A stretch of 35,798 nt of DNA from Candidatus Yanofskyibacteriota bacterium. GTDB taxonomy: Bacteria > Patescibacteriota > Minisyncoccia > 2-02-FULL-40-12 > GWA2-44-9. Shown here in pieces: positions 1 through 35,798 of the stretch. The stretch is taken from the NCBI GenBank assembly GCA_003151795.1, contig PLYL01000012.1, positions 1 through 35,798 of the forward strand, read 5' to 3'. A program made the translations under genes and the position numbers. The notes beneath the pieces were generated by a model that worked only from the letters and a program-made list of their open reading frames with translations, ran no database searches and had not been told where the DNA came from. How positions within the stretch are numbered: the stretch's first letter is position 1; each line of letters starts with the position of its first letter.

Positions 1-229
1 TAAGATCCGTCGGATTATAATAGCTCGGCCAGCCAGTCCCGGATTCAAACTTTGTTTCCGAACGAAATAATGGCAAATCACAAGCCGCACAATAATATGT
101 ACCGCCAACCTTTAATTCATCCGCGGGACAAGTAAAAGCTGGTTCTGTTTCTTTCTGTCTCATGATTCTATACTGCTCCGGCGTAAGAATCTTTTTCCAC
201 TCCTCTTCTGTTTTGTGTATTTTATTCAA
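1..229 (-). CDS. msrB: peptide-methionine (R)-S-oxide reductase MsrB, 5' part
   Basis: The reverse strand reads as the N-terminal 76 residues of MsrB, which reduces methionine-R-sulfoxide in oxidised proteins. Visible family signatures are [20 protein letters not shown], then [20 protein letters not shown] and [17 protein letters not shown]. The CAAC pair belongs to the structural zinc site typical of many MsrBs. The gene runs off the window at position 1, so the catalytic C-terminal half is missing here. The start is taken as TTG at 229-227; an in-frame stop lies about 45 nt upstream and there is no ATG before the conserved region. No clear Shine-Dalgarno sequence is seen. Family assignment is confident, the start is not. 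Confidence 0.85.
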
Positions 230-265
230 GGTATATAATTCTATAACCCTCTGAACTTCCTACCT

Positions 266-320
266 TGGCTGGGGGGATAGGATTCGGACCTTCATTTTAG
301 GATTCAAAGTCCCGCGTCCT
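266..320 (-). pseudogene. degenerate tRNA-Gln, 3' part
   Basis: On the minus strand this stretch reads as the 3' half of a tRNA-Gln: a TAGGAC D-arm remnant, an anticodon arm with loop CTTTGAA (anticodon UUG), a T-arm, an acceptor strand CCCCCCA, discriminator G and an encoded CCA at 268-266. It is degenerate: the T-loop reads TCCGAAT instead of TTCGAAT, and the T and anticodon stems contain mismatches. Its D-arm is interrupted by repeat copy 1, and the matching 5' half lies about 400 bp away at 764-782. I infer a tRNA gene split by an insertion. Confidence 0.6.
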
Positions 321-360
321 ATCCCGCCTGAGCGGGACCCCGATGGGGCGGGGCCATTAG
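314..360. repeat. 47-bp direct repeat, copy 1
   Basis: This 47-bp repeat matches 724-770 with one mismatch (346 versus 756), at a period of 410 bp. It consists of GCGTCCTA, two short hairpin-forming segments (TCCCGCCTGAGCGGGA, then a CCCCGATGGGGCGGGG type), and CCATTAG. The flanking GTCCTA and CCATTAG are D-arm sequence of tRNA-Gln, so the hairpins sit where the tRNA D-loop would be. Confidence 0.9.
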
Positions 361-367
361 GCCAATT

Positions 368-465
368 ATTGCGTCCTCACCTGCGGGACTTGGATTCGAA
401 CCAAGATACTGGGCTTCAAAGGCCCATGTCCTACCATTAGACGATCCCGCAGGTGAGGACGCAAT
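368..465. repeat. inverted repeat enclosing tRNA-Gln
   Basis: The 14 bases at 368-381 (ATTGCGTCCTCACC) are perfectly complementary to 452-465. They continue directly into the 7-bp acceptor stem of the enclosed tRNA-Gln, giving a 21-bp uninterrupted helix that includes the discriminator base. The arms share GCGTCCT with the 47-bp direct repeats on either side. Confidence 0.9.
381..451 (-). tRNA. tRNA-Gln (anticodon UUG)
   Basis: This is a complete cloverleaf of 71 nt including the discriminator. The acceptor stem is TGCGGGA/TCCCGCA, the D-stem GTCT/GGAC with loop AATGGTA, the anticodon stem TGGGC/GCCCA around loop CTTTGAA, a 4-nt variable region, and the T-stem CTTGG/CCAAG around TTCGAAT. The anticodon TTG decodes CAA. 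CCA is not encoded; the discriminator is G. The acceptor helix extends 14 bp further through flanking inverted repeats, which is unusual. The gene lies between two direct repeats that sit in a split, degenerate second tRNA-Gln. Confidence 0.95.
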
Positions 466-472
466 GACTATC

Positions 473-718
473 TCAAAGTTTTCCTATAATTTTCCTGAAT
501 TCATTACCGCCTTTTAATTTCTTCAAATAATTCTCCCTTTTTATGGCTTCGCCTCGCGTATCGAAAATCTCTTCTTTTATAACAATCAATGGCATCCTGC
601 TTTTTGTAGATTTTACTTGCCCTTTGTTATGCTTCTCTAGTCTGCTACTTAAATTATAAGTTTGACCGATATAGTAACCGCTATCTTTTAGACTCTTCAG
701 AATATAAACGGAATACAT
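473..718 (-). CDS. GIY-YIG domain nuclease, UPF0213/YhbQ-like, 81 aa
   Basis: This is a single-domain GIY-YIG protein. The N-terminus MYSVYILKSLKDSGYYIGQT carries the two short Tyr/Ile/Gly strands that name the fold; a conserved Arg (SRLEKHN) and the Glu in the REN segment follow, as expected for the active site. Stand-alone members of this size are common, and their substrate is mostly unknown. The gene is AT-rich compared with its neighbours. Its upstream region, including an AGGA that could serve as ribosome binding site, lies in the 47-bp repeat at 724-770. It sits with an intact tRNA-Gln between two direct repeats, which suggests a mobile cassette; that is inference. Confidence 0.85.
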   Translation of the reverse strand: MYSVYILKSLKDSGYYIGQTYNLSSRLEKHNKGQVKSTKSRMPLIVIKEEIFDTRGEAIKRENYLKKLKGGNEFRKIIGKL

Positions 719-723
719 AATAG

Positions 724-770
724 GCGTCCTATCCCGCCTGAGCGGGACCCCGATGAGGCGGGGCCATTAG
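724..770. repeat. 47-bp direct repeat, copy 2
   Basis: This partner of 314-360 has 46 of 47 identical positions. It is joined on its high-coordinate side to the 5' half of a split tRNA-Gln. Recombination between the two copies would delete exactly the 410-bp unit with the nuclease gene and the intact tRNA. Confidence 0.9.
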
Positions 771-782
771 ACGATCTCCCAA
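764..782 (-). pseudogene. degenerate tRNA-Gln, 5' part
   Basis: The minus strand reads TTGGGAGATCGTCTAATGG, matching the 5' end of tRNA-Gln (acceptor, TC, D-stem GTCT, start of the D-loop). The intact tRNA at 381-451 has the same GATCGTCTAATGG. It stops in the D-loop, where repeat copy 2 begins. A weak TACTAT box at 794-789 would place a transcription start near its first base. Confidence 0.6.
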
Positions 783-828
783 TTAGAAATAGTATGCATC
801 ATTGGCTAGGTTTTTTCAAATTCTTAAG

Positions 829-859
829 TTGACACATCTCGTTAATTAACGAATACTAT
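829..859 (+). promoter_or_regulatory. promoter of the 81-aa membrane protein
   Basis: TTGACA at 829-834 is followed after 19 bases by TACTAT at 854-859 (or after 17 by the poorer AATACT). The spacer holds the perfect 12-bp palindrome CGTTAATTAACG at 840-851, a possible operator. The gene start follows 20 bp downstream. Confidence 0.6.
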
Positions 860-878
860 AGGCAAAGGAGACTGCGTC

Positions 879-1124
879 ATGAATACTGTCGCAATCCGAG
901 ATACGTTTTTTGAGGTTTTCATGTACGGCGGCGCCGTGGTAGTGGGGTACTTCGTTCCTTCTTTGTATTGGCCCCTCATGCTCTTGAGTATGGTGGCGGT
1001 GGCAGGCCTGTACATGCGGTTCTTGTACCAAAACCAAATAGCGGCACTGGCCACGATCTTTCTCCCGATACTTTTCATTATCGGAGTGATTCTGCGAATC
1101 CTATATGTCATTATCCGGCATTGA
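879..1124 (+). CDS. small membrane protein of unknown family, 81 aa
   Basis: I do not recognise this protein. It is mostly hydrophobic, with probable membrane segments at about residues 13-27 (FMYGGAVVVGYFVPS), 30-48 and 55-76, and short charged ends. The start is well supported: AAAGGAG at 864-870 stands 8 nt before ATG 879. The gene has its own promoter and is followed at once by a strong terminator, so it is a single-gene unit transcribed toward dnaX, which comes from the other strand. Function unknown. Confidence 0.75.
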   Translation: MNTVAIRDTFFEVFMYGGAVVVGYFVPSLYWPLMLLSMVAVAGLYMRFLYQNQIAALATIFLPILFIIGVILRILYVIIRH

Positions 1125-1155
1125 GCCGGATAACTGACAAGGTGAGCACTCTAGG

Positions 1156-1187
1156 GCCCGGCGCAAAGCGCCGGGCATTTCTTTTTT
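1156..1187 (+). terminator. rho-independent terminator
   Basis: A perfect 9-bp stem GCCCGGCGC/GCGCCGGGC with AAA loop (1156-1176) is followed by a T-rich tract to 1187. It ends the 81-aa gene. On the minus strand no T-run follows the stem, so it should not terminate dnaX. Confidence 0.9.
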
Positions 1188-1190
1188 ATA

Positions 1191-2291
1191 CTACAGTTGT
1201 CCCCCTTCGGGAGATCTCTCGGAGAGAGACATCACGGCGAGCTCAAGCGGTAATTGGGGAATGGGCGAGAATTTAATCTGACTGCGAGCCAGCGTGAAGA
1301 TGTTGATGATTTTAATAAGTTTGTCGTTATCTATTGAAGCCAATGTGGCAAATTGTTTATGAGCTTCGGGACCTTCAATCGAAGCCGAGAGAGTTGGATT
1401 TACGCGCGACAAGAGCGCGCTTCGAGTGTAGGAAATAAATTCTTTGGTGAAATGTTCTAAATCCATGCCGGCATCGTGAATCGTATGAATCAGCCCCACG
1501 GCTGAAGATTGATCGCCTGAAGCCAGGAAGCCTAGGAATCTGGGATGATAGGAACTAGGGATTAGACCTAAAACTTCCGCAACTTCCTTTTCTCCAATCG
1601 CGCCCGTTGGAATCATGCTTCGAATTTTGGTCAGCGCCACTTCGGCATCGCGAAGCGCGCCGTCGGAAGATTTAGCGATGGCGAGAAGGGCATCATCGCC
1701 AATCTGAATTTTTTCGGCTTTGGCGATGGACTTGAGCTTGGTCACCATCTCGCCGGGCGTGATGCGTTTGAAATCAAAGCGCTGGACGCGTGACAACACC
1801 GTCGCCAGAATTTTGTGGGGTTCGGTCGTGGCGAGGATAAACACAACATGTGAGGGCGGTTCTTCCAGAATTTTTAAGAGCGCGTTAAACGAATCTTTGG
1901 TCAGCATGTGGACTTCATCAATAAGGAAAACTTTGTATCCGCCTGACGGCGCCGCCACTTGGGCCGATTCTTTGAGCGCCCGAATTTCGTCAATCCCGCG
2001 ATTAGAAGCGGCATCGATTTCGATGAGGTCGAGCGAGGTGCCATTATTGACCGCGAGACAAGCCTCGCAGACATTGCAGGGCACCACGACACCCTTTTTG
2101 CCGAACTCGGCACAGTTCAAGGCCTTAGCGAAAATCCGCGCCATCGTCGTCTTCCCTGTCCCCCGCGGTCCCGTAAACAAATAAGCCTGTCCCACTCGCC
2201 CGCTCGAAAGCGCCCCTTGAAGAGTCTGCACGACATGCTCCTGCCCCACCAATTGCGAAAATATTTGAGGCCTGTACTTTCGATAAAGCAT
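1191..2291 (-). CDS. dnaX: DNA polymerase III subunit gamma/tau (short form)
   Basis: This is the ATPase of the clamp-loader complex, which opens and loads the sliding clamp. At 366 aa it is far shorter than E. coli tau (643 aa) and close to a gamma-only core. Visible: Walker A GPRGTGKT (41-48), four zinc-ligand cysteines (60, 72, 75, 78), Walker B FLIDEVH (122-128), and the arginine-finger motif as SRVQ (167-170) where SRC is usual. The C-terminal tau extension that binds the polymerase and helicase is absent. Start ATG at 2291 begins the typical MLYRKYRPQ; GAGGG lies almost against it. No recR or ybaB neighbour is seen. Confidence 0.95.
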   Translation of the reverse strand: MLYRKYRPQIFSQLVGQEHVVQTLQGALSSGRVGQAYLFTGPRGTGKTTMARIFAKALNCAEFGKKGVVVPCNVCEACLAVNNGTSLDLIEIDAASNRGIDEIRALKESAQVAAPSGGYKVFLIDEVHMLTKDSFNALLKILEEPPSHVVFILATTEPHKILATVLSRVQRFDFKRITPGEMVTKLKSIAKAEKIQIGDDALLAIAKSSDGALRDAEVALTKIRSMIPTGAIGEKEVAEVLGLIPSSYHPRFLGFLASGDQSSAVGLIHTIHDAGMDLEHFTKEFISYTRSALLSRVNPTLSASIEGPEAHKQFATLASIDNDKLIKIINIFTLARSQIKFSPIPQLPLELAVMSLSERSPEGGQL

Positions 2292-2324
2292 GCCCTCAAT
2301 TTAGTCTAAAAATTTGAAAGTGTC

Positions 2325-2350
2325 TACCTTCGGCAGATCTACCGTAGGTA
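2325..2350. repeat. 26-bp imperfect palindrome
   Basis: TACCTTCGGCAGA and TCTACCGTAGGTA pair at 11 of 13 positions around a central AGATCT. It lies between the last GtrA gene and dnaX on the minus strand. No clean T-run follows, so an operator or weak attenuator is as likely as a terminator. Confidence 0.5.
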
Positions 2351-2357
2351 TGATAAA

Positions 2358-2978
2358 CTACTGCTTGAAAACCACGATCTTGAAACCAGTGAAGCTGAAG
2401 ATGAGGCCACAGGCGGCGCCGGCGACCGTGCCCATATTCGCCCACGTGTTGGGGTTCATACCCGCGAACGGATGGATATAATTGACGACGAAAGAAGAGA
2501 CGGCGACATTAACGCCCAGAGCGACGAGCATGACGGTAACGAACTTAAAGAACTCGGCGAAACTCGGAGGGATATTTCCAGACCGAAACGCCCACGATTT
2601 ATTCCAGACGTAACTTGAGATTACACCGACCGTGAATGAAATGGCTGAAATAATAAAGTAGCCGAACCCTGAAGAATAGCTTGTTAATGAGAGAAGAAAA
2701 TTTAACGTGCCAGCGGTAATGGCGAAGTTCGTGAATCCAATGGCGGCGAATTTGCCGAATTGATTAAAGAATTCCAGCCACTGGCCGAGAAAGTATCCCA
2801 AAAGCACGCCCAAAATCCAGAGAACGGGGACAAGAACAATGAGCAATGACCAAGGAACATTATGGAACTCGGGCGTTTTTAAAAATTCAAATATCCGCCA
2901 CGCGATAGCGCCCGTGATTAATCCCGTCAGGACCGCGAACCCCAAATCCCGTTTTGTAAACTTTTTAAAAAAATTCAA
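2358..2978 (-). CDS. GtrA-like membrane protein, second paralogue
   Basis: This 206-aa membrane protein has a two-helix N-terminal extension (about residues 13-31 and 42-65) and then a four-helix GtrA-type domain ending in FTGFKIVVFKQ. GtrA proteins are thought to help move lipid-linked sugars across the membrane in glycan modification; the exact substrate is unknown. It is a clear paralogue of the next gene upstream: both share FTKRDLGFAVLTG, LWILGVLLGY and a QFG(K/R)FA(A/V)IGFTN motif. The start is TTG at 2978, only 3 nt after the in-frame TAG of the upstream paralogue and without a Shine-Dalgarno, so it probably relies on translational reinitiation. Confidence 0.8.
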   Translation of the reverse strand: MNFFKKFTKRDLGFAVLTGLITGAIAWRIFEFLKTPEFHNVPWSLLIVLVPVLWILGVLLGYFLGQWLEFFNQFGKFAAIGFTNFAITAGTLNFLLSLTSYSSGFGYFIISAISFTVGVISSYVWNKSWAFRSGNIPPSFAEFFKFVTVMLVALGVNVAVSSFVVNYIHPFAGMNPNTWANMGTVAGAACGLIFSFTGFKIVVFKQ

Positions 2979-2981
2979 TTT

Positions 2982-3593
2982 CTATTTGAAGACCACGAAT
3001 TTGAAGCCGATGAAATTGACGATGAGGCCAATCGCGACGCCGGCGGCATTGGCGATGTTGGCCCACTGATCAACCGTCAGGCCAAAGAACGGGCTGATGA
3101 AGGTGGCCACGGCCCAAGAAATCGCAAGGTTCACGGCAAATGAACCGAGCGTGACCGCCACGAACTTGCCAAACTCGCCCCGCTTGCCGCCCAGGCCGCT
3201 GAACGTCCAGTATTTGTTGAGAATATAGCTGCAGACCAGCGCGGCGATAAAGGCGAAGACTTTTATCCCGGCATAGCCGCCGCCGCTCGTGTAGCTGGTA
3301 TACGCGATTAAAAGATTCAAGATGCCGAAATCCACGGCCGTATTAGTGAAACCGATAACGGCGAATCGGCCGAACTGATCGAAAAATTTAAGCCATTGGC
3401 CGAGCAAGTAGCCGAGCAGAACGCCCAGTATCCAAAGAATCGGCAGAGTGGCGATGAGAACCGCCCACGGCAGGCCATGAAATTCCGGGATGTTGAGGAA
3501 TCCAAAAATCCGCCACAATATGAATCCATCCATCACTCCCGTCAGGACCGCAAACCCAAGATCCCGCTTCGTAAATTTTCGCAGAAAATTCAT
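2982..3593 (-). CDS. GtrA-like membrane protein, first paralogue
   Basis: This 203-aa GtrA-family protein has the same plan as its downstream copy: start MNFLRKFTKRDLGFAV, two N-terminal helices, then the GtrA domain with QFGRFAVIGFTNTAVDFGI and a final NFIGFKFVVFK. It begins 6 nt after the stop of the TraD-like ATPase gene, so it is in the same operon. The likely role is flipping or handling of polyprenyl-linked sugars, known for the family and not shown here. The tandem copy diverged mainly in the loops. Confidence 0.82.
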   Translation of the reverse strand: MNFLRKFTKRDLGFAVLTGVMDGFILWRIFGFLNIPEFHGLPWAVLIATLPILWILGVLLGYLLGQWLKFFDQFGRFAVIGFTNTAVDFGILNLLIAYTSYTSGGGYAGIKVFAFIAALVCSYILNKYWTFSGLGGKRGEFGKFVAVTLGSFAVNLAISWAVATFISPFFGLTVDQWANIANAAGVAIGLIVNFIGFKFVVFK

Positions 3594-3599
3594 TTTTAA

Positions 3600-6035
3600 T
3601 TATTTATTTTTAGTGTTAGCGGAGAATTTGGCTTTGATTTCGTCTTCGACTTCGGCGCGGGGACGGGAATATTTGGAGCGGGATAATTGTTTGAGATATG
3701 CAGTCATCTCGGAGTTGCCGGCGCCGAAGACGCGTTCGGTTTCGAGTTTTATATTGAATGGCAGAGCGGTCTGACCGCCGATAAGCAAATTAACATACGC
3801 GTTTAAATTATCAATGTTCATGAGATCCTGCGCGTTGAAAACCGGCTCAAATTTATTTTTCATAAATTCGGCGTCGTCCGGCCCGATGCGGAAGGAAGCA
3901 ATGGAGCCGACATTGCCGAAGACGGCGTCGCGGATGCCTTCTTTTAATTGCTTGATGAACTGGTGGGCAATAATCAAGTCCAGGCGGTATTTGCGGGCCT
4001 CGGAGAGAATCGTCGAGATGCTATCGGTCGTAAAGTTTTGGAATTCGTCGATGTAGAGATACATGTCCTTGCGATCATCTTCATTGACAATATCCGCCCG
4101 CGACAGCGCGCCCATGAGGAGTTTGCCGACGATAATCATGCCCAATAAATTCGCGTTGAGGTCACCGATTCGGCCCTTAGACAGATTGACGACCAAAATT
4201 TTCTGGTTGTCCATGACTTCACGGAAATTGAAGGAGCTCTTCTGCTGATTGATAATCGGCCGGAGAAATTCATTAAAAACAAACGACGTAATCTTAGAAG
4301 TGATATACGGCGCCATATTAGAGAGGCTCTGGTCGCCTTGAGCTTTCTCGGCTTCCAGTTGCCAGAATTGGGTCACGAGCGGATTGGTTTCCCGAGTTAA
4401 TTTATCCGCCCGATAGGCGTCATCGACCAGAACGCGGGAAATATCCGCCAGCGTCGGGATTTCATGGGCATAATCGTCAAGGAGCAGGAGAGCGGAATTC
4501 TTAAAATATTTTTCGAACATCGGCCCGCCGGTCGTTTTCAAATCGTACAATTTATCGAAAATTCCAAACATCTCATCAATGACCATCGATTTTTGTTCGG
4601 GATGAGTCGGATCAATTTCAAACATGTTCAAACCCATCGGGAAATCGATATCGCCCGGGTCAAAATAAATAACATCCTCGGCGCGCTCGGGCGGGACGAT
4701 TGAAAGGACGAATTCCGCGAAGTCGCCGTGCGGGTCAATCACGCACACGCCTTTGCCGTTCTCAACGTCTTGCCGGAGCATCGATTTCATAAAAACAGTC
4801 TTGCCGGTGCCAGTCTGTCCGATGATATACAAGTGTCGGCGGCGGTCGGCGGCGGCCATCCGGACCAGTTTTTCAATCCCGCGAAAAACACTTTTGCCTA
4901 AGACAATCCCCTCGGTCGGCAAATTGAGCGGGGCCGGCGCGGATTTGGAATTTACAAACTTTACGCCGGCCGAAGTGGCCGAAACCGGAAAATGGTATAG
5001 GCTGGCCAGCTCTTCGGATGAAAGCAAAACTTTCTGGCTGTCATTAAACATGCGGAAAGAAAAATTAAAGAGCAGCGACCGCAGGTACCGGCCGGTCAGT
5101 TTTTTAAGCGTAAACGCGTTCTGGTCCGTCGTCGAAAATTGGGCCAGCGCGCCCGCCAAAATATCCAGCAACTGATTGGCCCGCGGTTCGGACTCGGCCG
5201 ACACGACTAGACGAATATTGGCGTCGAACCAAGGCTTGGACGCTTTCGCTTGGATACTTTTAATTACTTCTTCTTCAAATGGCGTGACGACGCGAGGCGG
5301 TTTTTTGGCCGCTTCTTCGGGGGTTGGCTCCTTGGGCGGATGCTTGGCCCGCGTCACGGCTTCTTTAAGCTGGTAGCCCTGCTGCATCTGGCGCACGACT
5401 TTTTCGGCGAATTTGCGCTGGCTATCCTGATGGGACGGCTTAAATAAAACTTGCAACGCCGCGCCTTCTCTCTGCTGGTTTATTTTAGAAAGGCCGGCGA
5501 GAATTTCCCCCAAGGGATCGCTTTCGAGTTTTTGATAAGTTTTAACTGGTAAAATTGAATTGTTCTTTTGCGCCACATAGGCGCCCAAGGCGACGCCGCC
5601 GGAAGGAAAAACGGAATAATCTTCAACTCGCTCGATTTGAGCCTCCGGATAGAGGCCATGAATTTGCTTTTCAAAGATGTCTTCAATCCCGCGCGGTACG
5701 GCCATATAAAACATGATGTCTTGACCGATATGCTTCACGGCGATTTCTAAAGCAATGTATGGCTCGCCGTAGATAAATTTATTCCAGCCCTTGGTGTGGA
5801 TATTAGTAAAGGACCCGTACAACTGCTCCATGATGCCGATGAGCTCTTTTTCGGGACGCGGGGACGCGCCTTGAGCCCCGGGAGTGATTGGCCGAGGCAG
5901 ACTCACCGAAAACAGAGCCATGTTCAAAGCGCGGGCAATCGAGCCTTTGGAACGCATCGAACTAAGCGTGATCAACGCCGCGATAACACCCAACACCAGC
6001 ACGACCCCATACGCGCCGAGAAGAAATATAGACAC
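3600..6035 (-). CDS. TraD/VirD4-like type IV secretion ATPase, 811 aa
   Basis: This is a membrane-anchored motor ATPase. It has one N-terminal helix (about residues 4-24), a roughly 350-residue region of unclear fold, then an FtsK/HerA-type ATPase: Walker A GQTGTGKT near 403-410, a VIDPHGDF segment after it, and Walker B LYIDEFQNF near 659-667, followed by SEARKYRLDLIIAHQF typical of TraD/TraG-type recognition domains. Homologues of this layout are frequent in CPR genomes, where they are linked to pili or DNA transfer; the function is not established. Start GTG at 6035 lies 5 nt after the upstream stop. It follows three helical proteins and precedes two GtrA genes, so all probably form one operon. 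Confidence 0.85.
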   Translation of the reverse strand: MSIFLLGAYGVVLVLGVIAALITLSSMRSKGSIARALNMALFSVSLPRPITPGAQGASPRPEKELIGIMEQLYGSFTNIHTKGWNKFIYGEPYIALEIAVKHIGQDIMFYMAVPRGIEDIFEKQIHGLYPEAQIERVEDYSVFPSGGVALGAYVAQKNNSILPVKTYQKLESDPLGEILAGLSKINQQREGAALQVLFKPSHQDSQRKFAEKVVRQMQQGYQLKEAVTRAKHPPKEPTPEEAAKKPPRVVTPFEEEVIKSIQAKASKPWFDANIRLVVSAESEPRANQLLDILAGALAQFSTTDQNAFTLKKLTGRYLRSLLFNFSFRMFNDSQKVLLSSEELASLYHFPVSATSAGVKFVNSKSAPAPLNLPTEGIVLGKSVFRGIEKLVRMAAADRRRHLYIIGQTGTGKTVFMKSMLRQDVENGKGVCVIDPHGDFAEFVLSIVPPERAEDVIYFDPGDIDFPMGLNMFEIDPTHPEQKSMVIDEMFGIFDKLYDLKTTGGPMFEKYFKNSALLLLDDYAHEIPTLADISRVLVDDAYRADKLTRETNPLVTQFWQLEAEKAQGDQSLSNMAPYITSKITSFVFNEFLRPIINQQKSSFNFREVMDNQKILVVNLSKGRIGDLNANLLGMIIVGKLLMGALSRADIVNEDDRKDMYLYIDEFQNFTTDSISTILSEARKYRLDLIIAHQFIKQLKEGIRDAVFGNVGSIASFRIGPDDAEFMKNKFEPVFNAQDLMNIDNLNAYVNLLIGGQTALPFNIKLETERVFGAGNSEMTAYLKQLSRSKYSRPRAEVEDEIKAKFSANTKNK

Positions 6036-6040
6036 AGGAA

Positions 6041-6448
6041 TTATTTTACAACTTCCATCCGCTTCTGTTCGACCAGCATTTGATAAAGACTGCCCGTCAG
6101 AGCGCTATGAAACGCGTCAATCAAGGCGATGTCGTTGGAATCTCGGGCGGCTTTAATCCCATCAGCCAACGATTTGGCGAACGCGAGGCTGACCCAAGCT
6201 TGAACTTTGGTTTGAGCGTCGGGCGGCAAAGAATCATCGGTCGTGGTCGTGTGCGACGAAGCCTGAAACGCGGGCACGTGCTGTTGAATCGCCCCCTCGA
6301 CGACTTGCGAAAGCGTCTCCTGTTCCGTCGGCGCCGGCGCCTGCTCGGCCGTTTCGCCTTGGCCTTTCATCTGCTGTTCAATCTCCGCCCGCTTCCGCTG
6401 GTATTCCCTCTCCACTTGCTGTAATTGTTCGGCCGGAGTTCCTTCCAT
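6041..6448 (-). CDS. small helical protein of unknown family, 135 aa
   Basis: I do not recognise this protein. It is hydrophilic and helical: a coiled-coil-prone start (EQLQQVEREYQRKRAEIEQQ), a Pro/Thr/Gln-rich middle, and an amphipathic C-terminal part. The ORF is open further upstream, but ATG 6448 is preferred because the sequence before it is one arm of an inverted repeat also found in front of greA, where the true GreA start sits at the same place in the arm. It ends 5 nt before the TraD-like ATPase gene, so the products may act together. Confidence 0.75.
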   Translation of the reverse strand: MEGTPAEQLQQVEREYQRKRAEIEQQMKGQGETAEQAPAPTEQETLSQVVEGAIQQHVPAFQASSHTTTTDDSLPPDAQTKVQAWVSLAFAKSLADGIKAARDSNDIALIDAFHSALTGSLYQMLVEQKRMEVVK

Positions 6449-6582
6449 CCCGCACATAACGAGCACCAACTGCCTAGGCAATACGATTTATGTATTATCC
6501 AAGATTATCAGTGCTGTACGATTAATTTTATTCATATAATTAGTGACGCAATAGTATTGCAAGTGCTCGTTATGTGCGGGAT
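6447..6582. repeat. start-codon inverted repeat, family A
   Basis: ATCCCGCACATAACGAGCAC (6447-6466) is perfectly repeated in inverse at 6563-6582, with 96 nt between. The low-coordinate arm includes two bases of the ATG of the 135-aa gene; the other arm begins 4 nt after the stop of the 114-aa gene. The same arms recur at 18496-18632 in front of greA (one mismatch), but the interiors are unlike. Additional pairing exists inside (GCAATAC on both sides, and a TGCCTAGGCA mini-palindrome). Confidence 0.9.
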
Positions 6583-6586
6583 TCCA

Positions 6587-6931
6587 TTATGATTGGGTCG
6601 GTGTTTCATCTTTAGGCGGAGCACTAGACGTTACGGGATGATCTTTTAATTTCTCAAACAATTCATCGGTCATGGCGGACGCCGTTTTCTGCTGCTCTTC
6701 TTCCAGTTTCGCCCAGCGCGCATTTTGCTGTTTCAAAAAAAGTTCGATGTCATAGACCACGGCATCGAGTTGGTCTCGCTCTTTATCTAGGGTGTCTTTA
6801 AGCCTGAAAATTAAATCTTCAGGCAAAGTGTCTAAATTTTCCAGAATCACGTCTTTAATCCGCGGGTCCAACGACGACTCCGCGAGCATCACTCCGATTT
6901 CTTCCGCTAATTTTTCAATATCGTGTGTCAT
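6587..6931 (-). CDS. small coiled-coil protein of unknown family, 114 aa
   Basis: This is an acidic, helical, soluble protein (MTHDIEKLAEEIGVMLAESS...) with a long amphipathic helix at about residues 40-90 and a Pro/Thr-rich tail. No family is recognised. It starts 11 nt after the stop of the 914-aa gene and is followed by a long inverted repeat and the 135-aa gene. Its position in the operon with a TraD-like ATPase suggests a structural or adaptor role, by context only. Confidence 0.75.
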   Translation of the reverse strand: MTHDIEKLAEEIGVMLAESSLDPRIKDVILENLDTLPEDLIFRLKDTLDKERDQLDAVVYDIELFLKQQNARWAKLEEEQQKTASAMTDELFEKLKDHPVTSSAPPKDETPTQS

Positions 6932-6942
6932 ATGTTTTTAAA

Positions 6943-9687
6943 TTAAGCGCTCGCCATCATAGTGGCTTTCCAGATTGCGATTGCTTTGTCGGTCGCGCCC
7001 ATTTTTATCCACATACTTTTCATCGCAATGTCTTTAAGTACTCCGCCTGAAGTTGCTTTCCATAATACTTCCCCTGTCTTCGCGACAACTTTAACACCAT
7101 TTTCTTTGGCCATCGCGGTCGTGGCATACTGAATCATCTGTTGAGTTGGATGCGCAACGCCAGCCATATGCCATTTAATAACTGCTAGATGAGTGAGGGT
7201 TTTCTCCATCCACATGGGCCCAGATTCTTTGGCGACCACTGCCCCGCCTTTTGCGATTGCGCCAGCCCCAGCTTTCCCAGCGAATAATGGTGCAACGACA
7301 TGGGCTATTCCCACTCCCCACACAACAGCATCCAACGTGCCCCAGACATAGCGCCACCACCAATTTTCGTCTAAATCTTGGCGAATCACTTTAGTTAAAT
7401 CTTTGGCGTCGGCTTCTGCGTGACCCGAACGCATGGCCACTAAACGGTTGCGCATTTCGGTCGCGATTTTGCTTTTGTTTTCTTCGGTCAAGACATCGGC
7501 ACCCGTGTCGGTTTTATACTCCTTGAGTTTTTTCTCAAGTCTATCAATCTCCATAAGAACAATGTCGTCTATCTTGGCATCATTTTCGGCAACGCGACGT
7601 TGGGTAATTTCCGCCGACAATTCTATGAATCTGGAATCGCCAACCGTGTTTTTACCTTCGGCTTTCATCTTGCCGACGATTTCCCGCGCTTGGTCTTCGG
7701 CGTCATCCTGCGACAAGTAACCACGCTCTTGTTTAATCAGTCTCGCGAATGATGCGACATCGTGGGCAATTTCTTTGGTGCCTTGGCGTAATGTTTCCGC
7801 AGAATAAAATTCTTTATAACCAGCAGTACCCAAACCCATCAATCGCTGTTTGATAAATTTACCAACGCTTCCTTCTTGAGGATGAGATTCGATGGCATCG
7901 ATTTCGGCGCGTTCGATTTCTTCGGGAGTGGCCCGAGTCTTATCAGGCGCTTCGCTCAAATTAAGTGTTGTGTGTTTGTTTCGTTCTAACTTTAATTTAT
8001 TTTTAACGGCGCGAAATGCCTTCAGAGCTGTTTCTTTAAACTTGGTGCCAAAACCGACGCGTTCGTTCATCTCGTCGTTGATACGACGTCGCTCCTCGAG
8101 TAATGCTTTAATCTCGTGCCGTGCTCGCATCTTACCCATCTGGTTCCACATCGGAAAGGCATCGCGCTCAAGAGTTTTGGCCAGAATCCTTTTGTCGAGC
8201 TCAACCAAAATGGCACGCAGGTATTCCATGCGACGATTCTTGGCCTCAGCTTGGGCCCTTTCGCTCACGAGCGGTTTCTCTGATACTTTTTCAGAGGTTG
8301 GCTGATTTTCTTTTGGCGCTGGAGTCGGCGGAGAGGACTTTTCCTGAGGTGTAGAACCTGGCGAAGGTTGTTGTTCAGACGAACCCGCGATTACAACCGG
8401 CTTTGCTAATTCTTCATTGAGCCTCATGATATCTCGAGCCAAGGCTTTCTTACGAGCTTGGGCTTCTTTGAGATCGGCAATATTCGCGTCGGCGTATCGG
8501 CTTGGCACGCCCCCTGTCTTTGAAATCATGTCCGTATCAAACTTTACCAGCTTTTCATATTTGGCAATCTCCGCGTCGATCGCGGCCAGCTCTTTTGTTT
8601 TTTCATCAACTGATACCAGCAGGGCTTCAGTTACCAATCGTTCAGGGGTCAGTTGTTCCCAGCGTTTTTCGATATCCTCCGTTTGAGAGAGTCGCATCAA
8701 CTCCGCATATTGGTCATCGGAAATTCCTTCGATGGAAGCTAGGTACGTATATTGTCTATCCTGAAATTCTTTGCGTAATAGTTGATACGCGGCAGTTTCT
8801 TCCGCCGTCAGGGTCTTATGTTCGGTGCGAAATACTTTCATTTTCTCTTGCGCTAAAACAGCATTTCGCTGAAGCCCGAGTGATTTAAAGAATCGTTCTC
8901 GGTTGTCTTCTTTTGGCACTTTGGGCAGATGCAGTCTGGCTTCATCTTCTTCGGCATCAGGAGATTTTTCACGAGCATGATGCGGTTGCGCCGTATCCAC
9001 AGGTTTAGACTCAACCAAATCTTCTTTGGCATCAGGCACCTCGGCGTCTTGGTAAGCTTTGTCTCTTCTGAGCTCGTCTCGACGCGCCATAAGCCGTTTG
9101 ATTTTTTCTTCATCGCCATAGAAATGAATAGTGGCCTTGTTCGTGCGGTCGTGATTAACTAAAATCTGCTCCCTCGCTATCTCCCTATCAAGAGATTCAA
9201 TAGAATCATTGTCATATTCTGGCGACTTTGGTTCAAAAGATTTAAACACACGCGGAACACGAGACTTCTTTTCCGGTGACGGTTTAAAATTTATCTTAGG
9301 AAATTGATCTTCTGGTTCGGGTTCTAAGTGTAGCCTGTCGCCGACCTGCTCATCTTCTGGGGCAGGCAAAGTTTCCGGCGGCGCAACATCTTCCTGTCTT
9401 GACCCGGACAAGTTAAATACACCGCCCTCTTCTCCTTTAAGATTTTTAAGGCTAAATCTTCTTGGAGGTAGTGGCGGAGCGTCGGGATGAGCTCGGCTTG
9501 GCAGTTCTTCGCCAAGTCCAAAATCATTCTGTGGCCCAGTTTCAGTTTTATCCGAGCCTTCACTCCTCAATGGCACCTTGCTTCGCAAATCAAAATCGGG
9601 ATCTATTGGAGGTTTTTCAGGTGGCTTACCCTTTCCCGGCTCCTCGGCCGCGGCCAACCTTACGCGAGGTTTTCTTGGCATATGCAT
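6943..9687 (-). CDS. large coiled-coil protein with C-terminal hydrophobic region, 914 aa
   Basis: No named family is recognised. Residues 1 to about 150 are Pro/Glu/Lys-rich and probably disordered. Long charged helices with coiled-coil character follow, interrupted near 440-470 by a Pro/Ser/Thr-rich linker. The last 130 or so residues begin with WWWRYVWG and contain Gly/Ala-rich hydrophobic stretches (AVVWGVGIAHVVAPLFAG) that could insert in a membrane. It opens the operon leading to the TraD-like ATPase. A TATAAA box ends 5 bp before ATG 9687, so the mRNA is probably leaderless; Met-3 (9681) is an alternative start. A surface or secretion-apparatus component is plausible but unproven. Confidence 0.8.
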   Translation of the reverse strand: MHMPRKPRVRLAAAEEPGKGKPPEKPPIDPDFDLRSKVPLRSEGSDKTETGPQNDFGLGEELPSRAHPDAPPLPPRRFSLKNLKGEEGGVFNLSGSRQEDVAPPETLPAPEDEQVGDRLHLEPEPEDQFPKINFKPSPEKKSRVPRVFKSFEPKSPEYDNDSIESLDREIAREQILVNHDRTNKATIHFYGDEEKIKRLMARRDELRRDKAYQDAEVPDAKEDLVESKPVDTAQPHHAREKSPDAEEDEARLHLPKVPKEDNRERFFKSLGLQRNAVLAQEKMKVFRTEHKTLTAEETAAYQLLRKEFQDRQYTYLASIEGISDDQYAELMRLSQTEDIEKRWEQLTPERLVTEALLVSVDEKTKELAAIDAEIAKYEKLVKFDTDMISKTGGVPSRYADANIADLKEAQARKKALARDIMRLNEELAKPVVIAGSSEQQPSPGSTPQEKSSPPTPAPKENQPTSEKVSEKPLVSERAQAEAKNRRMEYLRAILVELDKRILAKTLERDAFPMWNQMGKMRARHEIKALLEERRRINDEMNERVGFGTKFKETALKAFRAVKNKLKLERNKHTTLNLSEAPDKTRATPEEIERAEIDAIESHPQEGSVGKFIKQRLMGLGTAGYKEFYSAETLRQGTKEIAHDVASFARLIKQERGYLSQDDAEDQAREIVGKMKAEGKNTVGDSRFIELSAEITQRRVAENDAKIDDIVLMEIDRLEKKLKEYKTDTGADVLTEENKSKIATEMRNRLVAMRSGHAEADAKDLTKVIRQDLDENWWWRYVWGTLDAVVWGVGIAHVVAPLFAGKAGAGAIAKGGAVVAKESGPMWMEKTLTHLAVIKWHMAGVAHPTQQMIQYATTAMAKENGVKVVAKTGEVLWKATSGGVLKDIAMKSMWIKMGATDKAIAIWKATMMASA

Positions 9688-9691
9688 CTAT

Positions 9692-9697
9692 TTTATA
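9692..9697 (-). promoter_or_regulatory. -10 box of the 914-aa gene (leaderless start)
   Basis: TATAAA at 9697-9692 (minus) places the transcription start about 7 nt downstream, at the ATG at 9687-9685. No good -35 box is seen. This implies a leaderless mRNA. Confidence 0.5.
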
Positions 9698-9749
9698 CTA
9701 ACCGCCGGAATTAACTACCTCCACGTGTGGATAAAAACCACCGGAATTC

Positions 9750-9758
9750 TGGTATTAT
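9750..9758 (+). promoter_or_regulatory. extended -10 promoter of the glycosyltransferase pair
   Basis: TGGTATTAT is an extended -10 element without a good -35 box. The predicted transcription start is near 9765, the first base of the inverted repeat at 9765-9907, so the mRNA would begin with the hairpin. Confidence 0.5.
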
Positions 9759-9764
9759 GAATCT

Positions 9765-9907
9765 ATGCCAGGTAGTGAAAATCCGACTGGATTGTATCTA
9801 GCGCCGGATTAACCCGATACCAGGCATGCAATATTTACATAGTTAATCTATTTCCGATGTCATCAGATACAATCTGAGGCGCATGTCGGATTTCTACTAC
9901 CTGGTAT
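9765..9907 (+). repeat. start-codon inverted repeat, family B, in the 5' leader
   Basis: The arm 9765-9787 (ATGCCAGGTAGTGAAAATCC then GAC) pairs with 9885-9907, which ends in the AT of the ATG at 9906. A second nested pairing is GATTGTATCT (9790-9799) with AGATACAATC further in. The ends CCAGGTAGT...AA recur in the mreB element at 23075-23142, but the inner stem differs (ATCCGAC here, GTTGCTG there) and is self-complementary in each. A 15-codon frame opens at 9765 (MPGSENPTGLYLAPD). Confidence 0.85.
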
Positions 9908-11435
9908 GCAAAGACACCCTCGCGGAGAGATCTGGATTGTTATCGGTATTCTTCTGATTGCGTCGTTCTTCCGATTCTATCAACTTGCAAAATATCCCCC
10001 CGGCCTCTATCCTGACGAGGCTATGGATGGTTCCAACGCGCTCATCACCAACGCGACGGGACACTATCAACTTTTCTATACTGAAAACAATGGCCGTGAA
10101 GGACTCTATATTAATCTTCAGGCCTTGTCGGTAAAATTATCCGGTATCCATGCGTGGGCTCTCCGCGATGTCTCGGGGATATTCGGCGTACTCACCGTGC
10201 TTGGATTGTATCTCTTGGCGCGCGAGCTGTTTGATTGGCGCGCCGCCGGAGTCTCAAGCTTCCTTTTGGCAATTTCGTTTTGGCACGTCAATTTTTCCCG
10301 CATCGGCTTTGACGGCATCATGGTGCCGTTTATTCTGGTCTATCTATTTTATTTCCTCTGGCGAGGGCTCCGGCGCAACACCTATCTTGATTTTTTATGG
10401 GCAGGCCTTTTTACCGGCCTTGGATTTTATGCCTACAGCGCGTATCGAGTGGCCCCCCTGATTATTGTAGCGGTCTTCGGCGCGTATTGGTGGTTTTTGA
10501 AAAAGGATTTCAGCCATGAAAAATACGAACATGCCCGCAACCGTCTCCTGGGTGGTTTCTGTGTCCTTGCCATCACGGCATTCTTCGTGGCCCTGCCGAT
10601 GGGAGTGTATTTCTTGCGCAATCCTGCACAGCTCACCCAGCGCACGAATGAAGTCTCGGTACTTCAGCAAGCTAACCCATTGCTCCAGCTCGCCAACAGC
10701 ACCGCCCGCACGCTGGGCATGTTTACCTTCAACGGCGACATGAATCAGCGAGACAATATCGCTGGCCAACCCGAACTCGGCTGGCCCATTGCAATTTTGT
10801 TCGCGATTGGATTTTTGAAAGAGCTGTACCATTGGTTGCGGCGCAAACACGGCCATTTTTCGCCCGTCCATACGCTGATGTTCGCGTGGTTTTTTGTGAT
10901 GCTGCTACCGGGTTTTCTCTCAACCGAAGCCCCGCACGCTTTGCGGACTATTGGCGTGCTCCCCATCGTGATGATTTTCGCCGCCCGAGGATTCCTGTGG
11001 CTATTCAACGCCGGCGAGGAATGGGAAATGATTACTCATCCCTGGGAGTCCGCCAGCCGGCGGAGTGGCCATGACCAATTCGTCGCGCCAGTTTTGGCCG
11101 CCCTCGCGCTCATGATTGCCCTTGGATTTTATGAATACCATCGCTACTTCGATGTTTGGGCGCCAAGCCAAGCGACCGCCGCGGCCTTCACCGCCAATTA
11201 TGTCGATATTGCCAACCAAATCAACGCCTTGCCGGCAAGTAAAAAGAAATACGTGATTATAGACGCTCCGGCCATCGAAGCGTATGGTCTGCCCGTGTCG
11301 GCGGAAACGGTTATGTTTTTAACGGACACGGTCACAGCAGAAACCCAGCATGCTAAAAACCTAACCTATCTGACCGCCGACCAAGCGATGGGATACCATT
11401 TCAGCTCTAACGCCAGCGTCTGGCACGTTAGATAA
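9906..11435 (+). CDS. GT-C fold membrane glycosyltransferase (ArnT/PMT-like), 509 aa
   Basis: This is a polytopic membrane protein with about ten or more hydrophobic segments. The first periplasmic loop holds PPGLYPDEAMDGSNALIT, the acidic motif typical of GT-C (family 39-like) enzymes that use polyprenyl-phosphate sugars on the outer face of the membrane. The last 120 or so residues form a soluble region. Start ATG 9906 lies at the end of an inverted-repeat arm, with no Shine-Dalgarno. The next GT-C gene begins 8 nt after its stop, so the two are one operon. The acceptor is unknown. Confidence 0.8.
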   Translation: MQRHPRGEIWIVIGILLIASFFRFYQLAKYPPGLYPDEAMDGSNALITNATGHYQLFYTENNGREGLYINLQALSVKLSGIHAWALRDVSGIFGVLTVLGLYLLARELFDWRAAGVSSFLLAISFWHVNFSRIGFDGIMVPFILVYLFYFLWRGLRRNTYLDFLWAGLFTGLGFYAYSAYRVAPLIIVAVFGAYWWFLKKDFSHEKYEHARNRLLGGFCVLAITAFFVALPMGVYFLRNPAQLTQRTNEVSVLQQANPLLQLANSTARTLGMFTFNGDMNQRDNIAGQPELGWPIAILFAIGFLKELYHWLRRKHGHFSPVHTLMFAWFFVMLLPGFLSTEAPHALRTIGVLPIVMIFAARGFLWLFNAGEEWEMITHPWESASRRSGHDQFVAPVLAALALMIALGFYEYHRYFDVWAPSQATAAAFTANYVDIANQINALPASKKKYVIIDAPAIEAYGLPVSAETVMFLTDTVTAETQHAKNLTYLTADQAMGYHFSSNASVWHVR

Positions 11436-11443
11436 ATTATCCC

Positions 11444-13201
11444 GTGAAAAAATATCCTCTTTTGGCTGGCCTGCTAATTGCCGTCGCCAGTGTTGTCGCC
11501 ATCGCGAGCGCTTGGCACGACGCCCCGATTGTTGATGAAGACCCCCACATCGGCGCGGGCTATTCTTATATTGCCGGACACACCTATGAATTCAATCCCG
11601 AACATCCGCCCCTCGCCAAAGACTTCGCCGGCCTCGCTCTCATTTTCCTCCATATCAATCCGAAAATTCTTCCGACCGCCGAAACGGCGGTGAACGACCA
11701 GTGGAACTTCGGACGATCGCTCATCTATCATTCCGGCGTGGACCCGATTTTACTCATTCACGTCGCTCGGTTGCCGCTTATTTTATTCTTTATTTTTTGC
11801 GGTTGGCTGATTTTTCTCTGGGCCCGCAAAACGTATAATTCTCGGGCCGCTCTTCTGGCGGTCTTTCTTTTTGCGTTCTGTCCCACCGTAATCGCTCACA
11901 GCCGGTTCGTCACGACTGATGTTCCCGCTCTCTTCGGCGTTTTGTTCGCGACTTATTTTTTCCTCCGCTACCTCCAAGAACAAAAAACCGCCAATTTCTG
12001 GCTGGCTTCGCTTTCCTTCGGCATCGCCCTCCTCACCAAATTTTCCACCTTTCTTCTTGTTCCGTATTTCCTACTCTTAGTCCTTGTTTGGGCTTGGTCT
12101 CAACATCGTGAGTTCTTCAAGCCTGCTCTTCGCCTGCTGGTAAAAAGTATTTTGGTAATGGCGGTTGGTTTTGTGGTTGTCGTCGGGTCAGTTTATCAAC
12201 TGCATGTCTTTGACTATCCGCCGGCTCAACAAAAAAATGACGCGGCCACGATTCTCACTGGATACCAGATTCCGATTGTCGCGGATATCGTTGTTTGGGG
12301 TTCGGATAAACCCATCCTCCGCGCTTACGCTCAATGGGGCCTCGGTCTGGCGATGGTCTTCCAGCGCGCCGAGGGCGGGAACCGCACCTATTACCTCGGA
12401 CAGCTTTCGAGCACCGCCTTCAAATCATATTTCCCCGTCGTCTACGCACTCAAAGAACCCATTCCGTTCCTAATTCTTCTTTTATGCGCGATCTGGATTG
12501 GCTGGCGGGCCTGGCGCGCCGGCCACGGGCCGTTTAAAAACAAGATCCGGGACCATTTCCCGGTCTTCGCGATGCTTATCTGGATTATTATTTATGTGGC
12601 GACGAGCATCAACGTCAATCTTAACATCGGCATCCGCCACCTCATGCCGATTTATGGATTTATATTTATATTAGTCGCGGGCGCGATTGAGAATAGTATT
12701 ACGAAGTACGAATTACGAAGTACGAATCGAACTCTAAAATCCTTAATTCTTAACTCTAAATTCTTAATTCTATTGTTACTTGCCTGGTACTTAGCCGAAT
12801 TCATTTCAGTGTACCCTTACTATTTAACTTATTTTAACGAATTCGCCGGCGGGCCCTCGGGCGGACACAATTATGTCGTCGATTCAAATCTCGACTGGGG
12901 CCAAGATTTATGGCGCCTGGGCGACTATGTTAAAGCCAATCATATTCAAAAAATATACTTGGATTATTTCGGCTGGGCCGAACAATCTTTCTATCTCGGC
13001 GACTCATTCGTGTGGATGCATGCCGGCCAATATCCAAGCAAGGCCCAATTCCTTAAAGACAACTCGGCTGGCGGATGGCTCGGAGTTTCAGCCAGCTACT
13101 ACCAAGAATCAACTGTTGATCCCGCCCAGCCCTATGCCTGGCTCGGCCAACCGACGACGGTAATAGGGAATTCGATTTTTGTTTTCCACGTAACTCCCTA
13201 G
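11444..13201 (+). CDS. GT-C fold membrane glycosyltransferase (family 39-like), 585 aa
   Basis: This is a second polytopic glycosyltransferase, starting with GTG at 11444. After the first helix comes APIVDEDPHIGAGYSYI, the loop-1 acidic motif, then EHPPLAKDF, seen in related enzymes. Many membrane helices follow, and then a soluble C-terminal domain (YFNEFAGGPSGG, DSNLDWGQDL). Residues of about 421-444 (TKYELRSTNRTLKSLILNSK) are encoded by a low-complexity AT-rich tract unlike the rest of the gene and probably represent an in-frame insertion in a loop. It likely glycosylates surface lipids or proteins together with the upstream enzyme. Confidence 0.8.
   Translation: MKKYPLLAGLLIAVASVVAIASAWHDAPIVDEDPHIGAGYSYIAGHTYEFNPEHPPLAKDFAGLALIFLHINPKILPTAETAVNDQWNFGRSLIYHSGVDPILLIHVARLPLILFFIFCGWLIFLWARKTYNSRAALLAVFLFAFCPTVIAHSRFVTTDVPALFGVLFATYFFLRYLQEQKTANFWLASLSFGIALLTKFSTFLLVPYFLLLVLVWAWSQHREFFKPALRLLVKSILVMAVGFVVVVGSVYQLHVFDYPPAQQKNDAATILTGYQIPIVADIVVWGSDKPILRAYAQWGLGLAMVFQRAEGGNRTYYLGQLSSTAFKSYFPVVYALKEPIPFLILLLCAIWIGWRAWRAGHGPFKNKIRDHFPVFAMLIWIIIYVATSINVNLNIGIRHLMPIYGFIFILVAGAIENSITKYELRSTNRTLKSLILNSKFLILLLLAWYLAEFISVYPYYLTYFNEFAGGPSGGHNYVVDSNLDWGQDLWRLGDYVKANHIQKIYLDYFGWAEQSFYLGDSFVWMHAGQYPSKAQFLKDNSAGGWLGVSASYYQESTVDPAQPYAWLGQPTTVIGNSIFVFHVTP
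12704..12775. repeat. low-complexity tract inside a coding region
   Basis: A 14-base unit ACGAAGTACGAATT is repeated twice, then come TTAATTCTTAACTCTAAAT-type degenerate repeats. The tract resembles the TAG/AATTC-rich intergenic spacers seen elsewhere in this window, but here it is read in frame within a glycosyltransferase gene. Confidence 0.7.
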
Positions 13202-13230
13202 TCTAGGTATTTCAAAATTATACTCCTCGG

Positions 13231-13310
13231 AAAATAAAAAACGGCCTCCAAGGCCAGAACTAGAAGACATGGAATACCCATGTTGCTAATGTTCTGTCTT
13301 GAAAGGCCGT
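13231..13310 (-). terminator. terminator hairpin of the ncRNA candidate
   Basis: ACGGCCT...AGGCCGT encloses CAAG/CTTG, CAGAAC/GTTCTG and ACATGG/CCATGT pairs in one long interrupted stem (13310-13241), followed on the minus strand by TTTTTTATTTT. The inner GGCCT-TGG-AGGCC can also fold alone. Confidence 0.75.
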
Positions 13311-13528
13311 GTCTAGTCGAGCTACAGGTAACGAGTCCGGACGGTATGATGTGTAGAATGTCCAAGTCCACAACCATACCGTCCGGTCGCCAGCCGGGCA
13401 GTTGTTCACAGCGGATGTTGGACGCTGGCGCGTATTTTCGCGCCGTCCTCACCGCGAGTCAGCTACCAGACTTCTTATCCCGACGAATCGGGATACTATG
13501 GGCTGTCGGGACACTGCGCCTGTACTGC

Positions 13529-13580
13529 TTTTTTTTCGTTTTTTTTCGCGTTTTTTCGTTTTTTTTCGCGTTTTTTTTCT
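13529..13580. repeat. T-rich tract with CG/CGCG interruptions
   Basis: Runs of 6 to 8 T separated by CG or CGCG, two near-copies of a unit of about 22-24 bp. On the minus strand it is an A-rich single-stranded region within the ncRNA candidate. Confidence 0.8.
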
Positions 13581-13621
13581 TGGCAGGTCACAGGCCCCGA
13601 CAACCGGAGTTGAGCCTAAAC

Positions 13622-13748
13622 GGGCTCGCAAAAACCAATACTTACTTACGCTCGCTAGCTATGTCGAACTTACTATGATTTCTAAGGGCCTATCACTAAA
13701 ATGTGTTGTTGCCCGAAAGATAGCGTACTTACTGGTTTTTGCGAGCCC
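13622..13748. repeat. 16-bp inverted repeat inside the ncRNA candidate
   Basis: GGGCTCGCAAAAACCA (13622-13637) has its exact reverse complement at 13733-13748, with 95 nt between. The GGGCTC end can instead pair with the neighbouring GAGCCC (a 7-bp GNRA-type hairpin), so two exclusive folds are possible. Confidence 0.9.
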
Positions 13749-13785
13749 ATTGCTGGGCTCTTTATAAAGAACAGCTTAGACATCC

Positions 13786-13814
13786 ATTATAGCAGGTGGG
13801 GGTTAGGAAGTCAA
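13786..13814 (-). promoter_or_regulatory. strong sigma70-type promoter of the ncRNA candidate
   Basis: TTGACT (13814-13809), 17-bp spacer, TATAAT (13791-13786). This is the best promoter in the window. Predicted start near 13779. Confidence 0.85.
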
Positions 13815-13855
13815 CCCCTTGTTAAAACCCCGGTAAATCAAGTGTTTTTGAGCTT

Positions 13856-13899
13856 TTATTATCATATAAGTATATTCGAATATATTTATATGATAATAA
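13856..13899. repeat. 44-bp AT-rich near-perfect palindrome
   Basis: TTATTATCATATAA... pairs across a CG centre at 13877/13878 with one mismatch in 22 bp. It lies just after the ftsQ-like stop and before the ncRNA promoter. No T-run follows on either strand, so it is not a standard terminator. Confidence 0.9.
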
Positions 13900-13916
13900 C
13901 CCGAACAAGAGTTACT

Positions 13917-14810
13917 TTATCTATAATACACCCTTCCATCAAAGCGCAGGTCTATATATTGGGGGTGGAGCGTACCATCGGCCATTTTTTGGGTTCTGAA
14001 GATGCGAAAGACATCGAGCTGGCTTTGGATATCCGAATCGAGGCTGAATTTAATTAGATAGCTACTTGTCCCGGCAGAGTTCCCAAGGAGTGTTGGGATA
14101 CCCACTCCGGGAACCAGCGAGGCGGGGTCCCCCACCAAAATATCAAATTCGGTATACGTATCCACTGGAATAGTGATATTTTTAACTTTAACTCCCTGAC
14201 TCGTCAGCGCGGGCACCACGGCCTGAATGGCTTTGAGAAATCTTTGGTCGACTGTTACCAGAGACGCCGAGGCCGATTGAACGCGCATATCATCGACATT
14301 GAGCAACAGCACGCCAGATGATTGAATCGCCTGACCGAAAGTTACGCCGTCATTATCAAAGTATCGGCAATCAGGACTTATGGTGAGGGAGCCTGAATCA
14401 AAGCACCAGACGCCCTCGGCCTGACGCTCGGTCGCCGTAATTTTGAGGGTATGAAAATATTTTTTCTGAATGGTAATATTTTGGATGAATGAAAACTGCG
14501 AAGTTAAATCGGCGGCCAACGCGCCGGCGCGGATAAATAATATGTCTCGGCCAATCGGAATACCCAGTATCTTACGGCCCAAAACATTATCGACAACCCG
14601 CCCCACGGCATCCTGATGCCCGCCAAGAATACCATCATAAGTAACCGCAGTTACTTTCAACCACGGCGCGTAGAAGAGTCCGTAACCGATACCGCTAATT
14701 ATTAGAAGCGCCGCCAGACTAATCAACCCCGCTTTCACATGAAAACTATGGCGTCTCTTCGACGCCAGATTATCCTTATATTTAAATTTCTTAACGTCGA
14801 CTGGTCGCAC
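13917..14810 (-). CDS. ftsQ: FtsQ/DivIB-like cell division protein, 297 aa
   Basis: This is a bitopic membrane protein with a basic cytoplasmic N-terminus (KKFKYKDNLASKRRHSF), one helix at about residues 29-48, then a POTRA-like section (FIQNITIQKKYFHTLKITATER) and a C-terminal domain ending YIDLRFDGRVYYR, a pattern common at the end of FtsQ/DivIB. FtsQ links early and late division proteins. The start is GTG at 14810. It follows serS across a TAG-rich spacer in the lysS-serS series. FtsQ is weakly conserved, so the call rests on topology and the C-terminal motif. Confidence 0.65.
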   Translation of the reverse strand: MRPVDVKKFKYKDNLASKRRHSFHVKAGLISLAALLIISGIGYGLFYAPWLKVTAVTYDGILGGHQDAVGRVVDNVLGRKILGIPIGRDILFIRAGALAADLTSQFSFIQNITIQKKYFHTLKITATERQAEGVWCFDSGSLTISPDCRYFDNDGVTFGQAIQSSGVLLLNVDDMRVQSASASLVTVDQRFLKAIQAVVPALTSQGVKVKNITIPVDTYTEFDILVGDPASLVPGVGIPTLLGNSAGTSSYLIKFSLDSDIQSQLDVFRIFRTQKMADGTLHPQYIDLRFDGRVYYR

Positions 14811-14861
14811 GCAATCAGGAGTCTAGGGGCTAGGAGATTAGGAAGCTAGATTCCTAGAATC
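14811..14861. repeat. TAG-rich intergenic spacer repeat (serS-ftsQ)
   Basis: On the minus strand CTAGCTTCCTAATCTCCTAG followed by a CCTGATT end is nearly the same as the spacer between murG and the holB-like gene (29265-29301). Both lie directly between a stop codon and the next start. Confidence 0.65.
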
Positions 14862-16163
14862 CTAGAGACCTAAACCCTTCTTTTTGATTTCTTTAAAGCC
14901 GGTGTATTTCTGGAGCGCTTTCGGAATTTTGATAGAACCGTCTTTTTGCTGATAGTTTTCCATGATTGCGATTGGGGTCCGACTCATGGCAATTGCGGTG
15001 GCATCGTTCATGTGTACAAATTCAGTTTTGTCGCCAATCTTTGTTTTTATATTTAATCGACGAGATTGATAATCAGTCATAAGATCGGAGGTGTGAGTCT
15101 CACGATACTTATTCTGTCCCGGCAGCCATGTTTCAATATCAATCTGACGATAATCCGGAGCACCCATGTCACCAGTGCAAATTGCCACCACTCGATAAGG
15201 TAGCTCAAGTTCTTGCATAAAATATTCCTCAATAGCTACAAAGAAGTCCTGCTCTTTCAGAGAATCTTCAGGCCGAGTAAATGATTCCATCTCCAACTTA
15301 TCAAATTGGTGGACCCGAAGAATTCCTTTCATATCTTTGCTGGCTGCGCCGGCTTCACGACGAAAGGCCGCCGAGAAACCAATGTACCTAATCGGTAATG
15401 CTTCAACATTAAAGACTTCGTCCATATGCATCGAACCCAGAGTGTGTTCGGCACTACCAATTAAATACAGATCATCCTTTGGAATATAGTAACGCTCATC
15501 TTTAGGTTCTAGTCGTCCCATTTTTTGAAATACTTCCGGACGAATGAAGACGGGAGGGATAACTGGCACAAATGGCGTGGATGGCACATCAAGCCCAACT
15601 TTCTTAATTATCTTCTTTAAAATTTTCTCATCAGTCAAAACAGAAAAGGCAAATTGGACTAATGCGAATTCCAACATAGCTAGGCCTCCTTTGAGATATG
15701 CGAAACGGGTACCTGAAACCTTTGTCGCTCGTTCAGTATCAATAATACCGAGCGCCTGACCAAGTTCCCAATGTTCCTTGGGTTGAAAATCAAATTTTGG
15801 AATTTCTCCCACTGTTCGGATAACAACATTGCCGGATTCATCTGGTCCGACTGGAGTATCGGGAGAAGCAATATTTGGTACAGCCAATACTAATGTATCG
15901 TATTCTTCCTCGATTGTTTTTAACTCAGCTTCAGTTTTTGCGATATCATCGCCGACTTGGCGCATCTTGGCAATATCTTCGTCACTTGGTTTGCCCTTGG
16001 AACCTTGGTTGCGAGTGGCGCGAAGATTGTCGACTTCGGACTTTTTGGCTCGGCGTTTTTCATCAAGCTCAAGCAATCGATTAATATCGACTTTGACTCC
16101 CCGATTCTCGCAATTCTTTTTTACCTCCTCCGCGTGCTCGCGGATATATTTTATATCAAGCAT
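14862..16163 (-). CDS. serS: serine--tRNA ligase
   Basis: This is SerRS, which charges tRNA-Ser (and tRNA-Sec). At 433 aa it is full length: an N-terminal tRNA-binding coiled coil (about 28-100, DEKRRAKKSEVDNLRATRNQ), then the class II core with VIPPVFIRPEVF, motif 2 FRREAGAASKDMKGILRVHQ, and motif 3 region RTPIAIMENYQQKDGSIKIP. ATG 16163 gives the usual MLDIKYIRE start. It follows lysS by 67 nt; that gap forms an inverted repeat with the lysS stop codon in one arm. The gene is somewhat more AT-rich than lysS. Confidence 0.97.
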   Translation of the reverse strand: MLDIKYIREHAEEVKKNCENRGVKVDINRLLELDEKRRAKKSEVDNLRATRNQGSKGKPSDEDIAKMRQVGDDIAKTEAELKTIEEEYDTLVLAVPNIASPDTPVGPDESGNVVIRTVGEIPKFDFQPKEHWELGQALGIIDTERATKVSGTRFAYLKGGLAMLEFALVQFAFSVLTDEKILKKIIKKVGLDVPSTPFVPVIPPVFIRPEVFQKMGRLEPKDERYYIPKDDLYLIGSAEHTLGSMHMDEVFNVEALPIRYIGFSAAFRREAGAASKDMKGILRVHQFDKLEMESFTRPEDSLKEQDFFVAIEEYFMQELELPYRVVAICTGDMGAPDYRQIDIETWLPGQNKYRETHTSDLMTDYQSRRLNIKTKIGDKTEFVHMNDATAIAMSRTPIAIMENYQQKDGSIKIPKALQKYTGFKEIKKKGLGL

Positions 16164-16183
16164 ATGTTTAGTTATTAGTAGTT

Positions 16184-16239
16184 AGCGAATAGCGAGTAGG
16201 GTCCAGACACTAATCACTACCCACTAATGGCTATTCGCT
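16184..16239. repeat. inverted repeat between lysS and serS
   Basis: AGCGAATAGC (16184-16193) pairs with GCTATTCGCT (16230-16239), extended by AGTAG on the outside with one bulged base. The high-coordinate arm contains the TAG stop of lysS (16233-16231). The interior is TAGTG/ATTAG-rich. Confidence 0.75.
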
Positions 16240-17565
16240 ACTTTTTGGTCGCATAGTTGGAAACAGAATCACTTCGCGGAGGGAATGGGAATCGGTCAAT
16301 AAGGCGACCAAGCGGTCGATGCCAATGCCGAAGCCGGCGGCGGGGGGCATGCCGTATTCGAGGGCTTCGATAAAATCTTCGTCCATGCGCTGGGCTTCCT
16401 CATCGCCTTTGGCCCGCAGATTTTCTTGGGCCATGAATCGTTCTTTCTGATCTATCGGATCATTTAATTCGCTAAAGGCTTTCACTAACTCCGTTCCGCC
16501 GGCATAGAATTGAAACGCTTCCACGACATCGGTGTCGGGCTTTAATTTCGTGAGCGGTAACATATCTTTGGGGTAATCATAGACAAAAGTCGGCTCAATG
16601 AGCGTGGCGCGGACTTTTTCTTTAAAGACCGCGTCATCCAAACTGCCGGTATCCTGCATGAGCTCTTTATAAGTCACTCGGCGAAATGGTTTTTTGAATC
16701 TCTCGGGCGCGACTGTCACCATCATGTCTTCGATAAAATCCATGCCCCAATTATAATCCTTATAAGCGACATAAAATTCCACCGCCGAAAATTCCGGATT
16801 ATGTTCGCGGTCGATGCCTTCATTGCGGAAATTTGTGGTAAATTCAAAAACCCGGTCCAAACCGCCGACCAACAAGCGCTTTAAATATAATTCCGGCGCG
16901 ATCCGCAGGAACATATCCTGGTCGAGGGCGTTCAAATGGGTCTTGAATGGCCGAGCCGAAGCGCCGCCATACAACGGTTGGAGAGTCGGCGTCGTAACTT
17001 CCAGAAATTCATGCTTCATCAAATAGTGCCGGATGGCTTGGATAATCTCGGCACGCTTGATAAATTTATCTCGGACTTCTTCGCTCATTAATAAATCCAG
17101 GTACCGTTTGCGGAAGCGTTCTTCGACATCAATCAGACCGTGCCATTTCTCGGGCAATGGCAAAAGAGCTTTGGTCAGCATGCCGATTCGAGTCGCTTTA
17201 ATAGTCCGTTCGTCTTTCTTGGTTTTAAAAAGCGTGCCCGTCACTTCGATAATATCGCCGATATCCACCAGCTCGTTAAAAAATTTGAATCCGTCCGCGC
17301 CCAGCGTGTCTTCTTTGGCACAGCCCTGAATCTTTGCTCCGCCGTCATTCAAATCAAAGAAAATCAGCCCGCCATGCCCGCGTTGAGCCATAATCCGGCC
17401 CGCCAGAGTAATTTCTTTTTTGGACTCGGCCAACGCGTCAAATTCTTCCAAAACATCACTCACGCTCATCGAGCGCTTCGTCGTCGCCGGATACGGATCA
17501 ATCCCCGCCTTCCGCATCTGTTCAAGTTTCTCCAGTTTTACCTTCTTAATATCATCCAGTGCCAT
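16231..17565 (-). CDS. lysS: lysine--tRNA ligase, class II
   Basis: This is class II LysRS. The order is an N-terminal OB-fold anticodon-binding domain (about residues 50-145, ITLAGRIMAQRGHGGLIFF), then the catalytic core: motif 1 near TPTLQPLYGGASARPF, motif 2 FRNEGIDREHNPEFSAVEFY, and motif 3 GFGIGIDRLVALLT with the ATP-binding Arg. 444 aa from the chosen start MALDDIKKVKL (17565); an in-frame ATG three codons upstream is the alternative. A terminator hairpin of the upstream small gene lies in the region just before the start. First gene of lysS-serS-ftsQ. Confidence 0.96.
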   Translation of the reverse strand: MALDDIKKVKLEKLEQMRKAGIDPYPATTKRSMSVSDVLEEFDALAESKKEITLAGRIMAQRGHGGLIFFDLNDGGAKIQGCAKEDTLGADGFKFFNELVDIGDIIEVTGTLFKTKKDERTIKATRIGMLTKALLPLPEKWHGLIDVEERFRKRYLDLLMSEEVRDKFIKRAEIIQAIRHYLMKHEFLEVTTPTLQPLYGGASARPFKTHLNALDQDMFLRIAPELYLKRLLVGGLDRVFEFTTNFRNEGIDREHNPEFSAVEFYVAYKDYNWGMDFIEDMMVTVAPERFKKPFRRVTYKELMQDTGSLDDAVFKEKVRATLIEPTFVYDYPKDMLPLTKLKPDTDVVEAFQFYAGGTELVKAFSELNDPIDQKERFMAQENLRAKGDEEAQRMDEDFIEALEYGMPPAAGFGIGIDRLVALLTDSHSLREVILFPTMRPKSSE

Positions 17566-17591
17566 ATCTTGCAATAATAACAGAATCTATA

Positions 17592-17643
17592 TAAAAATAA
17601 AACGATAAGGCCCGCGTAGAGGTGTTGCGACCTCATCGCGGGC
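17592..17643 (-). terminator. rho-independent terminator after the 70-aa gene
   Basis: GCCCGCG/CGCGGGC with inner GAGGT/ACCTC (17643-17610) is followed on the minus strand by CTTATCG and a TTTTATTTTT run. It sits between the small gene and lysS and could also act as a leader structure for lysS. Confidence 0.7.
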
Positions 17644-17670
17644 TGTTTGTCCTCCGAGTCACATCTAATG

Positions 17671-17883
17671 TTAAGGCAGATACCTCCCTTGGTCGATCGC
17701 CAGTAGCGATACGCCCCAGAGGGCACCAATGACTAGCAGTACCATTAGTAACCGACCCTCATGTGAGGTCTGACACTGGCTATCGACGCCCATGGCCAAC
17801 ATGCCCACGATCACGCAGAAAAAGGCAAGGCCTCCAGACACACCAACAAACTTGGCCAAAACAGTTACTCTGCTGTGCTTCAT
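17671..17883 (-). CDS. small membrane protein of unknown family, 70 aa
   Basis: Not recognised. It has two hydrophobic segments (about residues 12-31, FVGVSGGLAFFCVIVGMLAM, and 44-63) separated by a short polar loop with one Cys. The start is ATG 17883 (MKHSRVTVL), because AAGGAG stands 6 nt upstream; the longer frame has no such site. It has its own promoter (17903-17931) and terminator, like the other small orphan genes in this window. Confidence 0.7.
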   Translation of the reverse strand: MKHSRVTVLAKFVGVSGGLAFFCVIVGMLAMGVDSQCQTSHEGRLLMVLLVIGALWGVSLLAIDQGRYLP

Positions 17884-17902
17884 AAGAAACTCCTTGACCC
17901 AC

Positions 17903-17931
17903 ATAATACTACATCTCTACCAATTTAGCAA
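17903..17931 (-). promoter_or_regulatory. promoter of the 70-aa membrane protein
   Basis: TTGCTA (17931-17926), 17-bp spacer, TATTAT (17908-17903). It starts just after the greA terminator, leaving a leader of about 15 nt with the AAGGAG site. Confidence 0.6.
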
Positions 17932-17934
17932 ATC

Positions 17935-17953
17935 AAAAAAGCGAGTCTCTCGC
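17935..17953 (-). terminator. terminator downstream of greA
   Basis: GCGAG-AGA-CTCGC hairpin (17953-17941) is followed by six T (17940-17935) on the minus strand. Confidence 0.75.
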
Positions 17954-17999
17954 ATTTCCGAGCGCTTCTCGACGCTCCACTCTCGCGCCGATAATCGAA

Positions 18000-18028
18000 G
18001 AAAGTATGCCGGTAACAAAGAGGAAGCC
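18000..18028. repeat. 29-bp repeat shared with 34202-34230
   Basis: GAAAG(T)ATGCC(G)GTAACAAA matches the other copy at 25 of 29 positions. Here it lies 7 bp beyond the greA stop; there it is inside a 200-bp hairpin. The upstream 60 bp look like a diverged half of that hairpin. Confidence 0.65.
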
Positions 18029-18035
18029 AAGCGAC

Positions 18036-18497
18036 CTATTTAACTTCGAGTATCTTGTACTGCTCGACGCCACGCGGGGTGCGGACTTCGACGGTGTCGC
18101 CTTTTTTGTGGCCGAGGAAGACTTTGCCGAGAGGAGATTCGTTGGAAATGAATCCGGCGGACGGATTGGATTCGGTCACGCCGACGATGACGAACTGCTT
18201 CGGACCTTTGCCGGCATCGGCCTTGACCGTCGAGCCGACCACGACCACGCCGCCGGATTTCGCGCCGTCAGCGATGACCACGGCATTTTCGAGGATTTGG
18301 CGGATTTCTTCAATCCGGCCTTCGTTGATGGACTGGGCTTCTTTGGCGGCGTCGAATTCGGCATTCTCGGACAAGTCGCCCTGCTCTTTGGCTTCTTTGA
18401 TGCGGTGAGCTATTTCCGGGCGCTTAATGTCGGTCCGTTCCGAGAGTTCGTTCTTGAGCTTCTCTAGGCCTTCCTTGCTAAAATATTGGTTCTGCAT
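18036..18497 (-). CDS. greA: transcription elongation factor GreA
   Basis: GreA enters the RNA polymerase secondary channel and triggers cleavage of backtracked RNA. At 153 aa it is normal length: an N-terminal coiled coil with the acidic tip GDLSENAEFDAAKEAQ (catalytic Asp/Glu near 41-44) and a C-terminal FKBP-like domain (VVVGSTVKADAG, SPLGKVFLGHKKGDTVEV). The start is ATG 18497 (MQNQYFSKEGLEKL), as in other GreA proteins; the longer frame upstream is an inverted-repeat arm. There is no Shine-Dalgarno sequence; the start codon lies in the 3' arm of a 137-bp hairpin. Confidence 0.95.
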   Translation of the reverse strand: MQNQYFSKEGLEKLKNELSERTDIKRPEIAHRIKEAKEQGDLSENAEFDAAKEAQSINEGRIEEIRQILENAVVIADGAKSGGVVVVGSTVKADAGKGPKQFVIVGVTESNPSAGFISNESPLGKVFLGHKKGDTVEVRTPRGVEQYKILEVK

Positions 18498-18632
18498 CCC
18501 GCACATAACGAGCACCGGGCTTGCTGTCTCGCTAAATGTATAGCTAGGTACAGTGTCCAATACTCACTAAATTATTATATTAAATCTTGATTCGCCATCA
18601 CACCAGAGACATGTGTTCGTTATGTGCGGGAT
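18496..18632. repeat. start-codon inverted repeat, family A, greA leader
   Basis: ATCCCGCACATAACGAGCAC (18496-18515) pairs with 18613-18632 with one mismatch, with 97 nt between. The arms are the same as at 6447-6582. The arm next to greA contains the AT of its start codon. Since the likely promoter is at 18656-18661, both arms would be in the greA mRNA and could hide the start codon. Confidence 0.9.
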
Positions 18633-18655
18633 TTGTGATGTCCAACTATACTACG

Positions 18656-18661
18656 ATTATA
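18656..18661 (-). promoter_or_regulatory. probable greA -10 box
   Basis: TATAAT (18661-18656, minus) has only a weak -35 match (TCAACA, 17-bp spacing). The start would be near 18649, about 17 nt before the hairpin's 5' arm. Confidence 0.45.
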
Positions 18662-18701
18662 GCCATCCCGCAAGATTGTGTTGATAACCTATACCAGCAG
18701 G

Positions 18702-20585
18702 TTAATGACTGGCTGACGCCGTCTGGCCAAAGTACCATTTCAGGACATTATTGGCGGCAACGATGGCCAAGCCTTCGCCTTTTGGATTCTCGACCAAGAT
18801 CGTCATGGCAATCTGGGGATGATCGAACGGGGCAAAAATAGTGAAGAGGGAATTAATCTGCTGGCCGTTCACGACCTGGGCCGTGCCGGTCTTGGCGCCG
18901 GCCGTCACGGGCAAATCTTTCAAGAGGGTCGCCGTGCCGGACAAAATCGTCTCGCGCATATCGTCTTTAATGATGGCCAGATTTTGGTCGCTGAAAGGCA
19001 TCTTCCCGACAACTTTGACGCCGAAAGTCTGCAGAGTGTTTTTATTATTATCGACGACGCTGTTCGCCACGCGGGGCTGATAAATCGTCCCGCCGTTCGC
19101 GATGGCGGAAATATAAGTATTGAGCCAGAGAGGCGTGACCGTCAAATCGCCTTGGCCGATGGAAGTATTATACGTGTCGCCTTGATACCAAGGCTCGCTC
19201 CGAGTCTGTTGTTTCCAATCCGGCGTGGGCACAAAACCATGGCCTTCGCTGGGCAAATCGATGCCCAAAATTCTATCGACGAAACTGGTTTTAAAATACT
19301 GAACCATCTTATCGATGCCGAGACCGACGATACTGCCAAAGCCCCCGCCGACGGTGGCGAAGAAAATATTGCAGGAATTGGCAATCGACCGGCGTAAATT
19401 AAATGGGCCATAGTCTTTCCGCCAATTATTAAAAGTATAAGTCACGCCCGGGCTGAATGGATTAGGAATAGAAATACTAATGCAGTCCTGAATCGTCGTC
19501 TCCGGCGTAATCACGTGCTCCTGCAAGCCCATCAGCCCCATGAAGGGCTTGATGGTCGAGCCCGGATTGTAGGTGCCGCTGATGACGCGGTTAAACAAAG
19601 GCCGGCCGGGATTTTGAAAAATCGAGTCATACTCTGCCGGAGACAGGCCGTTAGAGAAAACGTTGTTATCGAATCCCGGAAAGCTGACCATCGCCAAAAC
19701 CGCGCCCGTCTGGGGATTTTGAACAATCGCCGCCCCGCGGGTTAAGCCGGCCCCGGCCAAAATATTATGCAGTTCATTGTAGAGGTGTGTCTGGAGATCG
19801 GAATCAATATTCAGAACGATATTGCCGCCATTCTTCGCGTCGACGTTTATCGTGTCGGCCGTATCTCCGAAAAATATCCGCCCATGCTCGCCCCGCAATA
19901 CCGATTCGTATTGCGCCTCAATCCCGAGCCGGCCGATAGTATCGGCGGACGTATAGTAGGCATCCTTCGCCAGGTCGTCCTTATTCACTTTGCCGACATA
20001 CCCGAGCACCGTCGAGAACTCGGGGCCGTTAATATACACTCGCTGAACATCGGGAATAATATAGACGCCCGGAGCCTTGAGGCCTTGAATGGCTAGAATC
20101 TGATTTTTCGGGAGGTTATTGGCAATGAAAAACACATTCGCCTGCTGGGCTTGGTTGTTAAGCGCGGCGCCAAGGGCATCAGCACTCGTACCCAAGGCGC
20201 TGCCAAGCCGGTCAAGATTAAGCGTGCCATTCTTCAGGGCGGTTTTAATTTCTTTAGAAACGCCGACCACGTCAAATTGGGGCACGTTCTTGACTAAAGG
20301 CTGGCCGCTCTGGTCAAAGATAATTCCCCGGGCCGGCGGAATAGAAAAATTAGCGGAACGATTCTGGAACGCGAGGCCTGAATAGTACGCGTATTTAATA
20401 ACGCTCAAATTCGCGCTCACCAAAAATATCAATCCCAACAGACCGGCGACGCCCCAAAATATCGCCCGAAATACGCCGGGCCGAATCGGCCGTTCAATAT
20501 CCGAAAACGCGCTATCGCCGTCCAAAAGAGTTTCTTCGGGCGTAACGACATCGTCTTCAATGTGAATATAGTATTCTTTAGGCAT
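18702..20585 (-). CDS. mrdA: penicillin-binding protein 2 (elongasome transpeptidase)
   Basis: This is a class B PBP that cross-links peptidoglycan during side-wall growth. 627 aa: cytoplasmic tail, one helix (about residues 36-60, AIFWGVAGLLGLIFLVSANL), a dimerisation/pedestal domain, then the transpeptidase with SxxK (PGSTIKPFMGL), SxN (ANSCNIFF) and KTG (AGAKTGTAQVV). ATG 20585 overlaps the mreD stop by 8 nt, showing operon membership with mreBCD. No rodA gene follows in this window. Confidence 0.95.
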   Translation of the reverse strand: MPKEYYIHIEDDVVTPEETLLDGDSAFSDIERPIRPGVFRAIFWGVAGLLGLIFLVSANLSVIKYAYYSGLAFQNRSANFSIPPARGIIFDQSGQPLVKNVPQFDVVGVSKEIKTALKNGTLNLDRLGSALGTSADALGAALNNQAQQANVFFIANNLPKNQILAIQGLKAPGVYIIPDVQRVYINGPEFSTVLGYVGKVNKDDLAKDAYYTSADTIGRLGIEAQYESVLRGEHGRIFFGDTADTINVDAKNGGNIVLNIDSDLQTHLYNELHNILAGAGLTRGAAIVQNPQTGAVLAMVSFPGFDNNVFSNGLSPAEYDSIFQNPGRPLFNRVISGTYNPGSTIKPFMGLMGLQEHVITPETTIQDCISISIPNPFSPGVTYTFNNWRKDYGPFNLRRSIANSCNIFFATVGGGFGSIVGLGIDKMVQYFKTSFVDRILGIDLPSEGHGFVPTPDWKQQTRSEPWYQGDTYNTSIGQGDLTVTPLWLNTYISAIANGGTIYQPRVANSVVDNNKNTLQTFGVKVVGKMPFSDQNLAIIKDDMRETILSGTATLLKDLPVTAGAKTGTAQVVNGQQINSLFTIFAPFDHPQIAMTILVENPKGEGLAIVAANNVLKWYFGQTASASH

Positions 20586-21105
20586 GATTAATATTTCGTG
20601 CGGAATAAATAAAATGAAATATAAAAAGTATCACAACGAGCTCAACCGTGACAACACAGAATATTACGGGCGAGCGGACAATCTGAAACAAAGTGGCCGG
20701 GGAAAGACCCGGTTCATACGCGAAACGGCTTATTGCCCACGAGGCGCTTTCGCCAAGAAGAAAAAGGGCCAGCCCAAATAACGTAAACGGCGCCAGAACC
20801 GGCCAGGAATCGTTCTCGCTCACCGGCTTCATATTTAAAAATCTATTTAAAAGATGCCAACCCCAGGCCAGCACCAGCCATGCCCCGATAATCGTGCCGA
20901 AATATATTCCCAGCATCAGCTCGGTCAGGCCGGCGAGGACTATCCCCAGACCGATGACCCAGCGCTGAATGCCAAAAGTTATCGCCAGAGCCGCTAAAAA
21001 TACCATGACGCCCAGTCCGGCCGGCCGGCCGGTCAGCGCCGGCAAGACAATCCCGTCAACGACAAGGACGGCAAGCCAGACACCGATAATGGCGATGCGC
21101 TTCAT
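20578..21105 (-). CDS. mreD: rod shape-determining protein MreD-like, 175 aa
   Basis: This is a hydrophobic protein with about five membrane helices between mreC and mrdA, the usual place of mreD. Sequence similarity is hard to judge by eye, since MreD varies greatly. ATG 21105 (MKRIAIIGVWLAVLVV) is chosen because upstream is the arm of an inverted repeat; the arm ends in CGGGATG exactly as at greA. It overlaps mrdA by 8 nt. Confidence 0.75.
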   Translation of the reverse strand: MKRIAIIGVWLAVLVVDGIVLPALTGRPAGLGVMVFLAALAITFGIQRWVIGLGIVLAGLTELMLGIYFGTIIGAWLVLAWGWHLLNRFLNMKPVSENDSWPVLAPFTLFGLALFLLGESASWAISRFAYEPGLSPATLFQIVRSPVIFCVVTVELVVILFIFHFIYSARNINHA

Positions 21106-21211
21106 CCCGTAGGAAATGCTACAGTCCATCCACCATTGAAAGGCGATGGGCTGTTAGCATTTGTTTTATTGATAATTATCATTAACATGTTAGTGGCATT
21201 TCTGACGGGAT
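21104..21211. repeat. start-codon inverted repeat between mreC and mreD
   Basis: ATCCCGTAGGAAATGCT (21104-21120) pairs with 21195-21211 (ATCCCGTCAGAAATGCC on the other strand) with three mismatches. One arm abuts the mreC stop directly (21212-21214), the other includes the mreD ATG. The ends resemble the dedA element (35007-35127), with a different inner stem. Confidence 0.8.
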
Positions 21212-21997
21212 TCATGGCTGGATGACAACGACCGGTCCCTGCCCGGGCTGAATCGAAGGATTAATATTTACTTTTTTAAAAAGCTGGGTGTCGTTATTCT
21301 CCACCCGCCGGACCACGCCAACCACCAGGCCGGCCGGAATCAAATCGTCGCCGGTCGTAACAATCGTATCCCCTTCCGAAATCGTATCGGCTTGGGTAAC
21401 CAATTCGAAGTTCAGGCCATCGGCCAGCGCGCCGTGAGCGATACCGCTCGTCTGGCCGCTTAAAACCCGAGCGGTGACGGAAAAGGCCGGATCCGTAATC
21501 AGCATCACTTGAGCCGACGTCGAAAAAACCGCGCTGACTTTGCCGACGAGCTCGCCGGCCGGCGAAATCACGGTTTGACCGGCCGCCACTCCATCCGCCG
21601 CGCCCTTATTAATTAGGGCGTGGTAGCCGTCAGGCGCGAGCGAAATATCAAATATGCCGGCCGGCAACAAATGGCGTTTCAAACGAGTCGCGAGGCCGGC
21701 GGTTTTTTTCAGCGCGTCGTTTTCAGCTTGAAGCGATTCAATCGTCGCCGCGGATGATACGGAGCGGGCGGCCAAATCCTGAAGCCGGGCATTCTCGGCG
21801 GATAAATCTTTCCATTGCTTAATATATCCGAACCATTCTCGGGCTTGGCCAGCCACGTCAAACAGCGCGGCGGCGGCGGATGTCCCCGGCGCATACTGGC
21901 GGCGCACGGCGTGGAGCGCGAGCGCATTCAATACGACCAGTCCCGCGAGCACGAGCGCCGCGACAAATAAAAATTTAGAAATACCTTCATTGCGCAT
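21212..21997 (-). CDS. mreC: rod shape-determining protein MreC
   Basis: MreC is a bitopic periplasmic scaffold of the elongasome. 261 aa: N-terminal helix (about residues 8-28, KFLFVAALVLAGLVVLNALA), a coiled coil (about 60-95), then the paired beta domains with the typical NKGAADGVAAGQTVIS and VTTGDDLIPAGLVVGVV segments. It starts 2 nt after the mreB stop. Confidence 0.92.
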   Translation of the reverse strand: MRNEGISKFLFVAALVLAGLVVLNALALHAVRRQYAPGTSAAAALFDVAGQAREWFGYIKQWKDLSAENARLQDLAARSVSSAATIESLQAENDALKKTAGLATRLKRHLLPAGIFDISLAPDGYHALINKGAADGVAAGQTVISPAGELVGKVSAVFSTSAQVMLITDPAFSVTARVLSGQTSGIAHGALADGLNFELVTQADTISEGDTIVTTGDDLIPAGLVVGVVRRVENNDTQLFKKVNINPSIQPGQGPVVVIQP

Positions 21998-21999
21998 TG

Positions 22000-23049
22000 T
22001 TAAAATAAATTATCGCTTTGCGTGGACAGGAGCACCGACCGGAGTTCATCGAGATGCTCAAGGACAAATCCGCAGCCTCGCGCTACCGCCGTCAGCGGAT
22101 CGTCGACGATTTTAACCGCTAATTTTGTTTCATGAGCAATCAGGTCATCCATCCCTTTCAATAGCGCCCCGCCGCCGGCCAGATAGATATGCCGATTCAC
22201 TAAATCGGCCGTCAGTTCCGGCGGAGTTTCTTCGATGGTGTTCTTAATAGCGGTGACGATGCTCTTCACCGACCGCTGCATCGCAGTGCGAATTTCTTCC
22301 GAGGTCACGGCGACTTCCTTCGGCAAACCCGAAACCAAATCCCGGCCTCGGACCCGGCCTTCCAACTCTTCGGCCATGGGATAGGCGGAACCCAGATGAA
22401 TTTTTAAATTTTCGGCCGTGGCTTCGCCAATTAGTAAGTTTCGCTCTTGGCGCATATAGCGCAGAATATCATCGGTAAGCTTATCGCCGGCAATTCGGAG
22501 AGACCGCGAAGCAATCATTCCGCCCATCGAAATCACCGCCACTTCGGTGGTGCCGCCGCCCATATCCACAATTACGTTTGCGACCGCTTCTTGAATCGGC
22601 AACCGCGCGCCAATCGCCGCCGCCATTGGTTCTTCAATTAAATAGACTTCGCGGGCGCCGGCGCTATAGGCCGCGTCTTCAACCGCCCGCTTCTCGACTT
22701 CGGTCACGCCCGACGGCACGCCAATCACCACGCGGGGACGAGGCAGTAAGGAAAATCGCCCTTGGTGAACTTTATCGATAAAATATTTCAGCATCTGCTC
22801 GGTCACTTCAAAATCCGAAACCACGCCGTTCACGAGCGGACGAGTAACGGTGATATAGCCCGGCGTCCGGCCGACCATCGTCCGGGCTTGAGTGCCAATC
22901 GCCAGAATCTTTCCGGTTTTTTGATTTAAAGCGACAATCGACGGTTCGTTGATGGTGATGCCTTTGCCGTGGACATACACCAGCGTGTTCGCCGTGCCCA
23001 GGTCGATGCCGATGTCTTGCGACCAAAAACTAAACAATTTATTAAGCAT
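22000..23049 (-). CDS. mreB: rod shape-determining protein MreB
   Basis: This is a bacterial actin that positions wall synthesis. 349 aa, standard length. Signatures: phosphate-1 loop DIGIDLGTANTLVYV, SIVALN, connect region VIGVPSGVTEVEKRAVEDAA, phosphate-2 VDMGGGTTEVAVIS, and adenosine motif YLAGGGALLKGMDDLI. First gene of mreB-mreC-mreD-mrdA. Its leader carries a compact family-B hairpin about 25 nt before the start; no Shine-Dalgarno is seen. Confidence 0.97.
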   Translation of the reverse strand: MLNKLFSFWSQDIGIDLGTANTLVYVHGKGITINEPSIVALNQKTGKILAIGTQARTMVGRTPGYITVTRPLVNGVVSDFEVTEQMLKYFIDKVHQGRFSLLPRPRVVIGVPSGVTEVEKRAVEDAAYSAGAREVYLIEEPMAAAIGARLPIQEAVANVIVDMGGGTTEVAVISMGGMIASRSLRIAGDKLTDDILRYMRQERNLLIGEATAENLKIHLGSAYPMAEELEGRVRGRDLVSGLPKEVAVTSEEIRTAMQRSVKSIVTAIKNTIEETPPELTADLVNRHIYLAGGGALLKGMDDLIAHETKLAVKIVDDPLTAVARGCGFVLEHLDELRSVLLSTQSDNLF

Positions 23050-23074
23050 AATGAGTTTGTATTAGATACCTTAG

Positions 23075-23142
23075 CCAGGTAGTGAAAGTTGCTGAATATC
23101 TTCAGCGACTTTCAGTCGCAACAGCAACTTCTACTATCCTGG
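23075..23142 (-). repeat. family-B inverted repeat in the mreB leader
   Basis: CCAGGTAGTGAAAGTTGCTG (23075-23094) pairs with 23122-23142 with one bulge and a two-base mismatch. An inner GCGACT-GAA-AGTCGC hairpin fills the loop. The arm ends match the element at 9765-9907, including the position of the two-base mismatch. Confidence 0.85.
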
Positions 23143-23144
23143 TT

Positions 23145-23172
23145 AGGATATCAGAAAAAGTCCAGTAAACAA
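23145..23172 (-). promoter_or_regulatory. possible mreB promoter
   Basis: TTGTTT (23172-23167), 16-bp spacer ending in TGA, TATCCT (23150-23145): a modest extended -10 promoter. It would start transcription within the first bases of the hairpin. Confidence 0.4.
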
Positions 23173-23179
23173 GTTGACA

Positions 23180-23232
23180 AAAAAAGATAAAACGGCTCAC
23201 CGAGTCACGCAGGAGCGTGATGGTAAGCCGTT
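23180..23232 (-). terminator. terminator after the 138-aa gene
   Basis: AACGGCTTACC pairs with GGTGAGCCGTT around a CACGC-TCCT-GCGTG hairpin, followed on the minus strand by TTATCTTTTTTT. It begins at the gene's stop codon. Confidence 0.85.
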
Positions 23233-23648
23233 CATTGACCACGGATGATTCCGTCCAAGGTTGGTATCTGCGCTCTTGCCATGCGCTTCTCGATGCCGTC
23301 CAAGAATTTTTCCAGTTTGACTGGCCGGTCTTGGGCTCTTCTCAAGTACATAACCAGAAAATGATCGAGAACCTCCGGCCGCTTGTCGCCTTGAGAATAA
23401 TCAAGAAAAGCTTTCATCACTGCATCAATTGACCGCTTTGGGTGATATACAGCCGCCTTGATTACTGCTTGATGGCGCTTCCAAGGCATTCCGTCAACAC
23501 CAGTTTTCTGGATCTTTACCGTCTTTTGAGCAGCTAGGGATGAGAATAACTCAAGGAGCAAACCTTGCTCTGGTTCCCTAGGTGCTGGGGGTAGGGTTAT
23601 GTCGTCAAAGAGCAGGAGTTGGAAATCCCGCGGCGTTGTCTCAGGCAT
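23232..23648 (-). CDS. orphan protein of unknown family, 138 aa
   Basis: Not recognised. Soluble and mixed-charge, with an N-terminal LLLFDDITLPP segment and helical, basic middle and end (KRHQAVIKAAVYHPKRSIDAV, RPVKLEKFLDGIEKRMA). A strong AAGGAGGT site 7 nt before ATG 23648 fixes the start. The gene is closed by a strong terminator. Its promoter, if it has one, lies in the end of the secreted-protein gene upstream. Same unit style as the other small orphans here. Confidence 0.7.
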   Translation of the reverse strand: MPETTPRDFQLLLFDDITLPPAPREPEQGLLLELFSSLAAQKTVKIQKTGVDGMPWKRHQAVIKAAVYHPKRSIDAVMKAFLDYSQGDKRPEVLDHFLVMYLRRAQDRPVKLEKFLDGIEKRMARAQIPTLDGIIRGQ

Positions 23649-23664
23649 CGCGAAACCTCCTTGC

Positions 23665-24801
23665 CTATCTTCCTATCATATTGAGATAGCGCGTCAAGAG
23701 GTGCCAGGCATTGATAACGCCCATTTTAATTTTGTGGATGCGAGATGGCGGCTTTGGCAATGGCGTGATTGAAACGCTCGAAAGTGGAGTTGGTTTGATT
23801 CGATAATGAATTATTTTCGGCGGAGCAATGACCGCCATGAGCGGATTCGGCGTTGGTTCAAAACTTGCGCTGGGCGTCGCTTCGGGCGTCGGGCTGAATG
23901 ACGGCGAGGCAGTCGGCGACGGATTCGGCGTTTCAAAAGAATCCGAAGCAAGCGGATTATCGCTCTCGGACGCGATTAGGATATCCGGTATTGGGGCCAG
24001 CGTATCAAATGGAGTAGCCGTCGGCATCGGGACAAACGCATTCGCCGATTGAGATGCGGGTGTATCATAAATTGGAGCCGGTGATACCGAAAATTCTGGT
24101 GTTGGCGAAAGAGCAACTGTCGCGCTCGCGGAAGCATCCGGCGAAATTATGTCTGACGGCAATGGCGTCGGAGTTATAACGGAAGAATCAGACGGAGTTG
24201 GCGTGAAAGTCGCAGTCGGTATCGCATAATTTATAGTAACACCAATATAGTCATGGAACGTTTTTAAATTAGCGACCGCGCCAAGCGACGCGTTGCGATA
24301 AGCCAAAAATCTTATTTTCAATCCGCTTAATTGGGCTGGGGATGAAATAATTCCTGCGATATCTTTTGTTTCTGAAATTTCTCCGGCCGAACCGGTTTTT
24401 GACGGCAATGATATCGGGACGTCCTGAAACACGCTACCATTCCAAACTTCAAGCTTTGCTCCACTCAAAGTCGCTTGAGTATAATATTCGTGAGTGACAG
24501 TGACTGATGACAGGACCGCCCCGGCCGGCACGCTCGGCGCGAACGTAAATTCCATATACTTGCTCTCGTCATACCCGCCGGCAATCGGCCAATTGGCGCT
24601 GGTGCCGTTCCGCTGATTATCGCTCGCGCCTAATTCCAAAATTTCCGAAGCCGAAAAAACTTTCGCGGCGGTACCCGTACTATCAGTCCCGGACACGACA
24701 TTAAACGTCACTGCCGTATCGCTCTTCACCCTCTGGCTGAAAATAAAAAGTCCGGCACAGGCCAGACTTACCGCCATAACTGCCGAGAGGCGCTTATTCA
24801 T
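23665..24801 (-). CDS. secreted Pro/Thr/Ser-rich protein, 378 aa
   Basis: This is an exported protein: signal sequence at residues 1-28 or so (MNKRLSAVMAVSLACAGLFI), then a roughly 170-residue probable beta-sandwich domain (VTFNVVSGTDSTG ... KTFHDYIGVTINYA), then about 140 residues of Pro/Thr/Ser-rich linker, then a basic C-terminus with a possible amphipathic or membrane helix (MGVINAWHLLTRYLNMIG). Such stalk-like linkers are typical of surface-attached proteins. No named family. The linker coding region has repetitive TCGG/GGCGT-rich DNA. Confidence 0.75.
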   Translation of the reverse strand: MNKRLSAVMAVSLACAGLFIFSQRVKSDTAVTFNVVSGTDSTGTAAKVFSASEILELGASDNQRNGTSANWPIAGGYDESKYMEFTFAPSVPAGAVLSSVTVTHEYYTQATLSGAKLEVWNGSVFQDVPISLPSKTGSAGEISETKDIAGIISSPAQLSGLKIRFLAYRNASLGAVANLKTFHDYIGVTINYAIPTATFTPTPSDSSVITPTPLPSDIISPDASASATVALSPTPEFSVSPAPIYDTPASQSANAFVPMPTATPFDTLAPIPDILIASESDNPLASDSFETPNPSPTASPSFSPTPEATPSASFEPTPNPLMAVIAPPKIIHYRIKPTPLSSVSITPLPKPPSRIHKIKMGVINAWHLLTRYLNMIGR

Positions 24802-24881
24802 ACCTTAATTATTCAAAAAACTCTTTCATTTCGTCAACCATCTCCTGTGTTTAACTTTTAAACACTTCTACCTTGTTAACT

Positions 24882-24917
24882 GCTTTAAAATAGTAACAAT
24901 TGGTAACTTTTTAAAGC
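24882..24917. repeat. palindrome downstream of the PaaX/Cas2-like gene
   Basis: GCTTTAAAATAGTAACAA and TTGGTAACTTTTTAAAGC form an imperfect palindrome (14 of 18 pairs). Its first half matches 16 of 18 bases of the palindrome upstream of the same gene (25441-25492). It ends 2 bp before the stop codon at 24920. Confidence 0.75.
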
Positions 24918-24919
24918 AA

Positions 24920-25432
24920 CTAAAGTTCAAAGTGTTTTTTGACTTCTGATTCTTTTGAACCAAGATGTTCTGTGACCAACACATCAACATGGTCAATTAG
25001 ATCAAGTTCTTGACACCAATCGCCGATTTCTTTCTCACAAGGGTATGGAAAAACAAACACACTCTTCTGAATCATATAACAACCTATATATTTTAATTTT
25101 CTTCTAAACGCTTGGCGTTGTTTTTCCATGTTCGAAGGAATGTCAAAAAGTATGAGCCGCCATTTTTTATCCCAAGGACCATGACGAAATCTAAAATATT
25201 TATACTGTGCACGAGTAAGCCACGATTTTCCTTTATCAGTAAACAGGTAGTGCCCGTCTTTTAATCTAATTACACCCCGAACCTCCAAATTTTTAAGACC
25301 GTTATAAATCGCCCTACTGCCTAACGGAGATTTATACAATGACTGATAAACACCCTTGGGTCTAAAAGGGGCATTTTTATGAATGGACTCTAAAAAATCA
25401 ACGAAAAAATGTATAAAATTTTTATTTGTCAT
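24920..25432 (-). CDS. PaaX-like regulator with Cas2-like domain, 170 aa
   Basis: The N-terminal 75 or so residues look like a winged helix (GVYQSLYKSPLGSRAIYNGL, VRGVIRLKDGHYLFTDKGK). The C-terminal 95 are Cas2-like: WRLILFDIPSNMEKQRQAF, then GCYMIQKSVFVFPYPCEKEI, with Asp at the place of the Cas2 metal-binding residue. This combination is that of PaaX-type repressors; CPR versions are often labelled Cas2, but no CRISPR array or cas1 is nearby. AGGG 6 nt before ATG 25432 supports the start. It is bracketed by two related palindromes, suggesting autoregulation or mobility. AT-rich like proS and unlike the other neighbours. Confidence 0.75.
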   Translation of the reverse strand: MTNKNFIHFFVDFLESIHKNAPFRPKGVYQSLYKSPLGSRAIYNGLKNLEVRGVIRLKDGHYLFTDKGKSWLTRAQYKYFRFRHGPWDKKWRLILFDIPSNMEKQRQAFRRKLKYIGCYMIQKSVFVFPYPCEKEIGDWCQELDLIDHVDVLVTEHLGSKESEVKKHFEL

Positions 25433-25440
25433 ATATCCCT

Positions 25441-25492
25441 AACTCTCTGCTTTATAATAGTACCAATTGGTACTATTATAAAGCAGAGAGTT
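25441..25492. repeat. 52-bp perfect palindrome upstream of the PaaX/Cas2-like gene
   Basis: AACTCTCTGCTTTATAATAG... is perfectly self-complementary about 25466/25467, with a GTACCAATTGGTAC core. It spans from the last base of the proS stop codon to 8 bp before the regulator ATG. Each half contains TATAAT, so it can be promoter and operator in one, or a terminator-like hairpin. Confidence 0.95.
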
Positions 25493-26757
25493 TATTTTAA
25501 TTCTTCTAATAGATTATCCTTTTTGATGATTCGGGCTTCTTTTTCTGTTCGTCTCTTAATTTCTATCTCATCAGAATCCATACGACCACTAATAACTAGT
25601 CTGCAAGGGCAGCCGAGCAGGTCAGCATCGGCAAACTTTTCTCCGGCAGATTTATCTTCGCGATCGTCATAAATAACCTCAACACCAGAGGCGGTCAATT
25701 CTTCATAGACACCCTCGGCTTCAGAGTTTTTTCCGATAGAAATAAGGTGGGCTTTGAAAGGCGCGATTTCTTCAGGCCAAATAATACCTTTATCGTCATG
25801 AGACACCTCAACAACCGTGCCCATCAGCCGACTAAGTCCAATGCCATATGAGCCCATAAAGACCAGCTTTTTAGCTCTATCCTCGTCAATAAAATTTAAA
25901 TTAAACGGTTCTGAAAATCTCGTTCCAAGAGTAAAGATATTACCGACCTCAATTGCTTTTTTTTCTTCAAAATCTTCCCCCAGGCCCAAATCTTTTTTAA
26001 TGTCCTCGGTAAAGATTTCCTTGTTTATGGCAGCGCGTCCTTCTTTCATTTTTAATCCTTCGCCATAATCATTTTTAGAAATATAAATAATGTCTTCTCC
26101 TGAATCACAAAGAGTCTGGAACTCATGAGAAAATTTTGAAAACGTTCCGCCGGACGCAAAAGTCAAATAGGTTTTTTCTCCAATACCAACTCGGTTAAAA
26201 ATATTTTTGTATGCTTTAATGGCTTCTTTTTGGTAGAAGTTATTATGTTCATTTTCGTTTTTAGAAAATGAATACATGGCTTTCCAATAAAATTCCCTCC
26301 CTCTCAAAATACCAGATTTGCTTCTGGTTTCATTTCTGAAAATTTCTTTAAAGTCATACAAATACATCGGCAGGTCTTTGTATGAACTCACATATTGCTT
26401 CAGAATATTTGAATAAGATTCCTCGTTGGTAAATGACAAGCCAGCTTCGCCGCCATTCTTGAGTTCTGTCTTGAACCAACTGTCTACCACTTCATCGCTC
26501 CATCTATTTGATTTTTCCCACACTTCTTTGTTTTGAAGCACGGATGTCTTCATTTCTATACCTCCAATTTTATTCATTTCTTCTCTAATTATATCTTCAA
26601 TCTTCTTTATGACCCTTAAGCCAAGAGGAAGATATGAATACACTCCCGCCATCTCTTTGTAAACAAAACCCCCACGAATAAGGTATTGAGCATTAATTGC
26701 CGCCTCTTCCGCTGGGGCGTTCTTTAATGTTCTGGTGAATAATTGAGTAAATTTCAT
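25492..26757 (-). CDS. proS: proline--tRNA ligase (short type)
   Basis: This is class II ProRS. 421 aa, lacking the editing insertion of the long bacterial type. Visible: GVYSYLPLGLRVIKKIEDII, motif 2 IFRNETRSKSGILRGREFYW, motif 3 GSYGIGLSRLMGTVVE, and the anticodon-binding domain with VIYDDREDKSAGEKFADADL and GCPCRLVISGR. It begins 1 nt after the rseP stop and is therefore in that operon, but its DNA is much more AT-rich (sampled lines 25-42% GC, against about 65% in a sampled rseP line), which suggests replacement by transfer. Confidence 0.96.
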   Translation of the reverse strand: MKFTQLFTRTLKNAPAEEAAINAQYLIRGGFVYKEMAGVYSYLPLGLRVIKKIEDIIREEMNKIGGIEMKTSVLQNKEVWEKSNRWSDEVVDSWFKTELKNGGEAGLSFTNEESYSNILKQYVSSYKDLPMYLYDFKEIFRNETRSKSGILRGREFYWKAMYSFSKNENEHNNFYQKEAIKAYKNIFNRVGIGEKTYLTFASGGTFSKFSHEFQTLCDSGEDIIYISKNDYGEGLKMKEGRAAINKEIFTEDIKKDLGLGEDFEEKKAIEVGNIFTLGTRFSEPFNLNFIDEDRAKKLVFMGSYGIGLSRLMGTVVEVSHDDKGIIWPEEIAPFKAHLISIGKNSEAEGVYEELTASGVEVIYDDREDKSAGEKFADADLLGCPCRLVISGRMDSDEIEIKRRTEKEARIIKKDNLLEELK

Positions 26758-26758
26758 T

Positions 26759-27841
26759 TTATTTTATAAAAAACTTACTGATGTCTTTGTAGGTGACGTA
26801 GAGCATCAAGGCGACGAGGAGATAGAAGCCGACCATGTTGATCCAGGATTCGACGCTTTTGTGGACCGGCGAGCCCTTGGCCTTTTCGATAATCAGCATC
26901 AGCACCCGACCGCCATCAAGAGCGGGGAACGGAATGATATTTAGCACGGCGAGGTTGATTGATATCATCGCCACGAACTGCAAGAGGTAGTTAAATCCCA
27001 CTCTGGCCGCGGCGCCGGTCAGGGTCGCGATGCCAATCGGCCCGGAAACGTCTGCAATCAATCTACCATGGATAAACAGAGTTTCCAAAAGCGCGTAGTA
27101 GCCCTGGACCGTGGCGATAGTCAAAAACGCCGCATCAGAAATCCCCCGCCAGATGGCTTCGTACCACGGATACGCGATGGTCCCCGTCAAAGCTAATGAA
27201 ATCCCAATCGCGCCTTGGCCTTCGGGCGGATTGACTCGCGGAGTTAAAGTTTTTTCCACGACGCCGGTTCCGCTCTGAATCTCCAGAGTGAGTGATTGCC
27301 CCAAATGCGAGGCGACGGCATCTTGAACATCTTTCGTAGTTTTGATAGGTACGACTGAACCGTTTTGTTTGTAGCCTTCAATGGTATCGAGAGGCTGAAG
27401 ACCGGCGGTTTCGGCGGGACTGCCGGCCGTTACGCTCACAATCTGAACTTTGACGTCTTTCGCCGAACCGGCTTGATCATCGATGAGACCAATGCGCAGG
27501 CCGAAGAAATTAACAATCATAAGCAGAAACGCGGCCAACAGAAAATTCATAATCACGCCCGCGACCAAAACCAGGAACCGATTAACGAATGACGCCGAAG
27601 CGAAACTTGTGGGCGCTCTGGTATCGCCGTCTTCGCCCAGAATCTTCACGAATCCGCCAAACGGAATCCAATTGATTGAATAGATGGTCTCGCCCTTTTT
27701 CCAGCCGTATAATCTTGGTGGAAACCCGAACCCAAACTCCTCCACCTTCATCCCCGCCCGCTTCGCGAACACAAAATGCCCAAACTCATGCACGAGTACG
27801 AGTACTCCGATAACGATAATAAAGATAATAGCGGTCAGCAT
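26759..27841 (-). CDS. rseP: site-2 protease RseP/RasP, 360 aa
   Basis: This is an intramembrane zinc metalloprotease. The first helix carries HEFGH (residues 18-22), the zinc motif; NIIPFPALDGGR near the C-terminal part provides the LDG motif. A single PDZ domain lies between (about 130-200, VSVTAGSPAETAGLQPLDTI). It cleaves anti-sigma factors or signal-peptide remnants in other bacteria. ATG overlaps the frr stop (TAATG) at 27841. Confidence 0.95.
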   Translation of the reverse strand: MLTAIIFIIVIGVLVLVHEFGHFVFAKRAGMKVEEFGFGFPPRLYGWKKGETIYSINWIPFGGFVKILGEDGDTRAPTSFASASFVNRFLVLVAGVIMNFLLAAFLLMIVNFFGLRIGLIDDQAGSAKDVKVQIVSVTAGSPAETAGLQPLDTIEGYKQNGSVVPIKTTKDVQDAVASHLGQSLTLEIQSGTGVVEKTLTPRVNPPEGQGAIGISLALTGTIAYPWYEAIWRGISDAAFLTIATVQGYYALLETLFIHGRLIADVSGPIGIATLTGAAARVGFNYLLQFVAMISINLAVLNIIPFPALDGGRVLMLIIEKAKGSPVHKSVESWINMVGFYLLVALMLYVTYKDISKFFIK

Positions 27842-28398
27842 TAGCTGGTCATCAATTCTTGTTCTTTTTTCTTGACCATCTCGTCGATTTTTTTGTGGAG
27901 GTCGTCGACGATTTTTTGGAGTTCGTCTTTGGCTTTGAAAGCTTCATCTTCGCGGGCGGTTTTATCTTTGACGGCATTTTGGACTTTCTTCAAAATGTCT
28001 TCACGAGTCTGGCGGATACGGACGCGGACGCCTTCCATTTTCTGATGGAGAATTTTGGTAAATTCCACGCGGCGTTCTTGGCTCAAAGCGGGAATCGTGA
28101 GGCGGATAGCATGGCCGTCATTGGCCGGATTCAAACCCAGCGAGCTGTCACGGATGGCTTTTTCAATCAACGGCACGACCGCAGTGTCCCAGGGCTGAAT
28201 GACAATCACCCGCGGTTCCGGCGCGCTGATGCTGGCAAGTTCTTTGATGCGCGAACGAGCCCCCAAATACTCAACTGGGATATCTTCGACAAGCGAAGGG
28301 CTGGCCCGTCCGGTCCGAATCGAACCAGCCTCGGTCTTGGCCATTTCTAAAGCCGAATCAAAATCTTTTTTCCTAGATGCTATTAATTCCTTGTACAT
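27841..28398 (-). CDS. frr: ribosome recycling factor
   Basis: RRF splits post-termination ribosomes with EF-G. 185 aa, standard. Signatures: SIRTGRASPSLVEDIPVEYLG, VIQPWDTAVVPLIEKAIRDS, LGLNPANDGHAIRLTIPAL and a C-terminal three-helix coil. Its usual partner pyrH is not here; the gene sits between the holB-like gene and rseP, with a 1-nt overlap with rseP. Confidence 0.97.
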   Translation of the reverse strand: MYKELIASRKKDFDSALEMAKTEAGSIRTGRASPSLVEDIPVEYLGARSRIKELASISAPEPRVIVIQPWDTAVVPLIEKAIRDSSLGLNPANDGHAIRLTIPALSQERRVEFTKILHQKMEGVRVRIRQTREDILKKVQNAVKDKTAREDEAFKAKDELQKIVDDLHKKIDEMVKKKEQELMTS

Positions 28399-28409
28399 TT
28401 AAATCTATT

Positions 28410-29264
28410 CTATAAGTTAATCAAGGTATTTTCAAGGAGAGCGCGGTGGTTGTATTGGGGCTGATTGAGGTACTGATGGAGCATGAGAAGTTGAGTCAAT
28501 ACATGATGAGCGTTTGGGAGTGCCGCACGGTTGGCGTAGGCCCAGGCGAGCCAGTAGTTCACCTGCTCTTGATAGGGCTGTTTTTCAAATAAAGTTTTAG
28601 CAAAGAGCATCCGTTCAGCCAGCGGACTTTTCAAAATCGCGCCAAAGTCACTGATAGCTTGTTTAATATCTTTTATGTTTCCTGTCTCGGCCGCGGTAAC
28701 AGTCCAGCCAATCCGGCCCCGAGCTAAAGCCGTGACCAGTTCTTGATCAGTTTTAGATAATTTGGCCGTCGCAAGCGATTGAGCGACAACCTTGTCAGTG
28801 TGAGGCAAAAAAGAAATATGCTGGCCACGCGAGCTGATGGTCGGGAGCAATTCTTGGGGTTGGCTCGTGATTAATGCAAAAATAACTTTGCCCGTCGGCT
28901 CTTCCAGAAGTTTCAAAAACGCGTTCGACGCTTCGGGCGTCAGCCGGTGTGCGTCATCTACAATCACAAGCTGATACGGGCCATAATACGGCCGAAGCGA
29001 AAGGAATGTTTTTAAATCGCGAATGTCTTCGATATATATTTTGGTTTCATCTTCGGCGATGCGTGGTGCTATTATAAACAAATCAGGGTCAGTGGCATCG
29101 AATTTATCCCGCTTGTTTACGAGCGCAAATAAATCCTGGGTGAATAATTTCTTCCCAATCTGCTCGGGCCCTTGAAAAATATAGGCGTGCGACAATGCGC
29201 CTTGAGTAATCAGGCTTTCAAATGTCTTCTTCTGTTGTGCAAATCCGGTTACTCGCCAAGCCAT
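28410..29264 (-). CDS. holB: DNA polymerase III delta'-like subunit, 284 aa
   Basis: This is a clamp-loader AAA+ protein. GFAQQKKTFESLITQGALSH and FQGPEQIGKKLF (degenerate Walker A), Walker B-like VIVDDAHRLTPEASNAFLKL followed by LEEPTGK, and SRGQHISF in place of the SRC motif. It has no zinc-binding cysteines. Delta' normally does not hydrolyse ATP, which fits the weak Walker A. Follows murG across a TAG-rich spacer. Confidence 0.85.
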   Translation of the reverse strand: MAWRVTGFAQQKKTFESLITQGALSHAYIFQGPEQIGKKLFTQDLFALVNKRDKFDATDPDLFIIAPRIAEDETKIYIEDIRDLKTFLSLRPYYGPYQLVIVDDAHRLTPEASNAFLKLLEEPTGKVIFALITSQPQELLPTISSRGQHISFLPHTDKVVAQSLATAKLSKTDQELVTALARGRIGWTVTAAETGNIKDIKQAISDFGAILKSPLAERMLFAKTLFEKQPYQEQVNYWLAWAYANRAALPNAHHVLTQLLMLHQYLNQPQYNHRALLENTLINL

Positions 29265-29301
29265 AAAATCAGGTGTTAGGAATCTAGGGATTAGGAAGCT
29301 A
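29265..29301. repeat. TAG-rich spacer repeat (murG to holB-like)
   Basis: CTAGCTTCCTAATCCCTAG, then ATTCCTAACACCTGATT on the minus strand. A close relative is the serS-ftsQ spacer (14811-14861). It overlaps the last codons of murG. Confidence 0.65.
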
Positions 29302-30409
29302 GCAAAACCGACGCAATATTTTTCGCGGCTTCCGGCTTAGCGAACGTTTTAATTTTTTCGCTGATGGCCTGGTAGCGAGCGGTCTCGAGGAGTTCTTGGA
29401 TTTGGTTCACGATGATATGGGGCGTGATGTTAGCTTCTTCGATGACTACCGCGCCGTATTTTTCAAATTCAATGGCATTGCCGATTTGGTCGCCCCGGCT
29501 TGAGGCTTTAGAAAGCGGAATGATAATCGCGGGCTTCCCGAGAGCGGAAATTTCAAACAAATTGGAAGCCCCGCCCCGAGAGATTATGATATCGGCGGCG
29601 GCGTAAGCATTGCCCATGTCTTGCGGATTCAGAAAGGGATATAAACGATAGTTGGCGCTAATCATGGGGCCGTACGATTTTTCGCCTTCCTTAGCATATT
29701 GATCGATGATTGCTTTTACGGCCGCGTATTGAGACTCGCCGCTCTGATGAATGACCTGGAAGTTTTGAACTAACTGAATCAGCGCTTCGAGAATAGCGTC
29801 ATTAACCCGCTTGGCGCCCTGACTGCCGCCGGTAATTAAAATAGTTTTCTTGTCCGCCCGAAAGTTAAACTGCTGAAGAGCCGCAGCTTTATCTCCGGTT
29901 AGCAATTCGGGTCGGACGGGATTGCCGACTAGAATTGCTTTGCCATTCTTAAAATATTTGGCGGTAGATTCAAATGAAATAAAGACCGCGGTCGCGAGCT
30001 TGCTGATAAATTTATTAGCCAGCCCCGGAACAGAATCCGATTCGTGAGTATAGACAGGAATCATATAAAGTTTAGCGACCAGAGCAGGCGGAAGAGACGC
30101 ATAGCCGCCTTTCGTAAACATCACGTCGGGCATATATGAAAATAAAATCCAAAGTGATTGAAAAAAACCGGCGATGGTCTGAAACGGCGCCAAAAGAGTC
30201 CAGAGACTGAAATAACGGCGGAGTTTGCCGGCCTGGATTGTTTTATACGGCAACCCGGCCGCGGCCGACGCGCTGGCGAGAAATGGACCATTGCCAAGCA
30301 TCATCAGCTCAACGCTTGGGTCCGCCACACGCAAAGCCTCCGCCACCGCCATCAGCGGAAAGACATGGCCCCCCGAGCCGCCGCCGACTAATACAATTCG
30401 TTTAGGCAT
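29291..30409 (-). CDS. murG: UDP-GlcNAc:lipid I transferase MurG
   Basis: MurG adds GlcNAc to lipid I on the cytoplasmic face, completing lipid II. 372 aa, GT-B fold: N-terminal GGGSGGHVFPLMAVAEAL, the linker region with LLTGDKAAALQ, then LITGGSQGAKRVNDAIL and the UDP-GlcNAc motif IISRGGASNLFEISALGKPA. The start at 30409 is 4 nt after the ogt stop. Confidence 0.96.
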   Translation of the reverse strand: MPKRIVLVGGGSGGHVFPLMAVAEALRVADPSVELMMLGNGPFLASASAAAGLPYKTIQAGKLRRYFSLWTLLAPFQTIAGFFQSLWILFSYMPDVMFTKGGYASLPPALVAKLYMIPVYTHESDSVPGLANKFISKLATAVFISFESTAKYFKNGKAILVGNPVRPELLTGDKAAALQQFNFRADKKTILITGGSQGAKRVNDAILEALIQLVQNFQVIHQSGESQYAAVKAIIDQYAKEGEKSYGPMISANYRLYPFLNPQDMGNAYAAADIIISRGGASNLFEISALGKPAIIIPLSKASSRGDQIGNAIEFEKYGAVVIEEANITPHIIVNQIQELLETARYQAISEKIKTFAKPEAAKNIASVLLAS

Positions 30410-30413
30410 AAGA

Positions 30414-30704
30414 TTACTTAAGCGCGTCTTCTTCTTTTAGTAATTGTAACTTTTTACTGGCACCGGACGCAAATCCGCCGATGGAGCCATCGGACTTAAT
30501 AACGCGATGGCAGGGCACATTACCGCCAAGCCGAAAAGAAAATGGGTTCTTATTTAACGCGTTGCCAACGGCTCGGTAGGCCTTGGGCTGGCCGATTCCA
30601 ATCGCGACTTGTTTGTAAGCCAGCGTCTTCCCCTTTGGAATTTTGCGGACAAAGTCGTAAACTTTTTTCTGGAATGGAGTAACGGCGACTGATTGACTTT
30701 TCAT
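30414..30704 (-). CDS. ogt: O6-alkylguanine-DNA alkyltransferase, catalytic domain only
   Basis: This is a 96-aa MGMT-family protein consisting of only the DNA-binding/active-site domain. Active-site motif NVPCHRVI with Cys65, helix-turn-helix segment with the finger Arg (YRAVGNALNKNP, Arg44). The Cys is kept, so direct transfer of alkyl groups is possible; alkyltransferase-like proteins have Trp there. The start codon overlaps a promoter for the divergent 144-aa gene. Followed by murG after 4 nt. Confidence 0.85.
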   Translation of the reverse strand: MKSQSVAVTPFQKKVYDFVRKIPKGKTLAYKQVAIGIGQPKAYRAVGNALNKNPFSFRLGGNVPCHRVIKSDGSIGGFASGASKKLQLLKEEDALK

Positions 30705-30720
30705 AAGGATTTGGTATTAA
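30693..30720 (+). promoter_or_regulatory. promoter of the 144-aa membrane protein
   Basis: TTGACT (30693-30698), 16-bp spacer, TGG-TATTAA (extended -10, box 30715-30720). It overlaps the ogt start codon. Confidence 0.6.
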
Positions 30721-30740
30721 ATGTGGGGAAGGGAGGCATT

Positions 30741-31175
30741 ATGCGCAAATTAGGACTTGTACTAGGGTGCTTTGTTCGGCTAATGAGGATCTGTCCCGAT
30801 CGGGCTGCTACTTTGCTTGGGGGGTTCGTCATTGCCACGACTTGGACCGGTAATCATTTCTTCGCGACCAGTGCCTGGCCAGCTATGTTCACTGTGTTGG
30901 CAAGCGCAGCGGCGGGATACTTGGCCGACGGAAATCTCATTCAACCAACGACTGATTCGTTTGAGCGGAGTCGCCAGAGATTTGCTGACCGTTTCAGACT
31001 CCTTTGCTATGGCACTGGCATCACGTTCGGACTGTTCTTGGTGAGTCTCCTCATTGCTCACCCCCGGCTCGAGTTCACTGAATTCGCAATGTTCGCTGGG
31101 TTACTGGTTGCTGTGCCGCTTGTGGGTTGCTACGGACTCGCCCGATTCGTGCACTTCAAGTTCCTTTCGACCTAG
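30741..31175 (+). CDS. membrane protein of unknown family, 144 aa
   Basis: Not recognised. Four likely helices: about residues 24-36 (LLGGFVIATTWTG), 44-60, 85-103 and 112-134, with a charged loop (ERSRQRFADRF) in the middle. Start ATG 30741 is set by GGGAGG 4 nt upstream; the longer frame begins in the promoter. Own promoter and terminator; nothing links it to the neighbours. Confidence 0.7.
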   Translation: MRKLGLVLGCFVRLMRICPDRAATLLGGFVIATTWTGNHFFATSAWPAMFTVLASAAAGYLADGNLIQPTTDSFERSRQRFADRFRLLCYGTGITFGLFLVSLLIAHPRLEFTEFAMFAGLLVAVPLVGCYGLARFVHFKFLST

Positions 31176-31201
31176 TTTTTCAGCGCAAAGTGCCTCACCG
31201 A

Positions 31202-31235
31202 GCGCCGGTCCCCAGCCGGCGCTTCTTATTTTTTT
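31202..31235 (+). terminator. terminator after the 144-aa gene
   Basis: GCGCCGG/CCGGCGC stem with 7-nt loop (31202-31222), then TTCTTATTTTTTT. Confidence 0.85.
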
Positions 31236-31263
31236 AAAACCTATTTCAAGGCTAGCATTTTTT

Positions 31264-31339
31264 ATAAAAAACAAAAGCGCCGCGGATGGGGTGTGCTCCA
31301 GTATCATCCGATACTTAGAGCACCCCGTTCACGCGGCGC
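31264..31339 (-). terminator. terminator of the 69-aa gene
   Basis: A long stem on the minus strand: CGCCGCG with CCGCGGCG, GGGGTGCTC with GAGCACACCCC, and TATC/GATA at the tip, then TTTTGTTTTTT. The stop codon of the small gene lies inside the stem. Confidence 0.8.
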
Positions 31340-31538
31340 GGCGCAGAAGACTCGCAATGAGCCTTTGTATAAGCGAAGGATTCTCGCGAGGATGGAGTCT
31401 CCGGTACTCCGCAAGATCCGTTCTGTCGCCTGTTACCGGGTTGGCTATTGCAAAGCCAGACGGTTGGTCCGGATCTGGAATCATCCTTTGATCCAGAATT
31501 GCTTCTGACACGTCGTCGGAACGATGAACTTCGGTCAA
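31329..31538 (-). CDS. small protein of unknown family, 69 aa
   Basis: A short, mostly polar frame beginning TEVHRSDDVSEAILDQRM and ending with a basic helix (PSLIQRLIASLLRRAA). The open frame extends upstream, but its ATG lies in the promoter. I use TTG 31538, 11 nt after AAAGGAG; other starts are possible. A promoter and terminator frame it, so expression as an RNA or peptide is likely, the exact product less so. Confidence 0.5.
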   Translation of the reverse strand: MTEVHRSDDVSEAILDQRMIPDPDQPSGFAIANPVTGDRTDLAEYRRLHPRENPSLIQRLIASLLRRAA

Positions 31539-31567
31539 AGTACTACCTGCTCCTTTCTGTAACGTAG

Positions 31568-31596
31568 ATACTACCATAAGAGAGGCTATGGGTCAA
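31568..31596 (-). promoter_or_regulatory. promoter of the 69-aa gene
   Basis: TTGACC (31596-31591), 17-bp spacer ending in TGG, TAGTAT (31573-31568). A strong extended -10 promoter; start near 31561. Confidence 0.75.
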
Positions 31597-31601
31597 CTAA
31601 G

Positions 31602-32222
31602 CTAGACTGTCTCCTTTGGTTCCGGTTTGACTTCGCCGCGCGGGACTTTGGCCCGGATATCGCTGTAAATTCTAATTTGTTGAGAACCGCCAACTAAAGC
31701 CAGGATGCCGGCGATTACGAAAATCACGGAGAAACCAAAATGTTGAGCCAGAATACCGCTCAAGGCCGCCGCGCCAGCGCCGGCAATGCCAATGGCCACG
31801 GACTCAATCGCCCAATCAATATTCTCATGATATTTATCAAGATGGCGAGAGAAAATAGCCTGCCACGGCGGAACTGTGAACGCGGTACCGATGCCATAAA
31901 TCGCGCTGATAATATACAGATGGGCCGGCGTGGTAGCGATAAGATACATGAACGGAATCACGGCGACGAGCATTGTCCCCAATATCATCGCATAGAAATC
32001 GTCGTACTCGCCGTGATTCCGATCGAGATACGCGGCCACGGGAATTTCGAACAGCACTTTGAATATTTGGACTATGGCGGCCGCGAAACCAATGACTTCA
32101 AGATTGCCGTTCGAAATCTGGCGCGTGACGAAGATGGCAAAGACCGGCGCGAAGATACTAAACCCGGCGTTGATAAAAAAATCTCCGAGAACCAGAGACC
32201 GAATGACATGATTGATACGCAT
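31602..32222 (-). CDS. half-size MFS-like transporter, 206 aa
   Basis: Six hydrophobic segments, the size of one MFS six-helix bundle. The loop LDRNHGEYDDFYA between helices 2 and 3 resembles the MFS signature (Gly-x3-Asp-Arg type, here AAYLDRN). A full MFS carrier has twelve helices; this one ends after six, with a soluble acidic tail. There is no sign of a frameshift continuation in the downstream 30 bp, so it may dimerise. Follows the subtilisin-like protease gene across a TAG-rich spacer. Substrate unknown. Confidence 0.7.
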   Translation of the reverse strand: MRINHVIRSLVLGDFFINAGFSIFAPVFAIFVTRQISNGNLEVIGFAAAIVQIFKVLFEIPVAAYLDRNHGEYDDFYAMILGTMLVAVIPFMYLIATTPAHLYIISAIYGIGTAFTVPPWQAIFSRHLDKYHENIDWAIESVAIGIAGAGAAALSGILAQHFGFSVIFVIAGILALVGGSQQIRIYSDIRAKVPRGEVKPEPKETV

Positions 32223-32260
32223 GCAGAGTTTTCTAAGTTCTAATTACTAAATTCTAAATC
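32223..32260. repeat. TAG-rich low-complexity spacer
   Basis: On the minus strand, GGATTTAGAATTTAGTAATT and similar TTAGAA units lie between the protease stop and the MFS start, like the spacers at 14811 and 29265. Confidence 0.6.
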
Positions 32261-33436
32261 CTATAGTTGAGGCATGCCCCAACCAGAAGCATTATCGTCT
32301 CCGATCGGAAGAATGTCTTGCGAGAATTGATGCAACAGTTCGCGCGTGGCTTCGGCGGGGTGGTCGGCATCAGCCTGCCATTCTTTGGCAACCAGCCCGG
32401 CGATGTGGGCGGCGGCCATGGAAGTGCCGGATGAAGTCATGTAATAACCATTGTTGGCGGTGGATTCTATATTTACGCCCGGCGCGACCAGCTCGAGATC
32501 GCCGGCGTCCTTGGTATATGAAGTAGAGGCTTCGTTGTTGCCTCGGGCGCTCCAATCCGGCACCGCTAGGGTGCCGTCGACCGCGCCGACGCTCACGACA
32601 TTTATATTTGAAGCCGGATAATCAATACTGCCCGTATACGGACCGTCATTCCCCGCCGCACCGACCACTATCACATCCTTGCCGGCGGCGTACGAAATGG
32701 CGTCATCAATCAGCGAGTTTTCCGAATCAGAACCTAGACTCAAGAGAATTATATTAGCGCTGTTATCGGCACCGTAATAAATCGCGGCGGCGACATCATC
32801 GGCGAAGCACGTCCCGTCATTGGCGCAGACTTTATAAATCATTAAATTGGCTTGGGGCGCGACGCCGTAAATACCTTTGCCGGCTGGTCCGGCGTTGCCG
32901 GCAATGACCCCGGCGACCAGAGTCCCGTGGCCATTTTTATCATCGCAACTATTTTTTAAAAATGAATCAACTCCGGAGAAATCATCGCAAGCCGTCACCT
33001 GGCCCTTCAAATCCGGATGCGCAACGAGCGCTCCCGTATCCAAGACCGCGACATTAACTCCATCGCCGCCGGATGGCAGAGCGCTATTAAGCGTATCGCC
33101 ATAAATAGCTTTGATCCCCCACCCGATCTGGTTGAACGGCGTTTTGGCCAGAGGCTTTGTGGCGGTTTTCTTGGTGGTCGTTGCGACGGCCAAGATGTTG
33201 AGTCTCTTTACCGGCGTCACTTCAATGCCAAAAACTTTGGCCACATTTAACTGCCAACCCGATAAATCGGCGGTGAATCCGGAATCAAAAATATTCCGCG
33301 CTTGAAACGATTTTTCCCAGAACTGCGAGGTGGATTTTACGAAATAGCGGCTATCGGTTCCAGCGGCTTGGACACTCGATGCCGTCGCTAAAAACAAGGT
33401 AAAAGCTAAACAAACAAAGGCTTTCTTTGTATTCAT
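32261..33436 (-). CDS. secreted subtilisin-like serine protease (S8), 391 aa
   Basis: Signal peptide MNTKKAFVCLAFTLFLATAS... with probable cleavage after SVQA, then a propeptide-like region of about 80 residues. The S8 triad is complete: Asp in VNVAVLDTGALVAHPDL, His in NGHGTLVAGVIAG, Ser in SSGTSMAAAHIAGLVA; the oxyanion Asn is in GAAGNDGP. The protein stops soon after the catalytic Ser region (SGWGMPQL), so it has no C-terminal anchor. Start ATG 33436 rather than 33484, since the promoter lies between. Near-leaderless mRNA (about 7-12 nt), no Shine-Dalgarno. Confidence 0.92.
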   Translation of the reverse strand: MNTKKAFVCLAFTLFLATASSVQAAGTDSRYFVKSTSQFWEKSFQARNIFDSGFTADLSGWQLNVAKVFGIEVTPVKRLNILAVATTTKKTATKPLAKTPFNQIGWGIKAIYGDTLNSALPSGGDGVNVAVLDTGALVAHPDLKGQVTACDDFSGVDSFLKNSCDDKNGHGTLVAGVIAGNAGPAGKGIYGVAPQANLMIYKVCANDGTCFADDVAAAIYYGADNSANIILLSLGSDSENSLIDDAISYAAGKDVIVVGAAGNDGPYTGSIDYPASNINVVSVGAVDGTLAVPDWSARGNNEASTSYTKDAGDLELVAPGVNIESTANNGYYMTSSGTSMAAAHIAGLVAKEWQADADHPAEATRELLHQFSQDILPIGDDNASGWGMPQL

Positions 33437-33449
33437 AATTGTACTGTCC

Positions 33450-33479
33450 AGTATAGCATATCGGGAGCAATAGGGACAA
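33450..33479 (-). promoter_or_regulatory. promoter of the S8 protease
   Basis: TTGTCC (33479-33474), 18-bp spacer ending in TGC, TATACT (33455-33450). Extended -10; leader only about 10 nt. Confidence 0.7.
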
Positions 33480-33498
33480 TCCACAGGGTCGCTCGGCA

Positions 33499-33692
33499 GT
33501 CGCCATTTTCTTCAGGCTTCCGCTCGGGCTAGCTCTATTATTTGTTGATTAATTTTCCTGACCAGCCGAAGCAACTCCTGTCGGGCCATGCGGCTTTCAG
33601 CCGTTCCCGACATCCTCGGGCTGGTACCCATGAAAATAACATCAAAAATACTGAGCTAGCAACCGATTGTGCAGATTGAAGAAAATGGCGAC
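33499..33692. repeat. 194-bp imperfect hairpin
   Basis: Nested pairings share one centre: GTCGCCATTTTCTTCA (33499-33514) with 33677-33692, perfect 16 bp; GCTAGCT (33528-33534) with 33654-33660; ATTTTC-type arms near 33552 and 33632; and TGTCGGG (33579-33585) with 33606-33612. The region lies between two divergent promoters. No gene. Confidence 0.85.
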
Positions 33693-33705
33693 AGCCTCGC
33701 TTGAT

Positions 33706-33734
33706 TTGACCAAACACGATAAATAAAGTATGCT
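33706..33734 (+). promoter_or_regulatory. promoter of the 99-aa gene
   Basis: TTGACC (33706-33711), 17-bp spacer, TATGCT (33729-33734). Starts just after the 194-bp hairpin. Confidence 0.7.
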
Positions 33735-33751
33735 ATTTTTAAAGGTGGTTT

Positions 33752-34051
33752 ATGGCTCAAACAAGTAGCGTTGAAAAGACAGAGAGAACGGAGATGTTCG
33801 AGGCTTTTATCAAGTTAGCAGAGGAGGTTTTCTCTAATGCCACCAAGCACAGGCTCGAGCTGCCAATCGGAATGGGTCGTCTCGAGGCGGTGCTGGCGCT
33901 GATTGAGCGGGCTGACTGGTCGCCCGAGCAGCGCGCAAAACTTCTCGGACTGCTCGCGAGGCTGGACGAATATACCTATGAGAATTTGCAGTTCGAGGAG
34001 ACAGCCAGAATAGTTCATCCAGTCTTCCTTGAACTTCAAGCCGGGGAGTAG
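33752..34051 (+). CDS. orphan soluble protein of unknown family, 99 aa
   Basis: Not recognised. Helical and acidic (EMFEAFIKLAEEVFSNATKH, RLEAVLALIERADWSPEQRA, LLARLDEYTYENLQFEETAR). AAAGGTGG before ATG 33752, own promoter, own terminator starting at the stop codon. It is flanked on both sides by hairpins of about 200 bp, so the unit may be mobile or horizontally acquired; that is inference. Confidence 0.75.
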   Translation: MAQTSSVEKTERTEMFEAFIKLAEEVFSNATKHRLELPIGMGRLEAVLALIERADWSPEQRAKLLGLLARLDEYTYENLQFEETARIVHPVFLELQAGE

Positions 34052-34101
34052 TCCGTGAAAGGGTACGCGTGTTACACGCTCCCACGCGGACTCTTTTGTT
34101 T
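34051..34101 (+). terminator. terminator after the 99-aa gene
   Basis: GTCCGTG/CGCGGAC, GGG/CCC and GCGTG/CACGC form one stem (34051-34091), then TCTTTTGTTT. Confidence 0.85.
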
Positions 34102-34136
34102 AACAGACACTCCTTGATATCCAAAATCCAAATGGT

Positions 34137-34338
34137 GAAAGCGGGGACTAAGAGATTTTTCACATTCCGACTGACGTCGAATGTCTCTTGCTAAAATTTT
34201 GGAAAGAATGCCAGTAACAAAAAGGAATCCCGAAGCGAAGCGTAGGGAAAGCTGGCGTTTTTGTTCGGTATCTCTGACAAAATTTTAGACAAGAGGACCG
34301 ACGGAAGGAGATGTGAAAAATCTCTTAGCTCCGCTTTC
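34137..34338. repeat. 202-bp imperfect hairpin
   Basis: GAAAGCGGGGACTAAGAGAT and the bases to 34165 pair with 34311-34338 (two or three mismatches). Inside, TCTCTTGCTAAAATTTTG (34184-34201) pairs with 34278-34295, then ACAAAAA with TTTTTGT near 34217 and 34257. The centre contains the 29-bp sequence shared with 18000-18028. The outer arm touches the dedA stop codon. Confidence 0.85.
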
Positions 34339-35012
34339 TATGACAAAAATTTGTCGATGCCGTCTTTTAATAGGTCGCCGAGGTCGCGGAGATGTTCCAT
34401 GGCGGTGAGAGATTGGATGAATTTGGACTTGAAAATCATATTACCGACATAAGCTAAAATAATCGCGCCGGCCAAGAAGAGTGCGATATAAGCGATGTTG
34501 TTCACAAAGGAAACCGCCCGATACCCTTTGCCAAAGACGTAACCGACGGTAAAGGTAATCGCGACCCAGCCGAGGCCGCCGATGAAATTATAGAGTGAGA
34601 ATTTTCTAAAATTGTATTTAAACGAACCGGCCATAATCATGGTGGCGATGGTGAGAGACCAGGTTAATTTGGTGAAGATAATGGCCCGCCCGCTATAACG
34701 CTGGAAATAACGCTCGACAGTCTCGATAACCTTTCGGCTCTTCGGGTCTTTTCGGCCCCATTTATCGATTGGCTTGGCTCCGCCGAAATAGCCGACGGCA
34801 TACCAGCCCCAGCCATTAAAAAAGTCTCCGACAATGCAAATTAAAACTGCCGGAATTATGGCAATAGTGCCGAGAGAGGCCAAAAATCCGGCCAGGATAA
34901 TAGTATTAAAACCTTCGATAAATGTGGCGATGAGCAGGAATAAATACCGGTAATGGACGAGGATGGGGAAATTGTCCTGAAGAGAATCTACAATCGATGA
35001 AAAGAAATGCAT
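34338..35012 (-). CDS. DedA/SNARE-associated-family membrane protein, 224 aa
   Basis: Polytopic protein of the DedA (VTT) type: an early re-entrant/helix region with FIEGFNTIILAGFLASLGTI, then GDFFNGWGWYAVGYFGGAKP, and the conserved FTKLTWSLTIATMIMAGSF where DedA proteins usually have the FxR...R...aG pattern. Members act as polyprenyl-phosphate or phospholipid carriers in some bacteria. Start ATG 35012 (MHFFSSIVDSL), in the arm of an inverted repeat; a longer frame exists but is less likely. Preceded by the UDG gene. Confidence 0.75.
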   Translation of the reverse strand: MHFFSSIVDSLQDNFPILVHYRYLFLLIATFIEGFNTIILAGFLASLGTIAIIPAVLICIVGDFFNGWGWYAVGYFGGAKPIDKWGRKDPKSRKVIETVERYFQRYSGRAIIFTKLTWSLTIATMIMAGSFKYNFRKFSLYNFIGGLGWVAITFTVGYVFGKGYRAVSFVNNIAYIALFLAGAIILAYVGNMIFKSKFIQSLTAMEHLRDLGDLLKDGIDKFLS

Positions 35013-35127
35013 CCCGTCAGAAGCAATGCAAACCCTCCATCGTATTGAGACGACGGAAAGTAGCACAGATGTTAACTATTGTTTTTATGTTCGCGGACCC
35101 GCTAGGGTTGCTTCGTACGGGATGCAT
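35007..35127. repeat. start-codon inverted repeat between udg and dedA
   Basis: ATGCATCCCGT (35007-35017) pairs perfectly with 35117-35127, then AAGCAA with TTGCTT and a further AACCC/GGGTT. One arm holds the dedA ATG; the other begins 1 nt after the UDG stop. Ends match the mreC-mreD element (ATCCCGT, two-base mismatch, GAA). A 36-codon frame runs across it from 35127 and stops 4 nt before the dedA ATG. Confidence 0.85.
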
Positions 35128-35128
35128 G

Positions 35129-35725
35129 CTATAGATACTGCTTTAAAATCTTAAAATCGGCAAGCAAGGTTTCTTTTAAATGCTGGTTATAAATTGACGC
35201 CGCCGGATGATAGAGTGGTACAACCAGCACCGGTCCATATGAAGCTTGGGCGGTTATACTCGCGCCGTGCAACGCGCTAATCGGTTTTAATTCTTGCTCG
35301 AGGCCGAACTTGCGGATGATGTATTCCATCGAGAATCTGCCCAGCGTCGCGATTATTTTTGGTTGGATAATATCAATCTGCCGGTCTAAGAACGGGCCAT
35401 AGGCCGCAATCTCCTCGGGCAACGGATCGCGATTGCCTGGCGGGCGGTCTTTAACGATGTTGGTGATATAAACCTCGGGCCGATTGATGCCGACCGAGAC
35501 CAGCAATTCGTCGAGTATCTTGCCTGCCGCTCCGGCAAACGGCCGGCCCGTGGCGGCTTCATTCTTGCCCGGCGCTTCGCCGACAAACATTATCTTCGCC
35601 TGATGGCTCCCCTCCCCGATCACTGGAAAAACGCCATTTTTCACCCGCTCGGCATAGAGCGGTGATGATTTGAGCGCCAATACCTCATCCTTTATCGCTC
35701 GCAATAACTCATCTCGATTATCCAT
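35129..35725 (-). CDS. uracil-DNA glycosylase, family 4-like, without Fe-S cysteines
   Basis: Removes uracil from DNA. 198 aa. Family 4/5-type motif A GEAPGKNEAATGRPFAG (about 49-65), YITNIVKDRPPGNRDPLPEE, ATLGRFSMEYI and the late YHPAAS motif. Family 4 enzymes normally bind a 4Fe-4S cluster through four Cys, one in VKCRPP. Here that position is Asp (VKDRPP), the later one is Tyr (IAAYGPFL), the N-terminal pair is absent and the whole protein has no Cys. It may be a cluster-free version. Start ATG 35725; 3 nt separate its stop region from the dedA inverted repeat. Confidence 0.85.
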   Translation of the reverse strand: MDNRDELLRAIKDEVLALKSSPLYAERVKNGVFPVIGEGSHQAKIMFVGEAPGKNEAATGRPFAGAAGKILDELLVSVGINRPEVYITNIVKDRPPGNRDPLPEEIAAYGPFLDRQIDIIQPKIIATLGRFSMEYIIRKFGLEQELKPISALHGASITAQASYGPVLVVPLYHPAASIYNQHLKETLLADFKILKQYL

Positions 35726-35764
35726 TTATAGATGGTAAACAAAAAAGTATCATTTGAAAAGAAT

Positions 35765-35797
35765 CTAGAACGCCGCTGACTTGGCCGAGTCCAAGGC
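35765..35797 (-). other. possible 3' end of an upstream gene
   Basis: On the minus strand a frame enters from the window edge and ends ...LDSAKSAAF then TAG. It is only 10 codons long, so I cannot say whether it is coding. Positions 35726-35764 show nothing clear. Confidence 0.25.
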
Positions 35798-35798
35798 A

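Follow-up and report, generated by a model that had tools for sequence, protein, structure and literature searches.

Small nuclease genes in broken bacterial tRNA genes: a probable class of free-standing homing cassettes that carry a replacement tRNA

The closest described systems are scattered across phages, organelles and bacteria. SegB, a free-standing GIY-YIG homing endonuclease of T-even phages, is encoded between tRNA-Arg and tRNA-Ile (PMC2988022, PMC13096335), and for T4 homing nucleases a hairpin over the ribosome-binding site has been reported (PMC2988022). In fungal mitochondria (Allomyces, Glomus) mobile ORFs replace the end of atp6, atp9, cox2 or nad3 (PMC3630166). The rRNA genes of CPR bacteria contain insertion sequences with LAGLIDADG or GIY-YIG genes, many of which are group I introns (PMC11270868). 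Finally, synthetic Cleave-and-Rescue gene drives cut an essential gene and carry a working replacement (PMC7951863).

Here we describe a locus of a Candidatus Yanofskyibacteriota bacterium (assembly GCA_003151795.1, contig PLYL01000012.1; the whole stretch analysed, 35,798 nt, is referred to as the window) in which a GIY-YIG gene and an intact tRNA-Gln lie inside a second, broken tRNA-Gln gene. As with SegB, this is a lone GIY-YIG gene next to tRNA genes, and the T-even system offers further likenesses in that its intronless homing drags tRNA genes along and in its hairpins near the ribosome-binding site, comparable to the hairpin on AGGA found here. SegB, however, lies within a phage tRNA cluster and is not described as lying in a disrupted tRNA gene and carrying a substitute for it, whereas the units considered here occur in cellular genomes, at single-copy tRNAs and at many isotypes. 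The mitochondrial mobile ORFs (GIY-YIG in atp9, LAGLIDADG in the others) share an endonuclease in an essential gene, a carried substitute and a displaced native part, and here too the native gene is left behind, in the form of 5' and 3' tRNA fragments across the nuclease gene from the intact tRNA. Those ORFs partially replace protein genes, while here bacterial tRNA genes are affected and a whole replacement gene is often nested in the old one. Because the targets are tRNA genes in bacteria we do not class the unit as a mitochondrial mobile ORF, although its mode of action would resemble that of these gene-end-replacing ORFs and of free-standing homing endonucleases. The CPR rRNA insertions are similar in host group and in placing homing nucleases in conserved RNA genes; they differ in that no intron was found here, the target being replaced and not spliced, and the text of PMC11270868 makes no mention of tRNA. 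Cleave-and-Rescue is engineered, whereas the present cassette is natural and drive by it would be hypothetical. Rickettsia palindromic elements and fungal-mitochondrial double-hairpin elements are known short GC-rich double hairpins, and the GC-rich hairpins seen here resemble them in their placement, within tRNA loops and in frame within coding sequences (infB), but the window palindrome occupies one locus in its genome and the hairpins here mark nuclease insertions.

What is new is the target, a tRNA gene of a bacterium, and the cargo, a complete replacement tRNA lying within the old one. An earlier reading of the window from its letters (the sequence-only reading) had treated the unit as a tRNA-rescue cassette with no known counterpart. 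The unit is not unique and belongs to a large class that includes LAGLIDADG genes. No earlier description of such a cassette was found in openly available papers, which does not prove absence of reports.

A broken tRNA-Gln gene enclosing an intact one

The features of the locus are collected in Table 1. The direct repeats, the intact tRNA-Gln(UUG) and the GIY-YIG gene noticed in the sequence-only reading were all confirmed. The repeats are 47 nt long with one mismatch and a spacing of 410, and the unit between them contains the GIY-YIG gene and the tRNA only, with no integrase such as an integrative element at a tRNA gene would encode. The ORF, of 81 aa, matches Pfam PF01541 at 54.9 bits and GIY-YIG structures by profile, and keeps the invariant residues Y5, Y16, G18, R26, H30 and E62. 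The AGGA upstream of it derives from the tRNA D-arm. A perfect 21-bp inverted repeat, a feature absent from the sequence-only reading, extends the inner tRNA at its acceptor stem. When the 517-nt locus transcript is folded in silico the inner cloverleaf stays whole, and the downstream part of the transcript has a fold z of -6.9.

Table 1. Features of the tRNA-Gln locus (window coordinates)
Feature	Position	Strand	Basis
Broken outer tRNA-Gln with inserted unit, whole locus	782-266	(-)	
Promoter-like site TTGAAA-17-CATACT, just 5' of outer tRNA; would transcribe the entire unit	791..819	(-)	consensus match only
5' half of broken outer tRNA-Gln	764..782	(-)	sequence; spliced-alignment test
Direct repeat copy 1: CTAATGG + 32-nt double hairpin + TAGGACGC	724..770	(-)	
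32-nt GC-rich double hairpin in D-loop of outer tRNA	732..763	(-)	
Small hairpin ATAGG-ACG-CCTAT over probable ribosome-binding site AGGA of GIY-YIG gene	720..732	(-)	fold; role putative
Gene for the small GIY-YIG nuclease (81 aa; catalytic residues conserved)	473..718	(-)	
Inverted repeat arm 1, takes in 5' acceptor strand of inner tRNA	445..465	(-)	
Intact inner tRNA-Gln(UUG)	380..452	(-)	ARAGORN; Rfam 64.9 bits
Inverted repeat arm 2	368..388	(-)	
Direct repeat copy 2, 32-nt double hairpin again at 353-322	314..360	(-)	
3' half of broken outer tRNA-Gln (G002 type), then flank of that type GCCAAGGTAGGAAGT	270..321	(-)	

When the outer halves (782-764 and 321-270) are joined across one repeat they give a tRNA-Gln in which D-loop position 18 is followed by exactly 32 additional bases, where about 32 had been proposed; TAGGACGC is the remainder of the D-arm on the 3' side of the hairpin. 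The 5' half scored 15 in the spliced-alignment test against a null maximum of 9-10. This outer tRNA is decayed, with two of seven acceptor pairs and one T-stem pair broken, and it was not called by ARAGORN even after removal of the palindrome. Of the two tRNAs, then, the inner one fits a tRNA model and the outer one does not (21.2 bits in Rfam, below the cut-off of 29), though its 3' half and 3' flank match the intact tRNA-Gln of G002 at the corresponding dnaX locus and it was therefore formerly a tRNA. The tRNA-Gln of G001, by contrast, is almost the same as the inner tRNA, so that inner and outer tRNAs come from different tRNA lineages and the locus contains two types. The genome has 46 tRNA genes over threshold; of these the inner one is the only tRNA-Gln(UUG) found, and compensation for the broken outer tRNA, as suggested in the sequence-only reading, is therefore needed.

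Occupied and empty sites in related genomes

Element-less alleles are present in relatives at both the dnaX-tRNA-Gln and the infB-tRNA-Cys sites. Downstream of dnaX there is a plain tRNA-Gln(UUG) and no GIY-YIG gene in G001, G003 and G009, a GIY-YIG gene with tRNA-Gln in G018, and in G002 and G012 a gene for a 231-aa HTH protein that ends at the tRNA. Downstream of infB seven genomes (including G003, G005 and G013) have a plain tRNA-Cys, while G000, G002 and G004 have a GIY-YIG cassette whose palindrome lies in the anticodon loop and G001, G009 and G017 a LAGLIDADG_3 gene. Together with the outer halves, the empty sites support the earlier proposal of an insertion into the tRNA D-loop by a presumably mobile unit. 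In several relatives (L166, L168, L173) a conserved stretch, CATACCGGCTGAGCGCCGTATTCAAGACAT, is found 3' of tRNA-Gln and is followed by a terminator; this stretch could encode a small RNA.

For tRNA-Cys, identity within the genus is 56-77%, against 87-91% for infB. The LAGLIDADG-linked tRNA-Cys genes of G001 and G009 are 96% identical, with infB at 59%, and taken as a group the LAGLIDADG-linked tRNA-Cys genes resemble one another only slightly more than the plain ones do (p = 0.08). Both comparisons bear on whether cassettes are gained by recombination with co-conversion of their flanks; the G001/G009 identity is in favour of the reading preferred below, the marginal group difference against it. 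Extra divergence had been expected of nuclease-linked tRNAs and is absent, the linked tRNAs of G000 being not more divergent from relatives than the unlinked ones (Mann-Whitney p = 0.51), a result that also counts against that reading. Across one genus, tRNA genes of G000 compared with G001/G003 show a median identity of 79%, with groups near 65-80% and 95-100%.

Recurrence beside tRNA genes

The 766-kb genome contains 11 small GIY-YIG genes, not counting UvrC and one fragment, and six of these adjoin tRNAs: Gln(TTG), Cys, Glu(TTC), Ser(TGA), Gly(CCC) and Gln(CTG). When the window genome and its relatives were taken together, 41 of 103 small GIY-YIG loci had a tRNA gene no more than 300 bp away, and the strand was the same in all 41; with chance adjacency set at 11.5%, a rough upper bound from tRNA numbers, this corresponds to p of about 2e-13. 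In a separate set of named genomes from many phyla (Patescibacteria, Maribacter, Ignavibacteria, Clostridia, Cloacimonadota, Planctomycetota and others), collected with one single protein as query, 26 of 57 loci lay within the same distance (same strand in 25 of the 26). About 60% of small GIY-YIG genes have no adjoining tRNA, which counts against the reading preferred below.

The anatomy of the window also recurs. A full twin is found at a tRNA-Ser (L125), with direct repeats, nuclease, an inner tRNA flanked by inverted repeats and an outer 3' half, and the same organisation is seen at tRNA-Gln(CTG) in L067 and at tRNA-Cys in L007, L103 and L261. The outer halves rejoin to a good tRNA-Ser at L125 and likewise to a good tRNA at L007. 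Since this anatomy is shared by other, independently assembled genomes (L125, L067, L103, L261) and by a second locus of the window's own genome (L007), it is unlikely that the window unit is a product of chance or of assembly error.

The fragments left beside the nuclease genes follow a rule. Nuclease genes with the intact tRNA on their downstream side have a piece of that tRNA on their upstream side in 19 of 30 loci, and the piece is the 5' part in all 19; with the intact tRNA upstream, a fragment is present downstream in nine of 31 loci and is the 3' part in eight of the nine, several of these 3' fragments beginning at T-loop positions 54-55. In nine loci of the downstream class the 5' fragment is interrupted at tRNA position 11-18 or 33, in most cases by a palindrome; these fragments stop a few bases short of the nuclease start and score 11.5-20 against a null maximum of 9-10. 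The duplicated tRNA pieces range from about 11 to 71 nt. In some cassettes the inner tRNA and the fragment are identical, which leaves the resistance of the carried tRNA to cutting unaccounted for and is likewise counted against the preferred reading. At L137 two tandem tRNA-Lys 5' fragments lie 5' of the GIY-YIG gene with different inserts at the same D-loop position, which suggests that insertion happened repeatedly. Comparison with L137 also indicates that the tRNA at L127:1752-1825, reported by ARAGORN as tRNA-Stop(tta), is tRNA-Lys(UUU).

The GIY-YIG genes themselves evolve under purifying selection, with dN/dS of 0.03-0.17 in most close pairs for which dS could be estimated. The GIY-YIG proteins of the window and G007, which share the same D-loop site and near-identical palindromes, are 71% identical, compared with 54% for infB of the same pair, and in the tree the window nuclease falls into one clade with those of L125 and L067. 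Mapping of tRNA isotype on the GIY-YIG tree gave 39 changes (shuffled mean 49.9, minimum 44 of 300), and distant nuclease pairs share an isotype (L006/L194, L212/L218). As judged from this isotype clustering and these distant pairs, nuclease phylogeny follows the target site. A virus-borne cassette was considered and set aside; no relative of the window GIY-YIG protein was found in IMG/VR, and phage records gave only weak matches, below 60% identity.

Other gene families adjoin tRNAs in a similar way. Among LAGLIDADG relatives 15 of 20 adjoin a tRNA, all 15 on the same strand, and in five LAGLIDADG and two GIY-YIG genes the stop codon and last codons lie inside tRNA-Cys (the LAGLIDADG_3 genes are L322-L326). 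The 231-aa HTH family (L157:319-1014 (-), L344-L347) ends no more than 67 bp from tRNA-Gln(UUG) in five genomes, and the nearest five relatives of the HTH protein all lie beside this tRNA. The protein had no Pfam or PDB match above thresholds, and its assignment as a known nuclease was dropped on this ground; the family is probably another tRNA-linked mobile gene.

A near-identical copy of the 32-nt double hairpin of the window is present in the D-loop of tRNA-Gln(CTG) in G007 (L067), and within its own genome the core of the palindrome has exact matches only at its two copies. A dispersed repeat of the Rickettsia palindromic element type was therefore rejected for this palindrome, which is confined to the locus, whereas a different palindrome family is dispersed. 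This other family, of about 34 nt and of the TGTCTCCCTTCGGGAGATCTCCCGAAGGGAGACA type, is found in about ten places in the genome, among them in frame in infB (L007:3140-3175) and at the 3' end of dnaX (window 1198-1232). A screen of 111 tRNAs for flanking inverted repeats gave two further nested tRNAs, tRNA-Ala(CGC) of G000 (L026:1444-1632) and tRNA-Pro(GGG) of G001 (L317, reverse strand). Both interrupt the anticodon loop of a broken tRNA of their own kind and have inverted repeats but no nuclease gene; they look like cassettes after loss of the nuclease gene.

Proposed mechanism and alternatives

Insertion has taken place in a tRNA gene, with an intact tRNA of the same isotype on one side and, in the window, decay of the old copy. 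In our judgement the units are likely to be free-standing cassettes of a homing nuclease, each disrupting a tRNA gene and bringing along the replacement, with cleavage and homing as the presumed means of spread. In a cell without the cassette the small GIY-YIG nuclease would cut the tRNA gene, and recombinational repair from a cassette-bearing copy would place the nuclease gene and the intact tRNA inside the target. The old tRNA remains as decaying 5' and 3' pieces. The carried tRNA is single copy and thus needed, and it would keep the cell alive and block loss of the cassette. Judging from position, the nuclease gene may be transcribed from the promoter of the old tRNA, with the AGGA of the old D-arm as its ribosome-binding site, and the predicted folding suggests that the inverted repeat holds the inner tRNA apart from the outer halves. 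The 47-bp direct repeats would fit a single crossover between a hairpin in the target D-loop and that of the cassette. That the nuclease cuts the empty allele, that the break is repaired from a cassette-bearing allele and that the carried tRNA escapes cutting are all proposed by analogy with the behaviour of GIY-YIG and LAGLIDADG homing nucleases (PMC1564403, PMC2988022).

Four other explanations have to be weighed. The GIY-YIG gene could be a mini transposon, with inverted repeats at its ends and duplications of the target, for which the tRNA is merely a preferred and tolerant landing place. The GIY-YIG gene at L011:1471-1773 does have terminal inverted repeats, of 17 bp, together with a direct repeat of 8 bp at the start codon of recR, and inverted repeats surround the gene at L008. 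Such ends are missing at most tRNA-linked loci, however, the duplicated tRNA pieces vary in length, and the cargo is a complete tRNA, sometimes of another type; we consider this explanation unlikely. Plain tandem duplication of a tRNA, with decay of one copy and chance entry of nuclease and palindrome into the dead copy, where selection does not act against them, would agree with the high tRNA divergence across the genus with or without a linked nuclease and with the resemblance of some fragments to partial tandem copies (L136, L137). It is at odds with the same-strand arrangement at 41 of 41 loci and the strict 5'/3' fragment rule, with the different types of the inner and outer tRNAs in the window and with purifying selection on the nuclease genes, and is quite improbable. 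An addiction or defence module, in which the nuclease is a toxin acting on tRNA or foreign DNA and the linked tRNA the antidote, would be in keeping with a single-copy tRNA always on the same strand as its neighbour. The families involved are nevertheless different (GIY-YIG and LAGLIDADG), both being known homing families, and fragments of the target tRNA mark insertion into a gene, which the antidote model does not predict, so that this explanation is very improbable. The possibility that the unit is an intron and the outer tRNA the functional product, which the insertion in tRNA loops and the rejoining halves of L125 and L007 might suggest, was rejected as extremely improbable, as no Rfam group I or II intron model matched window 1-3000 at E up to 1, the outer stems are broken in the window, and the repeat and 32-nt palindrome would stay behind.

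A bolder proposal can tentatively be made, to which we give rather less than even weight: a natural bacterial cleave-and-rescue drive in which several unrelated nuclease families (GIY-YIG, LAGLIDADG and possibly the HTH protein) would each disrupt one specific tRNA gene present in a single copy and provide in its place a foreign tRNA of that kind which resists cutting, repeated sweeps replacing the tRNA genes of CPR bacteria and leaving nested tRNA-in-tRNA fossils.

For annotation, nested tRNAs and tRNA fragments beside small nuclease genes can be taken as insertion footprints. If the reading as replacement-carrying homing cassettes is true, a selfish nuclease persists in an essential single-copy gene without an intron by bringing a replacement, and engineered cleave-and-rescue drives have a natural counterpart. 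It would also provide a testable function for the many tiny GIY-YIG genes in bacterial genomes, and could help to explain the strong tRNA differences between species of one CPR genus.

Follow-up and report, generated by a model that had tools for sequence, protein, structure and literature searches.

The inverted repeats preceding two genes in the 35,798-nt stretch of Candidatus Yanofskyibacteriota DNA analysed here (the window; contig PLYL01000012.1) are probably miniature mobile elements that insert at start codons and would be driven by a GIY-YIG nuclease through the mechanism proposed below. The elements form a dispersed family with common ends, and a rare longer copy carries the nuclease gene within these ends.

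Two copies in the window and the family they belong to

The two window copies and their genes are listed below, with a slash marking the element boundary.

6447..6582, minus strand: copy 1, subfamily A, a 20-bp inverted repeat with terminal AT..AT; the sense strand is the minus strand
6449-6580: conserved core of copy 1, sequence CCC...GGG
6446..6448, minus strand: ATG start codon rebuilt at the end of copy 1, GGG/ATGGAAGG
6041..6448, minus strand: gene downstream of copy 1, 135 aa (MEGTPAEQLQQ...)
6582..6588, minus strand: old start region upstream of copy 1, ATAATGGAA/T
18496..18632, minus strand: copy 2, subfamily B, core CCC...GGG at 18498-18630, one arm mismatch
18495..18497, minus strand: greA start codon at the end of copy 2, GGG/ATGCAG
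18036..18497, minus strand: greA, 153 aa (TIGR01462, E=4e-46)

The 20-bp arms of copy 1 (6447-6466 and 6563-6582) are exactly complementary, while those of copy 2 (18496-18515 and 18613-18632) carry one mismatch (GTGTTCG); by chance, no match to the 20-bp arm is expected in the window. The original prediction had located the arms correctly, but had taken all four to be identical, which the mismatch in the 18496 copy contradicts. Its reading of GGG/ATG at the arm end as a start codon is right for both copies, each of which precedes a minus-strand gene. A family search with the 135-aa protein gave no match, and orthologues of its gene are present in G001-G003. The old start region of copy 1 provides a near-perfect target duplication, ATGGA, with one A extra, while copy 2 has lost its left duplication and sister species lack the element upstream of greA. 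The real ATG is also preceded, in frame, by an ATG TGC GGG within the arm (6449-6457; 18498-18506), so gene finders will prefix MCG to both window proteins; the in-frame ATG TGC GGG ATG of the element arm biases automated gene starts.

The host genome (G000; 0.77 Mb in 25 contigs, 99.6% complete) contains about 25 family copies, compared as stretches around sequence matches, which start with CCCGCACATAA and end with TTATGTGCGGG. Most are 136-140 bp long, with others of 31, 57, 66-69 and 293 bp. The two window copies differ in their interiors because they represent different subfamilies. A close match to the 18496 copy lies at C9:14499, and matches to the 6447 copy lie at C11:11653 and C11:22477. 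The mismatch between the two interiors had been correctly noted, but their description as unrelated was rejected, since comparison of all copies sorts the interiors into homologous subfamilies. To that extent the earlier argument against a simple transposon copy was mistaken, the combination of terminal inverted repeats with multiple dispersed copies of related interior being typical of miniature inverted-repeat elements (MITEs). One copy lies inside rnpB (G000:C4:56231-56367; L021/L171), within a hairpin that varies from relative to relative.

The first 11 bases of the arms are nearly fixed among copies. The next 7-9 bases differ among copies and are complementary inside each copy, with 99.4% of cells paired and 43 double changes against 1 one-sided change, and G-U pairs or intermediates are almost missing from these positions. 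The scarcity of G-U intermediates suggests, from sequence comparison, a constraint on the DNA, or one arm serving as template for the other, and not RNA selection alone; compensated arms of this kind are better explained by DNA-level constraint or by homogenisation than by an RNA switch. Membership of a known RNA family was rejected, as the elements gave no Rfam match at the gathering score and none that was credible at E values up to 1.

Insertion at start codons

In G000, the end of 15 of the 18 long copies coincides exactly with an ORF's start codon, the exceptions being the rnpB-hairpin copy and two others. The genes behind the 15 include greA and recR, both named by search, and others which, from their protein sequences, we take to be pnp-, mraY-, ssb-, rpmJ-, doxX- and htrA-like. 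Alignments with sister-species proteins begin mostly at or near residue 1, supporting the assigned starts. A second end family, CCCGTTAGA, is amplified to about 30 copies in the sister genome G002; every one of its 34 long copies examined across G002 and G001 stops at a start codon, as do only 3 of 10 copies of 66-74 bp. A genome-wide check for random placement relative to starts, which the original prediction had called for, thus returned a non-random distribution of the long copies. Relative to the downstream gene, the interior likewise keeps one orientation (family 1, 14/14; family 2, 36/37; together 50/51), and where a GIY-YIG copy ends at a start codon, it runs in the same direction as the gene that starts there.

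The flanks read ATGRR-T/CCC on the left and GGG/ATGRR on the right, involving a 4-bp target duplication of TGGA, TGAA or TGAG, and in short copies also of TTGA or TCCA. An exact 4-bp duplication is present at 24/62 sites, against a shuffle mean of 7.4 (maximum 14). A 6-bp unit, ATGGAT, was considered and replaced by the 4-bp model, TGRR with a terminal T/A or C/G pair, because the TTGA and TCCA sites fit the latter too. About half the copies have no exact duplication, and many of these directly abut the upstream stop codon (NTAA-T/CCC), which calls for a secondary or alternative route. In element-free orthologues the stop-to-start gap can be 20-25 nt, so insertion itself or a later event has removed sequence between stop and element; later deletion removing the decoy upstream ATG is the favoured, though unproven, explanation of the missing duplications. 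Insertion exactly into stop-start overlaps was rejected as the only route, given the gaps in these orthologues.

Four empty orthologous sites are explained by simple insertion with duplication. The htrA-like gene and the L022 gene are empty in G001, as are the L212 and L219 genes, which are occupied in G002. Insertion also recurs at the same place: the ssb-, recR- and doxX-like genes and one more have a family 1 element in G000 at the very start codon where their G002 or G001 orthologues have one of family 2. Gene L210_713 carries family 2 in G002, has an end reading CCTACGGG/ATG in G000 and is empty in G001. The suggestion of a recombining module is borne out by these empty sites in sister species, together with the dispersed, directional insertions and their target duplications.

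The position at starts could also arise by survival alone, with insertion at any TGRR-like site and persistence only of those insertions that spare the gene by rebuilding ATG. This explanation, possible though less probable, is consistent with a coding density of 0.91, with the shortness and commonness of the TGRR duplication, and with the occurrence of short copies at non-start TTGA and TCCA sites. The background count, made on one window with our own gene calls, speaks against it: in the start-plus-intergenic space of the window about 26% of ATGRR sites are starts (7 starts versus 20 intergenic), so that some three in four tolerable sites are intergenic non-starts, yet 49/52 long copies of both families together lie at starts. 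The excess over this background is large, and the count favours some active preference of the element for starts over mere survival there. Upstream of 30 window genes, Shine-Dalgarno hits are no more numerous than in shuffles; since the window genes show no such signal, an element can enter directly before AUG without necessarily disrupting a ribosome-binding site.

The original prediction had also raised a hairpin in the mRNA that would mask or expose the start codon, and the elements might accordingly be domesticated 5'UTR regulatory RNAs that control translation and are kept by selection, their dispersal being incidental. Stable folding (z -3.6 to -9.6), arm covariation, sense orientation and position at the AUG would all suit such a role. 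It is nevertheless unlikely, because the downstream genes are functionally unrelated, sister species have no element or a different end family at the same genes, and target duplications, the copy inside rnpB and the near absence of G-U pairs are not what it would lead one to expect.

The GIY-YIG nuclease and the proposed mechanism

The 293-bp copy, located between a dnaB-like gene and recR, encodes only an 84-aa GIY-YIG protein (PF01541, E=3e-13), and the element recurs in G001 at a different gene (L052). The domain match and conserved catalytic-type residues place the protein in the GIY-YIG superfamily, with Y5, Y16, G18, R26 and E62 conserved in 98-100%. Its nearest PDB relatives are the UPF0213 proteins 1zg2/1ywl, and its named database relatives include Patescibacteria. 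Inverted repeats of 12-22 bp flank 19/26 GIY-YIG genes in relatives, compared with 1/520 control segments; overall, 43/66 GIY-YIG genes are flanked by inverted repeats and 23/66 have no detectable one. These terminal repeats fall into many end families, and their similarity tracks that of the protein (Mantel r 0.78, 0/5000 permutations as high; r 0.58 without close pairs, 0/3000 permutations as high).

Mobilisation of the elements as MITEs by an ordinary DDE or HUH transposase encoded elsewhere, with the GIY-YIG gene as a passenger, is improbable. The terminal inverted repeats and 4-bp duplications do look DDE-type, but neither of the two transposase families tested, Y1_Tnp and DDE_Tnp_1, had a match in G000-G002, where controls matched. 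Across several end families, moreover, no ORF other than GIY-YIG was seen between the ends, and its sequence tracks them. Because of the shared ends, the tracking of ends by protein and the absence of Y1_Tnp and DDE_Tnp_1, the GIY-YIG nuclease is the best candidate mobiliser.

In the mechanism we propose, non-autonomous copies (~57-140 bp) and a rare autonomous copy (~290 bp) share near-perfect terminal inverted repeats of ~18-20 bp. Recognition of the inverted repeat by the nuclease, probably in hairpin form, would be followed by a cut beside TGRR in the target, after which joining and repair would duplicate TGRR. Because the element ends in A, this A and the duplicated TGRR would together rebuild A-TGRR, a start codon followed by purines, at the downstream end, which may be the cause of the start-codon precision. 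The asymmetric target would impose a fixed orientation, leaving the element always sense to the following gene, so that a nuclease copy could be co-transcribed with it. Start codons would offer a safe harbour, because with no Shine-Dalgarno signal there is no upstream ribosome-binding site to keep. With age, copies would shed the decoy upstream ATG, in many cases through a deletion that reaches back to the stop codon before it. A point against this mechanism is that known GIY-YIG enzymes act as hydrolytic nucleases, whereas it calls for strand transfer or joining. Mobility at the RNA level, in which a transcribed hairpin inserts at mRNA start codons and is copied back, would give the fixed sense orientation and start-codon precision but is very unlikely, since the element has no reverse transcriptase, the target duplications are DNA-type and an asymmetric DNA target equally gives fixed orientation.

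Related elements, known systems and other repeats

The window contains further features of this kind.

9768..9904, plus strand: element of another end family, CCAGGTAGTGAAAATCCGAC..., with TATG duplication at 9764-9767 and 9905-9908
35013..35121, minus strand: element of another end family, CCCGTACGAAGC.../...GACGGG, with ATGCAT duplication at 35007-35012 and 35122-35127
473..718, minus strand: GIY-YIG ORF, followed directly downstream by a tRNA gene (381-451, minus strand)

The first of these elements ends at the ATG (9906) of a 509-aa ORF, and its ends also flank the GIY-YIG genes L083, L091 and L099; the second ends at the start codon of the gene 34338-35012. No clear terminal repeat was found around the GIY-YIG ORF 473..718, and a 21-bp inverted repeat (368-388/445-465) brackets the neighbouring tRNA gene. 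In other CPR genomes, tRNA-like sequences have at their 5' ends GIY-YIG elements whose termini are of the CCCTCACACC or CCCCCACACC type (L057, L063, L064, L069, L131 and L133; tRNA identity read by eye). It is a balanced call whether all these represent a separate class of transposable elements, with a GIY-YIG protein as sole protein and transposase, that actively targets gene starts (start codons, and tRNA 5' ends in related end families) in Patescibacteria and possibly Bacteroidota.

Several known systems share part of this description. REPINs are short palindromic, non-autonomous elements mobilised by a single-gene partner, the Y1 HUH transposase RAYT; here, by contrast, no Y1_Tnp was found in the three genomes, target duplications are present and start codons are targeted. 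GIY-YIG homing endonucleases and free-standing GIY-YIG genes have the same catalytic domain, PF01541. Homing involves one conserved allelic site per family, whereas the present copies occupy many non-homologous sites at unrelated genes and have short duplications and terminal repeats. Rickettsia palindromic elements insert in frame within coding sequences; they are also ~100-150 bp long, palindromic and found inside RNA genes, and differ from the elements here, which insert at start codons and have a known nuclease-bearing form. They are named in PMC10969869. Correia repeat enclosed elements of Neisseria are likewise ~100-150 bp long and bounded by terminal inverted repeats, are scattered near genes in many copies and form a hairpin in the transcript (PMC10969869, PMC2649163). 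What sets the present elements apart from these and from MITEs is that they insert exactly at start codons, in a single orientation and with TGRR duplication, and that their only partner is a GIY-YIG gene; the MITE review mentions neither GIY-YIG nor start codons. Judged as MITEs, they have the exact 4-bp duplication at the fraction of sites given above, and their partner with shared ends is the GIY-YIG element, the one known DDE family tested, DDE_Tnp_1, having no match.

In CPR rRNA genes, GIY-YIG ORFs occur in insertions matching no intron, alongside many short (<200 bp) ORF-less non-intron insertions (PMC11270868). The GIY-YIG proteins were judged there to be outside homing, and the words inverted repeat, palindrome and hairpin are absent from that paper (PMC11270868). 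Those insertions are in rRNA genes and ours at start codons, but they may be of the same class, and such a class may account for the unexplained short insertions. The literature searched, with bioRxiv and most subscription papers outside it, describes neither start-codon targeting nor any GIY-YIG element bounded by terminal repeats. If confirmed, the mechanism would add GIY-YIG to the enzymes able to drive a DNA transposon, provide a mobile element that solves the problem of a compact genome by entering at the first codon, which it restores, and explain many genes annotated as 'GIY-YIG nuclease family' as well as short unexplained CPR insertions. The small size of the 84-aa enzyme permits its direct study.

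In Flavobacteriaceae and other Bacteroidota, GIY-YIG genes are flanked by CCTGAACTTG(A/T)TTCAGG palindromes (L136, L141, L144-L150 and L152), most of them immediately before a gene whose product begins MKKVLF; these palindromes were not found in the literature searched. The window itself contains a perfect 52-bp palindrome with no spacer (25441-25492; AACTCTCTGCTTTATAATAGTACCAA plus its complement), which ends at the stop of the ORF 25492-26757, and smaller palindromes at 13856-13899 and 24876-24923. Intergenic inverted-repeat blocks at 34148-34328 (181 bp) and 33495-33696 (202 bp) have 18-20-bp arms of other sequence.

Follow-up and report, generated by a model that had tools for sequence, protein, structure and literature searches.

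Genomic context and transcription unit

The window, by which we mean the whole 35,798-nucleotide stretch of DNA that was analyzed, contains a predicted RNA gene flanked on one side by serS and an ftsQ-like gene; on its other side are two convergent PMT_2 glycosyltransferase genes. Pfam was applied to the proteins of the window only, and the ftsQ-type POTRA match fell just below its cut-off. A 22 bp AT-rich inverted repeat without a spacer, possibly serving as an operator or terminator, occupies positions 13856-13899, between the ftsQ-like gene and the promoter of the RNA. Elsewhere in the window, a 914-amino-acid protein encoded at 6943-9687 on the minus strand had no Pfam match.

A preliminary description of this DNA had proposed a strongly promoted, highly structured RNA of about 550 nt at 13225-13779. 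We located its promoter, a sigma70-type TTGACT-17-TATAAT site, at 13814-13786 on the minus strand; it matches the consensus at 11 of 12 positions, and TG precedes its -10 element. It was the sole 11/12 site in a scan of the whole window (seven others reached 10/12), and an equivalent layout was present upstream of all 26 homologous cores described below. The minus-strand unit also proved real, although its 3′ end falls near 13235, about 10 nt short of 13225. A terminator scan returned the expected intrinsic terminator at 13235-13256 on the same strand, consisting of a hairpin (13242-13256) and a U-run. The RNA probably spans positions ~13779 to ~13235 of the minus strand, a predicted length of ~545 nt.

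The minus strand of 13225-13779 (555 nt) had a minimum free energy (MFE) of -222.4 kcal/mol, compared with -157.4 ± 6.8 kcal/mol for 100 dinucleotide shuffles (z = -9.55), consistent with a highly structured RNA; the plus strand of the same interval gave a z score of -6.71. The individual stems were located where they had been described. The 16 bp stem with a 95 nt loop was confirmed exactly; it belongs to a conserved helix of 19 bp (13730-13748 with 13622-13640). The 12 bp perfect stem is likewise exact (13337-13348/13375-13386), and the A-rich linker is present at 13529-13580; however, these two elements and the GC hairpins, which account for most of the stems described, lie in a poorly conserved 3′ extension. 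The longest frame in the transcript has 60 amino acids and starts with TTG, in agreement with the earlier view that there is no convincing reading frame.

Homologues and their distribution

A blastn search with the RNA against 95 related genomes recovered its 5′ part, together with the same promoter, in five genomes: three belong to the same genus and two (G009 and G005) to the same family. Where other genomes matched the A-rich linker (query ~194-255), we discounted the matches as low-complexity sequence. We also searched with covariance models under strict filters, so that all of the following counts are lower bounds: model R1 matched 17 of 45 genomes of the order, model R2 matched 23 of 383 genomes of the class, and model R3 matched two of 379 genomes drawn from the phylum, namely the window's own genome and G001. 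The R3 result argues against a universal role for the RNA. R1 and R2 combined gave 26 loci in 25 genomes (G003 has two loci), with 18 of these genomes among the 28 of the window's family and seven in other families of the class. The covariance models found no match in the remaining ten family genomes; the RNA may be dispensable, or diverged copies may have escaped the models.

Six genomes (G008, G013, G017, G020, G022, and G025) carry a second subtype, in which the promoter, the P1 helix, and an AGGC...GGCC core are kept. The weakest member, G087, has a promoter-like site 104 nt upstream of its core, and in G023 the model took the wrong 3′ arm, as judged by eye. The second locus of G003 (G003:C9:59857-60013; L109/L065/L077) is another copy of the core, with its own 11/12 promoter; its surroundings are unrelated, and a tRNA lies downstream of it. 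Pattern scans of viral contigs gave no match and then seven, which we rejected as chance matches, with R3 scores of at most 25 bits and coding-like sequence. A blastn search against phages and plasmids returned no match.

The covariance models contain no promoter, so the promoter test was independent of the searches. In the 110 nt upstream of the core, the highest-scoring sigma70-type site reached 9-12 of 12 on the sense strand and 0-8 of 12 on the antisense strand, each at all 26 loci. Sites of at least 10/12 were present at 20 of the 26 loci, compared with 51 of 4750 random windows of the same loci. That every locus has its promoter on the sense side fixes the strand and indicates that the matches are genes.

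We observed that, among the 18 main loci of the window's family, 15 keep the same convergent glycosyltransferase gene (judged by eye), and that the upstream genes at the family loci, where recognizable, are ftsQ-like, murB-like, or dnaJ-like. Outside the family, a shared neighbor gene was sought and none recurred. Since the neighbors differ there, the context marks descent rather than function.

Architecture and covariation of the core

All features below are on the minus strand. The conserved core (13622-13748) scored 143.2, 94.7, and 83 bits with R1, R2, and R3, respectively. P1 is a 19 bp helix between a 5′ arm, GGGCUCGCAAAAACCAGUA (13730-13748), and a 3′ arm, UAUUGGUUUUUGCGAGCCC (13622-13640), both assigned by covariation. 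Its outer half covaries, and its inner half, AAAGCCAGUA/UAUUGGUUU, is near-invariant, with two pairs that are mostly G-U. The P3 hairpin (13672-13724) is formed by UUUC (13715-13718) with GAAA (13679-13682) and GGGC (13711-13714) with GCCC (13686-13689), and its apical loop begins with AACA. Across the alignment, P3 reads UUUC/GAAA and then GGC/GCC, with AGC/GCU in three rows. An extra hairpin, GUUCG/CGAGC (13650-13669), is found only in the window's genus. Upstream of P1 lies the 5′ leader (13749-13779), its start inferred to be ~7 nt after the -10 element. On the other side of the core, the variable 3′ domain (13242-13621) has 13501-13510 paired with 13596-13605, and it holds the A-rich linker, the 12 bp stem (13337-13386), and a long terminator stem (13241-13310).

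In alignment A7 (18 rows), which was made by MAFFT without structure and for which the tested structure was itself named from these same sequences, 95.5% of the cells were paired, and 12 of 25 base pairs showed both-sided changes with pairing kept, amounting to 45 cells. None of 500 shuffles was as high on any of five measures, and registers slid by 1-3 columns were only 33-52% paired. Alignment A6 (11 rows), made in the same way, agreed, with 98.3% of the cells paired. Both alignments leave out G023 and the six second-subtype members, whose apical core MAFFT misaligned; A6 additionally leaves out G044, and A7 additionally leaves out G002. Over all 26 loci, the core folded with a mean z score of -5.4, and the sense strand folded better than the antisense strand in 25.

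Short and long forms of the RNA

The members of the family differ in length. In the short forms, which are six distant members (G044, G035, G050, G228, G036, and G014), an intrinsic terminator comes right after the core, at +175 to +249 from the inferred start. In the other members, the terminator, where found, lies at +367 to +815 (G087 excepted), and our rule identified none in eight loci. The six short members contain no reading frame longer than 25 amino acids, from which it follows that the core by itself constitutes the gene. Among the long forms, conservation of the 3′ domain is limited to short blocks shared by close relatives, some of them hairpins. The conserved part of the RNA is thus its 5′ core only, ~170 nt of the transcript, in which a hairpin with UUUC/GAAA and AGGC/GCC at its center caps P1. 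The 3′ domain, of 300-500 nt, appears to be a lineage-specific extension.

A leader that can compete with P1

Within the leader, GUUCUUU (13766-13772) and GAGCCC (13755-13760) are able to pair with the 5′ arm of P1. Between the leader and the first 12 nt of P1, at least six Watson-Crick pairs are possible in 14 of 25 loci, compared with 6.1% of shuffled leaders, and in G010, G015, G022, and G036 the leader and the P1 arm have changed together. The leader-arm pairing and P1 are mutually exclusive, and the pairing is possible in most members. In five of the 25 leaders, no more than four pairs are possible, and in some others the pairing segments are far apart, so a switch is not universal. We propose that a local leader hairpin would form first on the nascent RNA and would be displaced by P1 once the 3′ arm emerges; the RNA would then fold through, or switch between, two states.

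We take the GUUCUUU of the leader to resemble boxA, and boxA-led (Nus) antitermination was considered but not supported. GTTCTTTACA with at most one mismatch was absent upstream of 12 16S rRNA matches, four of which had it with two mismatches; the 16S start was assumed for some of these matches. Because the rRNA leaders of the same genomes gave no boxA match, we do not claim antitermination. The rRNA leaders in L079, L080, L082, and L083 contain a conserved stretch near AAAGAACATTGTCAATTTCATATAGTTAACCAG before the 16S gene, seen in several genomes of the family. Separately, the 16S rRNA matches of several genomes (e.g., G001, G035, and G000) were split or far longer than 1.5 kb, suggesting insertions in the rRNA gene.

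Searches against known RNA families

We searched the whole window with all 4227 Rfam 15 families, and the gathering score was reached by one tRNA only. At E ≤ 10, the region 13150-13950 gave only sub-threshold matches, mostly to eukaryotic snoRNA and microRNA families, and 17 homologous loci searched against Rfam 15 gave tRNAs only. ARAGORN found no tmRNA in the window. Among open-licence PubMed Central papers, we found no description of this RNA. The earlier proposal of a large and perhaps new noncoding RNA is borne out by the 26 homologous loci, the covariation, the conserved promoter, the terminators, and the lack of an Rfam match.

The preliminary description had also allowed for a highly diverged housekeeping RNA, and this alternative is mostly excluded, given that RNase P RNA and tmRNA are separate genes and that SRP is reported absent from Parcubacteria (PMC4508563). 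RNase P RNA lies elsewhere in the window's genome (G000:C4:56180-56708), at full length and with 88.9 bits, a score under the family cut-off. A tmRNA over the cut-off was present elsewhere in 25 of the 28 family genomes; among these, G001, G002, G003, G005, and G009 also carry the RNA described here. The window's own assembly, G000 (99.6% complete), had no tmRNA over the cut-off, probably owing to an assembly gap. The small and large covariance models of SRP RNA matched in none of the 28 family genomes, in line with PMC4508563, which reports that ffh and ffs both went undetected in genomes of Parcubacteria.

Discussion

To judge from the sequence and its comparison with homologues, positions 13779-13235 of the minus strand are an autonomous gene for a structured noncoding RNA, whose family is centered on one Paceibacteria/Yanofskybacteria family and scattered in the other families of the class. 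We predict that the RNA gene is very probably real and that its family has not been described before. It is, in our estimation, rather probable that the new family consists of trans-acting, protein-bound RNAs in which a 5′ hairpin competes with P1; of this reading, the protein and the switch are the putative parts. The conserved 5′ core, P1 with AAAGCCAGUA/UAUUGGUUU and P3 with AGGC/GCC, would be the functional part, and a protein would hold it in a small trans-acting ribonucleoprotein. One could go further and envisage the core of a ribonucleoprotein without a known counterpart in other bacteria: it would have originated in Paceibacteria as a ~180 nt rod, would have gained a second domain of 300-600 nt in the Yanofskybacteria-like family, and might exert two-state (leader hairpin versus P1) control of transcription or translation in cells that have lost SRP and have no recognizable 6S RNA. 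We regard this extended version as doubtful.

Parcubacteria are tiny parasitic bacteria, and the cultured members of this lineage parasitize methanogenic archaea. Although their genomes, at 0.4-1.2 Mb, have lost a large share of their genes, they still retain an RNA gene of its own with a strong promoter. Such a new family poses a tractable question, namely which partner it binds and which process it controls, and the RNA is an example of a short conserved core that gained a large extra domain.

Alternatively, the RNA might be a regulator that base-pairs with mRNAs through its conserved leader or loops, its stems serving only to stabilize it. The leader sequence GUUCUUU(A) is near-invariant in most family members, and the AACA start of the P3 loop is conserved, as such a role would lead one to expect; however, the most invariant sequence is paired, in P1 and P3, and the leader motif is absent from the short members, which makes this reading unlikely.

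We consider it quite unlikely that the RNA is a highly diverged 6S or Ms1-like RNA, an open-promoter mimic that would putatively hold RNA polymerase. It does resemble 6S RNA (RF00013) in having its own sigma70-type promoter, a single copy, a terminator, and rod-like minimal members of 175-249 nt. In addition, 6S RNA was undetected in all 28 family genomes, with a model that is weak and detects only five of 14 controls, and its place would be empty; Ms1, as described in PMC9130861, shows that wide divergence from 6S is possible. Against this, RF00013 had no match in the window, the long 3′ extension found in one family sets the RNA apart, and its distribution is patchy. Conservation lies in P1 and the apical core instead. 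A large central bubble is not evident, but the MFE folds of the six short members vary, with 2 and 1 unpaired nt separating P1 and P3 in G050, a loop in G044, and extra hairpins in G035, G036, and G014. Ms1 RNA of Actinobacteria is similarly lineage-specific, is longer than 6S, and was found by synteny and structure (PMC9130861), but it gave no match in the Rfam scan.

It is very improbable that the RNA is a leader or small mRNA whose 3′ part encodes a short peptide. The long members would have room for one, and the window's transcript has the 60-amino-acid frame from TTG; however, frames longer than 25 amino acids are lacking in the six short members, the 3′ domains keep little besides short blocks, some of them hairpins, and the downstream gene is convergent.

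A leader-to-long-hairpin rearrangement is a property of SRP RNA, which is also marked by an apical GGAA loop and an AGCAG motif. That our RNA is a diverged SRP, tmRNA, or RNase P RNA is scarcely credible: it shares with bacterial SRP RNA (RF00169, RF01854) a long hairpin and possibly a rearrangement of that kind, and the failure of the SRP models in 28 family genomes leaves the place empty, but neither motif was seen by eye and the idea was dropped in view of PMC4508563, which reports that the lineage lacks SRP, whereas identity with RNase P RNA or with tmRNA (RF00023), which is alike in size and single copy, is refuted by their separate genes and the lack of a covariance match in the window, and for tmRNA also by the lack of a tRNA-like domain.

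Overall, our analyses favor a new family of trans-acting, protein-bound RNAs, which may be set beside OLE, GOLLD, and ROOL among the large structured RNAs of bacteria that lack a coding frame. Those three are included in Rfam, in contrast to the present RNA, which has no match there. No mention of Patescibacteria was found in PMC12286853, which deals with ornate large RNAs. Compared with OLE, GOLLD, and ROOL, the RNA described here has a conserved core that is far smaller and simpler.
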